Shown: positions 1-64,000 of the stretch, piece after piece
Position numbering within the stretch: position 1 is the stretch's first letter
Layout of the letters: each line of letters opens with the position of its first letter
Assembly: GCA_009841165.1 (NCBI GenBank)
Contig: VXMI01000156.1
Location: 1 to 64,000 of the forward strand
DNA length: 64,000 bases
Source of the DNA: Gemmatimonadota bacterium
GTDB taxonomy: Bacteria; Gemmatimonadota; Gemmatimonadetes; Longimicrobiales; Gaopeijiaceae
Direction of reading: 5' to 3'
Notes under the pieces: generated by a model
What the model saw: only the letters and a program-made list of their open reading frames with translations
Database searches by the model: none
Told to the model about the DNA's origin: nothing
Made by a program: the position numbers and the translations under genes

Positions 1-1136
1 CGCCCGTACGCCGCCGGCCCCGGCTCCGACCCCGCGCTCTCGGGCCCCACGTGGATGCGGTCGAGATCGTCCACCCCGGCGATGGAGCCGCCCCCCGCCC
101 CGATCTCCACCATCTCGATCACGGGGATGCGCACGGGCAGGCCGCTCCCCTGCTTGAAACGGTAGCTGCGGGCCACCTCGAAGGTGCGGGAGTGGAGCGG
201 CTCGCCGCCGTCGATCACGCACAGCTTGGCGGTGGTGCCTCCCATGTCGAACGAGAGGACGTCGCCCAGCGCGAGCTCGCGGGCGAGGTGGCTCGCCAGG
301 ATCGCCCCCCCGGCGGGGCCGGATTCGACCAGGCGGACGGGCGCGGTGACGGCGGTCTCGAGGGTCGTGAGGCCGCCGCCCGAGGTCATGAGCAGGAAGG
401 GGCACAGCAGGCCGGACTCGCGCAGCGACCTGGCGAGGCCGGTCAGATAACGGGCCATGAGCGGCTGCACGTAGGCGTTGGCGCACGCCGTGGAAACGCG
501 CTCGTACTCGCGGACCTCGGGGCAGACGTCGGAGGCGAGGGTGACCGAGATGCGGGGGCGCTCGGCGGCCAGGATCTCGGCGATGCGCCGCTCGTGGGCG
601 GGATTGGCGTAGCCGTGGATGAGGCCGATCGCGACGGCTTCGACGCCGTGTTCGTCGAGCGTGGGGAGGACGGCGTGCACCGACTCCTCGTCGAGCGGGA
701 CGAGGATGCGGCCTCGGTGGTCGAGCCGCTCCACGACGGGCAGGCGCAGGTGGCGCGGGACGAGCGGCGGGGGGCGGTCGACCCCGATGTCATACTGCTC
801 GAAGCGGTTCTCGTGGGCCATCTCGAGAGCGTCGCGGTGCCCGGCTGTCGTGATCAGCGCGGTGCGCGCGCCCTTCCGCTCGATGATCGCGTTGGTGGCC
901 AGCGTGGTGCCGTGAATGACGAGGCGGACGGCCGAGGGTGGGACGGCCGCCGTCTCGAGGACCTTGTGCACGCCCTGCAGCACACCCCGTTCCGGGGCGG
1001 CGGGGGTGGTGAGCACCTTGGTCGTGACGAGGCGGCCGTCGACTTCGAGCGCCACGTCGGTGAAGGTGCCACCGATGTCGACGGCGAGGCGGGCGCTACC
1101 GGGGTCGGGCCGCTCCGTGGGGGCGCGCTCAGCCAT
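1..1136 (-). CDS. Hydantoinase/oxoprolinase (HyuA-type) N-terminal part, cut by window edge
   Basis: The gene reads leftward from an ATG at 1136-1134 and runs off the window start, so only about 378 N-terminal residues are visible. Near residue 20 the translation has D-I-G-G-T-F-T-D-V, the actin-like ATPase phosphate-binding motif of HyuA/5-oxoprolinase proteins. Further on it has H-G-T-T-L-A-T-N-A-I-I-E-R-K-G and G-A-G-G-G-S-I-A, both typical of the family. Members open hydantoin or 5-oxoproline rings in an ATP-dependent way, usually with a HyuB partner, which would lie outside the window. The start codon overlaps the end of the upstream SDR by 8 bases, so the two are probably translated together. 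The substrate cannot be told from sequence. Confidence 0.88.
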   Translation of the reverse strand, partial: MAERAPTERPDPGSARLAVDIGGTFTDVALEVDGRLVTTKVLTTPAAPERGVLQGVHKVLETAAVPPSAVRLVIHGTTLATNAIIERKGARTALITTAGHRDALEMAHENRFEQYDIGVDRPPPLVPRHLRLPVVERLDHRGRILVPLDEESVHAVLPTLDEHGVEAVAIGLIHGYANPAHERRIAEILAAERPRISVTLASDVCPEVREYERVSTACANAYVQPLMARYLTGLARSLRESGLLCPFLLMTSGGGLTTLETAVTAPVRLVESGPAGGAILASHLARELALGDVLSFDMGGTTAKLCVIDGGEPLHSRTFEVARSYRFKQGSGLPVRIPVIEMVEIGAGGGSIAGVDDLDRIHVGPESAGSEPGPAAYG

Positions 1137-1917
1137 CTTCCCGCAACGGCACGGTGTAGTTGAGCGACAGCCTTCCGCCGTCGGGATAGATCGTGTCCCC
1201 GGTGATGTACGACGCGTAGTCGGACGCCAGGAAGACGGCGACGCTCGCCACCTCTTCGGGTCCGCCGATCCTGCCCATCGGAGTCCGCGAGAGGATCGTG
1301 CGCCGCGCTTCCTCGTTCGCGATGACGACGTTGAGCATGTCGGTGAGGATCGTACCGGGCCCGATGGCATTGACACGGATGTCGTGGGGGGCCAGTGCCA
1401 TCGCCATCGCCCTGGTGAGCTGCGCGACGCCGCCCTTCGACGCCGCATAGGGAAGCTGGTCGGGGATCGTCACCACGGCGTTGGTAGAGGACATGTTGAT
1501 GATGGCGCCCTTCGTTCCGCTCTCGACCATGTGGCGCGCGACCAGTTGGCCGAGGAGGAAGGTGCCGCGCAGGTTCACCGCGATCACGCGGTCGAAATCC
1601 TCCACGGTGGCGTCCAGGATGGAGCCCTGGACGATGATCCCGGCGTTGTTGAGGAGGATGTCGCAGGCGCCGAACCGATCCAGGCAGGCGTCCAGGATCG
1701 CGGCGCAGTCGCCCTCATCGCTCACGTCGGCGCGGACGGCCAGCGTTGCGGCTCCCGTCTCCTGCGCGATCACGGCGGCGGTGGCGGCGCACTCGTCGCC
1801 GAGCACGTCGGCCAGAACGACATCGGCGCGGTGCCGGGCGAAGGCCCGCGCGCAGGCCGCACCGATCCCCCTGGCCGCCCCGGTCACGATGGCAGTCCTC
1901 CCCGAGAGAGAAATCAC
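1129..1917 (-). CDS. Short-chain dehydrogenase/reductase (SDR)
   Basis: A classical SDR with the NAD(P)-binding T-G-x3-G-x-G motif (TGAARGIG), the N-N-A-G motif, a catalytic Ser in N-M-S-S-T and the Y-A-A-S-K active-site pair. It ends with the usual D-G-G region followed by a short tail. I prefer the GTG at 1917, which puts the Rossmann strand at the protein start and has a CGGAG Shine-Dalgarno about 9 bases upstream. The frame stays open to an ATG at 2046, which would add 43 atypical residues and lacks a ribosome site. Its last codons overlap the HyuA start, suggesting a joint role in a catabolic pathway. The substrate is unknown. Confidence 0.88.
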   Translation of the reverse strand: MISLSGRTAIVTGAARGIGAACARAFARHRADVVLADVLGDECAATAAVIAQETGAATLAVRADVSDEGDCAAILDACLDRFGACDILLNNAGIIVQGSILDATVEDFDRVIAVNLRGTFLLGQLVARHMVESGTKGAIINMSSTNAVVTIPDQLPYAASKGGVAQLTRAMAMALAPHDIRVNAIGPGTILTDMLNVVIANEEARRTILSRTPMGRIGGPEEVASVAVFLASDYASYITGDTIYPDGGRLSLNYTVPLREDG

Positions 1918-2047
1918 TCGATCGGGCTCCGTTTCTTTCAGTATCAGGTCCCCCGGCCCCGTCCCCACCAACCTGAAAAGCTCGCACGATTCGGATGAAC
2001 TGGCGAGTCGGCGCGCCGACGGCGGTATGTCAACCGGGCTTGTCATT

Positions 2048-2067
2048 ATGTAAACTGTTATTTACAT
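2048..2067. promoter_or_regulatory. AT-rich palindrome between SDR/HyuA operon and YjiH gene
   Basis: ATGTAAA and TTTACAT form a perfect 7-bp inverted repeat around a 6-bp spacer, in an otherwise very GC-rich divergent intergenic region. The spacing suits a dimeric regulator such as a GntR-type repressor. It could control the leftward SDR/HyuA operon, the rightward transporter, or both. Regulator identity is inference. Confidence 0.5.
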
Positions 2068-2146
2068 CTCGGCCGCCGGACTGCCCGCTTGAGACGCCCC
2101 CGCGCCCGTTGGCAGCCCAGGACCCTCGCCCCTACCTTGCACGCCC

Positions 2147-3469
2147 ATGAAGACCCTGCGATTCGTTCTCCCATCGCTGGTCGGCGTGGCGATGTTCCTC
2201 GCGCCCTATCCGACCGAGGCCGGACTCAACATCGGACTGGGCGTTCTCACGGACTGGGCCAAGGCGCTCCTGGACGACTGGCTGCCCGCGATCGCGGTGG
2301 TCATCGTGTGCCTCTCCGCGCTGCTGTCACTGTACGCCTTGCTGGCCCGGCCCGCGTGGGCGCGCGACGCGAAGGGCATCGCCGCGATCTTCGCCGTTTC
2401 GCGGGCGTCGGCGGCCGTGCGCGCGGTCGGAGCGGTCGTCGCGTGCATGATCCTCCTGGGCACCGGTCCGGCATGGATCACCTCCGGGGACACCGGCGGG
2501 GTGATCCTGAACGATCTCATGACGGTCATCACCATCGTCTTCGTCTTCGCGTCGTTCCTGCTGCCGTTCCTGACCGACTTCGGGCTCATGGAGTTCATCG
2601 GCACCATGTTGCGGCGCGTCGTCCGGCCGCTCTTCCGTCTTCCCGGCAGGGCTGCGGTCGACGCGGCGGCCTCCTGGTTCGGCTCGTCGATCGTGGGACT
2701 CGTGATCACGACCGAGCAGTACGACCGGGGCTACTACACCGAGCGAGAAGCCCTGGTCATCGCGCTCAACTTCTCGGTCGTGTCCGTCGCGTTCGCGAAG
2801 GTCGTGACCGATTTCGCGGGGCTCGGCGAACATTTCCTGCCGCTCTACGGCACCGTGGTCGTGAGCGGTCTGGTGGCGGCCGTGATCGTGCCGCGCCTCC
2901 CACCCCTGTCCCGCAAGCGTGAGCTTTACTCCCCGGCCGGCCCCGCAGTGGCAACAGACGATGCACCCGGGCCCGGCCTGCTGGCCCGCAGCCTGGCGCT
3001 GGCCGGTGAACGGGCGGCACGGGCCCCCGGACCCGCCGCGCTGGCACGGCACGGGCTGCGCACAACCTTCGACGTCTGGTTCGGCCTCCTGCCGCTGGTC
3101 ATGGTGATCGGTACGGCATCGCTGGCGGTCGCCAACCACACCCCCATCTTCGACTGGCTCTCGTATCCGCTCGTGCCGTTCGCCGAACTGCTGCAGCTTC
3201 CCGAGGCGGCGGCGGCCGCGCCCGCGCTCCTCGTGGGTTTCGCCGACCAGTTCCTGCCGGTCATCCTGGGACAGTCGATCGAGAGCGAACTCACCCGCTT
3301 CGTGATCGCTTGCGCTGCCGTGACCCAGCTCGTCTACATGTCGGAGGTGGGTGCCTACCTGCTCAAGTCGAAGCTGTCCGTCAGCCTGCCGGAACTGTTC
3401 GTGGTCTTCGTTCTGCGGACGCTGATCACGGTGCCGATCTGCGCCCTCTTCGCCCACATGATCTTCTGA
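2147..3469 (+). CDS. YjiH-family / nucleoside-recognition (GATE domain) membrane protein
   Basis: A 440-residue polytopic inner-membrane protein with around ten hydrophobic segments. Conserved stretches include the central S-S-I-V-G-L-V-I-T and the C-terminal G-F-A-D-Q-F-L-P, and it resembles the YjiH/nucleoside-recognition transporter group. Family members are thought to move small organic solutes, but none has a firmly known substrate here. It is divergent from the SDR/HyuA operon and shares the palindrome at 2048-2067, so import of the substrate of those enzymes is a reasonable guess. It abuts the convergent DinB gene with a one-base gap. Confidence 0.75.
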   Translation: MKTLRFVLPSLVGVAMFLAPYPTEAGLNIGLGVLTDWAKALLDDWLPAIAVVIVCLSALLSLYALLARPAWARDAKGIAAIFAVSRASAAVRAVGAVVACMILLGTGPAWITSGDTGGVILNDLMTVITIVFVFASFLLPFLTDFGLMEFIGTMLRRVVRPLFRLPGRAAVDAAASWFGSSIVGLVITTEQYDRGYYTEREALVIALNFSVVSVAFAKVVTDFAGLGEHFLPLYGTVVVSGLVAAVIVPRLPPLSRKRELYSPAGPAVATDDAPGPGLLARSLALAGERAARAPGPAALARHGLRTTFDVWFGLLPLVMVIGTASLAVANHTPIFDWLSYPLVPFAELLQLPEAAAAAPALLVGFADQFLPVILGQSIESELTRFVIACAAVTQLVYMSEVGAYLLKSKLSVSLPELFVVFVLRTLITVPICALFAHMIF

Positions 3470-3470
3470 C

Positions 3471-3941
3471 TCAGCTGTACGGCATCGGCGCCACCTTGCC
3501 CAGGAGCCGCGCGTACACCGTGAGCGCTCCCCGGTGGTGCGCGGTGTGATCCACGATGGGACCGACGATGGCTGCCCGGGGGGCGCCCTTCATGATGCTT
3601 TCGTCGGGAATCGTCCCGGCGAGATCCTCGGCCGAAGCCGATGCGAAGGTCGCGATCGCCTTCTCGAAGGCCCGGTCGAGCCACGCGTTCGCCTCTTCCA
3701 GCGTCTCGACTGCGCGGGCGGCGGCGATCAGTCCGTCAAAGTCCAGATTCCAGCCCTCGCCGAAGGCGCCCTCGACGAACCACTCCACCGAGTCGGCCGC
3801 GTGGGCGATGTGTCCGGCCACGGTGTAGAGTTCGGGCTGGGGCGCGAACCCGGCGTCTTCCTCCGCGAAGATCGAAATGGTGCTCTTCATGTACTTGTGG
3901 GACGTTTTCAGCTGGATGACGAGTGCATCGGTCTGCGACAT
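3471..3941 (-). CDS. DinB-family putative metal-dependent protein
   Basis: A 156-residue helical protein of the DinB/YfiT four-helix-bundle superfamily. The visible metal-ligand candidates are H-I-A-H in the second helix and the H-T-A-H-H pattern near the C-terminus, which matches the three-His site of the family. DinB-like proteins include thiol-dependent S-transferases and hydrolases; nothing narrows the reaction here. It is a single gene, convergent with the YjiH gene, with its own start upstream of the divergent serine hydrolase. Confidence 0.85.
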   Translation of the reverse strand: MSQTDALVIQLKTSHKYMKSTISIFAEEDAGFAPQPELYTVAGHIAHAADSVEWFVEGAFGEGWNLDFDGLIAAARAVETLEEANAWLDRAFEKAIATFASASAEDLAGTIPDESIMKGAPRAAIVGPIVDHTAHHRGALTVYARLLGKVAPMPYS

Positions 3942-4036
3942 CGGGTGGTCTCCCCTTTGAGCAGCGGGTTCGTTTGTGAGCGCGGGCCGCGAAGTCTAGC
4001 TTACCCAACCACCATGCTCCAGCCCCCGCGAGACCC

Positions 4037-5380
4037 ATGACCCGATTCACTCCCTCTCCGGTCCGTGCACCGGCCGTCGCGGCCCTCTGGCTCGCCGTCG
4101 CGGTTCCTTCGCCGGTGGCGGTCCTGTCACCGATCTCGATTCTGGCGCCAGAGGCGATCGCGGCGCAGGAACTCCGCCGCGTCTCTCCTGCCGAGGCAGG
4201 CTTCGTCCCGGGTCGGTTGGAGCGGATCGGGGCCTTGTTGGAGGACTATGTCGCCGGCGGCAGCCTTCCCGGCGCGGTGGTCGCGGTCCTGCGCGACGGC
4301 GCGGTCGTTTACAAGGAGGCCGTCGGTTACAGCGATGTGGATGCGGGGGAGCGGCTCGAGGTCGACGCGATCTTCCGCATCGCTTCGCAAACGAAGGCGA
4401 TCGTCAGCGTCGCCGTGATGATGCTCCAGGACGACGGCGCACTCCTGATCTCGGACCCCCTGGGCAAATACCTTCCGGCCTTTTCGACCACCACCGTGGC
4501 TGTCCCCGGCGAGGACGGCTACGACATCGTGCCCGCCGATCGCCCGATCACCGTTCGGGATCTGCTCACCCACACGGCAGGCATCTCGTACGGCTACGGA
4601 CCCGGCGGCGACCTGTGGGCCGAGGCCGGAATCACGGGATGGTATTTCGCGCACCGGGACGAACCCGTCCGGGCCACCGTCGACCGGATGGCCGCCCTTC
4701 CCTTCCAGGCGCATCCCGGTACGCGCTTCGTGTACGGCTACGCCACCGACATCCTCGGCGCGCTGGTCGAGGAGGTCTCCGGCCTCACCCTGGACGAGTT
4801 CCTGTCGACGCGCATCTTCGACCCCCTCGACATGCGCGACACCCACTTCTACCTGCCCGGCGACAAGACCGACCGTCTGGCGGTGGTCTACGGCCACGAC
4901 GGGCCGGGCAACCTGAGCCGCGCGCCCGAGGGCCCCGGCATGAACACGCAGGGGCAGTATGTCGACGGTCCCCGCGCAAGCTTCTCGGGCGGCGCGGGCC
5001 TCCTCTCGACCGCACGCGACTACGCCCGCTTCCTTCAGATGATGCTGAACGGCGGCCGACTGGGCGACGCCCGCATCCTGTCTCCGGCGAGCGTGGCGCT
5101 GATGACCGCCAATCACGTCGGCGACCTGCTCGGCAACGGGGTCGGTTTCGGGCTGGGCTTTGAGGTCCGTCTCGATCTCGGCGCGGCCGGCGAGCCCGGA
5201 TCGGAGGGAGACTACGGTTGGGGGGGCGCCTATCACACCACCTTCTGGGTGGATCCGGCCGAGCGTCTGGTCGTCGTCTATTTCACGCAACTGCGGGGCA
5301 ACCGGCCGGTCGACGACCACGCAAAACTTCGCGCACTGGTCTACGGCGCCCTGGCAAACCAGCACGGTGGTTTTCCGTAA
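4037..5380 (+). CDS. Exported serine hydrolase, beta-lactamase (class C/PBP-like) fold
   Basis: A 447-residue protein. The Sec signal peptide ends in I-A-A-Q near residue 36. It is followed by a beta-lactamase-like domain with the nucleophile motif S-Q-T-K (Ser about 117, Lys about 120), a Y-G-Y in the position of the Y-x-N motif, and a Gly-rich C-terminal strand. Such proteins are esterases, D-aminopeptidases or penicillin-binding proteins rather than resistance enzymes in most genomes. It acts in the periplasm. A second, divergent paralogue lies at 36871-38115. Confidence 0.88.
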   Translation: MTRFTPSPVRAPAVAALWLAVAVPSPVAVLSPISILAPEAIAAQELRRVSPAEAGFVPGRLERIGALLEDYVAGGSLPGAVVAVLRDGAVVYKEAVGYSDVDAGERLEVDAIFRIASQTKAIVSVAVMMLQDDGALLISDPLGKYLPAFSTTTVAVPGEDGYDIVPADRPITVRDLLTHTAGISYGYGPGGDLWAEAGITGWYFAHRDEPVRATVDRMAALPFQAHPGTRFVYGYATDILGALVEEVSGLTLDEFLSTRIFDPLDMRDTHFYLPGDKTDRLAVVYGHDGPGNLSRAPEGPGMNTQGQYVDGPRASFSGGAGLLSTARDYARFLQMMLNGGRLGDARILSPASVALMTANHVGDLLGNGVGFGLGFEVRLDLGAAGEPGSEGDYGWGGAYHTTFWVDPAERLVVVYFTQLRGNRPVDDHAKLRALVYGALANQHGGFP

Positions 5381-5450
5381 TGCGTCGTTGGGCATATGTT
5401 TACCGGATGGGCGGGACAGGCAGCAAGTAGCGAAAGAAGACAAGGACAGG

Positions 5451-6557
5451 ATGATCCTCGTAGATCGCCACACGCGCTCCGGGCAGGGGCCCTTCCATGC
5501 GACACTGCGCATCATGCCCGCTTCGCGCATCGAACTCATCAACGTTCGCGGCAAGCTACTGGAGGAGTTCGGCGACGATTTCACGAAATACACCCGTTCG
5601 TTCTACATCTCGAACCACACGACCGCGGGATACCTCGACCAGCGGCTGGCGGAGTTGCTGGAGCACGATGGCCGCGGGATCCAGGGCTATCTGCAGCTCT
5701 TCCAGGAACTGTTCCCGGCGGGTGCCGACTACACGCACGACACGATGCACCTCCGCTCGGAACTCTCCGAGGAGCAGCGCGACAAGGAGCCGCTGAACGC
5801 CGACTCCCACCTGACGTTCATCGGGGCCGGGCTGCACAACTCGGCGTCGTACGAGCTCGGCGGCTCCGAGCCCGTCTGGTTCGTGGAACTCGACGGCGTG
5901 CACGTCGGCGGCACGCGGCATCGGCGCACCACGGTGGTCGCCTATGACCAGGAAGAGGAAGTGGCGAGCGCGCGTGTGTCGGTCAAGGCATCTCCGCACC
6001 CGATCGACGCCCAGAACCTCCGCGACCCGGATCTGGGCTTCATCGGCACCCTTCAGACGATGGTGGAGGAGCACGGCGTGTCGTTCGGGCGGTTCGACGT
6101 GTCGCTCCCGGAGGAAGAGGAGCACGCCGGCCTGACGGTGAACGAATACGAGGCGCTGCTCATGAACTACGACCTGCGCGACGCCTTGAGAAACCCGTTT
6201 CGATTCATGGCGCAGACGGGAAAGGACGTCACGGCGGTGCTGCGGGATCCCCGCACGATACCCGCCAAGGCCGTCAACTTCGCCCAGTACGACGCCTTCC
6301 ATGTTCTCAACCAGGTGCTCGACCGAATCCGGCTGCGCGATTCGCTGGTCGAGCGGGTGGTGAACAAGGCGGTCGCGCTGCCCGTGTCGCACTTTCTGCG
6401 GATGAAGCGCGGATTCAGCCTGCCGGTGCTGGATCGACGCGGCGATGGGACCGGCGAGATCGGCTGGGGGACATACCAAAGTCCGATTCTGGTGCAGTGG
6501 AAGGGCGCCCGGCAACGTACGCGGGCGCTGGATGTGAGGCTGGTGAGGTTCGTGTAG
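5451..6557 (+). CDS. YjbQ/UPF0047-like domain protein with long C-terminal extension
   Basis: The first 165 residues follow the YjbQ plan: the H-T-T-A-G motif at 56-60, Y-T-H near 94-96, N-A-D-S-H at 116-120 for the metal-binding NADAH signature, and a V-W-F-V-E-L-D-G strand in place of the usual L-G-T-W-Q-x-I. YjbQ proteins are small, about 140 residues, and have been linked to thiamine phosphate synthase-like activity. Here some 200 extra residues of unknown fold follow. The ATG at 5451 is preceded by AAGGA and is preferred over upstream in-frame starts inside the serine hydrolase gene. It is 15 bases upstream of the MpaB-like gene, so the two are probably co-transcribed. Confidence 0.68.
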   Translation: MILVDRHTRSGQGPFHATLRIMPASRIELINVRGKLLEEFGDDFTKYTRSFYISNHTTAGYLDQRLAELLEHDGRGIQGYLQLFQELFPAGADYTHDTMHLRSELSEEQRDKEPLNADSHLTFIGAGLHNSASYELGGSEPVWFVELDGVHVGGTRHRRTTVVAYDQEEEVASARVSVKASPHPIDAQNLRDPDLGFIGTLQTMVEEHGVSFGRFDVSLPEEEEHAGLTVNEYEALLMNYDLRDALRNPFRFMAQTGKDVTAVLRDPRTIPAKAVNFAQYDAFHVLNQVLDRIRLRDSLVERVVNKAVALPVSHFLRMKRGFSLPVLDRRGDGTGEIGWGTYQSPILVQWKGARQRTRALDVRLVRFV

Positions 6558-6572
6558 AGGCGGCTGCGAGAA

Positions 6573-7742
6573 TTGAACGTTCCGAGTGCCTACGTCGAAG
6601 GATACGAGACCGCGCGCAAGCGTGACCCGGCGCTTGCGGAGACCTACATCCGCAACACGATGGTCGGCGATCCGCTGGCGGACGCCCTGGTGCAGGATCT
6701 CTCTTCGTTTCCCCCGGGAGAGGTGCACTCGATCCTGACGAGAGCGCTGGAATCTTCCGAGGCCGTACCATCGGACATGCCCGAGTCACTACATGAGTTC
6801 GTCGCGGAGGCGCAAGCCGTGCCGGAATGGTTCGACCCCGGGATCGCCCGGATGGCCTCGCGCGCCTTCCTGCGTAACTCCGACATCGTCCTCGCGGCCC
6901 TGGTCGGCGGCAGCATTGTCGAGGGCTTCTCCACCCTGATCAGCAAGTCCTTCCGGATCCGGGGACGGGTGACCGCCTCGGGTGTGCGCCGGCTCAAGCA
7001 GAACGGAATGCAGCTGGTCGAGCAGTACCTCCCGGGTGGAATGGAGCCGGCGGGCGACGGATGGAGGCTCACACTCCGCGTTCGCCTGGTGCATGCGCAG
7101 TCCAGATACCTGATCAACCAGTCGGACGAATGGGACCGTGAGCGGCACGGAGAACCGATCAGCGCGTCCCATATTCTCCTGGCCGGCGCCGCCTTTTCCG
7201 GTCGTCTCATGCGGCATGTGGCGACGCTGGGGGGCGATTTCAGCACGGAGGAGCGGGAAGCCTACATCCATGTCTGGCGCTACACGGGACTGCTGATGGG
7301 CATCCCCGAGGAGATCCTTTTCGACGACGAAGAGTCCGCATGCCATACGTTCGAAATCGGTTCGCTGTGCGAACCCCCCGCGGACCTCGACGCGATCATC
7401 ATGGCCAACAGTCTCGTGAACAGCGCCCCGGTGATCATCGGTGTCAACCAGCCCGCCGAGCGCAGAGAGATGGCGCGCATCGTGACCCAGGCGTCGCGTG
7501 AGCTGATCGGTGACGAACTCGCCGACACGTTCCTGTTCCCGCGCCAGAAGCGAAAGGTGGTTCCGGCGATGCGGTTCAAGCACCGGTTCCGCAGGATCGT
7601 CGGAAAGGTGCTTCCCCGCGTCGGAGCGAGGGGACAGCTGGACCGCTTCGTCTCGTTGATGGACTTCGCGAGTTTCGACGCGGCCAAGTTCTCCTACCGC
7701 CTGCCCACCGCCCTGTACGACGAGGACTCGGCGGAATGGTAG
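6573..7742 (+). CDS. Oxygenase MpaB family protein (DUF2236, latex-clearing-protein-like)
   Basis: A 389-residue protein from a TTG start. The diagnostic R-V-R-L-V-H-A-x-S-R motif lies around residues 169-178; in MpaB and rubber oxygenase (Lcp) relatives this His region helps hold a b-type heme. The preceding segment with G-G-S-I-V-E-G-F and the C-terminal helical part also fit the family. A heme-dependent oxygenase reaction is expected from the family, but the substrate is open. It is probably co-transcribed with the YjbQ-like gene just upstream. It ends four bases before the convergent RND gene. Confidence 0.82.
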   Translation: MNVPSAYVEGYETARKRDPALAETYIRNTMVGDPLADALVQDLSSFPPGEVHSILTRALESSEAVPSDMPESLHEFVAEAQAVPEWFDPGIARMASRAFLRNSDIVLAALVGGSIVEGFSTLISKSFRIRGRVTASGVRRLKQNGMQLVEQYLPGGMEPAGDGWRLTLRVRLVHAQSRYLINQSDEWDRERHGEPISASHILLAGAAFSGRLMRHVATLGGDFSTEEREAYIHVWRYTGLLMGIPEEILFDDEESACHTFEIGSLCEPPADLDAIIMANSLVNSAPVIIGVNQPAERREMARIVTQASRELIGDELADTFLFPRQKRKVVPAMRFKHRFRRIVGKVLPRVGARGQLDRFVSLMDFASFDAAKFSYRLPTALYDEDSAEW

Positions 7743-7745
7743 CGC

Positions 7746-10700
7746 TCAGGGCGTCCTTTTGCGCCTCCCCGCAAGCACTGCGGACTGCATCGCCAGGAGA
7801 GCCGGGACGACCAGCATCAGGAGCACGGTGGCGATGAGTACCCCGAATCCGACCGAGGCGGCCAGCGGCACGAGGTGCTGAGCGTGGGTGCTTGTCTCGA
7901 AGACAAGCGGGGCGACGCCCACGAATGTCGTCACGGAAGTCAGCAGGATGGGCCGGAAGCGATCCTTGGCCCCGGCGACGATCGCATCGCGGGCCGGCAC
8001 CCCGGACGCCCTCAGATCGTTGATGAACTTGATCATCATCAGTGAGTCGTTGACGACCACGCCGCTCACGCCGATCAGCCCATACATCGACCAGATGCCC
8101 AGGCTCAGCCCGAGAAGCATGTGTCCGGCCACCGCCCCGATCAGACCCAGCGGGACCGCGGCGAGGATGATCAGGGGCTGCGTGTAGGAACCGAAGGGAA
8201 TCGCCATCAGCGCGTACATCACCAGGAGCGCCAGGAAGAGCGAGCGGCCCAGATCGGCGTTGGCCTGCTCCTGCTGCCTCCGTTGGCCCCCGACCGTGTA
8301 CTCGAAGAGGCCTTCCTGGGCCGAGAGGCGTTCCAGGATACCGTCCTCAAGGCTCCGGTTGACTTGCTGACCGGTCGCCAGGACCGGATCCACGTCCGCG
8401 GTCACCGTCACGGCGCGGCGCCCGTCCATCCGCTGGATGGTGGCCGCGGACCGTGCGAAGCTGGCCGACGCCACCTGGCCGAGCGGAACCTCGCCGCCGG
8501 GCGTGCGCACCAGATAGCGCTCCACATCGGCCGCTGAATTGCGCTCTTCCTCGGGCAGGCGCACATAGACGCCCATGTCCTCGCGCCCGCGCTGCACCCG
8601 GAGCGCCTCGACTCCGAAGAAGGCGGATCGGACCTGGGACGCGAAATGGCCGACCGTCAGGTTCAGCGTCCGGGACGCCGGCTGCAGCTCCAGCTGCAGT
8701 TCGCGGAAGCCTTCATCGAGGTTGCTGCGCACGTCGAAGACGCCGTCGATGCCGTTCAGTTCGGTGACGAACTCGTCCGCGATCGCGGCGAGCCGTTCGG
8801 GATCCGGATGCGAGAGGTTGAAGTGCACCGGAAGTCCGAGCGTGATCAGATTCGACGAAATCGACAGCGATCTCACGCCCGGAAGAGCGCCGACCTCTTC
8901 CCGCCAGAGCCGCTCGAAGGCGGAAGGGGCGATGTCGTGGCGTTCCCAGTCGATAAGCTTGAACTGCACGGCGCCCAGGTGGCCCTGTGCCGCCTCGACG
9001 GCGTTGCCGCCCAGCGGGTCGAAGAGTTCCGCGGGCTGGCCGACGGTCAGGGCCACGCCGACCTCAAGGGGATCCGCGTCGGCACCGCGCTCGCGCGACA
9101 GGCGCTCCACGGCGCGATGCCCCGCAGCCTCCAGCTGCGCCGCAACCTCGTACGTCCGCTCCCCGGGAGTGCCGACCGGCATCTCCAGGTTGGCGGAGAC
9201 GACTTCACCCTCGATGGGGGTGAGGAACTGGTTGGGAACCACGCCCGCGTTGACGGCCGCCAGCGTCAGCACAAGCAGTCCGGCCGCCGAAGCGAGCACG
9301 ATGGAGGGCTGGTCGACCGCCAGGCGCAGTCCCCGGTCCAGCGGACCCTCGACGACCCGCTTCAGCAGGATGTCCACCCGTCCGCGGAGGCGGGTGAGCC
9401 GGCGGGTCAGCCAGCGTTCGCGCGAGGCGTCCGGAGGGGGCAGGTGGGCCAGGTGGTTCGGAAGCACCAGAAGGGACTCCACCAGGGAGATCAGGAGTAC
9501 CGTGATCACCACCAGGGGGATCGGGCGGCCGAGTTCGCCCTGCGGGCCGGGCGCGGGAAGCAGCGCGGCGAAAGCCGTCACCGTGGTGAGCACCGAGAAG
9601 ATGACCGGCGTGCTGACCCGGCGTGTCCCCCGGATCGACGCGGCTATCCCGTGAAGCCCGCGCTCTCGTTGCGAGAAGACGCTCTCCCCAACGACGATCG
9701 CGTCGTCCACGACGATTCCCAGCGCGAGAACGAGCGCCATCAGCGAGAACATGTTGACCGAGACGCCCAGGAATTCCATGAAGAGGAAGGTCCCGATGAA
9801 CGAGACCGCCAGACCGATGGCCACCCACAGCGCCAGCCGGACCTCGAGAAAGAGAGTGAGGGCCAGGAGAACGAGCGCCAGCCCCAGCAGCGCGTTCTCG
9901 ATCATTAAGCCGAGCCTCCCCGAGACCTCCACGGAGTCGTCCTTCCAGATCTCGACTTCGACTCCAGGAGGAAGGACGGGCAGGACTTCGCTGGCGAGAT
10001 GTTCCCTGACGGCCTCCGCTATCTCGAGGACCTTCTCGTTCGACGCGCGGTAGACATCGACGCCCACCGCCCGCCGGCCGTTGTAGCGTACGCTGAGATC
10101 GGTGTCCGCGAATCCGTCCCGTACGGTCGCGATCTCTCGCAGGCGGACCGACGTGCCGTCCGGGCGGGTCAGGACGATGATGTCCTCGAAATCCCCCTGG
10201 TCGAAGTTCCTGCCCAGCGTGCGAACGAGAATCTCCTCGTCGCCGGTGGAGATCCTGCCGGCCGACAGCTCCATCGAACCCTGTCTCACCGCCAGGGCAA
10301 CGTCTTCGAGCGTGAGACCCAGCGCCCGAAGGCGGTTGACCGGTACCTCGATCGAGACCTCGTAGGGCCGGGCACCGCTGACCTCGGCCAGCGACACCTC
10401 CGGGAGAGACGAGATTCCCTCCTCGATGTCGTACGCCAATTCCTTGAGCGTGCGCTCCGGTACGTCGCCGTGGACCAGCAGGCGGATGACGTTCTGGCGG
10501 CTCGTGACCTCGCGCACCTGAGGTCGTTCCGCCTCCTCGGGGAAGGTGATGATGCGGTCGACCTCGGCCTTGACCTCGTTCATCGCGCGGTCGAGGTCGG
10601 TGCCTGACCTGAACTGCGCCACAACGGATCCGAAGCCCTCGGAAGCAGTGGCTTCCAGCCGATCCAGCCCCTCCACCCCCCGGATCTGCTCCTCGATCTT

Positions 10701-10940
10701 GCTGACGACCGATTCCTCGACTTCGCCAGGGGTCGCGCCGGGGTACACGACCATGACCTGAACACGATCCAGGGACAGGTCGGGGAGCACCTCCTGCACG
10801 AGGTTGCTCGCTGCCGCGAGGCCCGCGAGGAGCAGAAACAGCATGAGAACATTCGAAGCCACGCTGTTTCGGGCCATGAAGGCGATCGGTCCGGCGCGGC
10901 CGTTCGTCAAGTCCGGCCGATCCACCTCCTCACGGGTCAA
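7746..10940 (-). CDS. RND-family efflux permease (AcrB/MdtC/CzcA-like)
   Basis: A 1064-residue inner-membrane pump with the RND plan: a first transmembrane helix, a large periplasmic loop, then six helices including the proton-relay Asp pair in G-I-V-V-D-D-A-I-V, a second periplasmic loop, and five final helices with G-V-S-G-V-V-V-N-D-S. The Asp-Asp pair points to a hydrophobe/amphiphile rather than heavy-metal type. The chosen TTG start overlaps the ispH stop codon (TTGA), so the pump is translationally coupled to ispH. No membrane-fusion adaptor or TolC-type gene is within reach, so the partner must be encoded elsewhere. Confidence 0.93.
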   Translation of the reverse strand: MTREEVDRPDLTNGRAGPIAFMARNSVASNVLMLFLLLAGLAAASNLVQEVLPDLSLDRVQVMVVYPGATPGEVEESVVSKIEEQIRGVEGLDRLEATASEGFGSVVAQFRSGTDLDRAMNEVKAEVDRIITFPEEAERPQVREVTSRQNVIRLLVHGDVPERTLKELAYDIEEGISSLPEVSLAEVSGARPYEVSIEVPVNRLRALGLTLEDVALAVRQGSMELSAGRISTGDEEILVRTLGRNFDQGDFEDIIVLTRPDGTSVRLREIATVRDGFADTDLSVRYNGRRAVGVDVYRASNEKVLEIAEAVREHLASEVLPVLPPGVEVEIWKDDSVEVSGRLGLMIENALLGLALVLLALTLFLEVRLALWVAIGLAVSFIGTFLFMEFLGVSVNMFSLMALVLALGIVVDDAIVVGESVFSQRERGLHGIAASIRGTRRVSTPVIFSVLTTVTAFAALLPAPGPQGELGRPIPLVVITVLLISLVESLLVLPNHLAHLPPPDASRERWLTRRLTRLRGRVDILLKRVVEGPLDRGLRLAVDQPSIVLASAAGLLVLTLAAVNAGVVPNQFLTPIEGEVVSANLEMPVGTPGERTYEVAAQLEAAGHRAVERLSRERGADADPLEVGVALTVGQPAELFDPLGGNAVEAAQGHLGAVQFKLIDWERHDIAPSAFERLWREEVGALPGVRSLSISSNLITLGLPVHFNLSHPDPERLAAIADEFVTELNGIDGVFDVRSNLDEGFRELQLELQPASRTLNLTVGHFASQVRSAFFGVEALRVQRGREDMGVYVRLPEEERNSAADVERYLVRTPGGEVPLGQVASASFARSAATIQRMDGRRAVTVTADVDPVLATGQQVNRSLEDGILERLSAQEGLFEYTVGGQRRQQEQANADLGRSLFLALLVMYALMAIPFGSYTQPLIILAAVPLGLIGAVAGHMLLGLSLGIWSMYGLIGVSGVVVNDSLMMIKFINDLRASGVPARDAIVAGAKDRFRPILLTSVTTFVGVAPLVFETSTHAQHLVPLAASVGFGVLIATVLLMLVVPALLAMQSAVLAGRRKRTP

Positions 10941-12235
10941 GGGCCACCTGCTCGATTCCCGAGAGCCGGAAGCTGTACGGTACCGCGCGCGGCGTCGGCG
11001 GCGATTCCTGGTGCTTCGACCGCCGCGGCGCCGGAGAGCACGCCGCGGATCGCCAACAGACGCGCCAGCGTCTCACCGATCTTGTTGTTCGGGGTCGAGG
11101 CGCCCGCCGTTATTCCGAGTTCGAACGGTCCCTCGGGGAGCCAGTCGAGTGCAATCACCTCGGGCGCGTGCGGGTCGAGTTCCGGTTTGTGGCGCACCGC
11201 GCCCGTCTCCGTGTCGATGCACGCCGCGTCCGCAATGTGGTAGGTCACGGTGTAGTCGCGGCACATGCTGGCCAGGTGGTTGGTGTTCGACGAGTTGTAG
11301 CCGCCGACCACGATCATGACGTCCGGTGGCCGCGCCATCATCGCCTCGACCGCGTCCTGCCTCTCCTGTGTGGCCGAGCAGATGGTGTCGAAGGAGCGGA
11401 ACGACTCGCTCGTGTATTCCTCCCCGCGTCCCGCCACCATCGCCGCCCGGATTCTCGCGGCGATGGCGAGCGACTCGTTGGCGAGCATGGTGGTCTGGTT
11501 CGCCACACCGACCTTGTCGAGATCCTTCGTCGGGTCGAACCCGCGGGTGGCCTTGTCGCGGAAGTGCTTCCTGAACTCCTCCGCCGACAGGCGCTCCGAG
11601 CGGCGGGCGATGAAGTCGCACACGATCTCCGCCTCCGACATGTCGCGCACCATCAGGTACCTGCCCCCGTCGTGCCGGGTCACCTGGGACGCGGTCGCTC
11701 TGGACTCCTCGTGCGTGTACTTGCCGTGAATGACCGCGGTGAAGCCGTCGCGCGCGTACCGTTCGACCCGCTTCCACACGTTCAGCACGGAGCCGCACGT
11801 CGTGTCGACCAGAACGCATCCGACTCCGCGCAACGTGTGGAAGTCGCGCTGTGTAACCCCGAAGGCGGGGATCAGGACGACGTCGTCGGAGGTGAGATGC
11901 GAGAAGTCGAAGCTGCCGTCGTCGGATGGGTAGATGAACCGGATGCCCATCTCGCGCATCCGCTGGTTCACGTGCGGGTTGTGGATAATCTCGCCGACCA
12001 GGTAGATGCGTCGGTCGGGGAACTTACGGACGGTTTCGTACGCGTAGTCGATCGCCCGATCGACGCCGTAGCAGAAGCCGAACTCCTGAGCCAGGCGGAC
12101 CGTAATGTCGCCGAAGACGTCGGTGTATCCGCGCGCGCGGATACGATCCACCAACCGAGAGTGGTACTCGGCGTCGATCAGCGGCTGGACCTGTCTCTTG
12201 AGGCCAAAGCCCTTCCGGAAGTAGGTCTGTTCCAT
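10937..12235 (-). CDS. ispH: 4-hydroxy-3-methylbut-2-enyl diphosphate reductase (IspH)
   Basis: The last enzyme of the methylerythritol-phosphate pathway, reducing HMBPP to IPP and DMAPP with a [4Fe-4S] cluster. The three cluster cysteines are visible: F-G-F-C-Y-G-V (Cys55), D-T-T-C-G-S (Cys147) and T-I-C-S-A-T (near residue 286). So are H-G-K-x-T-H-E-E and S-S-N-T-N-H-L. At 432 residues it belongs to the long plant/cyanobacterial-type IspH group rather than the roughly 310-residue E. coli type. Its stop overlaps the start of the RND pump. A direct-repeat pair lies about 110-143 bases upstream of the start. Confidence 0.95.
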   Translation of the reverse strand: MEQTYFRKGFGLKRQVQPLIDAEYHSRLVDRIRARGYTDVFGDITVRLAQEFGFCYGVDRAIDYAYETVRKFPDRRIYLVGEIIHNPHVNQRMREMGIRFIYPSDDGSFDFSHLTSDDVVLIPAFGVTQRDFHTLRGVGCVLVDTTCGSVLNVWKRVERYARDGFTAVIHGKYTHEESRATASQVTRHDGGRYLMVRDMSEAEIVCDFIARRSERLSAEEFRKHFRDKATRGFDPTKDLDKVGVANQTTMLANESLAIAARIRAAMVAGRGEEYTSESFRSFDTICSATQERQDAVEAMMARPPDVMIVVGGYNSSNTNHLASMCRDYTVTYHIADAACIDTETGAVRHKPELDPHAPEVIALDWLPEGPFELGITAGASTPNNKIGETLARLLAIRGVLSGAAAVEAPGIAADAARGTVQLPALGNRAGGP

Positions 12236-12344
12236 GGCGCATCCGGGATGCCGACGCGAAAGGTGGCGGGGAGGGCTGCCACACCTGCAAGAGAACGCAG
12301 AGACCGCCCGCGATCAAGAGGAGAGATCAAAGGTAATCGAAAAC

Positions 12345-12378
12345 GTAATGTTGAGTTGTCATAATGTAATGTTGTGTT
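12345..12378. repeat. Two 13-bp direct repeats spaced 21 bp
   Basis: GTAATGTTGAGTT (12345-12357) and GTAATGTTGTGTT (12366-12378) differ at one base and start exactly 21 bp apart, two helical turns. They stand out as AT-rich in the divergent region between ispH and the His-rich protein gene. They look like tandem binding sites for a regulator on one DNA face; the protein is unknown. Confidence 0.5.
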
Positions 12379-12491
12379 TACGTCGTGAGTCCTTCCAGCC
12401 ACGGCCCGGTGTACTGCTTCACCATGACGGGCCGACAGGCGGCTTCCGCTGAGCTTGAAGGGTGTCGGTCGGCGTCACTACCTTTGCCGGC

Positions 12492-12851
12492 ATGTTGAGG
12501 ACACGCCACGCATTCCGGACCCGGAGGGCTGCCGCCGTTGCGCTCTTGTTGCAGCTTGCGGCGGTCTCCGGATTGTCCGCCGTCGAGGCGTCCCACAACC
12601 ATCTCGACCCGCACACCGTCCAGTGGCACGGCCAGACCGATGACCACACGGGCGATGGCCAGTCCGCCCACGCGCCGTGCGTTCTGTGCGGCCATGGGGG
12701 CACGAGCATGCTGGTCGCGAAGCGCGCCGGTGTCGCTCATCCGACGGCGGTCCACGGCGTCCGCGCTCACCTGCAGCCGAGTTGCCGCCTCGCCGGGGTT
12801 CACACCGGCTTCGCGACCCAACCCAGGGCTCCTCCAGGTCTTCCGACCTGA
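12492..12851 (+). CDS. Small His-rich exported protein, possible metal-binding (DUF2946-like)
   Basis: A protein of about 119 residues with a hydrophobic segment at residues 13-33 that looks like a signal peptide. It continues with a His/Asp-rich stretch (H-N-H-L-D-P-H, Q-W-H, D-D-H, A-H) and a C-V-L-C-G-H-G motif, all plausible metal ligands. The overall look resembles small DUF2946-type proteins found with metal transport genes; this is a guess from composition, not a firm family match. An alternative GTG start lies at 12462. It heads a co-directional block with the MerC protein and FecBCD-type ABC transporter, which supports a role in metal handling at the cell envelope. Confidence 0.5.
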   Translation: MLRTRHAFRTRRAAAVALLLQLAAVSGLSAVEASHNHLDPHTVQWHGQTDDHTGDGQSAHAPCVLCGHGGTSMLVAKRAGVAHPTAVHGVRAHLQPSCRLAGVHTGFATQPRAPPGLPT

Positions 12852-13000
12852 TCAGAGTCCCGGCCCGGACTGCGCTTCTCCAGCCGGCCGGGCCACCCTC
12901 ACCGACGCGGTCGTCGCAACGGAGGCCAAGCTCCGATTCGCGACGAGTCGTCCGGAGCTCGGGGTTCCGCTTTGGATCTCGGGCGCAGGAGACCGAAACC

Positions 13001-13423
13001 ATGAAAGACTCACTCGCGATGATATCGTCGAGGACGTACCTGGCTTCCGGGTCGCGGCTTGCGGCGTGCGCCGCGGGCTGGTGTGGCCTGCACTGCGCGA
13101 TCACACCGTTCCTGGCCGTGGCGGCGCCCGCGCTGGCGCTCTCTGAGGGTGTCGAGCGAGCCGTTTGGGTCGGGACCGTGCTGATCGGCTCGGTGATCCT
13201 GGTCATGGGCCCGGCCCGCAGGCACGCGGCATTGGTTCTCACCTTCGCGGCAGGAGCGGTCCTATGGGCAGCCTCGCTGGCCGGCTTGCTCGATCCGCTG
13301 CCCGAGAATGTGACGTCGGCCGCCGGCAGCCTGATCCTCGCCGGCGCCATGGTGCAGAGTGCCCGTGTCTGCCGGGCCGGCGCGTGCTCCGTTTGCGCCG
13401 ACGAGGAGCATGCGGATCAGTGA
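13001..13423 (+). CDS. MerC-domain membrane protein
   Basis: A 140-residue integral membrane protein with about four hydrophobic helices. The Cys pattern in the first helix region (A-A-C-A-A-G-W-C-G-L-H-C) and the C-terminal C-R-A-G-A-C-S-V-C fit MerC-type proteins. MerC moves mercuric ion in mer operons, but chromosomal relatives beside uptake systems are more often tied to zinc or other metals. There is no merR or merA here. The ABC substrate-binding gene begins inside its last codons (ATG at 13410), so the two are coupled. Confidence 0.72.
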   Translation: MKDSLAMISSRTYLASGSRLAACAAGWCGLHCAITPFLAVAAPALALSEGVERAVWVGTVLIGSVILVMGPARRHAALVLTFAAGAVLWAASLAGLLDPLPENVTSAAGSLILAGAMVQSARVCRAGACSVCADEEHADQ

Positions 13424-14624
13424 CGACGTGGGCCTTGCCCGGGCCGCTGAACAGTTTCGCCTGAGCGCCTTCGTTCTGTCTCTCGGCCTGGGCGCGTGCG
13501 GGTCGGGCGTGCCCGACGATCCGGGGATCGTCGAGGGGGAGGTGGTTGAGACACCCTTCACGCAGACCTTCAGCGTCGTGGAGCGGGACGGTTACCGCAT
13601 TGTCGACATCGAGGCGTCGGTCGTTACGTGGGGCGGATCGGCGGGCGGACCGCCGCAGCGCGCCCGCCTCGTGCTGGTCCCGCGGAGCCAGGAGCCGCCG
13701 CCACTGACGGGAGACCTGGCGGGGGCCTCGCTGATCCGCACGCCCGTCCGGCGGATCGCCGTCAACGATCATCCTCATGAAGCCATGCTGCGCGCGATCG
13801 GGGTCGAGGACCGGATCGTCGCCGTCGGCGGACACAACAGCTACGACGATGATCTGCGCCGCATGGCCCGCGCGGGCGAGATCCAGCAGATCGGCTATGG
13901 CTGGCACATGCCGCCGACGCTGGATGCGCTGGTGGCGGCACGGCCCGACGTGCTGATCGCGCGTATGGCCGACCTCACCCACACCCAGCACATGGAGCGG
14001 GTCGAGTCGCTGGGCATTCCGGTGGTGCCAACCTTCATCGATGCGGAGCCGCACTACATGGGGCGTGTTGCGTGGGTGCTGCTGATGGGTCTGCTGACCG
14101 GGAAGGAGGCTGAAGCGGATGCGTTCGTGGAGATGGTCGCTGAGGAGGTCGACCGTCTGAAGTCCCTCGCCGGGACCCAGCCGCGCCGGTCGGTCCTCTG
14201 GGCCTGGTTCAGGGGCGGGGGCAATCGCTGGGCCGTTACGCAGCGCAACGCCGACGCAGCCCTCATTCGCGACGCGAACGCGGAACTCGTGCTCGGGGCC
14301 GAGGACGATCCCGAACTCGACACCTTCTCCGACCTTTCAACGGAACGCCTCCTGCGGGACGCGACGGGCGCCGATTGCTGGATGATCCGCGACCCGCTGT
14401 CCCCGAGGTTCGACGACCGGGACGTGATGTCGCGCTTCAAGGCGTACCGGGAAGGCTGCGTGTTCTGGGAGCCGGGCAGGCGCCATCCCATGGCGGATAC
14501 GTGGGAGATATGGGAGATGGGGGAAATCCGGCCGGACTGGCGCCTGGCCGACATCGTGAAGATGGTGCATCCGGGGTTGCGCGACGGCGAGTGGCGCTAC
14601 CTCGCGCGGGAGACCTGGGAGTAG
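13410..14624 (+). CDS. ABC transporter substrate-binding lipoprotein (FecB/BtuF class)
   Basis: A 404-residue protein with a lipoprotein-type signal ending in L-G-A-C near residue 29. The periplasmic-binding domain has the class III arrangement (R-I-A-V-N-D near residue 115 and V-A-A-R-P-D-V-L-I-A). Acidic or basic pairs that contact the permease are expected but were not assigned. The group binds ferric siderophores, heme, cobalamin or related chelates. The start overlaps the MerC gene by 14 bases, and the permease starts 4 bases after its stop. The exact ligand is unknown; the His-rich and MerC neighbours favour a metal or metal chelate. Confidence 0.85.
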   Translation: MRISDDVGLARAAEQFRLSAFVLSLGLGACGSGVPDDPGIVEGEVVETPFTQTFSVVERDGYRIVDIEASVVTWGGSAGGPPQRARLVLVPRSQEPPPLTGDLAGASLIRTPVRRIAVNDHPHEAMLRAIGVEDRIVAVGGHNSYDDDLRRMARAGEIQQIGYGWHMPPTLDALVAARPDVLIARMADLTHTQHMERVESLGIPVVPTFIDAEPHYMGRVAWVLLMGLLTGKEAEADAFVEMVAEEVDRLKSLAGTQPRRSVLWAWFRGGGNRWAVTQRNADAALIRDANAELVLGAEDDPELDTFSDLSTERLLRDATGADCWMIRDPLSPRFDDRDVMSRFKAYREGCVFWEPGRRHPMADTWEIWEMGEIRPDWRLADIVKMVHPGLRDGEWRYLARETWE

Positions 14625-14628
14625 GGTC

Positions 14629-15660
14629 ATGTCGGCGCGAGTGAGCACCAGCACCGCCGTCCTCATCGCCGCGCTTGCCGCGCTCGCCCTGCTGACGCTG
14701 ACCTACGGGCAGATCGCGCTGCCGCTGGCCGACACGCTCGGCGCGCTGACGGGGACGCAGTCGACCGACCTCGCCCGCCAGATCGTGCTCGATATTCGCC
14801 TCCCCCGGGTCGCCGCCGCGATCATTGCCGGGGGTGCGCTCGGCATGGCGGGGGTGTTGATGCAGGCCCTCTTCCGGAACCCGGTTGCCGACGCATGGTC
14901 CCTCGGGCTTCTGGCGGGCGGCCAGCTGGGGGTCGCGCTCACCGTAACCGCGGCCGCGTTCGCGGGTCCCGCGGCCGTGTCGTTCCTCACCCTCTTCGAA
15001 GGCCCCAGCATCACCCTCGCGGCCGCTGTGGGCGTTGCGATCGCGGCGCTCGCCATGCTGGCGGTCGGCCGCCGCGTCGGAGCCATTACGCTGCTCGTGA
15101 TCGGCCTCATGCTCGGATTCACGTCTCAGGGCCTCACGAGCGTCCTTCTTCACTTCGCCGCCCGCGCCGGCGGCCGGATCTACGGCGGTTGGCAGGATGC
15201 GAGCTTTGCCGGCGTCGCTCCCGAGGCTCTGCCGTGGCTCGCGCTGCCGATCCTTCTTGGCGCCTGCGCCGCCGTCGCGACGGCCAAATCGCTCAGCTCA
15301 CTGCTTCTCGGCGAGACCTATGCCCGCAGCCTCGGCGTCAGAGTGACGGCGCTGAGACACGCCGTTCTTGCGGCAACCGTGCTTCTGGTGGCGCCCGTCG
15401 TGGCCTTCTGCGGCCCCGTAAGCTTCGTCGGCCTCATCGCGCCCCACTTCGCCCGGGCGCTGGCCGGCACTGCCCGGATCCTCCCACTTCTGCCGCTCGC
15501 CGCGCTCGGGGGCGCACTGCTGGCCCTTTCCGGAGACGCCATCATCCATGCGCCGTGGGAGCAGCACTTCCTGCACCTGAACGCTATCCTCGCCATCGTC
15601 GGCGCTCCGGTGGTCATCCTCATCCTGATCTTCTCGCCGGCCGTCAGGCAGTGGCGCTGA
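14629..15660 (+). CDS. ABC transporter permease, FecCD/BtuC family
   Basis: A 343-residue protein with about ten membrane segments. It has the family signatures R-L-P-R-V-A-A-A-I-I-A-G-G-A-L-G after the first helices, and G-F-V-G-L/P-H-F-A-R in the form F-V-G-L-I-A-P-H-F-A-R that docks on the ATPase. It imports a metal chelate or corrinoid together with the flanking lipoprotein and ATPase. Its stop overlaps the ATPase start (TGATG). Confidence 0.93.
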   Translation: MSARVSTSTAVLIAALAALALLTLTYGQIALPLADTLGALTGTQSTDLARQIVLDIRLPRVAAAIIAGGALGMAGVLMQALFRNPVADAWSLGLLAGGQLGVALTVTAAAFAGPAAVSFLTLFEGPSITLAAAVGVAIAALAMLAVGRRVGAITLLVIGLMLGFTSQGLTSVLLHFAARAGGRIYGGWQDASFAGVAPEALPWLALPILLGACAAVATAKSLSSLLLGETYARSLGVRVTALRHAVLAATVLLVAPVVAFCGPVSFVGLIAPHFARALAGTARILPLLPLAALGGALLALSGDAIIHAPWEQHFLHLNAILAIVGAPVVILILIFSPAVRQWR

Positions 15661-16460
15661 TGCTGGATCTGCAGTCCCTCACCGTGGGCTACCGCAACAC
15701 GCGCGGCGCGGTTCTGTCCGGTATCGACGTGTCGGCCGCTCCGGGGGACTTCGTTTGTATCCTCGGGCGCAACGGGTCCGGGAAATCGACCCTCATGCGG
15801 ACGATCGCGGGGCTGCAAGCGGCGCTCGACGGAGCGGCGCTGCTCGACGGCGAGGACATCGCTTCCATGCGTCCGGCCACGCGGGCCCGCCGGATCGCTG
15901 TTGTGCTAACAGAGCGGCAGTTTAATCCGGGCCTCCGTGTCGACGACGTGATCGCGCTCGCCCGGCAGCCCTTCACGGGCTGGCAGGGTGGGCTGGCGGA
16001 CGACGACAGAGGCGCGATCGCCGATGCGGTTGCGGTTACCGGTGTCGAGCCGTTCCTGCGCCGCTTCTTCAGCGATCTCAGCGACGGCGAGCGGCAGCGC
16101 GTGATGATCGCGCGTGCGCTCGCCCAGACCCCGCACCTCATGATCCTCGACGAGATCACGGCCTTCCTCGATCTGCCGAGCCGCGTCGAGATCATGGCAA
16201 TGCTGCGGGATCAGGCCAGGGAGAAGGAGCAGATCGTTCTGCTCTCGAGCCACGATCTGGACCTGTCGCTTCAGCTTGCGGACAGCGTCTGGCTGCTCGA
16301 CGATGCGGGCGGCTTTTCGGTCGGCACGCCGGACGAACTGAGCCGGAGCGGTGCGCTCGGCGGTGCCTTCGACAGCGGCGCGATCCGGTTCTCGCCCGAG
16401 CGTGGGCGGTTCGAGATCGGGACGGCCGAGTCGCTTGCGGGTGAGACGCCTGATTCCTAG
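15660..16460 (+). CDS. ABC transporter ATP-binding protein, FecE/BtuD family
   Basis: A 266-residue ATPase with Walker A G-R-N-G-S-G-K-S, the signature L-S-D-G-E-R-Q-R, Walker B L-M-I-L-D-E and the switch His in L-S-S-H-D-L. It powers the FecCD-type permease encoded immediately upstream; the two overlap by one base (TGATG). The D-E-I rather than D-E-P after Walker B is a common variant. The erm-like gene follows 75 bases later in the same direction. Confidence 0.93.
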   Translation: MLDLQSLTVGYRNTRGAVLSGIDVSAAPGDFVCILGRNGSGKSTLMRTIAGLQAALDGAALLDGEDIASMRPATRARRIAVVLTERQFNPGLRVDDVIALARQPFTGWQGGLADDDRGAIADAVAVTGVEPFLRRFFSDLSDGERQRVMIARALAQTPHLMILDEITAFLDLPSRVEIMAMLRDQAREKEQIVLLSSHDLDLSLQLADSVWLLDDAGGFSVGTPDELSRSGALGGAFDSGAIRFSPERGRFEIGTAESLAGETPDS

Positions 16461-16509
16461 CGTATTACCCGAAGGCTTTCGACCTTGCCCGTGCAGCGCA
16501 GGAGATACC

Positions 16510-16608
16510 ATGTCTACGTTCGTGCTGGTTCGCCGTGTCCAGGCATCGGACACCTCGGCGTGCGGACCTCTCACAGCACTTCCTGCGGAGCAGGTCGCTT
16601 GCGGCTAG
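16510..16608 (+). CDS. Possible 32-residue leader peptide ORF overlapping the erm start
   Basis: ATG at 16510 has the best Shine-Dalgarno in the area (AGGAG at 16500-16504). It opens a 32-codon frame beginning M-S-T-F-V-L-V-R-R-V that ends at 16608, overlapping the first 74 bases of the erm gene in another frame. Inducible erm genes often have leader peptides with drug-arrest motifs, and F-V-L-V is reminiscent of the I-F-V-I class. However, classic leaders lie wholly upstream. The alternative is that coupling, or a frameshift, links this start to erm. Confidence 0.3.
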   Translation: MSTFVLVRRVQASDTSACGPLTALPAEQVACG

Positions 16609-17326
16609 CCTGATCGCTCAGGCTCCAGTCAAACGAAGCGATCTGGTCGTCGAGATCGGGCCAGGTCGGGGTATTCTGACCCGGGAACTGGCCCGTCGCT
16701 GCCGTGAGGTTGTGGCGGTCGAGGTTGACGGCGCGCTGTCGGAAGGACTTCGCAAGCGCTTCGTAAGCGACAGCCGCGTCACAATCGTCGAGGCCGACTT
16801 CCTGCGTTTTCGACTGCCCGATGTCCCCTACAAGGTCCTCGGGAACATTCCTTTCAATCGGACCGCCGCCATCGTCAGGCGGCTCGTCCAGGCCGATGCT
16901 CCGCCGCAGGACGCCTATCTGGTGATCCAGCGTGAAGCGGCCGGACGGTTCGCCGGCGGTCCCTGTGCCCGGGAGACGCTGTCCTCGCTGCTCCTCAAGC
17001 CGTGGTGGCAGATCGAGATCGCGCGGCGCTTTCGGCGTACCGACTTCGATCCCCCTCCCGGCGTCGACGTCGTCGCGCTCTGGCTCGCCCGCCGGCTGAG
17101 ACCGCTTGTGGACCGATACCAGGCCGTGCACTACCGGCGCTTCATCCGGAGTTGCTTCGGTCGCGACGGCCGCTCGATCAGGCGGTGTCTGCTGCCGCGA
17201 TTCACGCGAAAGCAAATCCATCGGCTGGGCCGGGATCTCAGGTTCGATGCTGCCGGACCACCGAGCGGCCTCACCTTCGACCAGTGGCTCGCATTGTTCA
17301 GGTTCTGGAGGCTGACGCGGTCGTAG
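16535..17326 (+). CDS. erm: Erm-type 23S rRNA (adenine-N6)-methyltransferase
   Basis: A 263-residue Rossmann methyltransferase of the Erm/KsgA group. It has the L-S-Q-H-F-L motif at 12-17, the SAM-binding V-E-I-G-P-G-R-G at 39-46, E-A-D-F-L near 86-90 and catalytic N-I-P-F at 104-107. KsgA enzymes normally show N-L-P-Y and a different C-terminal domain, so Erm is the better call. Erm enzymes methylate A2058 and give macrolide-lincosamide-streptogramin B resistance. The Arg-rich C-terminal domain resembles actinobacterial Erm proteins. The GTG start has no good ribosome site of its own; see the overlapping small ORF. Activity is inferred, not shown. Confidence 0.82.
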   Translation: MSRHRTPRRADLSQHFLRSRSLAASLIAQAPVKRSDLVVEIGPGRGILTRELARRCREVVAVEVDGALSEGLRKRFVSDSRVTIVEADFLRFRLPDVPYKVLGNIPFNRTAAIVRRLVQADAPPQDAYLVIQREAAGRFAGGPCARETLSSLLLKPWWQIEIARRFRRTDFDPPPGVDVVALWLARRLRPLVDRYQAVHYRRFIRSCFGRDGRSIRRCLLPRFTRKQIHRLGRDLRFDAAGPPSGLTFDQWLALFRFWRLTRS

Positions 17327-17402
17327 GGGGCGATGGCGCGCTGGTGCATTTGTCGCCCTAGATTGGCGGGCTGATGCGCCCTGCGACTTTACCGAAGAGG
17401 CA

Positions 17403-18506
17403 ATGTACCGGACCTGCATGTTCTGCAAGAAGCCCCTCGGCTCCAACGAGGTCGTGGAGGCCTTTCCGGTCGGCCGTCGCCTGGCCTTCGATCCGGCGAA
17501 GGGCCGCCTCTGGGTGGTTTGCCGCAACTGCGAGCGCTGGAACCTTACTCCCCTCGAAGATCGCTGGGAGGCGGTCGAGACCTGCGAAGGGCTTTTCCGC
17601 GCGACGCGGATCCGCACTTCCACCGAGAATATCGGTCTGGCCCGGCACGCCGAAGGCCTCGAACTGGTGCGCATCGGCGAGGCGCTGCGTCCCGAGTTCG
17701 CTGCATGGAGGTATGGAGACCAGTTCCGCCGTCGCCGTCGGCGCTGGATCGCGGCTGGGTCGGCGGGCGTAGTGACGAACATCGCTACCTCGACGACCAT
17801 CCAGTTGGCGACGGGCGGATTGATCGGGGGTGCTGGGGCAGCTGCACTGGGTGGCGGCGTGGCCGGACTGGCCCTGTGGGCGGTGCAGAGATTGCTGAAC
17901 AGGCAGGCCAATTCAGTCCAGTTCCGGCGCTCCGACGGCACGCCCTGCACACTCACACGGGAGCAAGTCACCCAATTCACGCGGATACGAGCCGACGACG
18001 ACGAACCCGGGTTTCGCATCGAGATCCACAAGGGGCTTCTCTCGCGGAAAGGCCCGGACTCTTTCGAGGGCGCCGAAGCTGGGCGAGCCATCAACGCTGT
18101 TCTCCCACTCGTCAATGGCGCAGGCGCTGTGGCTCACCACATCCGGGAAGCGGTGTCCCAGATCGAATCCCACGGCGACCCACATCGGTTCATCGCCGAT
18201 TCCGTCGAGCGACGGTCCGCTACCACTGCGCGCCAATTGTCCACGCCCGGGCGCGGGAGGAAGTCCCGGCTGTCCGGGCCCGGATGGGTCCGCAAGATGC
18301 CCAAGCCCACGCGCCTCGCGCTGGAGATGGCGCTGAACGAAGAGCAGGAACGGCGCGCGCTTGAAGGCGAACTGGCTCAGTTGGAGGCGGCGTGGCGCGA
18401 AGCCGAGGAGATCGCGGCGATCGCCGACAACCTGCTGCTTCCCGAGCACACCGACGAGTTCCTGGACCGCCACAAACGTCGGGAAGGGTCCAGCGGGGCT
18501 TCCTAA
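17403..18506 (+). CDS. Hypothetical zinc-ribbon membrane protein
   Basis: A 367-residue protein with no family I can name. It opens with a probable zinc ribbon: C-M-F-C at residues 5-8 and C-R-N-C at about 40-43. A Gly/Ala-rich hydrophobic segment follows around residues 115-150 and looks like one or two membrane helices. The C-terminal part is charged and helical (residues 290-350, rich in Glu, Ala and Arg). It stands alone between erm and the convergent propeller gene. Residues 215-260 carry no motif I recognise. Confidence 0.7.
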   Translation: MYRTCMFCKKPLGSNEVVEAFPVGRRLAFDPAKGRLWVVCRNCERWNLTPLEDRWEAVETCEGLFRATRIRTSTENIGLARHAEGLELVRIGEALRPEFAAWRYGDQFRRRRRRWIAAGSAGVVTNIATSTTIQLATGGLIGGAGAAALGGGVAGLALWAVQRLLNRQANSVQFRRSDGTPCTLTREQVTQFTRIRADDDEPGFRIEIHKGLLSRKGPDSFEGAEAGRAINAVLPLVNGAGAVAHHIREAVSQIESHGDPHRFIADSVERRSATTARQLSTPGRGRKSRLSGPGWVRKMPKPTRLALEMALNEEQERRALEGELAQLEAAWREAEEIAAIADNLLLPEHTDEFLDRHKRREGSSGAS

Positions 18507-18519
18507 TGGTGCGCCTTGC

Positions 18520-19728
18520 TCAGCCAGCTGGCATGATTCGTGCCCGGACGACGTAGTTCACGTCGAACTCGTCCGTCACGACCAGCCATGCGAGTTCGCC
18601 ACGCACAACCGGGGCAACCAGGTCCAACAGGTTGAGACCGGGGCCAGGACTGGTCGTTCCGAGATGGGCACCGTCCCGCGAGTAGACGTCGAACAGGACT
18701 CCGCCGTCCGGCGCGGGCGTTCGGACCCACAGGTTGCCCTCGTACGACGCGAAGATGTCCTCGACGGCAGGTCTGACGGTCGGGACCCGGGACCAGTCCC
18801 ATTCGCCCACACCCATGTTCGATGTCATCCGCCTCATCATGTCGATGACGGAATCGCGCTCGACGGTCGGCACGGGGACCGGTGGTCGTCGGGTCTCGAC
18901 AATCAGGGTCGTGTCACCGCCCGGTTGCCAACGCTTGATGCGGTATGCCGGGTCTCCGTCCCGGCTGGACCAGAAGACGCCTCGGCCGTCGATGTGGCGG
19001 ACTTCGTGCGCGTAGAAGGGGATCGAATACGCCATGTAGCCGCCGCCCATCTCCTGGTAGAAGGCGCCGGGCTGGTCGGAGGGATCGAATTCCTCGTCTT
19101 CCGGGCCATCGCCCGGCAGCGGCAATGAATCGACCTGCGTCATGGTCAGGTCGAAGACGCGAAGCAGCCTCCGGTTCCCCGTCCCCCAGGGCCGGTAGAC
19201 GTGGCCGCCGTCCACCATGGCACCGTTCCAGGTCGCATTGAAGTTGCCGTCGGCGAATGGAAAGGACTCGATGAAACCGTCATCGGGATCGAAGACGGAC
19301 ATCCGCCCGTTGCGCGCATCCGGGACCCAGAGACGCTCGCCTGGGCCGAGCATCAGGCCGTTCGCGGCCGCGAACTCCCCCGGTCCCTGTCCACTGCGGC
19401 CATGAGTTGCGATGTGGGTGCCATCCGCACCGAAGACGCGCAGTTCCTGTGCCTGCGAATCGAGGATGGCGAACCCGCCGCCGTCCAGCGCGACGAGGCC
19501 ACGCAGATACCCGAACGCGTCCGGCCCGGGACCTTCCATCGAACCGACCCGCAGTTCCTCTTCCAACATCCAGGTGGGGGATGCCACCGCTGGCGGGATG
19601 TTCGTGACGTGAACCATGCCGGAAGGCAGGGTGTCCCGCAGAGTGGTCCAGTCGCTCCGGGACCCGGCGTCGCCGCAGCCGACCAGGGCTAGCGACGCCA
19701 CGACTGGCAGCGTCCAACGCGGTCTCAC
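18520..19728 (-). CDS. Six-bladed beta-propeller lipoprotein
   Basis: About 402 residues from the GTG at 19728, two bases after the stop of the BlaR1-like gene. The N-terminus is a short lipoprotein signal ending in L-V-G-C. The mature part shows repeated blades with G-x-G-P-G-E-F and R-V-F-G-A-D-G-T patterns typical of NHL/BF3164-like six-bladed propellers that are abundant in Gemmatimonadota and Bacteroidetes. It is likely anchored in the outer or inner membrane facing the periplasm. It forms an operon with the BlaI and BlaR1-like genes, so it may be part of the regulated output. An upstream in-frame start would place the signal peptide internally and is rejected. Confidence 0.78.
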   Translation of the reverse strand: MRPRWTLPVVASLALVGCGDAGSRSDWTTLRDTLPSGMVHVTNIPPAVASPTWMLEEELRVGSMEGPGPDAFGYLRGLVALDGGGFAILDSQAQELRVFGADGTHIATHGRSGQGPGEFAAANGLMLGPGERLWVPDARNGRMSVFDPDDGFIESFPFADGNFNATWNGAMVDGGHVYRPWGTGNRRLLRVFDLTMTQVDSLPLPGDGPEDEEFDPSDQPGAFYQEMGGGYMAYSIPFYAHEVRHIDGRGVFWSSRDGDPAYRIKRWQPGGDTTLIVETRRPPVPVPTVERDSVIDMMRRMTSNMGVGEWDWSRVPTVRPAVEDIFASYEGNLWVRTPAPDGGVLFDVYSRDGAHLGTTSPGPGLNLLDLVAPVVRGELAWLVVTDEFDVNYVVRARIMPAG

Positions 19729-19730
19729 GA

Positions 19731-21980
19731 TCAGCGCCTGCGCTCGGCTGATTGGACCAGGCGCCGCAGCGCGGCGATCTCGTCCTGGATCGACCGCTCG
19801 ATTTGGTCGGCGCGACGGTCGCCGTCCCACTCCTCGATCTGCGCTTCCAGCTCCCTGATCTTCCCGTCCAGATCGTACTGCTCGATCAGGGCCTCGATCT
19901 CCCTGATCCTGCCGTCGAGGTCGTATCCCTCGATCCGGGCCTCGATCTCTCCGACCCTGCCGTCGAGGTCGTATTCCTCGATCTCCTGAGTGATCTCGCC
20001 CACTCGCTGGTCCAGATCGTATGCCTCGATTGCCTGACGAATCGACTGCACCGCGCGCTCGGCACGCTCCAGCTCGACCTGAATGTCGGCCATTTGCTCA
20101 CGGACGTCGTTCCCGGATTCTTCCCGAAGCCACCGTTCCATGCGGGCCATTCCACTTCGTAGGGCGGCGACCCCGCGTTCGTAGCCCTCGATCGCGCGTT
20201 GCAGACCGGCGTCGTGCCGTTCGTGAGACCCGATCTGGCGACGCAGACTTGCAACGTGCCGTTCGTGCGACCCTGTCTGCCGCTGCAGGCTCGCGACATG
20301 CCGTTCGTGCGACCCGATCTGGCGATGCAGGCTTGCGACGTGCCGTTCGTGCGACCCGATCTGCCGGCGCAGGCTGGCCGCCCGGCTGCGCACCTCCCAG
20401 GCCTCGCGCGAGCCCCCCAGCACGGCAAACATCAGGTTGCGCCAGTCGCGAGCTTCATCGTCGAAGGGCTGGGAGCGGCCATCGATGCTCCACTCGTGCT
20501 CCAGGCCATCCGGGCCGGAGGTGATCACCATCCGGTGAAGCCGATCGGCCTCTGACTCAAGAACCAGCCAACTGCCGGAATCCATGCTGGCGACAGCGGT
20601 GCCGTCTTCGTTCATGACGACCTCCCCGCTCGTGCGCATGCAGAGCAACATCCCGTCCTCGGATAACTGTACCGTCATCGACTCCCCGTCCCGCCTTATG
20701 CCGGTAAAGGTCCCGGACCTGCATTCGAACTCCTGCAGTCCGCGGGCTTCCGGCACTGCCGGGGCAGCCGCGATCGGCCCCGTCGTGGTGGGTTCGTACG
20801 GCGCTCTCTCGGACGGTGGAGCTGGCGCCGGCGCCTGAAGCGCTGCGGATGGCGGGGTGTCGGTGAGACTCTCGCGGAGACCCGCGATTTCGACTGGGGG
20901 CGCAGGGCTTTCGGCTGGATCCATGCGGACGGGTCTGGCACAGGCTGCAACGATGCCTGCCACACCGATCAACGCCAGCACGGCAGAGGTGCGGATTTGC
21001 GAAAAACGGGGCCGATGCGGCTTGAGAATGGACATGATTCTGCTCTCCAGATGCGGGCGTTGTACCACGGGCAGTGAGAGGACGGTTGGGCCGGGGGCGA
21101 TCTCGGACGCCAGTGAGAAGAGATGGCGGGCATACGCTGAAGGGCGTACACCAAGCGCCAGCACCTCCTCGTCGCACGAGCGCTCCCTGGCGGCGGCCGC
21201 GAGGCGTGAAGCGAGCCAGATCAGGGGATGGAACCAGTACAGAGCGACCACGGCGCCGCCCACGAATCGCCACAACGCATCCCGCCGACGCACATGGACC
21301 ATTTCATGCAAGACGACCGCCTCGCGCCGACCGGACGTCCAGCTCCTTGCGGACGCCGGAAGTAGAATCACGGGCCTCAATGGACCGCCGGTCATGGGCG
21401 TGGGGACTTGAAGACTGGCCAGGATTCGCGTGTCGGCGCGCACGCGCAGGCGGTGCCGGAGCGCATCCGTCGATCGGATCCAGTCCGGGTCCTGAATCGG
21501 GCTTGCCCCCCGCACGAGTCTTCGGAAACGAAGGGCGGCTACGGCGAGGGAGACCAGCCCGGCCGCACATCCGAGGGCCCAGATGAGGAAGACGCCAACG
21601 GCGGGAGTCAGCGGGATCGGGCCGTCGGCTTGAGCGGCGGGCGGCAGGTCTCTGGTCGCGGGTGGATTCACCGACTGGGGCTGGCGTACCGCGCCGGGAA
21701 GAGCAGTCATCGCTGACAGGTCGCTGGCTGCGTATTCCGGGAGATGGTCCTCGATCGCGGCGGGCCGGGCGGGAAGAACGGGAAGCACCCACGAAGGGCC
21801 CAGCAGGCTCAGCCCCGGCAACGCGAGCAACGCCGCGAAGGTCGTCGTCCACAATAGATGCAGGGTCCTCGCAGACCCGCGTCTTGCGAACCATGCGAGG
21901 ACGAGGGCGATGGACAGGACCACCGTGACCTTCGCAACCAGAGCCATGGCCTCCGCAACTGTGAAGGGCAGTCCGGTCAT
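19731..21980 (-). CDS. BlaR1-like M56 membrane metallopeptidase with C-terminal helical repeats
   Basis: A 749-residue protein. The N-terminal half is an M56 peptidase: membrane helices near residues 10-30, 42-66 and 126-150, the zinc motif H-E-M-V-H at 225-229, the distal Glu in S-C-D-E-E-V, and a helix near 335-352. BlaR1/MecR1 relatives sense an envelope signal and cut the BlaI repressor. There is no penicillin-binding sensor domain. Instead the C-terminal half has four near-identical 14-residue units containing G-S-H-E-R-H (about residues 530-597), then five 16-residue units with E-Y-D-L-D-G-R (about 645-720), likely a long coiled coil. Its start overlaps the BlaI stop (ATGA). Confidence 0.85.
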   Translation of the reverse strand: MTGLPFTVAEAMALVAKVTVVLSIALVLAWFARRGSARTLHLLWTTTFAALLALPGLSLLGPSWVLPVLPARPAAIEDHLPEYAASDLSAMTALPGAVRQPQSVNPPATRDLPPAAQADGPIPLTPAVGVFLIWALGCAAGLVSLAVAALRFRRLVRGASPIQDPDWIRSTDALRHRLRVRADTRILASLQVPTPMTGGPLRPVILLPASARSWTSGRREAVVLHEMVHVRRRDALWRFVGGAVVALYWFHPLIWLASRLAAAARERSCDEEVLALGVRPSAYARHLFSLASEIAPGPTVLSLPVVQRPHLESRIMSILKPHRPRFSQIRTSAVLALIGVAGIVAACARPVRMDPAESPAPPVEIAGLRESLTDTPPSAALQAPAPAPPSERAPYEPTTTGPIAAAPAVPEARGLQEFECRSGTFTGIRRDGESMTVQLSEDGMLLCMRTSGEVVMNEDGTAVASMDSGSWLVLESEADRLHRMVITSGPDGLEHEWSIDGRSQPFDDEARDWRNLMFAVLGGSREAWEVRSRAASLRRQIGSHERHVASLHRQIGSHERHVASLQRQTGSHERHVASLRRQIGSHERHDAGLQRAIEGYERGVAALRSGMARMERWLREESGNDVREQMADIQVELERAERAVQSIRQAIEAYDLDQRVGEITQEIEEYDLDGRVGEIEARIEGYDLDGRIREIEALIEQYDLDGKIRELEAQIEEWDGDRRADQIERSIQDEIAALRRLVQSAERRR
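19817..20047 (-). repeat. 48-bp tandem coding repeats (16-residue helical units)
   Basis: Inside the BlaR1-like gene about five units of 48 bp encode I-E-x-Y-D-L-D-G-R-x-x-E-I-E-x-x. Neighbouring copies start 48 bp apart (for example 19871 and 19919). The hydrophobic spacing suits a coiled coil. Confidence 0.75.
20205..20392 (-). repeat. 42-bp tandem coding repeats (HERH units)
   Basis: Four nearly identical 42-bp units encode 14-residue blocks with R-Q-I-G-S-H-E-R-H-V-A-S-L. Two more degenerate units follow on the C-terminal side. The near-identity of the copies suggests recent expansion. Two His per unit could bind metal; this is inference. Confidence 0.8.
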
Positions 21981-22360
21981 CGTCCGTCCTCCTCGGCCTC
22001 ATCGATCATTTGCTTGATGCTTTCGCGCTCGTCCGGCGTCAGGTCGCCTTCACCGAGCTCGAGCAGCATCGCGACCGCGCCCTCGACGCTGCCACCGAAG
22101 AACGTCCGCAGGACCCGGTGCATTGCCGAGCGCCGTGCCCGCACGACAGGCATCGTCGGGGAATAGACGTAGCGGGTACCATCCGGCTTCCGTTCCAGAT
22201 GTCGCTTGCCGACAAGGATGCGCAGGATCGAGCGGACGGCCGAGTCCGTCGGCGGGTCTGCCAGGCGCTCCCGTATCTGGACCGCCGTGCCCGCGCCCAA
22301 TTCGTACAGGACATCCATGACCTCGCGTTCGCGTCTGCTCAGCGGGGGAAGTTGGCTCAC
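21977..22360 (-). CDS. BlaI/MecI-family transcriptional repressor
   Basis: A 127-residue winged-helix protein from the GTG at 22360, which has GGAG about 8 bases upstream and places the start just before the L-S-R-R-E-R-E-V-M-D-V-L-Y helix. Family features seen are the A-V-R-S-I-L-R-I-L recognition helix, the Y-V-Y-S-P wing and a C-terminal dimerisation helix. The frame stays open to a GTG at 22435, which would overrun the probable operator side. BlaI-type repressors bind as dimers and are cleaved after signalling by BlaR1-like partners; the partner gene overlaps by four bases. The target set probably includes this operon. Confidence 0.88.
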   Translation of the reverse strand: MSQLPPLSRREREVMDVLYELGAGTAVQIRERLADPPTDSAVRSILRILVGKRHLERKPDGTRYVYSPTMPVVRARRSAMHRVLRTFFGGSVEGAVAMLLELGEGDLTPDERESIKQMIDEAEEDGR

Positions 22361-22440
22361 GATCGTCGCTCCATCCGGCGGTGTTCGGGTCCGGCCCTCA
22401 CGGCCCGGATCTCCGGTCGAATGGAATCGTAACACATGAG

Positions 22441-22456
22441 TGTTGAAAACTCAACA
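22441..22456. promoter_or_regulatory. Probable BlaI-type operator upstream of the repressor gene
   Basis: TGTTGA and TCAACA form a perfect 6-bp inverted repeat around AAAC, 80 bases upstream of the chosen repressor start. GAGTT-like half sites continue on the right (GAGTTC near 22463). Autoregulation is usual for BlaI relatives; binding here is inferred. Confidence 0.5.
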
Positions 22457-22510
22457 GTCTGTGAGTTCAGTGGTGACCACAACGTGCCCGTTTTTACAAC
22501 GAACGAGGTG

Positions 22511-22543
22511 TTGACATAATTTTATGTATCAGCATAAAATTAT
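22511..22543 (+). promoter_or_regulatory. Promoter covered by a perfect 28-bp operator, upstream of the AAA+ ATPase
   Basis: TTGACA at 22511-22516 and TAAAAT at 22535-22540 form a -35/-10 pair with an 18-base spacer. Overlying them, ATAATTTTATG (22516-22526) and CATAAAATTAT (22533-22543) are perfect 11-bp inverted repeats around TATCAG. A dimeric repressor bound here would block polymerase. This is the most AT-rich stretch in the window. Confidence 0.72.
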
Positions 22544-22583
22544 ATCTTTTCCTAACACCATCTAACGACCAGGTGGGTCCCCT

Positions 22584-23825
22584 ATGGAAGCTGCAATTGA
22601 ATTCCGGAACCCGTTCCGCCCCGGGGCTGGCCATACGCCCCCGTATCTCGCCGGAAGAAAGGAGGAGCGAAGGGAGTTTCTCAAGCTCCTGAACCAGGAC
22701 ATCATCCTTTCCAACCTCGTCCTCACCGGGCTGCGCGGTGTCGGCAAGACGGTTCTTCTCGACACCTTCAAGCCACTGACGGTGCAGGAAGGCTGGCTCT
22801 GGGTGGGCGCGGATCTTTCCGAGAGCACCACGGTCGACGAAGGGCGACTGGCCACAAGGATCCTCACTGACGTGGCCCTGGCAACATCCAACTTCGTCTA
22901 CAACCAACAGGAGGTTCGTCGTCCCGGTTTCGGCCGCCAGGCGGATCTGGTCGAGGTCACCCTCAACTATCCAACGCTTCGCGCGGTATACCGGCAGGCA
23001 GGCGGCCTGGTCACAGATCGATTGAAAGCCACGCTGATGTTCGTATGGCGGGCTCTGCGTGCATCGCCGCGCCCACCTCGAGGTATCGTCTTCGCCTACG
23101 ACGAAGCCCAGAATATGGCGGACCATGCCAGGAAGGAGGAATACCCGCTATCGGTGATGCTCGACGTGTTCCAGTCCATCCAGAGACAGGGGGCTCCGTT
23201 TCTCCTGGCGCTCACCGGTCTGCCCACGCTCTTCCCCAAGCTGGTCGAGGCCAGAACCTACTCGGAACGCATGTTCCGCGTGCTCTTCCTCAATCGCCTG
23301 GATCCACCCGACGTTCGAGAGGCGATCGTCAAGCCCATCCAGGAGCATGGTTGCCCGATCACCTTCACGGAGGAATCCATCCGCCAGATCGAGAAGCACT
23401 CCGGCGGATACCCATACTTCATCCAGTTCATCTGCCATGAAGCCTTCGACGTTTTCGTGTCGCAAATCACCACGGGATCCAGCAACCCAAGCGTCCCGAT
23501 CGAAGTGATCACCGCAAAGCTGGACAGCGATTTCTTTGCGGGCCGGTGGTCAAGGGTGACCGACCGGCAGCGCGATCTCCTGCATGTGGTGTCGAGGCTG
23601 GACGACCCTGAATCCGAGTTCAGCGTTCAGGAGATCGTGGAGCTTTCCAGGGAATTGCCGGTGAAGGGCTTCAGCCCCAGTCACGCGAGCCAGATCCTTG
23701 CTGCGCTGATCAACTCAGGCGTCGTCTTCAGGAACCGGCACGGGAAGTACTCCTTCGCAGTGCCTCTCCTGGGGGACTTCATTCGGCGGCAGTATCCGGT
23801 TGAAGAGCCCGAACTCTTCGACTAG
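22584..23825 (+). CDS. AAA+ ATPase with C-terminal winged helix (Orc1/Cdc6- or STAND-like)
   Basis: A 413-residue protein with Walker A G-L-R-G-V-G-K-T at 49-56, Walker B I-V-F-A-Y-D-E-A-Q-N with Asp about 173, sensor-like L-A-L-T-G-L-P-T, and Arg-rich box VI/lid region G-G-Y-P-Y-F-I-Q. The last 100 residues look like a winged helix (Q-R-D-L-L-H-V-V, S-H-A-S-Q-I-L-A-A-L). Such single-gene ATPases are widespread but poorly understood; some are ancestral to mobile-element or defence ATPases. The gene is alone, with a tightly repressible promoter. A standalone regulatory or stress-response role is inferred. Confidence 0.8.
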   Translation: MEAAIEFRNPFRPGAGHTPPYLAGRKEERREFLKLLNQDIILSNLVLTGLRGVGKTVLLDTFKPLTVQEGWLWVGADLSESTTVDEGRLATRILTDVALATSNFVYNQQEVRRPGFGRQADLVEVTLNYPTLRAVYRQAGGLVTDRLKATLMFVWRALRASPRPPRGIVFAYDEAQNMADHARKEEYPLSVMLDVFQSIQRQGAPFLLALTGLPTLFPKLVEARTYSERMFRVLFLNRLDPPDVREAIVKPIQEHGCPITFTEESIRQIEKHSGGYPYFIQFICHEAFDVFVSQITTGSSNPSVPIEVITAKLDSDFFAGRWSRVTDRQRDLLHVVSRLDDPESEFSVQEIVELSRELPVKGFSPSHASQILAALINSGVVFRNRHGKYSFAVPLLGDFIRRQYPVEEPELFD

Positions 23826-23947
23826 GTGCAGCTACCGAATCGTCGAGGACGCCCTTCGGCTACTCCGAACCAACTCGTAAACCGCGACATTCGCCCGACC
23901 GGCATTACATTGCGCGTGACCATGCCGCACCCGAATCCGGAATAGCA

Positions 23948-24382
23948 ATGGCCCAGCCCCAGAACTACGCGAACCACTCCAGACGCCCTCCCCTGCTGTT
24001 CCTCGCGGGGTGTTATCTGTCAACGGCAGCTACGGCAGGCGTCGGATACCTGCTCGTCGTGGACTTCAGCGCAGGGACCCTGGCCCTGTTCGTGGTCGCC
24101 GCCTGTACGGCGATAGGCCTTCTGTATGCACGGCGCTTCTCGACGGGCGTTCAGGACCGGGTGATCCGCCTGGAGGAGCGCCTCCGCCTGGAGAGGATTC
24201 TGCCGGACGAGCTGAAGGGCGAAATCGGGCAGTTGACGACGGACCAGCTGATCGGTCTGCGTTTCGCTTCCGACGCGGAACTCGGCGGATTGGTCCGCCG
24301 GGTCCTCGCGGGCGAACTCACGGACCGGAAGTCCATAAAGCAAGCCGTCGAAGACTGGCGCGCCGACCACGAGCGCGTCTGA
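23948..24382 (+). CDS. DUF6526-family small membrane protein
   Basis: A 144-residue protein opening with M-A-Q-P-Q-N-Y-A-N-H, the tell-tale start of DUF6526 proteins. Two membrane helices (about residues 15-35 and 41-60) precede a cytoplasmic amphipathic part with R-L-E-E-R-L-R-L and L-T-T-D-Q-L-I-G-L-R-F-A-S-D-A-E-L motifs. The function of the family is unknown. It follows the AAA+ gene by 122 bases in the same direction and may have its own promoter. Confidence 0.8.
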   Translation: MAQPQNYANHSRRPPLLFLAGCYLSTAATAGVGYLLVVDFSAGTLALFVVAACTAIGLLYARRFSTGVQDRVIRLEERLRLERILPDELKGEIGQLTTDQLIGLRFASDAELGGLVRRVLAGELTDRKSIKQAVEDWRADHERV

Positions 24383-24426
24383 ACAGAGGGCTCTCGCTCG
24401 TCATCGGGTCGGGGCTCGTCCTGTAA

Positions 24427-24663
24427 CTACCAGTCCTCTTCAGGCTCGTCCCAGGTTTGGGCCCAGAACTCGTCCTCCGCGGCCTGCACTCGCTCCAGGT
24501 CCACCGGTTCGACATCTTCCGCATCTACGCTGCCGACCGTCTCGATCTGATGGACGATCTCATCCGTTACTCTGCTCCCCGTCTGGTGCCGCAGCCGGCG
24601 CCGGATCCCCCAGCCGGCCACGCCCACGAGCACGGCGAGCGCCATGAACAGATATCCGGTCAC
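24427..24663 (-). CDS. Small single-pass membrane protein with acidic tail
   Basis: A 78-residue protein from a GTG with an excellent GGAGGAG ribosome site 5 bases upstream, which argues that it is real. Residues 3-20 form one membrane helix, followed by a basic R-R-R-L-R stretch and a very acidic C-terminus ending D-E-P-E-E-D-W. I do not recognise a family. It lies downstream of the two propeller lipoprotein genes, 87 bases beyond the nearer one, in the opposite orientation to DUF6526. Confidence 0.6.
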   Translation of the reverse strand: MTGYLFMALAVLVGVAGWGIRRRLRHQTGSRVTDEIVHQIETVGSVDAEDVEPVDLERVQAAEDEFWAQTWDEPEEDW

Positions 24664-24750
24664 CGCTCCTCCTGGTTCCTCATCACGGACTTCGGTCGCC
24701 CAGCAGTGCCGTTTTAGCGCGCTCGAGCAGTGCGACGGTGCGATCTCCCG

Positions 24751-25974
24751 TCATCGAACCACCTCATACACCGCCACACTCTCCACGTCCATTTCGTCCC
24801 TGAGCACCCCCAGCACGAGTCCTCCGGTCACATCGAGGATTCGGAACCTGGGCGGAGTCACAACCTGTCCCAGCCACTCCCCGTCCGGGGAAATGACCGT
24901 GTACGGCGACCCCTCTTCCGGGTAGGTCATCCGGTAGGAGGGCAGCCATACGTTTCCGTCGGCGTCGGCGAAGGGGATACCGAAAAGCGGCATCGGCCGG
25001 CCGAGCATGGCGCGATACCAGGACATGCCTTCCTGAACCAGCTCCTCCAGCCGGGCCTCGGATACACCGTAGTTCATCCGGCCCATCATTCGGTCATAGG
25101 CCTCGACGGGCTCCAGGAGCTCCTCGGTCAGCAGCGTGCGCTCGGGTCGCCAGCGCATGATCCGGGTTACCGTGCCGTCCGGCAGACGCCAGGTGATCTC
25201 GGGCCTGTCTGACCTCGTTTGGACGAAGTGCCCGGCGGCGACCGTGACCTCGCCAAGGGCCCGGATCGGGTTTGTCGGCAGCCCCGGCGGGACCCCCGGC
25301 CAGTTGTCGTACGACGCGACCGTGTCGATGGCCCCGGTTTCAGTATCGAGAAGCGACATGTGCCCGGGGAGCCACTCGTTCTCCAAAACGGTCCGGTAAA
25401 CGGCGGGGTATCGGTTCTTCAGCAGCAGCTCACCGGATGCACCGATCCCGGCCACACCAAGGTGGGCTGCACGAGGTAGGCTCGTGATGCGCGCGACCGA
25501 ATCGCCGACGAAGAGAGTGAGGCGAGACAGACGATTGTCAGGCACCAGGACGCTGTCCTGGCCCAGGACGAACATGGAGTATGGGTAGATGACTTCGCCC
25601 GGTCCCTCTCCCTGCCTCGCGAGCACCTCGTGTGTCCTGCCGTCCGGACGCAGGACGACCAATTCGCCGTTCTCCCGATCAGCAACGACCGCGCCACCAT
25701 CCGGGAAGAGCCGGCCGACGTTGACCAACTGGAAGGTGTAGTCGCCCGGGTTGGCGCCGTGGCGGTAGCGGGGTTCCGTTGCGAGGTGAAAGGGTGCGGT
25801 GGTGGCTGGCGTGCCCTCGTACGTGACGACCCGCACGCCGGCGCTGTCCTCGATTTGGATCGGGACATCGTTCGGGGTCGTGGTGTCGCCCCCGCAGGCG
25901 AAGAGCGAGCCCATGAGTGCGATCGGTGCCAGGAGCGCGGCGATGACCTGGGGACGCGTGCGCAGCCTCGTCAC
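24751..25974 (-). CDS. Six-bladed beta-propeller lipoprotein (tandem copy A)
   Basis: About 407 residues. From the GTG at 25974 the protein has a basic n-region, a hydrophobic helix and a lipobox-like L-F-A-C. The blades carry the marks D-S-A-G-V-R, R-H-G-A-N-P-G-D-Y and G-E-G-P-G-E-V, found in many BF3164-type propellers. An ATG at 26001 is an alternative start that overlaps the neighbour's last codons. The gene follows its paralogue by 7 bases and is about two-thirds identical in large stretches, so the pair arose by tandem duplication. A ligand or partner is not predictable. Confidence 0.82.
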   Translation of the reverse strand: MTRLRTRPQVIAALLAPIALMGSLFACGGDTTTPNDVPIQIEDSAGVRVVTYEGTPATTAPFHLATEPRYRHGANPGDYTFQLVNVGRLFPDGGAVVADRENGELVVLRPDGRTHEVLARQGEGPGEVIYPYSMFVLGQDSVLVPDNRLSRLTLFVGDSVARITSLPRAAHLGVAGIGASGELLLKNRYPAVYRTVLENEWLPGHMSLLDTETGAIDTVASYDNWPGVPPGLPTNPIRALGEVTVAAGHFVQTRSDRPEITWRLPDGTVTRIMRWRPERTLLTEELLEPVEAYDRMMGRMNYGVSEARLEELVQEGMSWYRAMLGRPMPLFGIPFADADGNVWLPSYRMTYPEEGSPYTVISPDGEWLGQVVTPPRFRILDVTGGLVLGVLRDEMDVESVAVYEVVR

Positions 25975-25981
25975 CCGCGCC

Positions 25982-27178
25982 CTACCCCTCCACCACCTCA
26001 TGAACCACGACATTCTGCACGTCCACTTCATCCCTGAGCACCCCCAGCACGAGCCCTCCGGTCACATCGAGGATTCGGAACCTGCGCGGCGTCTCAACCT
26101 GTCCCAGCCACTCCCCGTCCGGCGAAATGACGGTATACGGCGACCCCTCCGCCGGGTACGCCGGCCGGTAGGAGGGTAGCCAGACGTTTCCGTCGGCGTC
26201 GGCGAAGGGGGTGCCGAACAGCGGTATCGGCTGTCCGATCATGGCGCGATACCGGGCCATATCTCGCTGAATGACCTCCTCGAGCCGGGCTTCGGACATT
26301 CCGTAATTCATCTTGCCGATCATTCGGTTATAGGCCTCGCCGTGCTCCAGGAGTTCCTCGGTCAGCAGGTTGGGCCCAGGGCGCCAGCGCACGATCCGGG
26401 TTACCGTGCCGTCCGGCAAGCGCCAGGTGATCTCGGGCCTGTCGGTCCTGGTTTGGACGAATCGCCCCCCAGCGGCCATGACCTCGCCAAAGGGCCGGAT
26501 GATCGGCCTCGGCTGACCCGACCGCTCTCGGTGCACGTGGTCGTACGACGCGACCGTGTCGAGCGCGCCGGTCTCAGTGTTGAACAGGGTCATGTGTCCG
26601 GCGAGCCACTCCTCCTCTATATCGACCCAGGAACGGTAGGCGTATCGGTTCCACAGCAGCAGCTCACCGGATGAACCGATACCCGCCACACCGAACTGGT
26701 GTCCCCGAGGGAGGCTCACGATGCGCGCGACCGAATCGCCGACGAAGAGCGTCAGGCGAGACAGGCGATCATCGGGCACAAGAACGCTGTCCTGGCCCAG
26801 GACGAACAACGAGTAGGCGGAAATGACCTCGCCCGGCCCCTCTCCACGTCTGGCGAGGACATCGTGCGTCGTGCCGTCCGCACTCAGGACGACCACTGCA
26901 CCGGACCAATCAGCGACGACCGCGCTTCCATCCGGGAAGAGCCGGCCTGCGTCGGCGAACTGGAAGATGTAGTCGCCCGGGTTGGCGCCGTGGCGGTAAA
27001 TCGGCTCTTCGGCGAGGGTGAAGGGGGGCTCGATCTCCGGCACGCCAAGATACCCGACGATTCGTACGCCGGCGCTGTCCGATACCTGGACCTGGACGCC
27101 GCGTGTGGGTCCGGTGTCGCCACCGCAGGCGAGGAGGCCCGCCGAGAGGATCAGGGGGGAGAGGAGTCTGGTTGGCAT
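25982..27178 (-). CDS. Six-bladed beta-propeller lipoprotein (tandem copy B)
   Basis: A 398-residue protein with a clear lipoprotein signal ending in L-L-A-C at residues 15-18. It shares with copy A the segments R-H-G-A-N-P-G-D-Y, V-L-G-Q-D-S-V-L-V-P-D, R-L-S-R-L-T-L-F-V-G-D-S-V-A-R and a nearly identical C-terminal blade (S-P-D-G-E-W-L-G-Q-V). It is the first gene of the two-gene operon. The start region lies 177 bases from the divergent decarboxylase gene. Confidence 0.85.
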   Translation of the reverse strand: MPTRLLSPLILSAGLLACGGDTGPTRGVQVQVSDSAGVRIVGYLGVPEIEPPFTLAEEPIYRHGANPGDYIFQFADAGRLFPDGSAVVADWSGAVVVLSADGTTHDVLARRGEGPGEVISAYSLFVLGQDSVLVPDDRLSRLTLFVGDSVARIVSLPRGHQFGVAGIGSSGELLLWNRYAYRSWVDIEEEWLAGHMTLFNTETGALDTVASYDHVHRERSGQPRPIIRPFGEVMAAGGRFVQTRTDRPEITWRLPDGTVTRIVRWRPGPNLLTEELLEHGEAYNRMIGKMNYGMSEARLEEVIQRDMARYRAMIGQPIPLFGTPFADADGNVWLPSYRPAYPAEGSPYTVISPDGEWLGQVETPRRFRILDVTGGLVLGVLRDEVDVQNVVVHEVVEG

Positions 27179-27355
27179 TTGTCTTTGGACGCCAGTGAGA
27201 GCGACAGCGTTGACAGACGTTTACAGTGGAAGCGGCACTGCTTCGCTTGAGAGACAAGGGGAGCCACGCGAACCTCGACGGCCAGACCGTGGACCGGGCC
27301 ATGGCGGCCACCAAGCGCGACAACGGGGTTCCGGGCCACGGAAAGGAGGCCAGGA

Positions 27356-28912
27356 ATGTCCGACGAAGTACGGTATCTGCGCCGTGAGGTGGAACGGCTT
27401 CAGGCGCGATTGGCATCGGTTCAGGGAACGCAGGACGGCTACTACGAGTCGCCGCTGGTCAAGACGGACTGGTTCAAGCTGCGCCGCATGCCCGAACAGG
27501 GCCTGGATCGGAGGGTGGCAAGGCAAGTCGTGGAAGACGCTCACGCGCTTGACTTCGACCACCGGCTGAATACGTCTTCCTATGTGAACGTGGCCCTCGA
27601 CCCCGAGGAAGAGGCGATCGCACTTCTGGGGCTACGGGTCAACCTGGCCGACCAGACGGTCTACCCGCAGTCCTACCGGCTCCACGACACGACCGTCAAC
27701 ATGATTGGCAGCCTGTGGAACTGCCCCGAGGGTCCCGACTTCAGGGACTTCGGCGTGTTCCCGGGTGCGGGCACGGCCGGTTCCACCGAAGCCTGCCTGC
27801 TGGCTGGACTGGCGCTGAAGTTCCGTTGGCGCGCCTGGTACGCCCAAAGGCGCGGCATGACCGTGGAGCAGGCGGCGGAGGTGCGCCCGAATCTGGTCGT
27901 ATCCACCTGCTACCAGGCGGCATGGGAGAAGCTGTTCAGGTACATGGACGTCGAGCCGAGGCTCGTCCCGCCCTCGGTCGGAACCTTCACCCTGGATGCC
28001 GCCAAGCTCCCGGACGTGATCGACGAGCGCACGATGGGGGTCGTCTGCATCATGGGCAATCACTACGGCGGCCACTACGACCCTGTTCAGGAGATAAGCG
28101 ACGTAATCGACGAAATCAACGCCGAACACGGCTACCAGGTCGGCATCCACGTCGATGCGGCATCCGGAGGATTCATCGCGCCATTCCAGGATGGCCTGCC
28201 GCCATGGGATTTCCGGGTCGGAAACGTCCTGTCGATCTCCGCAAGCGGACACAAGTACGGCGAGTCGATCTGCGGAACCGGTTGGATCGTCTGGCGACAC
28301 CGCCAGCGCCTGAGCGAGCAGATCGCCATTGCCGTAACGTATCTCGGGGGCAGGGCGGAGTCGTACACGCTCAACTTCTCCAGACCGGCGGCGGGCGTCT
28401 ACGTCCAATACTACAAATTGCTCCACTACGGAATGTCCGGCTACCGGCAGTGCTGCGAGAACATGCTGGCCAACGCCGCCTATCTGCGCGCCGGACTGCA
28501 GTCGATGCGCTACGGCGGCAAGCCGCGGTTCGTCCTGCTCGACAACGGCGACGACGACTGCCTACCGGTGGTCACGGCCAGGCTCAACCCCGAGTGCCGA
28601 CTCCCGTATGACGATTTCGACCTGCAGAACGCCCTGGCTCAGCATCATTGGTACGTCGGAAGCTATCGCATGCAGTTCGATCATCCCCTGACGCAGGAGA
28701 AGCTGCCCCTGTTCCACGATGCCGATGCCGGTGCGTCCATGTTCCGGATCGTCGTGAAGACCAACCTCACTCGGGGCATGGCGGAGCACCTGCTGGAGTC
28801 CATCCGGGCGGGTCTCGAATTCCTGGATTCGATTTCGGCAGATGGCTCGCTGGCGTTCGACACGCACGGCCTTCGGCACAAGGACCAGCGGCGGCTCAGC
28901 AACCACTGCTGA
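27356..28912 (+). CDS. PLP-dependent decarboxylase, glutamate decarboxylase (GadA/B) family
   Basis: A 518-residue group II decarboxylase. The N-terminal 25 residues are a heptad-like helix (Y-L-R-R-E-V-E-R-L). The cofactor motifs are clear: G-S-T-E-A-C-L after G-T-A, H-V-D-A-A-S-G-G with His265 and Asp267, and S-A-S-G-H-K-Y-G with the Schiff-base Lys at about 300. The order and spacing match bacterial glutamate decarboxylase (GABA plus CO2 from Glu), but the substrate could also be another amino acid. The C-terminus lacks the H-K-L/T-containing autoinhibition tail of GadB. The start has GGAGG upstream. No antiporter gene is nearby. The last 17 bases overlap a toxin-gene remnant. Confidence 0.85.
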   Translation: MSDEVRYLRREVERLQARLASVQGTQDGYYESPLVKTDWFKLRRMPEQGLDRRVARQVVEDAHALDFDHRLNTSSYVNVALDPEEEAIALLGLRVNLADQTVYPQSYRLHDTTVNMIGSLWNCPEGPDFRDFGVFPGAGTAGSTEACLLAGLALKFRWRAWYAQRRGMTVEQAAEVRPNLVVSTCYQAAWEKLFRYMDVEPRLVPPSVGTFTLDAAKLPDVIDERTMGVVCIMGNHYGGHYDPVQEISDVIDEINAEHGYQVGIHVDAASGGFIAPFQDGLPPWDFRVGNVLSISASGHKYGESICGTGWIVWRHRQRLSEQIAIAVTYLGGRAESYTLNFSRPAAGVYVQYYKLLHYGMSGYRQCCENMLANAAYLRAGLQSMRYGGKPRFVLLDNGDDDCLPVVTARLNPECRLPYDDFDLQNALAQHHWYVGSYRMQFDHPLTQEKLPLFHDADAGASMFRIVVKTNLTRGMAEHLLESIRAGLEFLDSISADGSLAFDTHGLRHKDQRRLSNHC

Positions 28913-29028
28913 GCAGCCCGTCGATCGCCCGGGCGATGCGGCGGCGGGCGATGCGATCCGCAATCTTCTTGAGTGCCCGTTCTGCCGCGGGTTTTCAGGT
29001 AGACGGCGTATCGCGGGGGGTCCGTCAA
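28896..29028 (-). pseudogene. Truncated, frameshifted RelE/ParE-type toxin remnant
   Basis: From a TTG at 29028, which overlaps the antitoxin stop in a TTGA, the frame reads Y-A-V-Y-L-K. If one A of the AAAA run (plus-strand T's at 28992-28995) is removed, it continues P-A-A-E-R-A-L-K-K-I-A-D-R-I-A and ends L-L-S-S-G-C-stop at 28896. This is the N-terminal half of a RelE/ParE fold. The usual C-terminal half with catalytic residues is absent, and the remnant runs into the 3' end of the decarboxylase gene. It is non-functional as read. Confidence 0.65.
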
Positions 29029-29289
29029 ACTGCGGCGTCGTCCAGCAGAGCGAGCTCGGCCCTGACCTCGTCCCAACGCCGACGACCGGGCTCCCTCAAC
29101 GCTTCGCGCGCCGCCTCGAGGTCCATTCGGTCCTCGATTGCTTCGAGGATTTCCTGGTCCTTCGAACTGACCAGGGCTGCGACCGGCTTTCCATACCGCT
29201 CAACCGCGACGCGCTCGCCATGGTGGACCACACGGTCGAGGAGGTCGGAGATCGTGCTTCGCAGGTTTGGTGGCGGTAACTCTGGTCAT
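29025..29289 (-). pseudogene. Frameshifted Phd/YefM-type antitoxin
   Basis: The ATG at 29289 begins M-T-R-V-T-A-T. Dropping one A from the AAA run (plus-strand TTT at 29266-29268) restores N-L-R-S-T-I-S-D-L-L-D-R-V-V-H-H-G-E-R, then A-V-E-R-Y-G-K-P-V-A-A-L-V-S, the classic Phd/YefM DNA-binding domain. An acidic C-terminal toxin-binding tail follows, ending at 29025. As sequenced the gene is split; the downstream part could still be made from an internal start at 29231. A sequencing error in the A run is possible, but the neighbouring toxin is truncated as well. Confidence 0.68.
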
Positions 29290-29331
29290 CGAGGGGTCGC
29301 TCCTTCTCACTAGCGAACCGTAACGGTAATC

Positions 29332-29344
29332 ATATGCAGCATAT
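29332..29344. promoter_or_regulatory. Probable operator of the decayed toxin-antitoxin module
   Basis: ATATGC-A-GCATAT is a perfect 6-bp inverted repeat with a single-base centre, 43 bases upstream of the antitoxin ATG. AT-rich palindromes at this place are typical autoregulatory sites of Phd/YefM antitoxins. Confidence 0.45.
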
Positions 29345-29402
29345 ACAAGAGTGCCCTGGGAACGTTCGAAGCGTCTCCGACGAGACGCGGTCGGCAGGGC
29401 AG

Positions 29403-29436
29403 GATCACCGATCGGAATGCTCTGGAATCGGTGATC
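29403..29436. repeat. 10-bp inverted repeat with overlapping direct repeats
   Basis: GATCACCGAT (29403-29412) and ATCGGTGATC (29427-29436) are perfect inverted repeats around a 14-base spacer. GATCGGAATG also occurs twice as a direct repeat (29410 and 29433, 23 bases apart). No U-run follows, so this is not a standard terminator. Confidence 0.5.
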
Positions 29437-29462
29437 GGAATGGGCCGGAATGAGCCCGATTC

Positions 29463-29479
29463 TGCAGACGGTGTCTGCA
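29463..29479. repeat. 7-bp inverted repeat
   Basis: TGCAGAC and GTCTGCA face each other across GGT, giving a short perfect hairpin in the gene-free stretch. No role is evident. Confidence 0.4.
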
Positions 29480-29597
29480 CAATCAGCCATGCGCCGGACG
29501 GCCTCTTACGAGACGCTTGAGAAGATGCAGAACGATCTGGAAGGCCATCTTTGACGGAAGTCGCAAAATGTACGGCTGACCGACGTTGGTTTGGGCC

Positions 29598-30374
29598 TCA
29601 CACCAGCGACCGCCCCTGCGCTCCGTCCACCGCAATACACGCCCCCGTAATCAAACTCGCCCGCTCGGACGCCAGGAACGTCACCACGTCCCCCACCTCC
29701 TCACCCCGCCCAAAACGTCCCAGCGGCAAGTTCGCCCGGACAAACGCCCGCATCCCTTCCGGGTCGGCCTTCACCCGCTTGTCCCAGCTTCCTCCCGGGA
29801 ACTGGATCGACCCCGGCGCCACGCAGTTCACCCGGATGCCGTCCTTCGCGAGCTCCAGCGCCATGATCCCGGCCGCCGAGATCAGTGCCGTCTTGGTCGT
29901 GTTGTAGATGGACAGCCCGGGGCCCCCCTTCTCCCGCCCGAACACCGACGACACGAACACGATCGACCCGCCGCCGCCCTCGCGCATCAGCGGGATCGCA
30001 AGCCGCGCCGCCCGGAACCCCGACAGCACATTCAGCTGGATGATGTCCAGCCAGTCCTCGTCGCTCGTCTCCTCAAAGCGGCCCCGGCGATTGCCGCCGA
30101 CGTTGTTCACCAGCACGTCGAGCGCACCGTAGCGCTCGCGCACCGCGTCGACGAGCACCGCAGCGCCGCCCTCCTCGGCCACATCGCACCGCACCGTCAG
30201 CACCTCGGCACCATCGCCCCGCAACGTCTCCGCCGCCGCCGCCAGTCCCTCCTCGCCCCGCGCGCAGATCGCCAGCCGCGCACCCTCCGCCGCCAGCGCC
30301 CGCGCGCTGTAGAACCCGAGGCCGCGGCTGCCTCCCGTGACAGCCGCGACCTTGCCCTTCAGCCCCAGGTCCAC
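29598..30374 (-). CDS. Short-chain dehydrogenase/reductase (SDR)
   Basis: From the GTG at 30374 this is a 258-residue SDR starting V-D-L-G-L-K-G-K-V-A-A-V-T-G-G. It has the cofactor motif T-G-G-S-R-G-L-G, N-N-V-G in place of N-N-A-G, the catalytic Ser in V-S-S-V-F and the Y-N-T-T-K active-site pair. An upstream GTG at 30416 would overlap the neighbouring gene by 38 bases and add 14 residues. Its closest look-alikes are the 3-oxoacyl-ACP-reductase-like group; the substrate is unknown. It is downstream of the Asp-box protein gene with a 4-base gap, so it is probably in the same transcript. Confidence 0.87.
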   Translation of the reverse strand: MDLGLKGKVAAVTGGSRGLGFYSARALAAEGARLAICARGEEGLAAAAETLRGDGAEVLTVRCDVAEEGGAAVLVDAVRERYGALDVLVNNVGGNRRGRFEETSDEDWLDIIQLNVLSGFRAARLAIPLMREGGGGSIVFVSSVFGREKGGPGLSIYNTTKTALISAAGIMALELAKDGIRVNCVAPGSIQFPGGSWDKRVKADPEGMRAFVRANLPLGRFGRGEEVGDVVTFLASERASLITGACIAVDGAQGRSLV

Positions 30375-30378
30375 CGGG

Positions 30379-33300
30379 TCAGCGCCCGGATGCGGCGTGA
30401 ACAGGCGAGCCGGCACCGCCGCCCATCCCGTCGGACGCCTCGGGCCGATCCCCCCCGTCCGAAATATTCGCCCGCAACAACCGCTCCAGCCTCGACACGT
30501 GCTCCTCCAGCGCCGTATTCAGCTGATCATACCGCACGATCGCATCCTGCCCCGGCTCCTGGTCCGCCCGCGTCAAGTTGCTGTACAGATACTGCAACTG
30601 ATCAACCAGCATCGGCCGCGAATACCGGATCGGCGCCGTAACCAGCTCCCTCTCAATCGCCTCGATCTCCGCCGCGAGGCTCCCACCCCCCCGCTGCCGC
30701 GCTTCATTAATCCGGTGCACGGCCAGCCGCCCCTCGCTCAGCGCGTCACGCGCCTGCAGCGCCAGCTCCACCTGCCGCATCACCACGTCCTCGCCAACCC
30801 CCTCCGCCACCACCCGCGGATCCAGCATCACGTCGAAGCTCCGGCTCGCGCTCCAGTCGCCGGCCGTCAACCGCGCCGTATACGTCCCCGGCGGGACCAT
30901 CGGGCCACCGCGCCCCGCACGCGCCGGGCTGGCATCCCACGGCCCCGGATAGGTCAGGTCCCAGGTGAACCGGTGCGTCCCCGCATTGGACGGCAGCCGC
31001 GGCGCACCGAACCGCTCCAGCTGCCACTCGCGCATGCCGGGCTCGGCCGGGACCGTGTACTCGCCGGGTCCCTCGCTCGAGAACGACCGCACGACCTCGC
31101 CGCTCGAGGCCACGATGTCGAGCGTGACCGGGCCGCGCACCGACGAAGCCAGCATGTAGTCGATCTGTGCGCCCGCCTGCGGGAACTCGGGCTCGTGGGG
31201 GTCGCGCGGGCGGAAGCCGCCGAAGCCACCGCCGTAGCGCAACCGGTAGGCGTCCCGGATGTCGAACAGGTGTGCGTCAGCGCCGGCTACACGGTCGCTG
31301 AGTTCGTGCAGCGGCGTGAGGTTGTCCAGAATCCAGAATCCCCGACCCATTGTCGACAACACCAGGTCCCCCTGCACCACCTTCATGTCCGTGATGGGTG
31401 TCGCCGGAAGGTTCAGCTGGAAGGGCTGCCAGGAGCCGCCGTCGTCGAACGAGATGAACATCCCGAACTCGGTGCCCAGGTAGAGCAGGCCCTCGCGGTC
31501 GGGATCCTCGCGCACGACGCGCACGGGGTGGTTGTTCGGCACGCCGTTGTCGCCGGTGGTGATCCGCGTCCAGGTCGCGCCGTAGTCGTCGGTGCGGTAG
31601 GTGTGCGGGGTGAAGTCGCCCATCATGTAGCGGAGGATCGCGACGTACGCCTTGGCGGGGTCGTGGTGCGACACCTCGATCGTCTGGACTCGCCCGTAGG
31701 GGCCGATGCCGGGAGGCGTCACGTCGGTCCAGTTGCGGCCGTTGTCGCGGGTGACGTGCACGGGCCCGTCGTTGGCGCCCGCCCAGATGACGCCCGGCTC
31801 CAGCACCGACTCCTGGATGTCGTAGAGGACCGAGAAGTGCTCCTCGCCGGTGACGTCGATGGTGATCGGCGTGCCCGAGACGACCTGCGTTTCGGGGGTG
31901 AAGGCGGTGAGGTCGGGCGAGATGGTCTCCCAGTACTGTCCGCCGTTCGTGGTCACGTGCACGTACTGCGAGCCGTGGTAGACCTTGTTGGGGTCGTGCG
32001 GCGAGACGTGGATCGGCACGACGCGCTGGAAACGGTACTCCAGGTCGCGCGGGTTGTGGCCGTAGAGGTTGCCGAAGCCGACGTAATACTGCGCCTCCTG
32101 TCCCGTGCGCCGGTTGTAGAGCCCGAAGCGGCCCTTACAGTTGGCGTAGACGATGTCCGGATCGCCGGGCTTGGGCACCACCGGCCCCGTCTCGCAACCC
32201 CCGTGGGCCTCCCACGTCGACTGGGAGCCGCCGGGCTCGGAGCGCTCGGGCAGGCCGGGCACCGAGATCGTCGAGTTGTCCTGCTGGCCCGCGTAGAGGC
32301 GGTAGGGGAAGTCGTCGGAGACATCCACCTGGTAGAGCTCGGCGGTGGGCTGGTTGAGCTGCGTGGACCAGGTCATGCCGCCGTCGAGCGAGACGTTGGC
32401 GCCCCCGTCGTTGGACTGGATCAGGATATTCGGGTTCTCCGGGTTGATCCACATGTCGTGGTTGTCGCCGTGGGGGGTGCGTTCGGATTGCCAGCTCACG
32501 CCCCCGTCGACGGACTTCCAGTGGCCCTCGGCCATGCCCCAGAGGATGTCGGGGTCAGTGGGGTGCCCTTCCAGGTTGTTGTAGTAGAAGGGCCGGTTGC
32601 GGATCGGCTGGAAGTCGGTGACCTGACGCCAGCTGGCGCCCCGGTCGTCGGAGCGGTAGACGCCGCCCGCGTCGCCGGGCGCCTCGATGAGCACGTACAC
32701 CCGGTCGGGATCGGCCGCGCTGACCGCGAGGTCGGACTTGCCGCGGAGGCCGGTGGGGAGGCCGTCGGTGGCGCGGTCCCAGCTGTCGCCCCCGTCGCGC
32801 GAGATGAAGACGCCGCCCTGCATGCCGCCGGAGATGATCGTCCAGGGCTTGCGCTCGGCCTGCCACATGCTCGCGTAGATCGTGTTCGGGTCGTCGGGCG
32901 CGAACTCGAGGTCCACAGCGCCGGTGCTGTCCGACACGAAGAGGATGTTCTCCCAGCTCGTGCCGCCGTCGCTGCTGCTGTAAACCCCCCGCTCGTCATT
33001 CGGCGCGAAGGGGTTGCCGATGGCCGCGACGTAGACGAGGTCGGGGTTGTCGGGGTGGATGAGGATCGCCCCGGAATTCCCGGTGGCCTCCAGACCGATG
33101 TGCTCCCATGTGGCCCCGGCGTCGGTGGACTTGTAGACCCCGTCGCCGATGATCACGTTGCTGCGCAGCCCGTCCGAGCCCGTCGACACGTAGACGACGT
33201 CCGGGTCAGAGTCGGCCACGCGGATCGCGCCGATCGAGCCCGTGCCGATGTATCCGTCCGAGATGTTGTGCCAGCTGTGGCCGTTGTCGGTGGTCTTCCA

Positions 33301-33582
33301 CACGCCGCCCCCGGTCGCACCCATGTAGAAGGTGGTGGGGTGGGCGACGTGGCCGGCGACGGCCGTGACGCGGCCCCCGCGCGACGGCCCAACGTAGCGG
33401 TAGCGGAAGCTGCCGAAGAGGTCGTCGCTGAAGGTTGCGGCGCCGCTTGGTCCGGCAGCGGCGGGCGCGGTGTTCTGCGCGCTGGCGCCTTCGTTCTGCG
33501 CGGCGGCGGGCGCGGGTGGGAAGATGACGGCACTGGCGGCCGTGGCGGCGATGAGGGTCGTGATGCCCAGGAGCCTTCTCAT
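30379..33582 (-). CDS. Exported Asp-box (BNR/VPS10-sortilin-like) repeat protein
   Basis: A 1067-residue protein from the ATG at 33582. Its signal peptide ends A-A-A-Q near residue 28. At least nine Asp-box repeats of the S-x-D-x-G-x-T-W type are visible (for example S-T-D-A-G-A-T-W, S-S-D-G-G-T-S-W, S-R-D-G-G-D-S-W, T-R-D-N-G-R-N-W). They imply a ten-bladed sortilin/xyloglucanase-like propeller in the first 700 residues. The last 350 residues contain a beta-rich domain and a helical end. Such proteins are annotated as glycosyl hydrolase-like in Gemmatimonadota and Acidobacteria, but no catalytic residues can be assigned. The open frame extends upstream only through antisense of other sequence. 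Confidence 0.85.
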   Translation of the reverse strand: MRRLLGITTLIAATAASAVIFPPAPAAAQNEGASAQNTAPAAAGPSGAATFSDDLFGSFRYRYVGPSRGGRVTAVAGHVAHPTTFYMGATGGGVWKTTDNGHSWHNISDGYIGTGSIGAIRVADSDPDVVYVSTGSDGLRSNVIIGDGVYKSTDAGATWEHIGLEATGNSGAILIHPDNPDLVYVAAIGNPFAPNDERGVYSSSDGGTSWENILFVSDSTGAVDLEFAPDDPNTIYASMWQAERKPWTIISGGMQGGVFISRDGGDSWDRATDGLPTGLRGKSDLAVSAADPDRVYVLIEAPGDAGGVYRSDDRGASWRQVTDFQPIRNRPFYYNNLEGHPTDPDILWGMAEGHWKSVDGGVSWQSERTPHGDNHDMWINPENPNILIQSNDGGANVSLDGGMTWSTQLNQPTAELYQVDVSDDFPYRLYAGQQDNSTISVPGLPERSEPGGSQSTWEAHGGCETGPVVPKPGDPDIVYANCKGRFGLYNRRTGQEAQYYVGFGNLYGHNPRDLEYRFQRVVPIHVSPHDPNKVYHGSQYVHVTTNGGQYWETISPDLTAFTPETQVVSGTPITIDVTGEEHFSVLYDIQESVLEPGVIWAGANDGPVHVTRDNGRNWTDVTPPGIGPYGRVQTIEVSHHDPAKAYVAILRYMMGDFTPHTYRTDDYGATWTRITTGDNGVPNNHPVRVVREDPDREGLLYLGTEFGMFISFDDGGSWQPFQLNLPATPITDMKVVQGDLVLSTMGRGFWILDNLTPLHELSDRVAGADAHLFDIRDAYRLRYGGGFGGFRPRDPHEPEFPQAGAQIDYMLASSVRGPVTLDIVASSGEVVRSFSSEGPGEYTVPAEPGMREWQLERFGAPRLPSNAGTHRFTWDLTYPGPWDASPARAGRGGPMVPPGTYTARLTAGDWSASRSFDVMLDPRVVAEGVGEDVVMRQVELALQARDALSEGRLAVHRINEARQRGGGSLAAEIEAIERELVTAPIRYSRPMLVDQLQYLYSNLTRADQEPGQDAIVRYDQLNTALEEHVSRLERLLRANISDGGDRPEASDGMGGGAGSPVHAASGR

Positions 33583-33716
33583 GCAGGGTCTCTTTCGCGT
33601 TGGGGCGTGGTGTGGTGCCTGCTTGCGTTCAAGCGCCCGGACGGTCTCGCCCGGAGCCGGTTCAAGGTATCGCGCCGTGGGGCGCGGGTACAGCGGGGGT
33701 TGGCGTGCGGTGAAGG

Positions 33717-34298
33717 CTATCGTGCGGCGGGGGGCGACCGCCCGATCGGGATTCCGCGCAGCGCCACCCGCAGCACCACGAGTTCTGCGTTTTCGCGCAC
33801 TCGCCAGACGCCGTCTTCCAGTACGAGCATGGCCGTCGGCGCGGCCTCGATCACCGTGCCCATGTGGTCGGTGGTCTCCCGGTACACGATGTGGCGGATC
33901 GTGTCGCCCTCGGCAACCGTTCCCAGCACGCGGAAATCGGTCATGACCTGCGATTCCATCAGGCCACGGGCGAAGCGCGTGAGTCCCGCCATCGAGCGCT
34001 CGAAGACCTCCCGGCTCGACCAGCTCGCCCACTCCTCGCGCGAGGCGTCGTAAAGCTGGATGAGGACGCTGTCGCCCCGCAGACTCTCCACCAACTGCCG
34101 CGAGATGAGGTGGAACTCGTCCAGGGCTTCCGTGTGCATCTGCGCCGACACCTGCTGCCACCGGAGTCGGCTGAGCCCGTCGAAGAAGCGCTGGGCGGTC
34201 TCCTCGGGAGTGGGCTGGGCAGCTGTGAGCTCCGGTGCGGCCGCAGTGAGCGTCGCCAGCGCGAGGGCCGCGAGCAGGATCCGTGTTCGTGGGCGCAT
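33717..34298 (-). CDS. Exported hypothetical protein, possibly NTF2/SnoaL-like
   Basis: A 193-residue protein with a signal peptide ending T-A-A-Q at residues 25-28. The mature part starts with a helix containing A-Q-R-F-F-D-G-L-S and continues as alternating helices and strands, ending with an amphipathic W-R-V-R-E-N strand. That pattern suggests an NTF2/SnoaL-like cone fold, but no active-site signature is clear. It is upstream of, and co-directional with, the Asp-box protein, 134 bases away, and divergent from a propeller gene. Confidence 0.68.
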   Translation of the reverse strand: MRPRTRILLAALALATLTAAAPELTAAQPTPEETAQRFFDGLSRLRWQQVSAQMHTEALDEFHLISRQLVESLRGDSVLIQLYDASREEWASWSSREVFERSMAGLTRFARGLMESQVMTDFRVLGTVAEGDTIRHIVYRETTDHMGTVIEAAPTAMLVLEDGVWRVRENAELVVLRVALRGIPIGRSPPAAR

Positions 34299-34434
34299 CG
34301 AGACATGTTGGTGCCCAGGGCGCAGGTTGCGCCAGCGAACTTGGCGCGGGTGCTCGGACGGCTCCCCTGCAACGGGATTGCTTCGTGTGAACGACCAACT
34401 ATTGTCAGAGTGTACCTATTTCGGAGGCCGATTC

Positions 34435-35780
34435 ATGAGATTCCTTTGCGCTGTCCTCACTACGCTGCTGGCCGCCTGCGGCGGCGACACCGGAGGGTCG
34501 TCCGCTCCATCGCCGAGCGAGGATCTTCCGCTCGCGCCCGATTTCGAAGAGGTGTACCGGATCGGCGGGATCGAGGCGGAGGGGTGGGACGCGTTTACCG
34601 ACATCGCCGACATGGGCTTCGACGCGCGCGGCCATCTCTATATCCGGGACGGGACCGCGCGCTCCACCCGGATCGTAGCCGTCGACGGGGTCGGTGCGCT
34701 TGTGGCGGAGTTCGGGAGCATGGGCGACGGGCCGGGCGAGCTTCGCCAGGTCGGACACATGGTGGCCCGGCCCGAGGGAGGGACCGTGATCGTCGACGAT
34801 GGACACCGGGCCTACCTCCTGTTCGGACCCGACGGGTCGTTCGAACGCGCGGTCCGCTTTGCGGATTCGGGTGCCTCCCAGCCTGCTTCCGCCGAGAGTG
34901 TGCGCCATGGGCGTGAGGGAGAAGCGTTGTTCCTCACGCGAGGTTCCACCGCGACTTTCAGTCAGGGGGAAGCATCCATCAGGTCGGGGGACCGCACGGT
35001 CTACCGCGTGTCGCTCGAAGGTGAGGAAGCGGCCACGGTTCCGTTTGCGGACGGTTGGGAGCCACTCCCGGAGCGGCGAGTCACGATGGAGACCGAGGAT
35101 CCGTCGGACATGTTCGGCATGCTCAGCGACGCGTACGTCTACTTCTCGCCCGCCTGGTGTTCGACGTCGTCCCCGGCGGTGGAATGGCGTACTCGGATTC
35201 CTCCGCATACGAGGTCAAGACTCGGACGGCGGATGGTCGCGCCCGCGTGGTGGGCCGGCCCCTGCAGCCGCGGCCCGTCACGGAAGAGCTTCAGGAACGC
35301 GCCCGGGCGCGGGCGCTGGAAGAATTCGAGTCGTCCATCGAGGGCCAGTTCACCTCGTCGGCGGGCGACGGCGTTCCGGAAGCGGCCCGTGCGCAGATGG
35401 CTGCCGTGATGGAAGGCCTGCTGGACGGCATGCGCGACATGGTAGAGAACGCGAGTTTCATGTCCGAGGTGCCCCTTGTCCGGGATCTTCGCACGACCTG
35501 GGAGGGGGCGATCTGGGTGGAACGCTGGGGGAGCGATCCCCTGGCGCAAATCGACCTCACCGTCGGAGGGTCGGACGACCGGAACCGGGAGGGTGAGGAA
35601 GCGCCCGACGGTTGGATCGATGTCCTGGCGCCGGGGGGCGAGTATGTGGGCACGTTCTCGCTCGAGGAGACGTCCATGCCCGGCGCGTTCGGGCCCGGTG
35701 GTCTCGTCGCTTTCGTCGAGACGGACGAATTCGACATCCCGACGATCGTCGTGAAGCGACTGCCCGCCGAGGTCCGATAG
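34435..35780 (+). pseudogene. Six-bladed beta-propeller lipoprotein gene with a frameshift
   Basis: The ATG at 34435 has GGAGG upstream and a lipoprotein signal ending L-A-A-C. The reading frame encodes propeller blades up to Y-V-Y-F-S-P-A near 35150. Skipping one missing base in the C-rich tract at 35147-35155 continues [11 protein letters not shown] in the +2 frame, and the rest of the propeller runs to the stop at 35780. The total length is 1346 bases, two over a multiple of three, as expected for one deleted base. Either it is a recent pseudogene or there is an assembly error. I see no slippery heptamer for programmed frameshifting. Confidence 0.75.
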
Positions 35781-35806
35781 ATCTGCGCTGGGCGAGGCCC
35801 GCGACC

Positions 35807-35833
35807 AGCGCGCAACAAAAAACGTTGCGCGGC
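35807..35833. repeat. 27-bp palindromic repeat, copy 1
   Basis: The 27-base element has an 8-bp stem (CGCGCAAC / GTTGCGCG) around the loop AAAAAAC. It is identical to the copy at 36827-36853, exactly 1020 bp away. It sits 16 bases past the RES toxin stop and 27 past the propeller stop. The A-run is in the loop, not after the stem, so it is not a standard intrinsic terminator. Confidence 0.8.
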
Positions 35834-35848
35834 GACCAGACGGCCGCG

Positions 35849-36412
35849 TCAGAGCGCCAGCGGCATCCCGAGCGCCGAGGCGGCTCCACGCAGGGCCGGA
35901 GTGTCGCCGCCGATCTCCCGTGGCTCACCGAAGTGCATGCTCCCCTCCACGCGTGCCGTGAAGAGGACAACGCCATGCCAATCACCCCGGAAGCTCGACC
36001 ACCAGCGCAACCCGACCTCCCCGCTATCCCAGATCGACGCGGCTATCGGCCGGGTCCTCCTGCGGTGTCGTGACGCGATCTGGTCGGGGGCGATGCGTCG
36101 GCGGCGCAACGTGGCCGGATCGCAGAGGTCGACAATACCCGCAGCCTCTTCCGCCCCCAGCTGGACATCGACTAGCGCCAGAGGGTGTCCTGCCCTGCGC
36201 AGATGAGGGGTCCGTAGCGGTCGGTTGCGCCAGGGCTGCAGTGCTTCGGCGATCGCGTGGTCGGGCGTTTCAGCGAGGTAGAGGACCGGAGAACAGGCTA
36301 TCGGGAGATCGAAACGTCCCCGGGCGGTCGTCGGGGGGATGTACGCAGGCGAAAATGGCTTCGCATCGGGCACGTCGCGATCCCAGGGGAAGACTCGCCA
36401 GTATAGGGCCAT
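35849..36412 (-). CDS. RES-domain toxin (NAD-targeting type)
   Basis: A 187-residue protein starting M-A-L-Y-W-R-V. It carries the Y-L-A-E-T-P-D-H-A-I-A-E segment that corresponds to the R-E-S domain core, with W-R, and a later G-D-W-H-G-V-V-L-F-T strand. RES toxins degrade or modify NAD and are fold-related to ADP-ribosyltransferases; in MbcT the Arg/Glu/Ser triad is catalytic. It follows the Xre antitoxin gene by 13 bases in one operon, the usual order. Length and context fit a complete module. Confidence 0.85.
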   Translation of the reverse strand: MALYWRVFPWDRDVPDAKPFSPAYIPPTTARGRFDLPIACSPVLYLAETPDHAIAEALQPWRNRPLRTPHLRRAGHPLALVDVQLGAEEAAGIVDLCDPATLRRRRIAPDQIASRHRRRTRPIAASIWDSGEVGLRWWSSFRGDWHGVVLFTARVEGSMHFGEPREIGGDTPALRGAASALGMPLAL

Positions 36413-36425
36413 GGCCAGCCGCGGC

Positions 36426-36800
36426 TCAGGCGAAGACGCCGGCCTTCATCGCTTCGAGAGCGCCCACGACCTCGGCGAGCTGGCCTTGCTGGATGTGGTA
36501 GGCCGGTGTCGCCCCATCGAGGTGGGCGTTCGCTCCGGTGAGCCACTCTTCGATGATCTCGCGCTCAAGCCAACGGAGGAGCATTTCGACGACCAGCGCG
36601 AGTCCGGCGAGGCGGTCGGCGTTCTCCCGGTCCGGGCGCTGTCCGACACGCCAACGTGAGACCTGCGACGCGGAGACACCCAGGATTTCCGCCATGGTCC
36701 GGTCGGAGTGGACCACCGAGCGAATCATCTGCAGGTGGCTGCGGGCCCTTGCGGAGCGGCGGTCGGGTGATTGCATGGCGACCTCGGCGGCTTGACTCAT
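36426..36800 (-). CDS. Xre/MbcA/ParS-type antitoxin (DUF2384)
   Basis: A 124-residue protein with an Xre helix-turn-helix in the first half (L-G-V-S-A-S-Q-V-S-R-W-R-V-G). The C-terminal half is helical with L-T-G-A-N-A-H-L-D-G-A-T-P near residue 90, the MbcA/ParS toxin-binding pattern. It neutralises the RES toxin encoded 13 bases downstream and probably represses its own promoter through the palindrome that covers its start codon. Confidence 0.87.
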   Translation of the reverse strand: MSQAAEVAMQSPDRRSARARSHLQMIRSVVHSDRTMAEILGVSASQVSRWRVGQRPDRENADRLAGLALVVEMLLRWLEREIIEEWLTGANAHLDGATPAYHIQQGQLAEVVGALEAMKAGVFA

Positions 36801-36810
36801 GGGGTCAAGC
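36790..36810. promoter_or_regulatory. Palindromic operator on the antitoxin start codon
   Basis: GCTTGAC (36790-36796) and GTCAAGC (36804-36810) are perfect 7-bp inverted repeats. The ATG of the Xre antitoxin (36798-36800 on the plus strand) lies in the 7-base spacer. This placement suits autorepression and implies a very short or absent leader. Confidence 0.6.
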
Positions 36811-36826
36811 TAATGGGCCCGTGAAG

Positions 36827-36853
36827 AGCGCGCAACAAAAAACGTTGCGCGGC
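36827..36853. repeat. 27-bp palindromic repeat, copy 2
   Basis: Identical to copy 1 at 35807-35833 over 27 bases, in the same orientation. It lies between the antitoxin start and the serine hydrolase stop (17 bases from the latter), so the two copies bracket the toxin-antitoxin module exactly. Confidence 0.8.
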
Positions 36854-36870
36854 CGGGCGAAGCCGTGCAC

Positions 36871-38115
36871 CTACCGCAGCGTCGGCTTGTCCAGCGCGTC
36901 CCATCCGTAGGCACGCTGGATGCGTGCGATCACCTCCTGGAAGACCTGGCCTCCGCCCGAGGCGTTGGTCATGACCGCCGCACCGTAGCCCTTCGCCTTG
37001 TGGGCGACGAGGTAACAGGTGAAACCCCAGTTGCCGCCCCCGTGGCTGAAGTACCAGCCCTGGCCCTCGCGTGCGATGCTGAACCCCACGGCGAAGTCGC
37101 CCACGCCGACCGGGCTGAGCATCTCGGCGGCTGACGCGGCGGTGATCACGCGGTCCGGGTCACCGCGCGCGGCTTTCTGTACCTCGATGGCGAAGCGCGC
37201 AAGATCACGGGCGTTGGTCCACAGCCCGGCCGCGGCCATCGCCGAATAGACGTGCCACTTGGCGTCGCCCAGGGCCCTGCCGCCGGCGTGTGCGCGCGTC
37301 GCATTGGCATCGCGGTCCGGGGGCAGGGGCTGCTCGAAGGTGCTGGTCGTCATCCCGACCGGCTCGAGCACGGTCTTGCGCATGAGTTCCGGGAAGGGCT
37401 CGCCGAAGACGTCGGTAAGCGCGAGCTGCATGATCGTGGTCCCGCCGCCCGAGTAGTGCATGGCGGTGAGCGGGGGCCGCACCATGGTGACGGCCTCCAC
37501 GTTCGACGGCTCGTCGCCGTCGAGGATCTGCACTGCCGTGGGACGCGGCACGCCGGGGTCGTAGCCGGGGAAGCCGTGTCCGTCGCCGAGCCCTGCAGTG
37601 TGGCTGAAGAGGAGCCGCGGCGTGACCGCTCGCCCGTCGGTGAAGCCGTTGCCGGGCAACTGCCACGACGTGAGGACCGAGTTGATGTCGTCGTCGAGTT
37701 TGAAGCGGCCCTCCTGCACGGCCACCATCGCCGCCATGGCGGTCACGGGCTTGCTGATCGACGCGGCCTGGAAGAGCGTCTCGACATCGACCGGGGCGCC
37801 GGTCTCGACGTCCGCGACGCCGTAGCCCTTCGCCCAGTGCACGTCGAAGTCGTGGATCACGGCCACGCTGATGCCCGGCACGCCGAACCGCTCCATGACC
37901 TCTTCGAGCGTCAGCACGTCGAGCCCCTGGCGGTTCGGCGTCTGGACGCCCTCGATCACCGCCTGCATCTCGGCGGGGGTACCGACCGCACCGCCTGCGC
38001 CCCCGCGCTGCTGGGAGGCCACCGGCGCTGGCACGGCCACAGAGGCAAGTACGGCCTGCAGCGCCACGACGGCGGTGAGCGCCGCCCGCCCGACCTTGCT
38101 GGCAAGTCTTATCAT
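36871..38115 (-). CDS. Exported serine hydrolase, beta-lactamase (class C/PBP-like) fold
   Basis: A 414-residue protein with a signal peptide ending V-A-S-Q near residue 35. The nucleophile motif is S-I-S-K at 119-122. Y-S-G-G takes the place of Y-x-N, and H-G-G-G-N-W gives the third motif near the C-terminus. Like the gene at 4037-5380 it probably hydrolyses esters, amides or D-amino peptides in the periplasm. The two share only the family pattern. Its start is 4 bases from the arsM stop, so arsM and this gene are probably in one transcript. Confidence 0.88.
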   Translation of the reverse strand: MIRLASKVGRAALTAVVALQAVLASVAVPAPVASQQRGGAGGAVGTPAEMQAVIEGVQTPNRQGLDVLTLEEVMERFGVPGISVAVIHDFDVHWAKGYGVADVETGAPVDVETLFQAASISKPVTAMAAMVAVQEGRFKLDDDINSVLTSWQLPGNGFTDGRAVTPRLLFSHTAGLGDGHGFPGYDPGVPRPTAVQILDGDEPSNVEAVTMVRPPLTAMHYSGGGTTIMQLALTDVFGEPFPELMRKTVLEPVGMTTSTFEQPLPPDRDANATRAHAGGRALGDAKWHVYSAMAAAGLWTNARDLARFAIEVQKAARGDPDRVITAASAAEMLSPVGVGDFAVGFSIAREGQGWYFSHGGGNWGFTCYLVAHKAKGYGAAVMTNASGGGQVFQEVIARIQRAYGWDALDKPTLR

Positions 38116-38119
38116 CCTG

Positions 38120-38977
38120 CTACTCCTTCACGGCCTGAATCGCTCCGCCGTGGATCGACTGAGCGAAGTCGCGGACCTCGGCCTCCCGAGCCGGGTTGCG
38201 GCGGATCACCTCCTGCACCTGCGGGTCGGCGAGGATGTGGTCGGACGGATAGCGCTGGCGCTTTTCCACGCTGATGCCCGTGAAGCCCGCGGCGGCCAGG
38301 TCGGCCTCGTACTCGGCGATCCGGACCGGGAGGCAGCCGACAAGCGACTCCTTCGAGTTGGCGACGAAGTCGGGCATGGGGCGGCTCGACACCAGATCCG
38401 AGATCATGACGCGGCCGCCGGGCTTGAGTACGCGCATCGCCTCGGCAAGCACGCGCGGTCTGTCGGCCGACAGGTTGAGGACGCAGTTGGAGATGACCGC
38501 ATCGACGCTGGCGTCGGCGAGCGGGAGCGCCTCGATCTCGCCCAGCCGGAACTCGACGTTGGAGACGCCGACGGCGAGGGCATTGGCGCGGGCACGCTCC
38601 ACCATCTCCGGTGTCATGTCGACGCCGATGACTCTGCCCTCCGGCCCGACGCGCTCGGCAGCGAGGAAGCAATCGATCCCGGCGCCCGAGCCGAGGTCGA
38701 GGACGGTCTCTCCCGGAGCCAGCGACGCAAGCGCGACGGGGTTGCCGCATCCCAGGCCGAGGTTGGCGCCCTCGGGGAGGCTGGCCAGCTGGTCCTGGTC
38801 GTAGCCGACCGAGCAGCTCATTTCGTCAGCGGTGGGGGTCGCGACGGCCCCGGTTGCGCTTGTGTTGACTGCCGATGGGCCGCAATCGGTCGGACCGCAG
38901 CAGCTGTCGCCCGTCACGGCCGCGCGGGCATATCGTTCGCGCACCGCGGCGCGGCGCTCGGTGGTGTTGATGGTCAT
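38120..38977 (-). CDS. arsM: Arsenite S-adenosylmethionine methyltransferase (ArsM)
   Basis: A 285-residue protein from the ATG at 38977, which has GGAGAAG upstream. The SAM motif D-L-G-S-G-A-G-I-D-C is at 94-103. The three cysteines conserved in ArsM enzymes are present in L-G-C-G-N-P (77), I-S-N-C-V-L-N-L (165) and V-G-C-L-P-V (215). A Cys-rich N-terminus (C-C-G-P-x-x-C) probably binds As(III) as well. ArsM turns arsenite into methylated, partly volatile forms. The start overlaps the MFS transporter stop (ATGA), which ties that transporter to arsenic or methylarsenical handling. No arsR or arsB gene is in the window. Confidence 0.95.
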   Translation of the reverse strand: MTINTTERRAAVRERYARAAVTGDSCCGPTDCGPSAVNTSATGAVATPTADEMSCSVGYDQDQLASLPEGANLGLGCGNPVALASLAPGETVLDLGSGAGIDCFLAAERVGPEGRVIGVDMTPEMVERARANALAVGVSNVEFRLGEIEALPLADASVDAVISNCVLNLSADRPRVLAEAMRVLKPGGRVMISDLVSSRPMPDFVANSKESLVGCLPVRIAEYEADLAAAGFTGISVEKRQRYPSDHILADPQVQEVIRRNPAREAEVRDFAQSIHGGAIQAVKE

Positions 38978-40215
38978 GCCGTGCTTCTCCGGGCGGCGGG
39001 TGCCTTCGGATCGCGTACCCGCTGGAGCAGGATGAGTCCGATGAGGAAGAGCGCGGTCAGGACGAGGAAGCCGGGCCGCTGGTTGCCGCCGGCGAGGTAG
39101 GTGACTCCGCCGAAGAGCACGGGTCCGAGGACGGATGACGACCTTCCGCACAAGGCATAGAAGCCGAACAGCTCCGCCTCTCTGCCGTCAGGGATCAGCG
39201 ATGCCATCAGCGCGCGACTGGCGGCCTGAACAGATCCGAGACCGAATCCGGCCGCTACGGCCAGGCCGTAGAAGACGTTCGAACTCTCGACGAAGTACGC
39301 GGCGATTCCCGCTACGACCCACAGGAAGAGCACACCTGTGAGGACCTTCTTGGGGCCGACCGTATCGGTGGGCCTGGCAAGCACGAACGCGCCGACAAGA
39401 GCCGAGAACTGGACGATCAGGAACAGCACAATGACCTGCTGCTGGTCGAAGCCGAAGGTGCCCTGCGCGATGATCGCAGCCATCACAATGATGGTCAGTA
39501 CCCCATCGATGTAGAAGAAGTAGGCGAAGAGGAACCGTCTCAGGTTGGTGTAGCCCCATACTTCGGCCGTGATCCGCTTGAAGTCGGCGAGCCCCCTGGC
39601 CGCGGCCTGGGCGATTCCCATCGCACGTTTGCGTTTGGTCGGCAGGAACAGGAAGGCCGGGATCGAGAAGACCGCGAAGAAGGCGATGACCGTGAGCCAG
39701 ACGTATTCGACGCGACCGGCCTGTGCGAAAGGGAGCACGAGAACGAGGCCCAGAGCCGATCCAAGATACCCCAGACTGTAGCCGTGACCCGAGGTTCGTC
39801 CCAGCCGCTCGGGCGGGACGATGTCGGGGAGGTAGGCGTTGTAGAAGACGTTCGCGCTCTCGAATCCGACATTCGCGATGACGAAGAAGAGAAAGCCGGC
39901 GACGATCATTCCCGGCCCCAGCGTCGTCATCAACCCCACGCCGATGAGGCACATGGCCACATAGAACCCGAGGAAACGCTTGCGGGCACCGCTTCGATCG
40001 GCGATCGCACCCAGAAACGGTGCGGTGAACGCAACGGCGAGGGCGGACACTGCGACCGCCCAACCCCACCAAAGCTCGCCCAGCCCACCTTCGCCCCCCA
40101 CGACCGTTCCCCGATAGAAGATGGGAAACACCGCGGTCGTCACGACCGCCGGGTAGATGGAGTTGGCGAAGTCGTAGAGAATCCACGCCCGGACGGTGCG
40201 CTTGTCGTGGGTCAA
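38974..40215 (-). CDS. MFS transporter, Atg22/UMF1-like
   Basis: A 413-residue protein with twelve predicted membrane helices from a TTG start. The opening R-A-W-I-L-Y-D-F-A-N-S-I-Y is the hallmark of the Atg22/UMF1 branch of the major facilitator superfamily. The loop G-A-I-A-D-R-S-G-A-R-K-R-F follows helix 2. These permeases export small solutes such as amino acids or other organic compounds. Translational coupling to arsM suggests export of an arsenic species, by context only. Confidence 0.88.
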   Translation of the reverse strand: MTHDKRTVRAWILYDFANSIYPAVVTTAVFPIFYRGTVVGGEGGLGELWWGWAVAVSALAVAFTAPFLGAIADRSGARKRFLGFYVAMCLIGVGLMTTLGPGMIVAGFLFFVIANVGFESANVFYNAYLPDIVPPERLGRTSGHGYSLGYLGSALGLVLVLPFAQAGRVEYVWLTVIAFFAVFSIPAFLFLPTKRKRAMGIAQAAARGLADFKRITAEVWGYTNLRRFLFAYFFYIDGVLTIIVMAAIIAQGTFGFDQQQVIVLFLIVQFSALVGAFVLARPTDTVGPKKVLTGVLFLWVVAGIAAYFVESSNVFYGLAVAAGFGLGSVQAASRALMASLIPDGREAELFGFYALCGRSSSVLGPVLFGGVTYLAGGNQRPGFLVLTALFLIGLILLQRVRDPKAPAARRSTA

Positions 40216-40217
40216 GG

Positions 40218-40231
40218 CAAGGGGTCCCTTG
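40218..40231. promoter_or_regulatory. Palindrome in the leader of the MFS-arsM operon
   Basis: CAAGGG-GT-CCCTTG is a perfect 6-bp inverted repeat ending 3 bases upstream of the MFS start. It could be an operator or a small hairpin that hides the ribosome site. The regulator is unknown. Confidence 0.35.
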
Positions 40232-40273
40232 TGGTGGTCAACGGGCGTGATGGGCTACCCGCGGGTGCCGAAT

Positions 40274-40534
40274 CTATCCGCCACGCGCGCGCTTGATTCC
40301 GGCGGCGACTCCCGTTCCCACTCCGGCGCCCACGACCACGGCGGGCAACATCGTGACGAGCGGCACGGCGGATACCACCACGGCGGTGGCGGCGCCCGTG
40401 ACCAGCCCGACGCCGACCGCCGGTTTCTCCGCGATCTTGGTGTAGCGGAGCTTGCGCGAAATGAATTCCTTCGACTTCACATGTCCGAACAAGCCGGCTG
40501 CACCGGCGATTCCGAGACCGATCAATTCAAACAT
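40274..40534 (-). CDS. Small glycine/alanine-rich membrane protein
   Basis: An 86-residue protein from the ATG at 40534, preceded by AAAGGA. It has an N-terminal helix (residues 1-16), a basic middle (K-S-K-E-F-I-S-R-K-L-R-Y-T-K), then a long Gly/Ala/Val-rich hydrophobic region (residues 38-76) that could cross the membrane twice. No known family was recognised. It lies 121 bases downstream of the YkvA-like gene in the same orientation. Confidence 0.62.
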   Translation of the reverse strand: MFELIGLGIAGAAGLFGHVKSKEFISRKLRYTKIAEKPAVGVGLVTGAATAVVVSAVPLVTMLPAVVVGAGVGTGVAAGIKRARGG

Positions 40535-40654
40535 CTGGTTCTGTCCTTTCCCGGGAGCCCGAACTCCCGCGTTTTTCCGCTCTCCTACGCCCGCCCGAGC
40601 CCGTTCGTTTCCCTGACGGGGCCCGAGCGACCGCGTGGCGCGGCGCAAATCCCT

Positions 40655-41167
40655 CTAGGACGACCGGCTCATCTCCGTCCAGGCTCGGCTCACCTGCGTG
40701 GACACGTCCTGCAGGGCGAAGATCGAAGCCGCGTCCAGTTTTCTGCTGATGTCCCTGCCCACGAGCCTCTTCAGGAAGCGCAGAGGCTCCTGGAAATCCG
40801 CGTCGAACAGCGGGTCGGCCCCGCGGTTCAGGTTCTCGAGGATTCGCAGCGCAAGATAGGTGTCGTCCAGGAGCCCCGCCAATCCCTGGGTCATCTCGGG
40901 AATCAGGTCGATCGGGTTGATGAAATACTTCGCGGCGTGCTCCAGCAACGGCATGACCACGACCTTCAGCCCGCGCTGTTCGGCCGCCTGGGCGGCGCGC
41001 GCCAGGAGCAGCGGAACCGTCTCCACGACCTCCACCGCGACCGAGGCCGCGTCCGCCACCTCCTGTTCGGTCGCGGTCGGCGCCATCTGGCGGACGAACT
41101 CCTCGAGCTTGCCATCGTCGCGCACCTTCGCGCTGTCGATCACCGCCTGCACGTCGCGCAGGTTCAT
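40655..41167 (-). CDS. YkvA-like (DUF1232) protein
   Basis: A 170-residue protein with the central motif F-I-N-P-I-D-L-I-P-E-M, then G-L-L-D-D-T-Y-L-A-L-R. This matches the D-x-I-P-x-x-x-G-x-x-D-D pattern of YkvA/DUF1232 proteins, whose role is unknown. The region before it is helical with many acidic residues. Its start overlaps the stop of the FG-GAP gene (ATGA). Confidence 0.72.
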   Translation of the reverse strand: MNLRDVQAVIDSAKVRDDGKLEEFVRQMAPTATEQEVADAASVAVEVVETVPLLLARAAQAAEQRGLKVVVMPLLEHAAKYFINPIDLIPEMTQGLAGLLDDTYLALRILENLNRGADPLFDADFQEPLRFLKRLVGRDISRKLDAASIFALQDVSTQVSRAWTEMSRSS

Positions 41168-43122
41168 CTCGCACCCGTCCTGCGGTAGACCGTCAGCCCG
41201 CCGCCGTTGCCGCCCGCGACCAGATCCAGATCGCCGTCGCCGTCCAGGTCGGTAAACGCGGGCGCGGTGAAGGTGGGCACCGGCGGTCCGAACGGCTCGG
41301 TCTCCACGAAGACCGGCTCGGAACGCGTGCCGTCGTTGAGGTAGATGCGGATCCCCGACGCTTCGGTGCCGACGGCCAGGTCCAGATCGCCGTCCCCGTC
41401 CCAGTCCACGATGGCGGGGATGCTGCGGCGGCCGATGTCGATATCCTGGAACTCGTCCGAGACGAGCTGGAAGTCGGGAGCGGTGCGGGTGCCGTCGTTG
41501 CGGTAGTAGTTGAGCGTGCCCGAGGACTCGCCGACGACCAGATCGAGGTCGCCGTCGCCGTCCAGGTCGCCCAGCGCCGGGGTCGTGTTGCGGCCACGGG
41601 TGAGGGTGGCGGCGGCGGAGTCGATCAGGGTCCAGCGGGGCATCACGCCGTCACCGTCGCCGTCGCCATTGCCGCTGCCGCCCGTGCCCACATCCCGGTC
41701 GTTGCGATAGTACGCCACCTCGTCGCCCCATTGACCGAGGATCACGTCGTCGTCGCCGTCGCCGTCGAGGTCGCCGAACGCGGGCGCGTAGTGGTATGCG
41801 TCGGGCAGGCCGGGCACCGGCCCCCGGGCCGAGAAGACGGGAGCTCCGGCGAACCCCGTGTTTTCGTAGACGTAGATGCGCCCGGTGCGCGTGTTGTCGG
41901 TCTCGATCTTGTTCGACAGCAGCAGGTCGAGATCGCCGTCGCCATCGAGGTCCGTGAAGGCGGGGAACGACTCGCTGCCCACGTCGATCGTGCGGATCAG
42001 CCGCGTGGTCGCGACCGAGAAGCTGCCGTCCGCCCCCTGCTCGAACTGGTACAGGTTCTCGACGCTGGTGCGGTTCGGGTTGAAGGCGCCGCCCAGCACG
42101 CCCATGGTGAGGTCCATGTCGCCATCGCGGTCCACGTCGCCCAGCGCCGGGGCGTTGTACCCCGAGGTGGCGACCGGATCCCCGACCGGCCACGGGCGCG
42201 GCGTGCCCCGCAGCACTGGCCGCTGGCAGGTGCCGGTGTTCTCGATCAGCAGCAGGCCGGGCTCGAAGAAGTCGCCCCAGAAGAGGTCGTGGTCGCCGTC
42301 CTGGTCGAAGTCCTGGAGCGCCATCGTGTTCGCGCCGTGGAGGCTCCCCTGCATGGCGCCGACGATCTCGATGTCCTCGAACGAATCGGTGATGTGCTCG
42401 AACCTCGGCACGCCGTTCTCGTCGACGGTCTCGGCCTCGTACCGCGTGATCGTCCCCGTGAGGCGCCCGATCAGCAGGTCGAGGAACCCGTCGCAGTCGA
42501 TATCCGCCGCATTCGGGATGTTCTGCCGGTCCGAGAAGACCGCTTCGCCGTTCACGTCCCGGATCGTGTCCGCCGCGAGCACGTACGAAGCCGGCCCCGC
42601 GCCACCGTCGTTCCGGTAGTAGCGGAGGTAGCTGTACGGCGCCTCGGCCAGCAGATCGAGATCCCCGTCGAGATCGACATCGACAAAACGGTACCACTCG
42701 CCCACCGAGAGGTCCTCGAAAGTGTCCGTGACCCAGCGATACTCGCTCCCCGCCCCCTCGCCGACGTTCCGGAAGAACATCACCTGGTCCGAGATCTCCT
42801 GCACGAACAGATCCAGGTCGCCGTCGCCGTCGGCATCAGCGAGCTGCGGCCGGGGCAGGTTGAAGCCGCCGAGGAAGGGGTGGTCCACAGGATCCCCGAC
42901 CTCGTCCCGGACCTCGATCCCATACACGACACGTTCCCACCCGGGCGCGCCTGCGTCATTCGCCTCGGCCGCGTTCCGGGCCGTCGCACAGGAGGCGAGC
43001 CCGGCCACCGTCAGCGCCGCGACCGTCACCGCGGCCGCGCGGAGGCGCGCCCCCGGCACCTCCCGGACCCGTGGCGCCTCGCGGCCACCCCGGTCACCGG
43101 TCCCGGTGCGCGGCCCCTGCAT
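41164..43122 (-). CDS. Exported FG-GAP/VCBS-repeat protein
   Basis: A 652-residue protein with a lipoprotein-like signal (ending L-A-S-C near residue 45). More than ten repeats have the calcium-loop core D-x-D-G-D-G-D-L-D-L, as in integrin-type FG-GAP or VCBS propellers. Such proteins are secreted or surface-exposed and bind Ca2+; the ligand is unknown. It starts 13 bases after the YVTN-propeller gene and overlaps the YkvA-like gene by four bases, all one operon. Confidence 0.88.
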   Translation of the reverse strand: MQGPRTGTGDRGGREAPRVREVPGARLRAAAVTVAALTVAGLASCATARNAAEANDAGAPGWERVVYGIEVRDEVGDPVDHPFLGGFNLPRPQLADADGDGDLDLFVQEISDQVMFFRNVGEGAGSEYRWVTDTFEDLSVGEWYRFVDVDLDGDLDLLAEAPYSYLRYYRNDGGAGPASYVLAADTIRDVNGEAVFSDRQNIPNAADIDCDGFLDLLIGRLTGTITRYEAETVDENGVPRFEHITDSFEDIEIVGAMQGSLHGANTMALQDFDQDGDHDLFWGDFFEPGLLLIENTGTCQRPVLRGTPRPWPVGDPVATSGYNAPALGDVDRDGDMDLTMGVLGGAFNPNRTSVENLYQFEQGADGSFSVATTRLIRTIDVGSESFPAFTDLDGDGDLDLLLSNKIETDNTRTGRIYVYENTGFAGAPVFSARGPVPGLPDAYHYAPAFGDLDGDGDDDVILGQWGDEVAYYRNDRDVGTGGSGNGDGDGDGVMPRWTLIDSAAATLTRGRNTTPALGDLDGDGDLDLVVGESSGTLNYYRNDGTRTAPDFQLVSDEFQDIDIGRRSIPAIVDWDGDGDLDLAVGTEASGIRIYLNDGTRSEPVFVETEPFGPPVPTFTAPAFTDLDGDGDLDLVAGGNGGGLTVYRRTGAR

Positions 43123-43135
43123 CTCCGCGTTCCCC

Positions 43136-44335
43136 CTACCCCGCCGGCCCGATCGAGATTCCCGCCGGATAGGCTCCCACCTCGATGATCTGCACGACCT
43201 CGAAGGTGCGGGTGTCGATCTTCACCACCGTGCCGACCTCGGCGTTGTTCTCGACCTCGCGGCTGGGCGTGTAGGCCCCCTTCTCGTTGCGGTTCGAGAC
43301 GAAGAGATAGCGCCCGTCGGCCGTGACCGCGCTGCCGTGGGGCTCCACGATCCCGCGTCCGGTGGCGCGGCGCGTGACCGTCCACCCCTCGGTCTCGACC
43401 TCGATGATCGCGTCGTCGTCCTTGGCGCCGAAGTAGACGCGGGAGCCGTCGGGCGAGTACACGGGGTGCCAGGGCTGCGTCCCGACGTCGACCTCGGTGA
43501 GCAGGTCAAGGTCGGGCGAGTTGGCGTCGAAGACCAGGAGCTTTCCGGTGAGTTGCGCGGTGGCGACCAGGTGGCGACGGTCGGGAGACAGCGCGAACTG
43601 CACGAAGGTGTGCGGGGGACCGTCGACGTCGGCGAGCTCGATGTCGCCGGAGCCGCCTTCGACCACGGCGACGCGGTTCTCGACGAGCGAGGCCGCGAAG
43701 ATGCGGTCGCCTTGGGCGTCGACGGTGAGCGCGTGGGGCCGCGGGAAGAAGACGTCGAGTTCCTCCACGCTCATGTCCTCGCGCACGATGGCGCCGATGC
43801 GTTGCGGCGGGTTGACCGCCATCATCGAGCGGCCCACGTACAGCAGGTCGGTGGAGGGGTCGACCGCCAGGAGGCCGGGCGTCTCGAATGGGGCCCGGCC
43901 GACCAGCTCGCCCTCGGCGGTGAAGCGCAGGACGTGCCCGCCACCGATCAGGGAGACGTACCAGTGCCGCCCGTCGGGGTCGACCGCGGTGTCGTGGGGG
44001 CGGCAGTTGGCGTCGAAGCCGAGTTCGGTCATGTCGATGGTGCGCACGACCTCGCCGCTCGCGACGTCGATGACCGACACGCTGGCCGCGGTCTGGTTGG
44101 CCACGTAGACGCGCTCGCCGCCGGGCGACTGGGCGGTGGCCGCGGTGGGGCCACCGCCGGGCAGCCACGCGAGGCCGGCGAGCAGTGCGAGGAGGGTGGC
44201 CTTGCGCAGGCGCCCCGCGATCCCGTCCTCGAGTCCGCGTGGGGGCGCGCCGCGATGGTCACGTCGCGCTTTCTTCAATCCCCTTGTAGTCCCGCCGCAC
44301 AACCCGCCTCGCTCGCGCATCGCCGATCCTCCCAT
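43136..44335 (-). CDS. Exported YVTN/YncE-type beta-propeller protein
   Basis: A 399-residue protein with a long N-terminal region whose hydrophobic core (residues 47-62) and T-A-Q cut mark a signal peptide. The mature part opens R-V-Y-V-A-N-Q-T-A-A-S-V-S-V-I-D, then repeats Y-F/V-S-D-G-R-x-V type blades (S-P-D-G-S-R-V-Y, T-A-D-G-R-Y-L-F-V-S-N) of the YVTN family. It is the second gene of the secreted-protein operon. A shorter start at the internal Met 6 is possible. Confidence 0.84.
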   Translation of the reverse strand: MGGSAMRERGGLCGGTTRGLKKARRDHRGAPPRGLEDGIAGRLRKATLLALLAGLAWLPGGGPTAATAQSPGGERVYVANQTAASVSVIDVASGEVVRTIDMTELGFDANCRPHDTAVDPDGRHWYVSLIGGGHVLRFTAEGELVGRAPFETPGLLAVDPSTDLLYVGRSMMAVNPPQRIGAIVREDMSVEELDVFFPRPHALTVDAQGDRIFAASLVENRVAVVEGGSGDIELADVDGPPHTFVQFALSPDRRHLVATAQLTGKLLVFDANSPDLDLLTEVDVGTQPWHPVYSPDGSRVYFGAKDDDAIIEVETEGWTVTRRATGRGIVEPHGSAVTADGRYLFVSNRNEKGAYTPSREVENNAEVGTVVKIDTRTFEVVQIIEVGAYPAGISIGPAG

Positions 44336-44353
44336 CGGTTGGAGTCCGCCTGC

Positions 44354-46705
44354 CTACGACACCGGAGTCCGGTCGCGCTTCCTGACCAGGAACATTCCCT
44401 GGCGGCCCGACGTGACGACGATGATGCCCGACTCGAAGAACGGATAGTTGCTCCAGGAACCGTCCATCGAGGGGGAGTCCTCGCCGGGAACGGTGTCGAA
44501 GAAGGCCACCTCGCGGGGATTCTCGATGTCGGTGATGTCGAAGACGCGCAGCCCGCTGTTGTAGTTCGACTGGTACATCAGGTTGTCCCTGATGTAGAGG
44601 TTGTGATCGCTCGACGTGTTCTCCGAGAAGTGCTCCTTGAGCAGCAGCGGCTCGTCGAGGTCGCGCACGTCCCAGATCAGCGTGCGCGTATTCGACACGA
44701 GGCCCTGCACCTCGTCCAGCTCATCGTTCATGTAGAAGTAGGACTGGTCTTCGGTGAGCCACCCCTGGTGGGTGTAGGCGACGTTGGGATAGCTCGCCAT
44801 TCCGAGCACGACCGGGTTTTCCTTGTCGGTGACGTCCGCGATGCTGAGCGCAGTCTCGTTGGAGCCGAAGCAGATCTCCTTGTCGGCGTGCTCCTCGTCG
44901 GGGCCGCTGTAGATGACGCACTGGGCGTCGTGCGAGTAGCCGGTGCCGCGTCGCCCGGTGTTGGGGTCCGCGAAGCAGCCTGCGAAGGTCGGGTTTTTCG
45001 GCTCCCGGATGTCGATCATGTGGAGGCCGCCGCCGCAGGTGTCGCCGCCGCCGCTGGCGCCGACGGCGTAGGCGAAGCCGGTCTCCTCGTTGATGACGAT
45101 GTTGTGGACGCTGTGGAGCAGGTCGTAGTGGACGTCGACGTCGAAGGTCAGCATGGTGCCGGAGAAGTCGCGAAGGCGGGTCAGGTCGAAGACCTGCATG
45201 CCGTGGGCGGCGGCGCCGTCAGCGACGATGTAGACGTGGTCCATGTAGACCTTCATGTCGCGCCAGGCGCTCCCGGGGGACGACTCGGTCTTGGGGAGGT
45301 TTCCGACCACGACGGGATTGACGGGATCGGTGACGTCCACGAACGACGTGCCGTCCATGCGCCCCACGATGGCGTAGTCGCGGCTGGTGACGGGGTCGGT
45401 CCAGCCCCAGACGTCGTTTACGCGCACGCCCCGGGCGCCGCCCAGATCCTCGACGGGGACGAACGAGACCAGGTCGACGTCGCTGCAGCCAAACACGGTG
45501 GCCTCGCCTTCGGCGCACGTCACCTCGCCGCCGAGCACCGGGTCGAAGCCCTCGGCCTCGCGGAAGACGGAGCGCCCTTCGCTCCAGCCGTCGGCGGTCC
45601 GGTCGAAAATCAGTGCCGTGCCGAGTCCGTAGTCGTCGCGCGGCATTCCGGAGACGAGCACGCCGTTGGCGTGGGCGACGACGGTGCCCATCCAGTCGCC
45701 CGCCTCGGGTTCGGGTGCCGTCACCTTGCTGACGGATGTCCAGCCGTCCGGGCCGCTACCGGTGAATTCGTAGATGGCGCCCCTGCGCCCGTTCGCTCCG
45801 GGCGCGCCGACCCACAGGGTCTGGCCTTCGGTAGCCATTGTCGAGCCGAACTGGTCGCCGCCGCCCCCGTCGAAGGCCGCGAGGCGCCCGGCCTCGGTCC
45901 ACTCGCCGTCCTGGCGGGTGAAGGCAACGACGCTGCCGGGCTGGTCGAACGGGCTGCCGGCACCGACCAGGACGCGGTCCGTACCGATCGCGGCCGAAAT
46001 GCCGAAGAAGGAATTCTCACCGCCGTCGGAGGTGAGTTCGGCCGTCATGCTCCAGCCGTCCGTTCCGTCCTCGAAGACGTAGGCGGTGCCGGCACGCGAG
46101 GCGGTGAGGGGGGCACCGATGACGAGCGTGCCGCCGGACAGGGCCAGCGCGCCCCCGAATCCGGACATTTCATCCTCGCCGGGGTATTCGAGCATGGCTT
46201 CCTGGGCCCAGGCGCCGTTTGTCTGCCGAAAGATGAAGACGGTCCCGGCGCCCGACTGGGACGCTCCGCCGATGGCCGCGACATCTCCGCTCACCGCGAT
46301 GGCCACTCCGAGGATCATGCCTTCCGGCACGCCTTCGCCGACCAGTTGGCCGTCGTGGCGCCACCCGTCCGCGGTTCTGGAATAGACATGAATGGCTGCG
46401 TTCTCGGGGGACTGCGGGTTCACGGCCGCGACGAGCAGCCGGTCTTCCGACACCGCCAGATTCACGCCGAAACCGTCGCCATCGGACGGTTCGGGGGGTG
46501 TGAGACTTCCGGTCTCGACCCAATCTCCGCCGCTCTGCGTGTAGATGTATACGACTCCGCCCCCGGCGTCGCCGCCTCTGACCTGAGCCACCAGAACCTG
46601 GTCACCCGCTACCCCGACGCTTGACGCGAAGCCCTGTGCGGTCAGGAGTCCCGGTACGCCGAGACCGCCGATTGCCAGAGCCGCAACGATTCGTGCTTTC
46701 CTCAT
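44354..46705 (-). CDS. Exported FG-GAP plus LVIVD-repeat protein (choice-of-anchor B type)
   Basis: A 783-residue protein with a signal peptide ending L-T-A-Q at 21-24. Residues 30-390 have FG-GAP-like repeats (A-I-S-G-D and V-F-I-F-R patterns). Residues 430-780 have LVIVD-type repeats such as F-V-D-V-T-D-P-V-N-P-V-V-V-G and M-H-M-I-D-I-R-E-P-K-N-P. Two Cys pairs in the second half may form disulfides. This layout matches choice-of-anchor B family proteins, which are surface or secreted. First gene of the run ending with the YkvA-like gene. Confidence 0.82.
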   Translation of the reverse strand: MRKARIVAALAIGGLGVPGLLTAQGFASSVGVAGDQVLVAQVRGGDAGGGVVYIYTQSGGDWVETGSLTPPEPSDGDGFGVNLAVSEDRLLVAAVNPQSPENAAIHVYSRTADGWRHDGQLVGEGVPEGMILGVAIAVSGDVAAIGGASQSGAGTVFIFRQTNGAWAQEAMLEYPGEDEMSGFGGALALSGGTLVIGAPLTASRAGTAYVFEDGTDGWSMTAELTSDGGENSFFGISAAIGTDRVLVGAGSPFDQPGSVVAFTRQDGEWTEAGRLAAFDGGGGDQFGSTMATEGQTLWVGAPGANGRRGAIYEFTGSGPDGWTSVSKVTAPEPEAGDWMGTVVAHANGVLVSGMPRDDYGLGTALIFDRTADGWSEGRSVFREAEGFDPVLGGEVTCAEGEATVFGCSDVDLVSFVPVEDLGGARGVRVNDVWGWTDPVTSRDYAIVGRMDGTSFVDVTDPVNPVVVGNLPKTESSPGSAWRDMKVYMDHVYIVADGAAAHGMQVFDLTRLRDFSGTMLTFDVDVHYDLLHSVHNIVINEETGFAYAVGASGGGDTCGGGLHMIDIREPKNPTFAGCFADPNTGRRGTGYSHDAQCVIYSGPDEEHADKEICFGSNETALSIADVTDKENPVVLGMASYPNVAYTHQGWLTEDQSYFYMNDELDEVQGLVSNTRTLIWDVRDLDEPLLLKEHFSENTSSDHNLYIRDNLMYQSNYNSGLRVFDITDIENPREVAFFDTVPGEDSPSMDGSWSNYPFFESGIIVVTSGRQGMFLVRKRDRTPVS

Positions 46706-46861
46706 GCCCTTCTTTCCCTTCGTTCCTCTTGTTTGCCCTGCTGATCAGCTTGAATGATCTGACGAACTAGTAAGGCTGACACTATTCTACCTGTTGGACA
46801 AGGTTGCGCCGCGGCGGTCCGAAATCGGGCCTTTGCGGTTGCGCCGCGCCGGGAGGCCGAC

Positions 46862-47596
46862 ATGCATGTGACGTATTTCATCCCTGGCCCGATGTCACGC
46901 GGTCCGCTGGGTGGTGGCGAACTGGAACGCCGGCGGGGCTACCTCGAGCGCCATGCCGCCCCGGGCACTTCCGTCTCGGTACGGGACTGGCACCGAGGGC
47001 CCGCCTCGATCGAATCCTCCGCCGAGGAATACCTGTCGGTCCCGGGGCTCCTGGAGGCCGCGCCGCTCCTCGAGGCGGAAGGCACGGGCGCGATCATCGT
47101 CGGGTGTTTCGGGGACCCGGGACTGAGCGGAGCCAGGGAGGTAACGGCCATCCCGGTCGTTGGGCCCGGGCAGGCGAGCGCCCATCTGGCCGCGCAACTG
47201 GGGTCGCGGTTCGCGGTGCTTACCGTGGTGGACGAGGTCGTCCCGGCGATACGGCGTCAGATGCGCGGCCACGGTCTGGACGGTTTCCTCTCGGAGGTGC
47301 TGGCGGTGGATGTGCCCGTGCTGGAGCTGCGAGGGCGCCGCGACGAGGTTGTGGACGAGTTGGAGCTGGCCGGGCGGCGTGCGCTGCGCAACGGGGCGGA
47401 CGCACTGGTGCTCGGCTGCATGACGATGGGCTTCCTGGACGTGGCCAGGGACCTTCAGGAACAGCTGGAAATTCCGGTCGTGAATCCCGTGCTGGCGTCT
47501 CTCAAGCTCGCGGAGACCCTGGTGGCAACCGGAATGGCGCCGTCGGCCGCCGCATATCCCACACCTCGCAAGAGGCTGGATGCTGCCACGGTTTGA
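46862..47596 (+). CDS. Aspartate/glutamate/hydantoin racemase family protein
   Basis: A 244-residue protein with the two catalytic-type cysteine motifs of the family: V-G-C-F-G-D-P-G near residue 81 and L-G-C-M-T-M-G-F near 182. The family includes hydantoin racemase, aspartate racemase and maleate isomerase. The spacing of the cysteines (about 100 residues) fits hydantoin racemase-like members. The HyuA-like gene at the other end of the window is 45 kb away, so there is no operon link. It is convergent with the M28 gene. Confidence 0.85.
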   Translation: MHVTYFIPGPMSRGPLGGGELERRRGYLERHAAPGTSVSVRDWHRGPASIESSAEEYLSVPGLLEAAPLLEAEGTGAIIVGCFGDPGLSGAREVTAIPVVGPGQASAHLAAQLGSRFAVLTVVDEVVPAIRRQMRGHGLDGFLSEVLAVDVPVLELRGRRDEVVDELELAGRRALRNGADALVLGCMTMGFLDVARDLQEQLEIPVVNPVLASLKLAETLVATGMAPSAAAYPTPRKRLDAATV

Positions 47597-47626
47597 CGCC
47601 CTCCGCCGGTGGGCGGGTGATCTCCC

Positions 47627-49414
47627 CTATTTCTTCCTCGCGGGCTTCTTCTTCCGGCGCTTGGGCTTGGGAGGCTCCACCTTCGGCGGTGGCACCAGGA
47701 GGTCCAGCAGCCACAACGCCTCCCCGAGAGACTGCGCGATCTCATTCGCGTGACGGCGGAGTCCGGTCTTGATGAGCAGGACGCGCTCCGGCTCGTCTTC
47801 TTCCATTGCCTCGAGACCGTGCAGCTTCGCAAGCCTTGGAATGGGCATACGCGGAGTGGCCGGATCGTGCCTGAACCGCGATTCCTCGGAGTAGCCTATG
47901 GGCACCAGAAAGCGACCGAGCTTCAGGATGAGTTCGTTGGCCGTGGCTGCGTCCACCTCGCCAGCCTCGATCTTCGGGTAGATCTCCTCAAGACGCTTCG
48001 CGACAGCGTCCAGTCCACGCCGAATCGCTGTCAGATCGAATCGTTTCGCGGCCAGCGGTTCATAGGACTGCAGGGCTTCGTCCAGCTCGGTCACCGTTCT
48101 GCGGTAGTCCAGCGGGATCACCTCGGCAGTGACGAGTTCGCCGATCGTCTTCAGGTACACGCGGAGATCGCGCTCGAGGTTGGCGCGATCCGCAATGTCG
48201 ATGCGGTCTCGCTCGGTATGCCACGCGATGTTGCCGCCGCAGCCCCCCACCGGGTAGAAGCCGAGCCGCTCGCGCTCCTCTTCGGGAATGTTGGAGAGAA
48301 GCATGTACAGCGAGCTGATTCCCAGGTTGTTGAAGGAGTAGTCACCGGCCCGCAGCGGACGCTGATGTCCCGGATCGATACCCGCCACCGACTGGATCGA
48401 TGCGCGGCACACATCCTCGGCTTCGGCCATCCACGGCACTTCGTCGTATTCGGTGGCGCCCCAGCAACCCGGAGAATCGATGTTTACGGTGGCCACGCAG
48501 CGTTGATGCAAATCGACCCCGAAGTTGTCGGCATACCAGGTCGATCCGCCGTATCTCCCGGTGGAGTGTGCGGGCCACCACGCGATTCGGACGGATCGGC
48601 GAAGCCCTTCACGGTGCTTGTGGAGGATCCGCGCGAGTTCCAGCAGCGTCGCGTTGCCGACGGCGTTGTCGCCGATCCCGATGTCCCAGGAATCGTAGTG
48701 GCCGTGTACGAGTACGAACTCCTCTTCCGCACCGTCGATCCGTGCAACGGGAAGCGGGCACGAACTCCATCCCTCGTCGAGGTCCGTGTGCAGCGTGACC
48801 TGCTCGAGCCCGTCTTCCATGGCCTGGATCAACCGATCACCGTCGGTCCGGTTGATCGCCAGAACCGGGGTGGACGGCTTTCGGGCGAGCTCCGACTCGT
48901 CCGGGGCACCCCAGATCGGCGTGCAGATACCCCAGTGAATGTTGACGCCGGGGTTGATGTACACCTGCCCCGCCGCTCCGGCCGCTTCGAACCTTGCGAC
49001 CGATACGGGCATGGGGTAGCCCTCGGTGACGATGACCTTGCCCCGCACATCCGGCAACTCGCCCTCCACCGCCGACTTGAACAGTTCCGACGCATTGCGA
49101 ATCGACGCGGCGGGGACGTGGATCGGCGCACCGGTCAGTCCTTTCGGACCGGTCGAAACGGAAAACGATGGCGGCTTCCCGACCATCGTGATGTCGTCCA
49201 CCTCGAGCGAAGCGCTGCGCGGTACGGAGATGAAGAGCTGCGGCTCGTGCAGTTCGTGCGGAATGTCCAGCGCCTGCAGACGCGAGGTGACGAAGTGGGC
49301 AGCGGCCCTCTCGTCAGGCGAACCCGACTCGCGGATCAGAACCGCGAATCTCTCGATAAGGCTCCACCCGAGGTCGAATGAAGCATCGGCGAGCAATTCC
49401 TCGACCAGACTCAT
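47627..49414 (-). CDS. M28-family aminopeptidase-like protein with substituted catalytic Glu pair
   Basis: A 595-residue protein from the ATG at 49414, preceded by GGGAGG. It has a PA-type insert (residues 110-190), then an M28 core: zinc ligands in G-H-Y-D-S-W and G-D-N-A-V-G, N-I-D-S-P-G for the second Asp, and I-A-W-H-T for the last His. Where M28 enzymes have E-E (base plus ligand), this reads W-P-A-H-S-T-G-R. The C-terminus is helical with a Lys/Arg tail (K-R-R-K-K-K). No signal peptide, so it is probably cytoplasmic. The His in place of Glu suggests altered chemistry or a non-peptidase role. Confidence 0.8.
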   Translation of the reverse strand: MSLVEELLADASFDLGWSLIERFAVLIRESGSPDERAAAHFVTSRLQALDIPHELHEPQLFISVPRSASLEVDDITMVGKPPSFSVSTGPKGLTGAPIHVPAASIRNASELFKSAVEGELPDVRGKVIVTEGYPMPVSVARFEAAGAAGQVYINPGVNIHWGICTPIWGAPDESELARKPSTPVLAINRTDGDRLIQAMEDGLEQVTLHTDLDEGWSSCPLPVARIDGAEEEFVLVHGHYDSWDIGIGDNAVGNATLLELARILHKHREGLRRSVRIAWWPAHSTGRYGGSTWYADNFGVDLHQRCVATVNIDSPGCWGATEYDEVPWMAEAEDVCRASIQSVAGIDPGHQRPLRAGDYSFNNLGISSLYMLLSNIPEEERERLGFYPVGGCGGNIAWHTERDRIDIADRANLERDLRVYLKTIGELVTAEVIPLDYRRTVTELDEALQSYEPLAAKRFDLTAIRRGLDAVAKRLEEIYPKIEAGEVDAATANELILKLGRFLVPIGYSEESRFRHDPATPRMPIPRLAKLHGLEAMEEDEPERVLLIKTGLRRHANEIAQSLGEALWLLDLLVPPPKVEPPKPKRRKKKPARKK

Positions 49415-49524
49415 AGCCCTCCCATGGTCTCTTGCCACATATCCCTATCCGGATTCCTGGAGATATCAATTGCTGATCCGTAATGTAATGGGGGACACAA
49501 GGGGCCCTTCGGGCGTGGCAAATC

Positions 49525-49565
49525 CATCCGGGTCGGGGACCGGCCCTGGCTCCCCGACCCGGATG
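49525..49565 (-). terminator. Strong 15-bp hairpin after the peptide operon
   Basis: Perfect inverted repeats of 15 bp (49525-49539 and 49551-49565) flank an 11-base loop, 81 bases beyond the last peptide stop and upstream of the M28 start. The sequence after the stem on the minus strand (GATTTGCC) lacks a good U-run, so it may stop RNA decay rather than transcription. Confidence 0.55.
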
Positions 49566-49646
49566 AACCCGCCTACACGGCTTCAAACCAGCCGCGCCTG
49601 GCTGCGAACGGTGAATGCAGCCGTCGTTCTGGTTGTTTCCGTGTCT

Positions 49647-49883
49647 CTAGCGATAGTAGTAGTGGTACTCGACACACGAGTCCAAAACCAAACCGAACAA
49701 CCACTTGGTGATCGGAGCCATCCAGCCGCCGCCAAAGTCGACGCACTCCTCCTCTGAAAGGCAGTGCCTCTGTCCATATCCACAGTCTCCTGGCTGCGCT
49801 GCCAGGTCGCCAGGTCGCGCTACCGTGAAAAGACTCATCACGAATAGCCCGGAAACGATCACCGCCATGATTCCATTCTTCAT
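49647..49883 (-). CDS. Exported four-cysteine peptide, copy 1 (V-A-R-P family)
   Basis: A 78-residue protein with a signal peptide of 29-30 residues that carries V-A-R-P at 21-24 and L-A-A-Q at 27-30. The mature part has four Cys (34, 41, 47, 70), an acidic S-E-E-E between Cys2 and Cys3, a hydrophobic loop with W-L-F-G-L-V-L, and the tail C-V-E-Y-H-Y-Y-Y-R. GGAG lies about 11 bases before the ATG. Two sister genes upstream share the V-A-R-P motif, Cys count and aromatic tail. I know no named family with this pattern. Confidence 0.78.
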   Translation of the reverse strand: MKNGIMAVIVSGLFVMSLFTVARPGDLAAQPGDCGYGQRHCLSEEECVDFGGGWMAPITKWLFGLVLDSCVEYHYYYR

Positions 49884-49932
49884 CTGTAGTACACTCCTGT
49901 CTGATCAGTAAGTCGGGGTTCGAGCGCTCTGC

Positions 49933-50172
49933 CTAGTCAACGGGCGCCGGCGGTGGCGCCAGATTCCAGTAGAAGTTTCTTTCGACGCACTCCTTCCACC
50001 ACCATATGCCGCGACATGACGTTGCGGTCGCGCAAACCGGCTCCACATCACCGGTGCAGCGCCCGGCCCCTTGGGCCTGGACACCGGTCGGCCTGGCTAC
50101 CTCCATGGCAGCCGCCGCCAGGACGGTGACGATAGTGGCTGACATTGCAACACCTTGCATAAACCTCTTCAT
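49933..50172 (-). CDS. Exported four-cysteine peptide, copy 2 (V-A-R-P family)
   Basis: A 79-residue protein. The signal peptide has V-A-R-P at 25-28 and V-Q-A-Q at 31-34. The mature part has four Cys (39, 47, 53, 62) with G-I-W-W-W between Cys3 and Cys4 and the tail C-V-E-R-N-F-Y-W-N, closely matching copy 1 (C-V-E-Y). It ends in a Pro-rich stretch. A GAGAGG ribosome site is upstream. It is 49 bases upstream of copy 1. Confidence 0.78.
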   Translation of the reverse strand: MKRFMQGVAMSATIVTVLAAAAMEVARPTGVQAQGAGRCTGDVEPVCATATSCRGIWWWKECVERNFYWNLAPPPAPVD

Positions 50173-50215
50173 TGTTTTCTTGCCTCTCTCGGATCACTGA
50201 GTCCGATTGTCATTT

Positions 50216-50443
50216 TCAGTTGTGTATTTCGCCGAAGTAGATGAATTCTGTATCAGTGCGGCAGAAGAAGATCCAAAACAGGCACGTCCTGGTTGTTTCC
50301 ACTCCGCATATGTCGTGGTAGTCCACGCATTCGTCCCATTCCTGCGCGCGAATCTCGGCTGGTCGGGCTACTTGCCACAACGCAGTAACCAAAGTGGTCA
50401 GCACTGCGCTTGAGACCGCAACTCTTTTTATGGTCTGCTTCAT
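50216..50443 (-). CDS. Exported four-cysteine peptide, copy 3 (V-A-R-P family)
   Basis: A 75-residue protein. The signal peptide has V-A-R-P at 25-28 and I-R-A-Q at 31-34. The mature part has four Cys (39, 46, 54, 61) with L-F-W-I-F-F between Cys3 and Cys4 and the aromatic tail T-E-F-I-Y-F. Its ATG overlaps the stop of the propeller gene (ATGA), which shows that the peptide is translated as part of the propeller operon. GGAAAGGA precedes it inside the propeller gene. Coding GC is visibly lower than in neighbouring genes. Confidence 0.8.
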   Translation of the reverse strand: MKQTIKRVAVSSAVLTTLVTALWQVARPAEIRAQEWDECVDYHDICGVETTRTCLFWIFFCRTDTEFIYFGEIHN

Positions 50444-51474
50444 CTTTCGGATCCTTTCCGGCGAAATGATGTGATTTGTGGATAGAGTCCTCGATTGTCC
50501 AGTACAAACACGCGATCGCCCGTGACCGCAAAGCTGTCCGCTACGTCCGGGAGTGTCTGTGAGTGCACGTACCGGCCGCTTCCGACGTCGTACATGTCGA
50601 GCACCCGGAATCGATGCGCCGTATGCCCTCCGGGCAGCACATACATCGTGTCCTTCCAGACATCCATATCATATGCAGAGTAGGCAGGGCGTGCGGCCAA
50701 TCTCCAACTGGTCCTGTTATCGCGACGGTTGACAATGATCTCCGGGAATTCGGTGTGCTCGACGTAGGGGAACATCTCCAGGGGCGTGTCGGCCTCGAAG
50801 GTAAACCAGCCGTTTCCCGCCTCGAAGGCAAAGACCCATATGTCGTTTTCCGATGCGGCAACGTTACCATATCGCTGAAGGAAATGCATCGTTGTGAAGC
50901 CGGACCAAGGAACCTTGACCGAATCCTCCTGCTCGCCCTCGGACACCAGTATCCAGGGGTCGGCCGGTCTGTTGGTGTCGAGTACGACATCTCCCGACGA
51001 CAGGGCTGCGACTCCTTCAACAAGGCTGAAGTCGTTGCAGATGATGGTGTCCTCGCGCTTGAGCACGCCCTCGGGCGACAGAAACACCAGGCGGCAGTTG
51101 CCGGAGTCGGCCAGGACGAGACCGCCGTCGGGCGTCACGTCAAAGGCACGCACGTTTCCGAGTTCACCGGGACCCTCTCCCTTCCTGCCCCACCTCCAGT
51201 CCAGGTCGCCCGCAGGCGAGAGCCTTACCACCTGCTGCAACATCGGATCGAGCACATACAATGCGTTGTCGGGTGCTGCAACAAGCCGCGTGGGTGCACC
51301 GAGAATGGTGTCACGGACTCCGCCATAGCTCCAGATCGTGTCGTACGTGACCGTACGCATGGTCCGAACACCCGACCCCTCAGTAAACAGGGCCGGTGTA
51401 CCGCCGCGCATTTCTCCACAAGCAACGCTCAGCGCCGTTGCCGACAGAGCCGACAGAACCCTTCGCCGGATCAT
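50440..51474 (-). CDS. Six-bladed beta-propeller protein of the peptide operon
   Basis: A 344-residue protein with a lipoprotein-like signal (S-V-A-C at 16-19, a weak lipobox). The blades carry L-Y-V-L-D-P-M, G-R-K-G-E-G-P-G-E-L and F-D-V-T-P-D-G-G-L-V-L-A-D-S-G typical of BF3164-type six-bladed propellers. It overlaps the thioredoxin-fold gene upstream and peptide copy 3 downstream, both by ATGA. In Bacteroidetes, proteins of this propeller type are encoded with small NVEALA peptides; the same pairing is seen here with unrelated peptides. A chaperone or receptor role for the peptides is inference. Confidence 0.82.
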   Translation of the reverse strand: MIRRRVLSALSATALSVACGEMRGGTPALFTEGSGVRTMRTVTYDTIWSYGGVRDTILGAPTRLVAAPDNALYVLDPMLQQVVRLSPAGDLDWRWGRKGEGPGELGNVRAFDVTPDGGLVLADSGNCRLVFLSPEGVLKREDTIICNDFSLVEGVAALSSGDVVLDTNRPADPWILVSEGEQEDSVKVPWSGFTTMHFLQRYGNVAASENDIWVFAFEAGNGWFTFEADTPLEMFPYVEHTEFPEIIVNRRDNRTSWRLAARPAYSAYDMDVWKDTMYVLPGGHTAHRFRVLDMYDVGSGRYVHSQTLPDVADSFAVTGDRVFVLDNRGLYPQITSFRRKGSER

Positions 51475-51998
51475 GACGCACCAAACCTTTCCTCCAGGGA
51501 CGCTGCGGTCAGGTCTTCCTGCCCGCCGATGCTCTGGACAAACGTCACGCCTCCCTGTTCGTCAAACCCCACAGCAAAGGGAGTTCGAACGAATCGACCG
51601 ATCGGCATCACGGACCGCCAGGGGACGGGTTCCAACACGGTATCCCCACTATTGGCGGCGACGAGTTTCTCGAGGTCCGATGTCGAAACCCCGTCCTCGA
51701 TGATCAGAATTCGCGTTGGTACGGTGAGTTGACCCGCGAGATCGTTGACGTCTTCGACGAGAGCCAGACAGTCGGCGGCCGTGGTTACGAACACCATGCT
51801 CGGCCCCGGTATACCAGCGGCATCGATGAACTGCTCGAAGCGATAGTCGTCCAAGCGAGCACGAACGGCGGAAAAGGAAAACAGGACACAGGCCAGAGCG
51901 AGCATGGCACCCTGCCACCGAGACAGACTTGCCCGGCGCTGCAGGAATGATCGCATCGCGCGCATATTGGACAGGGCCCGCGCTCTTGGTTCAGGCAT
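51471..51998 (-). CDS. Membrane-anchored thioredoxin-fold protein with a single active-site Cys
   Basis: A 175-residue protein from the ATG at 51998, preceded by GGAGGGA. A membrane helix (about residues 32-46) tethers a domain that runs F-V-T-T-A-A-D-C-L-A-L-V, then a strand-helix pattern, R-T-P-F with the cis-Pro and a closing G-G-V-T-F strand. This is the thioredoxin/TlpA order, but only one Cys stands where C-x-x-C would be. It overlaps the propeller gene by four bases. Processing, loading or disulfide handling of the four-Cys peptides is a reasonable guess. The frame is open upstream to 52322 but the extra region looks non-coding. Confidence 0.7.
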   Translation of the reverse strand: MPEPRARALSNMRAMRSFLQRRASLSRWQGAMLALACVLFSFSAVRARLDDYRFEQFIDAAGIPGPSMVFVTTAADCLALVEDVNDLAGQLTVPTRILIIEDGVSTSDLEKLVAANSGDTVLEPVPWRSVMPIGRFVRTPFAVGFDEQGGVTFVQSIGGQEDLTAASLEERFGAS

Positions 51999-52311
51999 TT
52001 CTCCCTCCAGAGAACTGGTGATTCGGGTCGTGACGGGTAAGGTCACGGACGATCCCGTGTCGTCCAGCCGGCACAGGCGTTCCCGCCGGACGGGATCGAC
52101 GGGACATCGATTTCGCTGACGCGGCGACAACCTGCGGGGCGCGCGCGGTGATCCTCCCCACCCGCGGCAGGTCCGACAGCACGAGAGTCGCGGCCAGTAC
52201 GGCGGCGGGAGCCGCCAGGAGCAGCCCGCATGCGGCGGTCCGCGGGTGTGCGGACAGGCGCCGATGCAGTGCTGCGATTCGATTGCTGGAGCCCGGTTTT
52301 CGTGCGGCCAT
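51991..52311 (-). CDS. Possible small membrane-anchored protein, first gene of peptide operon
   Basis: A 106-residue frame with one clear hydrophobic segment (about residues 28-46, C-G-L-L-L-A-A-P) and good GC3 codon use in its first half, but a basic, atypical second half. Its stop overlaps the next start by 8 bases, as if coupled. The second half may read in another frame if an undetected frameshift is present. It could also be spurious. Confidence 0.35.
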   Translation of the reverse strand: MAARKPGSSNRIAALHRRLSAHPRTAACGLLLAAPAAVLAATLVLSDLPRVGRITARAPQVVAASAKSMSRRSRPAGTPVPAGRHGIVRDLTRHDPNHQFSGGRNA

Positions 52312-52421
52312 CCGTGAAGCATCCCCTGAGGCGAGTCGTCTCTGCGATCAAGCGAGCAACACGCTACATGGTCCCCAGGGGCGCTTCCATAGCTGGATGG
52401 GACATGATCTCCGGCGGAGCG

Positions 52422-52463
52422 AAAAAAGGGTCTGCCGGACGGCCGAAACCGCCCCGCAGACCC
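52422..52463 (-). terminator. Intrinsic terminator of the peroxiredoxin gene
   Basis: On the minus strand GGGTCTGC and GCAGACCC form an 8-bp stem (52456-52463 with 52428-52435), directly followed by six T (52427-52422). It lies 45 bases beyond the peroxiredoxin stop, as expected for rho-independent termination, and separates it from the peptide operon. Confidence 0.85.
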
Positions 52464-52508
52464 TTCAGAACGAGGGCCGGAGGGATGAAATCCGGGCGCG
52501 AAGTCCCT

Positions 52509-53129
52509 CTACAGCGCCTTCAGCACCTCCAAAACGTCCTCGTTCGTCGGCCGGACCCGATAGTCCACCTCCACGAACCGGTATCGCACGACGCCTTCCT
52601 TGTCGATCACGTAGGTCGCGGGGTGGGGAAGCGGGCGGTTGGGGGGCGCATCCGGGTTGAAGAGGCCGTATCGGTCGATCACCCGGTGGTCCGGGTCCGA
52701 CAGCATGATGAAGTCGGGCTCCACCCCGTCGTCGGCGGCCACGCGGTCGATCATCAGCTGCATGCCTTCACTGTCGTCCACGGATATGGTGACGATCTCG
52801 GTTTCGTCCGCGAGGTCGTCGGGAAGGAGTGCTCTCAGCTCCACGAGCTGACTGGCGCAGTACGGTCACCAGTGTCCGCGGTAGAAGACCAGGACAACGT
52901 TCTTCTCGCCACGAAAGCCCGCGAGGTCCACCGGGCCGCGGTCGAAGGAGTCGAGGGTGAAGAGCGGGGCTTCGTCGCCCAGCGCGACGCGCTCGATGTC
53001 GGTGGGCGGCAGGTCGTGTCCGTCCACGGGGCCGAGCGTCTGTGCCCGGGCGGATGCGGCGGTGAACGCGCCGACCGCGATCAGGGACAGGGCGCAGAGG
53101 CGGAGCAGGGAGGCAAGGGATCGTCTCAT
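52509..53129 (-). CDS. Exported peroxiredoxin-like selenoprotein with in-frame UGA (Sec88)
   Basis: From the ATG at 53129 the protein has a signal peptide ending A-R-A-Q (residue 30). A redoxin domain begins near G-D-E-A-P-L-F-T-L. The frame reaches F-Y-R-G-H-W then TGA at 52868-52866 and carries on P-Y-C-A-S-Q-L, followed by 115 residues of perfectly good redoxin sequence. Relatives have W-C-P-Y-C, so the UGA stands at the peroxidatic Cys. A hairpin with a GUG loop follows at SECIS distance. I read it as 206 residues with Sec88 and Cys91. The alternative is a Cys-to-stop mutation. It is divergent from asnB. Confidence 0.8.
52835..52851 (-). promoter_or_regulatory. Candidate bacterial SECIS hairpin
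   Basis: On the minus strand TCAGCTC and GAGCTGA form a perfect 7-bp stem with the 3-base loop GTG. The stem starts 14 bases after the UGA, and the loop lies 22-24 bases after it, within the range known for SelB-dependent elements, which need a short stem with G/U in the apical loop. A lower TGC/GCA pair could extend it across an internal loop. The hairpin is inside the coding sequence, as in all bacterial SECIS. Confidence 0.65.
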
Positions 53130-53207
53130 CGGAATCGTCCAGGAAGGGGCGGGTGGTCATTCCTCCGCGGCTACACCGGTAGGGCCGCGGCACGGTATCT
53201 TAACGAC

Positions 53208-54872
53208 ATGTGCTCGGTCCTCGCCATCCTCGAAATCGATCCTCACGCCCCCTACCCGCGTGAACGCGCGCTGGCGTTGTCGAGGCTCCAGCAGCACCGG
53301 GGGCCCGACTGGTCGGGTGTCTTCGCCCACGACCGCGCACTCCTGGCGCACAACCGGCTGGCCATCGTCGACGTCGAGCACGGCGCTCAGCCACTGGAGA
53401 ACTCGGCCGGAACCCACGTGCTCGCGGTGAACGGCGAGATCTACAACCACCGGGTGCTGGAAGCGGAGCTCGCGGGATCATTCCGTCCGCGGACCCGCAG
53501 CGACTGCGAGGTGATCCTCGGGCTGTACGCCGAGCAGGGGAGCGGCTTCGTGGACCGCCTGAACGGGATCTTCGCGTTCGTGCTGTACGACGCCGAGCAG
53601 GATCGGTACATCGTCGCCCGCGACCACATGGGCATCGTTCCCCTCTACACGGGGCGCGACGACGAGGGGCGGTTCTTCGTCGCCTCCGAGATGAAGGCGC
53701 TGATGCCCGTCTGCCGCTCGGTCGAGGAGTTTCCGCCGGGGCACGTGCTGGATTCGGCGGACGGCAACGCCGTTCCGAAGCGCTACTACAAGAGGACATG
53801 GCGCGACTACGAGGCCGCCACCGCCGAACCCGACCCGGCCAGGATCCGCGAGGCGCTCGAAGCCGCTGTGCACCGCCAGCTCATGTCGGACGTCCCCTAC
53901 GGGGTGTTGCTCTCGGGAGGGCTCGACTCGTCGATCGTCTCGGCGGTCGCCCGGCGCTACGCGCGGCGCCGAATCGAGGACGACGACCGAAGCGAGGCGT
54001 GGTGGCCCCGGCTGCACTCGTTTTGCATCGGGCTGGAAGGGTCGCCGGATCTGGCCAGCGCCGCGACGGTGGCCGAGCACATCGGCACCGTGCACCACCA
54101 GTTCCACTTCACCGTCCAGGAGGGCCTCGACGCGCTCTCAGACGTCATCCACCACCTCGAGACCTTCGACGTCACCACCGTGCGCGCCGCCACGCCGATG
54201 TACCTGATGGCGCGGCGCATCCGCACACTGGGCATCAAGATGGTCCTCTCGGGAGAGGGGGCCGACGAGGTCTTCGGCGGCTACCTCTACTTCCACCGCG
54301 CCCCCGACCCCCGCGCGTTTCACGATGAGACGGTGAGGAAGCTCGACCGCCTTCACCAGTTCGACTGTCTGCGCGCGAACAAGGCGATGGCGGCGTGGGG
54401 CGTGGAGGCAAGAGTGCCGTTCCTCGACCGGGAATTCCTGGACGTGGCGATGTCGATCGACCCGGCGGCGAAGATGCCGGGTGGCGGGATCGAAAAGCGC
54501 ATCCTCCGCGAAGCGTTCGCTGACTATCTGCCCCCGGAGATCCTTTGGCGCCAGAAGGAGCAGTTCTCGGATGGCGTCGGCTACTCCTGGATCGACTCGC
54601 TGAAGGCGTTCGCCGAGGAGAGTGTGAGCGACCGCCAGCTGGCCAATGCGCGCTTCCGCTTCCCCTGGAATCCGCCCCCGGACAAGGAAGCCTACCTCTA
54701 CCGGAGGATCTTCGAGTCGCACTTCCCGCTGCCCGAGGCCGCCCGCTGCGTCCCCGGCGGCCCAAGCGTCGCCTGCTCGACCCCCGAAGCCCTGGCGTGG
54801 GACGAAGCGCTGTCGAGCACCATCGACCCGTCGGGGCGCGCGGTCGCGGGAGTGCACCGGTCCGCGTACTGA
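53208..54872 (+). CDS. asnB: Asparagine synthetase B (glutamine-hydrolysing)
   Basis: A 554-residue protein, the same length as E. coli AsnB. M-C-S-V gives the catalytic Cys after Met removal. The glutaminase half has R-G-P-D-W-S-G and N-G-E-I-Y-N-H. The synthetase half has the pyrophosphate loop L-L-S-G-G-L-D-S-S near residue 236, and S-G-E-G-A-D-E-V-F-G-G. It converts aspartate, glutamine and ATP to asparagine. The ATG at 53208 is chosen because the Cys must follow it directly. It is divergent from the selenoprotein gene with 78 bases between the starts. Confidence 0.95.
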   Translation: MCSVLAILEIDPHAPYPRERALALSRLQQHRGPDWSGVFAHDRALLAHNRLAIVDVEHGAQPLENSAGTHVLAVNGEIYNHRVLEAELAGSFRPRTRSDCEVILGLYAEQGSGFVDRLNGIFAFVLYDAEQDRYIVARDHMGIVPLYTGRDDEGRFFVASEMKALMPVCRSVEEFPPGHVLDSADGNAVPKRYYKRTWRDYEAATAEPDPARIREALEAAVHRQLMSDVPYGVLLSGGLDSSIVSAVARRYARRRIEDDDRSEAWWPRLHSFCIGLEGSPDLASAATVAEHIGTVHHQFHFTVQEGLDALSDVIHHLETFDVTTVRAATPMYLMARRIRTLGIKMVLSGEGADEVFGGYLYFHRAPDPRAFHDETVRKLDRLHQFDCLRANKAMAAWGVEARVPFLDREFLDVAMSIDPAAKMPGGGIEKRILREAFADYLPPEILWRQKEQFSDGVGYSWIDSLKAFAEESVSDRQLANARFRFPWNPPPDKEAYLYRRIFESHFPLPEAARCVPGGPSVACSTPEALAWDEALSSTIDPSGRAVAGVHRSAY

Positions 54873-54937
54873 CGGACCGACGACCGGCCCGGGACGGACT
54901 TGCCGCGCCCTCCCGCGCGCCGTAGCATCACCTCACC

Positions 54938-54966
54938 TTGACGCTCGCCATTCGGCGCCGTGTAGT
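54938..54966 (+). promoter_or_regulatory. Candidate promoter of the SusC/SusD operon
   Basis: TTGACG (54938-54943) and TGTAGT (54961-54966) are separated by 17 bases, about 40 bases upstream of the SusC start. The -10 match is four of six bases. The ribosome site just before the ATG at 55008 is AGGAGGTGA, close to perfect. Confidence 0.4.
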
Positions 54967-55007
54967 CGAATGGTCTGTATACCAATACGGATGCCAGGAG
55001 GTGAACA

Positions 55008-58000
55008 ATGAGCGCAAATCGTTTGTTCCGCCGGTCTCGATCGAGAAAGACCGGCCGTCACAGGGACGGGGGAAGCCGCGCTGCGCGGCCTCGCCACGTG
55101 GTCCTCATCCTTGGGGCACTCGCTCTGGGTGCCCTGACGCCGGGCACGCCATTCACCGCCCATGCCCAGCAGAACATCATCCGCGGCACCGTGCTCCAGC
55201 AGCAGACTCTGCAGCCGGTCGTGGGGGCCCAGGTCGTCGCCGAAGGGACCCAGCAGGGATCTATCACCGACGGCACCGGACGCTTCACGATTGCCGGGCT
55301 GACCGGCACCCAGATCACCCTCGAGGTCATCATGGTGGGCTATCGGACCGCGCGGCAGACCGTGCCCGTGGGCACCACCGACGTTCGCATTCTGCTGGCC
55401 GAGACCGCCGTCGAACTGGAGGGAATCGTCGTAACCGGCACGCCCGGCGAAACACGCGCCCGCACGGTCGGCAATGCGGTGGCCCGGGTGTCGGCGGAAT
55501 CCAGCCTGCAGGTCAAGCCGGTCCGCGATGTTCAGGATCTGCTGAAGGGCGCGGCCCCCGGTGTAACGGTGCGGGTCGGACAGGGCAACGTGGGCACGGG
55601 CGGCGTAATACGCATGCGCGGCGTGACAAGTCTGTCATTGAACAACCAGCCCCTCATCTACATCGACGGAATCCGCGTCAACAACGACTTCCGCTCGGGC
55701 CCCTCCATTCGCGGCGGGCGCCAGACCTCCCGCATCAACGACATCAATCCGGAAGAGATCGAGTCCATCGAGATCATCAAGGGACCGGCGGCGGCCACGC
55801 TCTACGGCACGGAGGCGTCCAACGGCGTGATTCAGATCATCACCAAGAGAGGCACCGCGGGCGCCCCGACCTGGAATCTGACGGTCAAGCAGGGGGTGAA
55901 CTACTTCGCGGACCCCCACGGACGACTCCCGAACAACTACGCGCTCGGCGCGAGCGGCGAGTTGATGGAACAGGACCTGTACGAGGAAGAACTGTCCGCC
56001 GGGCGCAACGCACTTCAGAACGGCCACAGCCAGGGCTACGACCTCAGCGTCCGGGGGGGCACCGAGGGTGTCCGCTACTTCGCATCGGCCGCCTGGGACG
56101 ACACCGAGGGAATCGTCGACTACAACTGGCAGAAGAAGCTGAGCGCCCGTGGCAACCTCCAGATCACACCCGGCGACAACCTCAATGCCACCATCAACCT
56201 CGGGGTGGTGAGCAGTGAGACCCGATACGGACAGGCGGCGTCCGGTTGGGACCTGATGGGCCAGTTCATCTGGGGCAATCCCCGGTCTCGGGACGGACGC
56301 CTGCGGGGCTTCCTTCGCGCCACGCCGGAAGCCGCCGGCAGCATTCAGTCCTACTCAGAGATCCTGCGCGCGACCCTCGGCACCACGGTGGACTACCGAC
56401 CCTTCGACTGGCTGAGCACACGGATGAACGTTGGCCTGGACATGACCGACGAGGAGAACTCGATCCTCTTCCCGCGTCACCCCACGGGCTCCGCATACTT
56501 CTTCGGCGCCAGGAGTCTGGGCGAGAAGAACGCCGAGCGCAAAGCGGTGCGGAACGCCACGGTGGACTTCGGCGGTACCGCGGATTTCGACCTGACCGAC
56601 GCGATCTCGTCTGCCACGTCGGTGGGCTTCCAGTACTTTACGAAGGAAACGGAGGGACTGACGGGGCAGGGGCGCATCTTCCCTGCACCTCCGGTGATCA
56701 CGATCGGCGGCGCCGCCCAGACGATCTCGAGCGAGTCGTACGTCGCCAACAAGACCGTCGGTGTGTACGTCCAGGAGAGGATCGGCTTCAACAACCGCCT
56801 GTTCCTGACGGGCGCCGTCCGGGGCGACGACAACTCGGCCTTCGGGCAGAACTTCGATTTCGTGGTGTATCCCAAAGTCAGTGCGACCTGGGTCATCAAC
56901 GAGGAATCCTTCTTCAACGTGCCCTGGGTGAATACGCTCAAGCTCAGGGGCGCCTGGGGACAGGCCGGCCAGCAGCCCGATGTCTTTGCGGCAATCCGCC
57001 TCTATCAGCCCGCGACCGGTCCCGGCGACTCGTCCATTCTCACCCCGCGCACCATTGGCAACCCGGACCTCGAGCCGGAGCGGGGGCAGGAACTGGAACT
57101 GGGATTCGACGCGGCCTTTCTTGACGACCGGCTGGGAATCGACTTCACCATGTACGACCAGAGCCGCAGGAACGCGATCATCGCGTCACCGGTTCCCCCG
57201 TCGTCCGGCTTCCCGGGAATCCGCTTCGTCAACGTAGGTCAGGTGGACAGCCGCGGGGTCGAACTGGGCATCAATGCCCAGCTCCTCCAGGGTGACGACG
57301 TGGCGTGGTCGCTCGGTTTCAACCTGGGCACCAACGATTCGGAGGTGGTCGACCTGGGCGAGTTCAGCGACCTCGGGGCCGGCGCGGCCCAGCTCCATCG
57401 GGTCGGCTATCCGGTCGCCGCCTTCTTCATGCGCCGCGTAGTGAGCGCGGACGTCGACGGCCAGGGCAATGTCGTCAATGCGATGTGCAGGGGCGAAGCC
57501 GACGGATCGACCGTTCCCTGCGACGGCGCACCGCGAGTGTTCGCGGGTCAGCCCGATCCGAAGCTGACGGGCAACCTCAACTCTTCCGTCACTCTCTTCG
57601 GGAATCTCCGGTTGTCGGCGGAGATCGACTTCCAGGGTGGTCACAACGCCGTTACGGGAGACATCGCGGGCGCTCACCACCTGTTTCGCAACACCCGGGC
57701 GATCCTGACGAATTCGCACCCGATCCTGGAGGCCTATGACCAGATCAGCGGGTTCAGCTGGTTCGAGTCCGGCTTCTACGGCGCCGGGTGGGCCAAGCTG
57801 CGCAACGTCTCGGCAACGTACACGCTGCCGGATGAGATGGTGAGCACAATTGGGGCCTCAAGGGCGGCGCTGACGGTGTCAGGGCAGAATCTGGCGATTC
57901 TCTGGCAGGAGACGGAGGAACTCTTCGGGCGCAGGATCATCGACCCCGAAAACCGGCTCACCGCCAGCGAGACCTCCGGATACGTCCAGACCGTCGTTCC

Positions 58001-58043
58001 GCACCTCACCAGCATCCTCGTGACGATGCGGCTGACCTTCTGA
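55008..58043 (+). CDS. SusC/RagA-type TonB-dependent outer-membrane transporter
   Basis: A 1011-residue protein. The signal peptide ends A-H-A-Q near residue 55 after a long basic n-region. A CarboxypepD-reg-like domain (I-R-G-T-V, G-A-Q-V-V, T-D-G-T-G-R-F-T-I) follows. Then comes a plug with L-I-Y-I-D-G-I-R-V and I-E-I-I-K-G-P-A-A-A-T-L-Y-G-T-E-A-S-N-G-V-I-Q-I-I-T-K-R-G, and a 22-strand barrel. It imports a glycan, peptide or similar nutrient together with the SusD-like lipoprotein that follows by 14 bases. No sugar hydrolases flank the pair; M20 and MBL-fold hydrolases do, so the substrate may not be a glycan. Confidence 0.95.
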   Translation: MSANRLFRRSRSRKTGRHRDGGSRAARPRHVVLILGALALGALTPGTPFTAHAQQNIIRGTVLQQQTLQPVVGAQVVAEGTQQGSITDGTGRFTIAGLTGTQITLEVIMVGYRTARQTVPVGTTDVRILLAETAVELEGIVVTGTPGETRARTVGNAVARVSAESSLQVKPVRDVQDLLKGAAPGVTVRVGQGNVGTGGVIRMRGVTSLSLNNQPLIYIDGIRVNNDFRSGPSIRGGRQTSRINDINPEEIESIEIIKGPAAATLYGTEASNGVIQIITKRGTAGAPTWNLTVKQGVNYFADPHGRLPNNYALGASGELMEQDLYEEELSAGRNALQNGHSQGYDLSVRGGTEGVRYFASAAWDDTEGIVDYNWQKKLSARGNLQITPGDNLNATINLGVVSSETRYGQAASGWDLMGQFIWGNPRSRDGRLRGFLRATPEAAGSIQSYSEILRATLGTTVDYRPFDWLSTRMNVGLDMTDEENSILFPRHPTGSAYFFGARSLGEKNAERKAVRNATVDFGGTADFDLTDAISSATSVGFQYFTKETEGLTGQGRIFPAPPVITIGGAAQTISSESYVANKTVGVYVQERIGFNNRLFLTGAVRGDDNSAFGQNFDFVVYPKVSATWVINEESFFNVPWVNTLKLRGAWGQAGQQPDVFAAIRLYQPATGPGDSSILTPRTIGNPDLEPERGQELELGFDAAFLDDRLGIDFTMYDQSRRNAIIASPVPPSSGFPGIRFVNVGQVDSRGVELGINAQLLQGDDVAWSLGFNLGTNDSEVVDLGEFSDLGAGAAQLHRVGYPVAAFFMRRVVSADVDGQGNVVNAMCRGEADGSTVPCDGAPRVFAGQPDPKLTGNLNSSVTLFGNLRLSAEIDFQGGHNAVTGDIAGAHHLFRNTRAILTNSHPILEAYDQISGFSWFESGFYGAGWAKLRNVSATYTLPDEMVSTIGASRAALTVSGQNLAILWQETEELFGRRIIDPENRLTASETSGYVQTVVPHLTSILVTMRLTF

Positions 58044-58057
58044 TTCCGGGAGGAACC

Positions 58058-59368
58058 ATGACAAACTGCGCCAAAGGATACGGTTCAATGGATATGAGAA
58101 AGAACAGGAACGCTCGTGCCGCCGCGGCTCCGTGGTCGGCACCCTGGCGGACCGGCGGGCTCTGCCTGGCCCTGGCTATGGGTCTGGGCGCTTGCGACGG
58201 CCTGCTGGATGTGGAAATCCCGGGTGATGTCCCGGCCGAGGCACTCGACGATCCCGCCCTCGCCAGCGTGCTCGTGCTGAGCGCCGTTGGCGACTTCAAC
58301 TGTGCGCTCACCAACTACGCGGGCGCGACCGCCGCGCTGACGGACGAGTTCATCGGCGCTGCCGGATGGATCGACTACACCGATTGGGACACCCGCAGAA
58401 TCACCGCGTCGGACAACGATCTGGGGCAGGGGGGATGCACCAATTTCGGGTTCGGTGTCTACACGCCCCTTCAGACGTCCCGGGTTCAGGCCGAGGGCAA
58501 CTTCACGCGCGTCCAGGAGTTCCCGGACGGAGACGTCGCCGACAAGCCCCTCAGTCTGGCCACGCTCGCCACCTATGCCGGCTACAGCTACACGGTCCTG
58601 GGCGAAGGATTCTGCGAGCTGGCCTTCGATGAGGGACCCCTCGCCACACCCGCCGAAGCGATGAGCCGGGCAGAGAACTGGTTCGGTCAGGCGATTCAAA
58701 TGGCCCAGCAGGCCGGGGCCGACGACCTGCTGAACATGGCACGCGTCGGCCAGGCGCGGGTGCTCCTCAACCAGGGCAGAGCGGCGGAGGCCGCAGGGGT
58801 TGCCGCCATGGTACCCGAAGGATTCGTCAAGTATGTGGAACGGTCCGGGACGGCCGAGCGGCGGTGGAACCGGATCGCCCGGCACACCCACGGTGACTTC
58901 TACTATTCGGTAGACCCCACTTTCCGCGATCTGGAGTTCGGCGGCACCCCCGATCCGAGGGTGGTCACCGCCGACGCCGGACGCCTGGGCCACGATGGCA
59001 TCACTCCCATCGTCCTTCCGATGAAGTACACCGACGTTTCCGACCCCATCGCCCTGGCGACCTGGACGGAGGCACAGCTCATCATCGCGGAGGCGGGCGG
59101 CGGGCAGGATGCGGTGGACATCATCAACGCGTTGCACTCCCGCGCCGGGCTTCCCTCCTTTGCAAGCTCGGACCCGGCCGAGATCAGAAACCAGATCATC
59201 GAGGAGCGCAGCCGCGAGTTCTTCCTCGAGGGACGCCGCCAGGCCGATATGCTCCGCTACGGGATTCCCTTCCAGACGGGCTTCAACCACAAGGGGCAAC
59301 CGTACGGCGATACCACCTGCTTCCCCCTTCCGGACGTGGAGCGCATCAACAACCCGAACATCGGGTGA
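58058..59368 (+). CDS. SusD/RagB-type nutrient-binding lipoprotein
   Basis: A 436-residue protein with GGGAGGAA upstream. The lipoprotein signal ends L-G-A-C near residue 44 and is followed by D-G-L-L-D-V-E-I-P-G, the common start of SusD proteins in this phylum. TPR-like helices carry the family E-R-S-R-E-F-F-L-E-G-R-R-Q-A-D near the C-terminus, which is the SusD-like C-terminal motif. It caps the SusC barrel and binds the cargo. At 436 residues it is smaller than many Bacteroidetes SusDs but normal for Gemmatimonadota. Confidence 0.92.
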   Translation: MTNCAKGYGSMDMRKNRNARAAAAPWSAPWRTGGLCLALAMGLGACDGLLDVEIPGDVPAEALDDPALASVLVLSAVGDFNCALTNYAGATAALTDEFIGAAGWIDYTDWDTRRITASDNDLGQGGCTNFGFGVYTPLQTSRVQAEGNFTRVQEFPDGDVADKPLSLATLATYAGYSYTVLGEGFCELAFDEGPLATPAEAMSRAENWFGQAIQMAQQAGADDLLNMARVGQARVLLNQGRAAEAAGVAAMVPEGFVKYVERSGTAERRWNRIARHTHGDFYYSVDPTFRDLEFGGTPDPRVVTADAGRLGHDGITPIVLPMKYTDVSDPIALATWTEAQLIIAEAGGGQDAVDIINALHSRAGLPSFASSDPAEIRNQIIEERSREFFLEGRRQADMLRYGIPFQTGFNHKGQPYGDTTCFPLPDVERINNPNIG

Positions 59369-59403
59369 GCGGCCCGGCCGACTGACGACCGACAAGCCTG
59401 CAA

Positions 59404-59441
59404 GCCCGCGGCGGGGACCCGGGAGGTGACCCGCCGCGGGC
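59404..59441. terminator. Convergent 12-bp hairpin between SusD and M20 genes
   Basis: Perfect 12-bp inverted repeats (59404-59415 and 59430-59441) around a 14-base loop lie between the SusD stop and the M20 stop. The placement suggests a bidirectional terminator, but no U-run follows on either strand. Confidence 0.55.
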
Positions 59442-59447
59442 CAACCC

Positions 59448-60761
59448 TTACTGCGTGGCTGGCGTCCCGGCCTTCAGATAGTCCAGCAGCAGGTTGGTCA
59501 TCGCGCGGATCCCCACCGGCACCGCCGAGTTGTCGGCCTGGAAGTCGGGGGTGTGGTGCCCGCCCGAGGTTCCGCCGGGAATGACCTGCCCCAGCCGGAA
59601 AAAGAAGCCCGGGACCTCGTTGGCGAAGTAGGCGAAGTCCTCGCCGCCCATGGTGGGATCGAGGTCGACGACGTTCTCCTCGCCCACGACTCTCGCCAGC
59701 GTGGGCAGCATGCGCTCGCCGAGCGCGGGGTCGTTGATCGTGGCCGGCGTGCCCCGGTCGTAGTCCAGTTCGTAGGTGCCGCCCCCCGCCGCCGTGATCC
59801 CGGCCAGGATCTCGCCCATGCGCTGCTCGACCGCGTCGCGCACGTCGGGGTTGTAGGTGCGCACCGTACCCTCCAGCTCGACCACGTGCGGGATGATGTT
59901 GAAGCGGGTACCGCCCCGGATGATCCCCACCGTCACCACGCTGGGCTCGAGCGGGGGCAGGTTGCGCGACCGGATGGTCTGGAATGCGCTGACCGCCTGG
60001 GACGCCATCACGATCGGGTCGATCCCCAGATGGGGCGCGGCGCCGTGGGCCTGCAGCCCCAGGATGCGGATCTTGAAATGGTCCACCGCCGCGAGCGCCG
60101 GCCCGGAGGTGAACCCGACCTTGCCCACCTCCATCTCGGCGAAGGAGTGGAGGCCGAAGATTGCGCTCGGGGCGGGATCCTGCAGGACGCCCTCGGCCAC
60201 CATCATGCGCGCGCCGCCGTCCTCGCCAGGCGGCGGCCCTTCCTCGGCTGGCTGGAAGATGAACTTGACCGTCCCCGGCAGCTCGTCGCGCATGCCGGCC
60301 AGCACCGACGCCACGCCCAGCTGCACCGCGACGTGGATGTCGTGGCCGCACGCATGGGACACCCCCACCTCCTGGCCCAGGTAGGTGGTGCGCACCGTGG
60401 ACCGGAAGGCGTAGGGCGTCATCTCGGTGACGGGAAGCGCGTCCATGTCGGCGCGCACCGCCACCACAGGGCCGGGCAGGCCGCCGCGGAGAATGCCCAC
60501 GACGCCCGTGTGGGCGATCCCCGTGTGCACCTCGTCGAAGCCGAGCGCGCGCAGGTGGTCGGCGACCAGCGCCGCCGTGTTGAATTCGCGGTTGCCGAGC
60601 TCGGGGTACTGGTGGATGTGCTCGCGCAGGCGAATGATCGTGTCCTGGACGGTGGCCACCAGCTCGTCGACCCGCGCGTCCTGGGCCCCCGCGGGCGCCG
60701 GCGCCGCAGCCAGGACAGGCAGAGCAGCGCAGAACACCCGAACAACAATCGAGCGCGTCAT
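59448..60761 (-). CDS. Exported M20-family amidohydrolase
   Basis: A 437-residue protein with a signal peptide ending A-G-A-Q at 24-27. The catalytic domain has R-A-D-M-D-A-L-P, G-H-D-I-H-V-A (metal Asp/His) and the catalytic pair P-A-E-E-G near residue 172. A dimerisation insert with H-G-A-A-P-H-L-G follows. M20 amidohydrolases split N-acyl amino acids, hippurate-like amides or auxin-type conjugates; here it acts outside the cytoplasm. Its start overlaps the MBL gene stop (TGATG), so the two form one unit. Confidence 0.92.
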   Translation of the reverse strand: MTRSIVVRVFCAALPVLAAAPAPAGAQDARVDELVATVQDTIIRLREHIHQYPELGNREFNTAALVADHLRALGFDEVHTGIAHTGVVGILRGGLPGPVVAVRADMDALPVTEMTPYAFRSTVRTTYLGQEVGVSHACGHDIHVAVQLGVASVLAGMRDELPGTVKFIFQPAEEGPPPGEDGGARMMVAEGVLQDPAPSAIFGLHSFAEMEVGKVGFTSGPALAAVDHFKIRILGLQAHGAAPHLGIDPIVMASQAVSAFQTIRSRNLPPLEPSVVTVGIIRGGTRFNIIPHVVELEGTVRTYNPDVRDAVEQRMGEILAGITAAGGGTYELDYDRGTPATINDPALGERMLPTLARVVGEENVVDLDPTMGGEDFAYFANEVPGFFFRLGQVIPGGTSGGHHTPDFQADNSAVPVGIRAMTNLLLDYLKAGTPATQ

Positions 60762-61681
60762 CAGTTTCCTCCAGTCAGGCTGAAATAGACCGCCCGGACG
60801 AAGCGCCCGCCGGCATCCTCTCCCCAGGTGGCGTCCAGATCCGAGGTGGGTGCTGCGGCTACCACCTCGTCCTCGCTACGGCCGTCGGCAACCATGCTCG
60901 CGACCCGCAGCCGTACCGTCTCCAGCATGTCCCGGTACTCGCGCAGGTGCTCGGCCGACGCGAGCCCCCCATGGCCCGGAATGATCCGCGTGTCGTCGTT
61001 CGACTGCTCCAGCACGAAGTTCGCCGCCGCGATCACGCCATCGACCCCGCCCCCGCTGTCCACATCGATGAACGGGTAGCGTCCGCGGAAGAAGGTGTCG
61101 CCCATGTGGAAGACGTTCGCGCGCGGGAAGTGCACGATCGCGTCGCCGTCGGTGTGCGCGGTCCCGATGTGCGTGACCCGGATGTGCCGGCCGTTCCAGT
61201 GAAACTGCACGCCCTCGTCGAAGGTCACCACCGGCAGCGCGGCCCGCGGCGCCTGAGCAGATCGCCCGACCAGGTCCGCGAACTCCGCCGGGTTCATCCG
61301 CCGGTACACGTTGCGGTGGGCCACGATCATGGCACCCGCCTCGCCCAGATTCTCATTGCCCCCGGTGTGATCGCCGTGCCAGTGGGTATTCAGCACCCAC
61401 CGCACGGGGTGGTCGGATACCTCCGCCACCGCCGCCTGGATCTTCGCTGTCAGGGGAGCGAACTGGTCGTCGATGAGGAAAGCGCCGTCCTCACCCACTG
61501 ACAGCCCCATGTTGCCTCCTCTGCCCACCAGCATGAAGAGATCGCTTTCAAGCTCGATCGTCTCGATCACCACGTCAGTCATGTCCTGCTGCGCGGCGAG
61601 CGTCGGCGCACCGGCCGCGCACACCGCCGCGAGCACCGACACGACGGCGGCGCACCTCGTTCCCTGCCACAAAGTGGTCAT
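60761..61681 (-). CDS. Exported metallo-beta-lactamase-fold hydrolase
   Basis: A 306-residue protein from the ATG at 61681, with AGGAG before it. The signal peptide ends L-A-A-Q at 28-31. The zinc motif is H-x-H-x-D-H at 100-105 in N-T-H-W-H-G-D-H-T-G-G. Further ligands are G-T-A-H-T-D-G-D and P-G-H-G. It is close to the quinoprotein relay/SoxH-like and B-type MBL groups, which cannot be separated by eye. It is first in the unit with the M20 gene, divergent from the dienelactone hydrolase gene with 239 bases between, where I see only an AT-rich patch near 61760-61780 and no firm promoter. Confidence 0.88.
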   Translation of the reverse strand: MTTLWQGTRCAAVVSVLAAVCAAGAPTLAAQQDMTDVVIETIELESDLFMLVGRGGNMGLSVGEDGAFLIDDQFAPLTAKIQAAVAEVSDHPVRWVLNTHWHGDHTGGNENLGEAGAMIVAHRNVYRRMNPAEFADLVGRSAQAPRAALPVVTFDEGVQFHWNGRHIRVTHIGTAHTDGDAIVHFPRANVFHMGDTFFRGRYPFIDVDSGGGVDGVIAAANFVLEQSNDDTRIIPGHGGLASAEHLREYRDMLETVRLRVASMVADGRSEDEVVAAAPTSDLDATWGEDAGGRFVRAVYFSLTGGN

Positions 61682-61920
61682 CCTCGGCTCCTGTTTCGGG
61701 AATCCGGCGCGGACAACGGCGCCGGACGTTGACGAGAGCGGCGCGGGCGTGAGCGCCGACTCGACTGTATTGTTAATCATTGCGCGACGGAACCCGGTCG
61801 GGCAACGCCGAAGAGGTGTTTTGGAAGTACAGGGCGACGTGACCGCACCGGCGGGCATCCCCACAATGGAATGCCGGGTTTCCGGGCACCACCGCGAATG
61901 CAGAATGGAGGTTGCACCCA

Positions 61921-62757
61921 ATGCTTCGATCCCTTCCCCTGGCTGCCCTCGCCGTTCTCGCCACGGGCTGCGGCGATTCCGCGCCGGCCGACGACGCCGC
62001 GCCCACGGACGCCACCTCTCCCGGCCTCGATCTCCCGGCAGCCATCGCCGGTGCCGGCGGCGAGTTGGAGGGCACCGACCTGCACTATGTGGACGGCGAC
62101 GCACTGACCACCGGCTACCTTGCCGTCCCGGAGGGTGCCGGACCGTTCCCCGCACTGGTCATCATCCACGAGTGGAACGGCCTCCAGGACCGCGTCCGCC
62201 AGCTCGCCGACGACTTCGCGGACGAGGGGTACGTGACCCTCGCGGCCGACCTCTTCCAGGGCCGCACAGGGTCCAACCGCGAGGAGAACATGGCGCTGGT
62301 ACAGGAGGCGCAGGCGGACCAGGCCGGGATGATCGCCAACCTCAACGCGGCCGTGGCCTACCTGAAGGGGCGCCCGGACGTGACCGGGAGGGTCGGCGCG
62401 ATGGGATGGTGCTTCGGCGGCGGCGTGGCGCTCTCGTTCGGCCTCGACGGCGACAACCACGAGGCCACCGCGATCTTCTACGGCCGCCTGGTCGACGACC
62501 CCGAAGTCGTGGCCCGGCTGGACCACGAGGTGTACGGGACCTTCGCGGCGCTCGACCAGGGCCCCTCTCCCGAGTCCGTCGCCGCCTTCGAGGCAGCGCT
62601 CCAGGCCGCCGGGATCGAGAACGACCTGCACATCTACGACGACGTGGGTCACGGCTTCTGGCTGCGCGTCGACGAGGACCCGGAAGTGCGCACCGCGCCG
62701 GCGGAGGACGCCTGGCAGCGGCTGAAGGCGTATCTGGATCGGACGCTGGGATCATGA
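61921..62757 (+). CDS. Dienelactone hydrolase-family lipoprotein
   Basis: A 278-residue alpha/beta hydrolase. The lipoprotein signal ends A-T-G-C near residue 17. The nucleophile is a Cys in G-W-C-F-G-G-G (residue 164), as in true dienelactone hydrolases. Asp is near 212 and His244 is in D-V-G-H-G-F-W. DLH opens lactone rings of chloroaromatic breakdown products, while periplasmic relatives act on varied esters. The ATG at 61921 has GGAGG upstream; a TTG at 61912 is an alternative. It is divergent from the MBL/M20 unit. Confidence 0.9.
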   Translation: MLRSLPLAALAVLATGCGDSAPADDAAPTDATSPGLDLPAAIAGAGGELEGTDLHYVDGDALTTGYLAVPEGAGPFPALVIIHEWNGLQDRVRQLADDFADEGYVTLAADLFQGRTGSNREENMALVQEAQADQAGMIANLNAAVAYLKGRPDVTGRVGAMGWCFGGGVALSFGLDGDNHEATAIFYGRLVDDPEVVARLDHEVYGTFAALDQGPSPESVAAFEAALQAAGIENDLHIYDDVGHGFWLRVDEDPEVRTAPAEDAWQRLKAYLDRTLGS

Positions 62758-62908
62758 GACGGCCGGGGTGTCCTCCCGGGGTGACGCGGGTGTCCCCGAA
62801 CCGGCCGCGCTGCCCCGATTCGGCACCCCTGGACGCCGCAAACCATGCCCGTCGCGTCCGGTACGCTTCTTGCGGAATGCTGGCGGGAACTCCAACGAGG
62901 AGGACGGT

Positions 62909-63694
62909 ATGAATCACCTTGGAATCGGAATCGCCCGGAGCGTGCTCGGGCTGTTCGCCGCCCTGGCGCTGCTCGGCGTGACCGGGCACGAGCCGCTGGC
63001 CGCCCAGAGCGGAGGGAGCGGCTTTCTCTTCGGGAACCCCCGGGCGACGCTGACCTTCAAGGGCGGCGTCAGCCTGCCACGCGCGGCCGGCGGCAACGGC
63101 CAGCAGAGCCTCTGGGACCTGACCCGGGAAGAACTCACCGTGGAGACCGCGGATCTGCGCGGTGCGTCGATCATCGGCGAGCTCGCGGTGCGAGCCTCCG
63201 AGCGCCTCGACGTCACCCTCGCGGTCGGCTATTCGGCCAGCGAAACGCGTTCGGAGTTTCGTGACTGGGAGGGCTCGGACGGCCTCCCCATCGAGCAGAC
63301 CACGAGATTCACGACCACCCCCGTGACCGTGGGAGTCAAGGCCTACCTGTTCGAAAGAGGCCGCTCCGTGGGCAGCCTGGCGTGGATCCCACGCACCTGG
63401 AATCCCTACGTCGGAGTGGCCGGCGGGTTGGTCAGCTACAGCTTCCGGCAGCACGGTGAATTCGTGCACTACGACACCTACGACATCTTCCAGGACGACT
63501 ACTTTTCCCGGGACAGGGCACCTACGGTCCATCTCCTCGGCGGACTGGAGATGAGCCTCAACCGGCACGTGCTTCTGGTCGGCGAAGCCCGGTACGGTTT
63601 CGCCAGCGCGCCATTGAGCGAGGACTTCGTGGGGTTCCCCGACCTGGATCTGGCAGGATTCCAGGCGACCGCGGGAATCTCCTTGCGGTGGTAG
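62909..63694 (+). CDS. Outer-membrane beta-barrel protein
   Basis: A 261-residue protein from the ATG at 62909 with GAGGAGGA upstream. The signal peptide ends L-A-A-Q near residue 32. The rest alternates short amphipathic strands and turns, with Y-S-A-S-E-T-R-S, Y-V-G-V-A-G-G and a C-terminal F-Q-A-T-A-G-I-S-L-R-W that ends on the aromatic residue typical of Bam-inserted barrels. An 8- to 10-strand barrel (OmpW/OmpA-like size) is likely. The function is unknown. Confidence 0.78.
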   Translation: MNHLGIGIARSVLGLFAALALLGVTGHEPLAAQSGGSGFLFGNPRATLTFKGGVSLPRAAGGNGQQSLWDLTREELTVETADLRGASIIGELAVRASERLDVTLAVGYSASETRSEFRDWEGSDGLPIEQTTRFTTTPVTVGVKAYLFERGRSVGSLAWIPRTWNPYVGVAGGLVSYSFRQHGEFVHYDTYDIFQDDYFSRDRAPTVHLLGGLEMSLNRHVLLVGEARYGFASAPLSEDFVGFPDLDLAGFQATAGISLRW

Positions 63695-63762
63695 GGATGA
63701 CGCACAAGATTGCAACTGCGCGAAAGAGGGAAATCGCGATGCGGTACTCGAAAGGAGCAGTC

Positions 63763-64000
63763 ATGGACAGGAAGAGCTTCAGCAACGGTATTCGAGCCGG
63801 TCTCGGCGCCCTGGCGCTGGCGGTCGTGCCCGGATCGGCGTTTGCCCAGGAAGCCGAAACCCGGCTGGGATGGCAGCCCTATCTCGGGTGCTGGGCACAG
63901 CCCGCGCACCTCGTCGAGGTCGACCGGCCAGAGGGCGAGGAGGCGGAAGAGGGCGTTCTCTGCTTCGTGGCCTCCGGGAGCGACGTCGAGATGCTCACGA
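63763..64000 (+). CDS. Exported hypothetical protein, truncated by window end
   Basis: The ATG at 63763 has AAAGGAG upstream. The 79 visible residues start with a signal peptide (ending A-F-A-Q near residue 30) and then run G-W-Q-P-Y-L-G-C-W, which looks like the opening of a secreted Gemmatimonadota protein. C-F-V-A-S-G-S follows before the window edge. No family was recognised. It is 68 bases downstream of the barrel gene and may belong to the same transcript. Confidence 0.65.
   Translation, partial: MDRKSFSNGIRAGLGALALAVVPGSAFAQEAETRLGWQPYLGCWAQPAHLVEVDRPEGEEAEEGVLCFVASGSDVEMLT

Follow-up and report, generated by a model that had tools for sequence, protein, structure and literature searches.

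A Gemmatimonadota gene with a single in-frame UGA very probably encodes an exported selenoprotein with a thioredoxin-type active site

The window, i.e., the whole 64,000-nucleotide stretch of DNA that was analysed, comes from a member of the Gemmatimonadota, a largely uncultured group. Its minus strand holds, from an ATG at 53129 to a TAG at 52511-52509, a frame of 206 codons plus the stop (53129-52509) whose sole interruption is a TGA at 52868-52866. A further 118 codons lie 3' of that TGA, which itself supplies the ‘U’ of the motif FYRGHW-U-PYC. The initial annotation had described just such a single frame, and frame, coordinates, and motif are all confirmed. It had anticipated as well that an ordinary gene caller would split the gene, and standard open reading frame calling indeed yields exactly the predicted fragments, of 87 and 111 amino acids. 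With the TGA read instead as selenocysteine (Sec), the translation matches the AhpC-TSA domain (PF00578) at 93.1 bits, versus a cut-off of 26. A terminator-like hairpin plus T run is found just 3' of the full-length stop, that is, not just 3' of the TGA, and this hairpin is absent from the list produced by a simple terminator scan. Homologues of the divergently oriented asparagine synthase adjoin the gene in approximately 19 loci (L068-L086), i.e., in most members of the genus, and this conserved neighbour has no evident functional link to the selenoprotein. Matches from a plasmid search were all below 60% identity, the best covered of them being distant, at 33-36%. Coordinates are collected in Table 1.

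Table 1. Features of the locus within the 64,000-nucleotide window, with the basis for each
Feature	Position	Strand	Basis
Complete selenoprotein coding sequence, 206 aa with UGA read as Sec	52509..53129	-	PF00578; conservation across Gemmatimonadota
TGA predicted to be read as Sec88 (U of UPYC)	52866..52868	-	Same codon is TGA in same-genus and distant loci
Cys91, second redox residue of UxxC	52857..52859	-	Aligns with peroxidatic Cys of peroxiredoxins
Putative SECIS hairpin UCAGCUC-GUG-GAGCUGA, 7 bp, 3-nt G-first loop	52835..52851	-	Comparative folding; suppressed synonymous variation
Predicted signal peptide, cleavage after ASARA	53043..53129	-	Sequence and hydropathy
Probable intrinsic terminator, hairpin then T run	52425..52466	-	-34.6 kcal/mol, z -5.8
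Asparagine synthase (glutamine-hydrolysing type), divergent neighbour	53208..54872	+	Pfam Asn_synthase, 303.6 bits

The gene is present, with one TGA and always at the same codon, in all 22 of the same-genus genomes searched. Named homologues carry TGA at this site in 39 cases (L068 to L106; L107, of the same series, is a C-terminal fragment) and in L110 and L119 as well. The near relatives among these are Gemmatimonadota metagenome-assembled genomes, many of which we take, from sample names, to be of sponge or marine origin. In a sample of 249 genomes from across the phylum a close homologue, i.e., one with E <= 1e-30, is found in 62, of which 60 have one in-frame TGA and two do not. Outside of the genus there are 42 such TGA-carrying genomes, with the active-site codon inspected in 38 of them; among loci from other genera and families that codon thus is TGA in 38 of 40 and TGC in the remaining two. 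All 60 of the TGA-carrying genomes encode selA, a match with a chance of roughly 4e-9 if genomes are treated as independent, i.e., with shared ancestry ignored. The two TGC genomes (G075 and G102), by contrast, are without selA, selD, and tRNA-Sec. Judging from the tree of homologues, these two may either have lost Sec or never have had it. More distant relatives, from gammaproteobacteria, Bacteroidota, and Bacillota (approximately 27-38% identity), have TGC or TGT at the site. The comparison of homologue codons which the initial annotation had proposed as a check thus finds TGA genus-wide and, among close homologues, TGC only in two genomes without selA.

A more distant AhpC/TSA paralogue with its own in-frame TGA, within RGRWUPYC, is encoded elsewhere in the same genome (L002; G000:C165:2473-2985, minus strand), has a similarly spaced hairpin of its own, GAGCA-GGC-UGCUC, and is found in several members of the genus. 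Betaproteobacterial records L110 and L119 hold UGA-containing homologues of approximately 40% identity, with a SECIS-like stem of their own that differs from the one described below.

The machinery needed to read UGA as Sec was a further proposed check, and all four components searched for are present in the source genome. A tRNA-Sec with anticodon UCA scores 78.1 bits (cut-off 47) and selB 298.8 bits (cut-off 242), while selA is found as two pieces, both at contig ends, and is intact in most same-genus genomes. Also present is selD, at 380.5 bits and with an in-frame TGA of its own (G000:C206:14717-15640), as is the case too in nearly all of the relatives which have selD. Across the phylum sample 189 of 249 genomes, or about three quarters, encode selA, and selenocysteine use therefore looks like the norm in Gemmatimonadota. 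Genus g47, represented by the single-contig genomes G056, G075, and G102, is without selD and tRNA-Sec as well.

An element common to the genus and its relatives, UCAGCUC-GNN-GAGCUGA, follows the UGA. It consists of seven pairs closing a three-nucleotide loop whose first position is G, with the loop found 21 nucleotides after the UGA; in a few of the distant members the stem is of 6 bp or the element is shifted. All 41 of the UGA homologues that were folded have a downstream hairpin, and Cys homologues generally lack one at the corresponding place. Within the stem, one C-G pair is changed to U-A, by a double change, in one Blastocatellia homologue, and the other inner pairs are invariant. Synonymous variation over codons +1 to +12 is 0.09 observed versus 0.49 expected, and across 23 species is zero at codon +4 and at codons +6 to +11, which is the lowest stretch of the gene; the Arg at +11, for example, is AGA in 22 of 22. 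Bacterial SECIS elements are expected directly downstream of the UGA and with a G among the first two loop positions, both as found here. Given conservation of the hairpin's position, along with an absence of synonymous variation exactly there, this hairpin is, as predicted by comparison, a bacterial SECIS. The weight of that assignment lies in the comparison because in one sequence alone the hairpin is unremarkable: it is not significant in single-sequence folding around the UGA, and approximately 15% of synonymous shuffles of the single gene do as well (P ~0.15). An Rfam search of the 64-kb window returned no match.

The N-terminus begins with charged residues, followed by a hydrophobic core and then ASARA-Q. 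All 39 of the UGA homologues checked have a hydrophobic segment at the N-terminus, and some of these segments look more like anchors or lipoprotein signals than like signal peptides that are cleaved. The protein is thus quite probably exported, and inspection of the sequence in this respect supports what the initial annotation had supposed.

Readings of the TGA which do not involve selenocysteine may be considered in light of these comparisons. The genome is a draft of 239 contigs, and one might suppose from this that the TGA arose through an error of sequencing, or indeed that the gene is a pseudogene. The same codon, however, is TGA in dozens of independent genomes, including the single-contig G001, G021, and G098, and purifying selection is equal on both sides of it. 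That is, among 23 species, using species pairs with dS of 0.05-1, the median dN/dS upstream is 0.193 and that downstream 0.192. Such equality excludes a dead 3' half, constraint downstream of the TGA showing no relaxation, which had been another of the proposed checks, and error or pseudogenization, as refuted by the comparative data, retains hardly any probability. The frame would also be open were TGA translated genome-wide as an ordinary amino acid, or were it read through without Sec. When the 64 kb were scanned by codon usage for in-frame TGAs having coding-like flanks, however, this TGA ranked first, at 0.26, with no other scoring nearly as well (0.15 or less). In addition, the homologue L015 itself ends in TGA, the adjoining Trp87 is TGG, tRNA-Sec and a SECIS are present, and the codon is TGC in genomes lacking selA. 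A changed code or Sec-independent read-through is accordingly about as improbable as an erroneous TGA. Insertion of Sec at the UGA would, judging from machinery along with sequence conservation, be almost certain. What is looked for in a selenoprotein, i.e., a conserved UGA at a redox residue, with Cys there in relatives lacking Sec, together with the machinery and with constraint downstream, is found here, and the suggestion that this is a functional selenoprotein is borne out by machinery, homologue codons, and downstream selection alike.

What kind of redox protein this might be is a separate matter. The initial annotation had placed Sec at the peroxidatic cysteine of a peroxiredoxin, and a true peroxiredoxin, with Sec88 attacking the peroxide and Cys91 as the resolving residue, has some appeal given the AhpC/TSA fold and given that the closest solved structures, AhpE, Bcp, and PrxQ, are of peroxidases; an AlphaFold model (mean pLDDT 83) likewise has AhpE and Bcp as its best structural matches. 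In alignments to AhpE, Bcp, and related solved peroxiredoxins, however, it is Cys91 that matches the peroxidatic Cys of AhpE, whereas Sec88 falls where PxxxTxxC has its Thr and Arg84 where that motif has its Pro. The catalytic Arg116 of AhpE corresponds to Pro170, the position of this Arg being confirmed by the R116A entry, 4xih. Neither PxxxT/SxxC nor the catalytic Arg, which together mark canonical peroxiredoxins, is thus retained. The proposed placement of Sec is therefore wrong and the plain label ‘peroxiredoxin’, given that Arg84, Sec88, and Pro170 replace signature residues, falls with it. Nor does the protein reach the cut-off of any NCBIfam peroxiredoxin model, the best being 41.8 bits versus 140. 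With Sec88 at the Thr position, Cys91 at that of the peroxidatic Cys, and Pro170 at that of the catalytic Arg, the predicted active site is of the thioredoxin type, i.e., a UxxC together with a Pro, within an AhpC/TSA fold. A diverged paralogue from the same genus (L056/L089, in G013) keeps Sec and has Ser as its second residue (UPFS). Because Sec is invariant even where Cys91 has become Ser, Sec probably is the main nucleophile. The same replacement is one that a 1-Cys-like peroxidase would allow, and a true peroxiredoxin, while much less improbable than a mistaken TGA, we nevertheless consider unlikely. Thiol oxidoreductase rather than peroxidase activity is the predicted direction, which we favour by a modest degree.

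The preferred reading, then, is that the gene very probably encodes a full-length, exported selenoprotein with a thioredoxin-type site, and it would operate as follows. The UGA at codon 88 would be read as selenocysteine by SelB along with tRNA-Sec, as guided by the downstream hairpin. A signal peptide would take the protein across the inner membrane, with folding as an AhpC/TSA thioredoxin-like domain. There Sec88 would serve as nucleophile, Cys91 could resolve via a selenenyl-sulfide bond, and Pro170 would stand in place of the cis-Pro of thioredoxin. The product most likely would act in the periplasm as a selenol-based thiol-disulfide oxidoreductase or reductase, might reduce peroxide too, and would be recycled by a thiol partner.

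Selenoproteins of this general kind have been described, that is, as Prx-like thiol:disulfide oxidoreductases of PF00578 with UxxC (PMC2398784, PMC9312934, PMC13188914). They were set apart in a Sargasso Sea survey by UxxC replacing the TxxU of Sec peroxiredoxin (PMC1088965), and have been called ‘Prx-like’ in that set and ‘Prx-like 1’ in GOS; WP_010940744.1 is one of the described representatives. As defined, the kind combines AhpC-TSA over its cut-off with UxxC (PMC1088965, PMC9312934), and the window protein has both. Also shared are Sec within a UxxC that replaces TxxC, a SECIS next to the UGA, and Cys homologues in organisms without Sec. The RGHWUPYC branch differs, comparing by description only, in having an export signal and in almost always having Sec in Gemmatimonadota. 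No NCBIfam model is matched at its cut-off. The SelL-related redox protein model (NF040769), for example, is similar in its AhpC/TSA-like fold and its UxxC/CxxC-type site, and is matched in part, but at 34.7 bits versus a cut-off of 120 the window protein is not a member. PrxU (NF040737) too is a Sec-containing AhpC/TSA protein, but its Sec is at the true peroxidatic position (TxxU) rather than at that of the Thr (UxxC), and the score is 27.7 bits versus a cut-off of 270. AhpE and Bcp/PrxQ (1xvw, 4xih, 3drn, 2cx3) are alike in fold and in overall alignment, at approximately 22-31% identity, but have the PxxxTxxC and catalytic Arg which the window protein is without.

The gene thus fits as an exported branch of the Prx-like PF00578 UxxC kind, one lacking both a name and an NCBIfam model, which is common in Gemmatimonadota. 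Whether it represents a distinct and as yet unnamed subfamily we see as evenly balanced. Such a subfamily would consist of exported, Sec-dependent thiol oxidoreductases, fixed for Sec in Gemmatimonadota, with Cys found only where Sec machinery is lacking, and would carry out selenium-dependent redox chemistry in the periplasm. A literature search found no description of a selenoproteome or selenoprotein for Gemmatimonadota, which is not proof of absence, and the passages searched in two papers on the phylum (PMC10469786, PMC11596202) contain nothing on selenoproteins. Genes such as this one are easily missed because gene callers split them, and adding the family to selenoprotein models would allow them to be annotated whole. 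The near-perfect match between UGA with Sec machinery, versus Cys without, in addition makes the family well suited to testing why Sec is retained.

Four contigs publicly labelled as Gammaproteobacteria (L094, L098, L103, and L104) carry the gene along with neighbours of Gemmatimonadota type. Horizontal transfer to Gammaproteobacteria was considered and rejected, as L103 matches a genome (G113) which groups within the window's own family, and the public names of these four contigs therefore are probably wrong.
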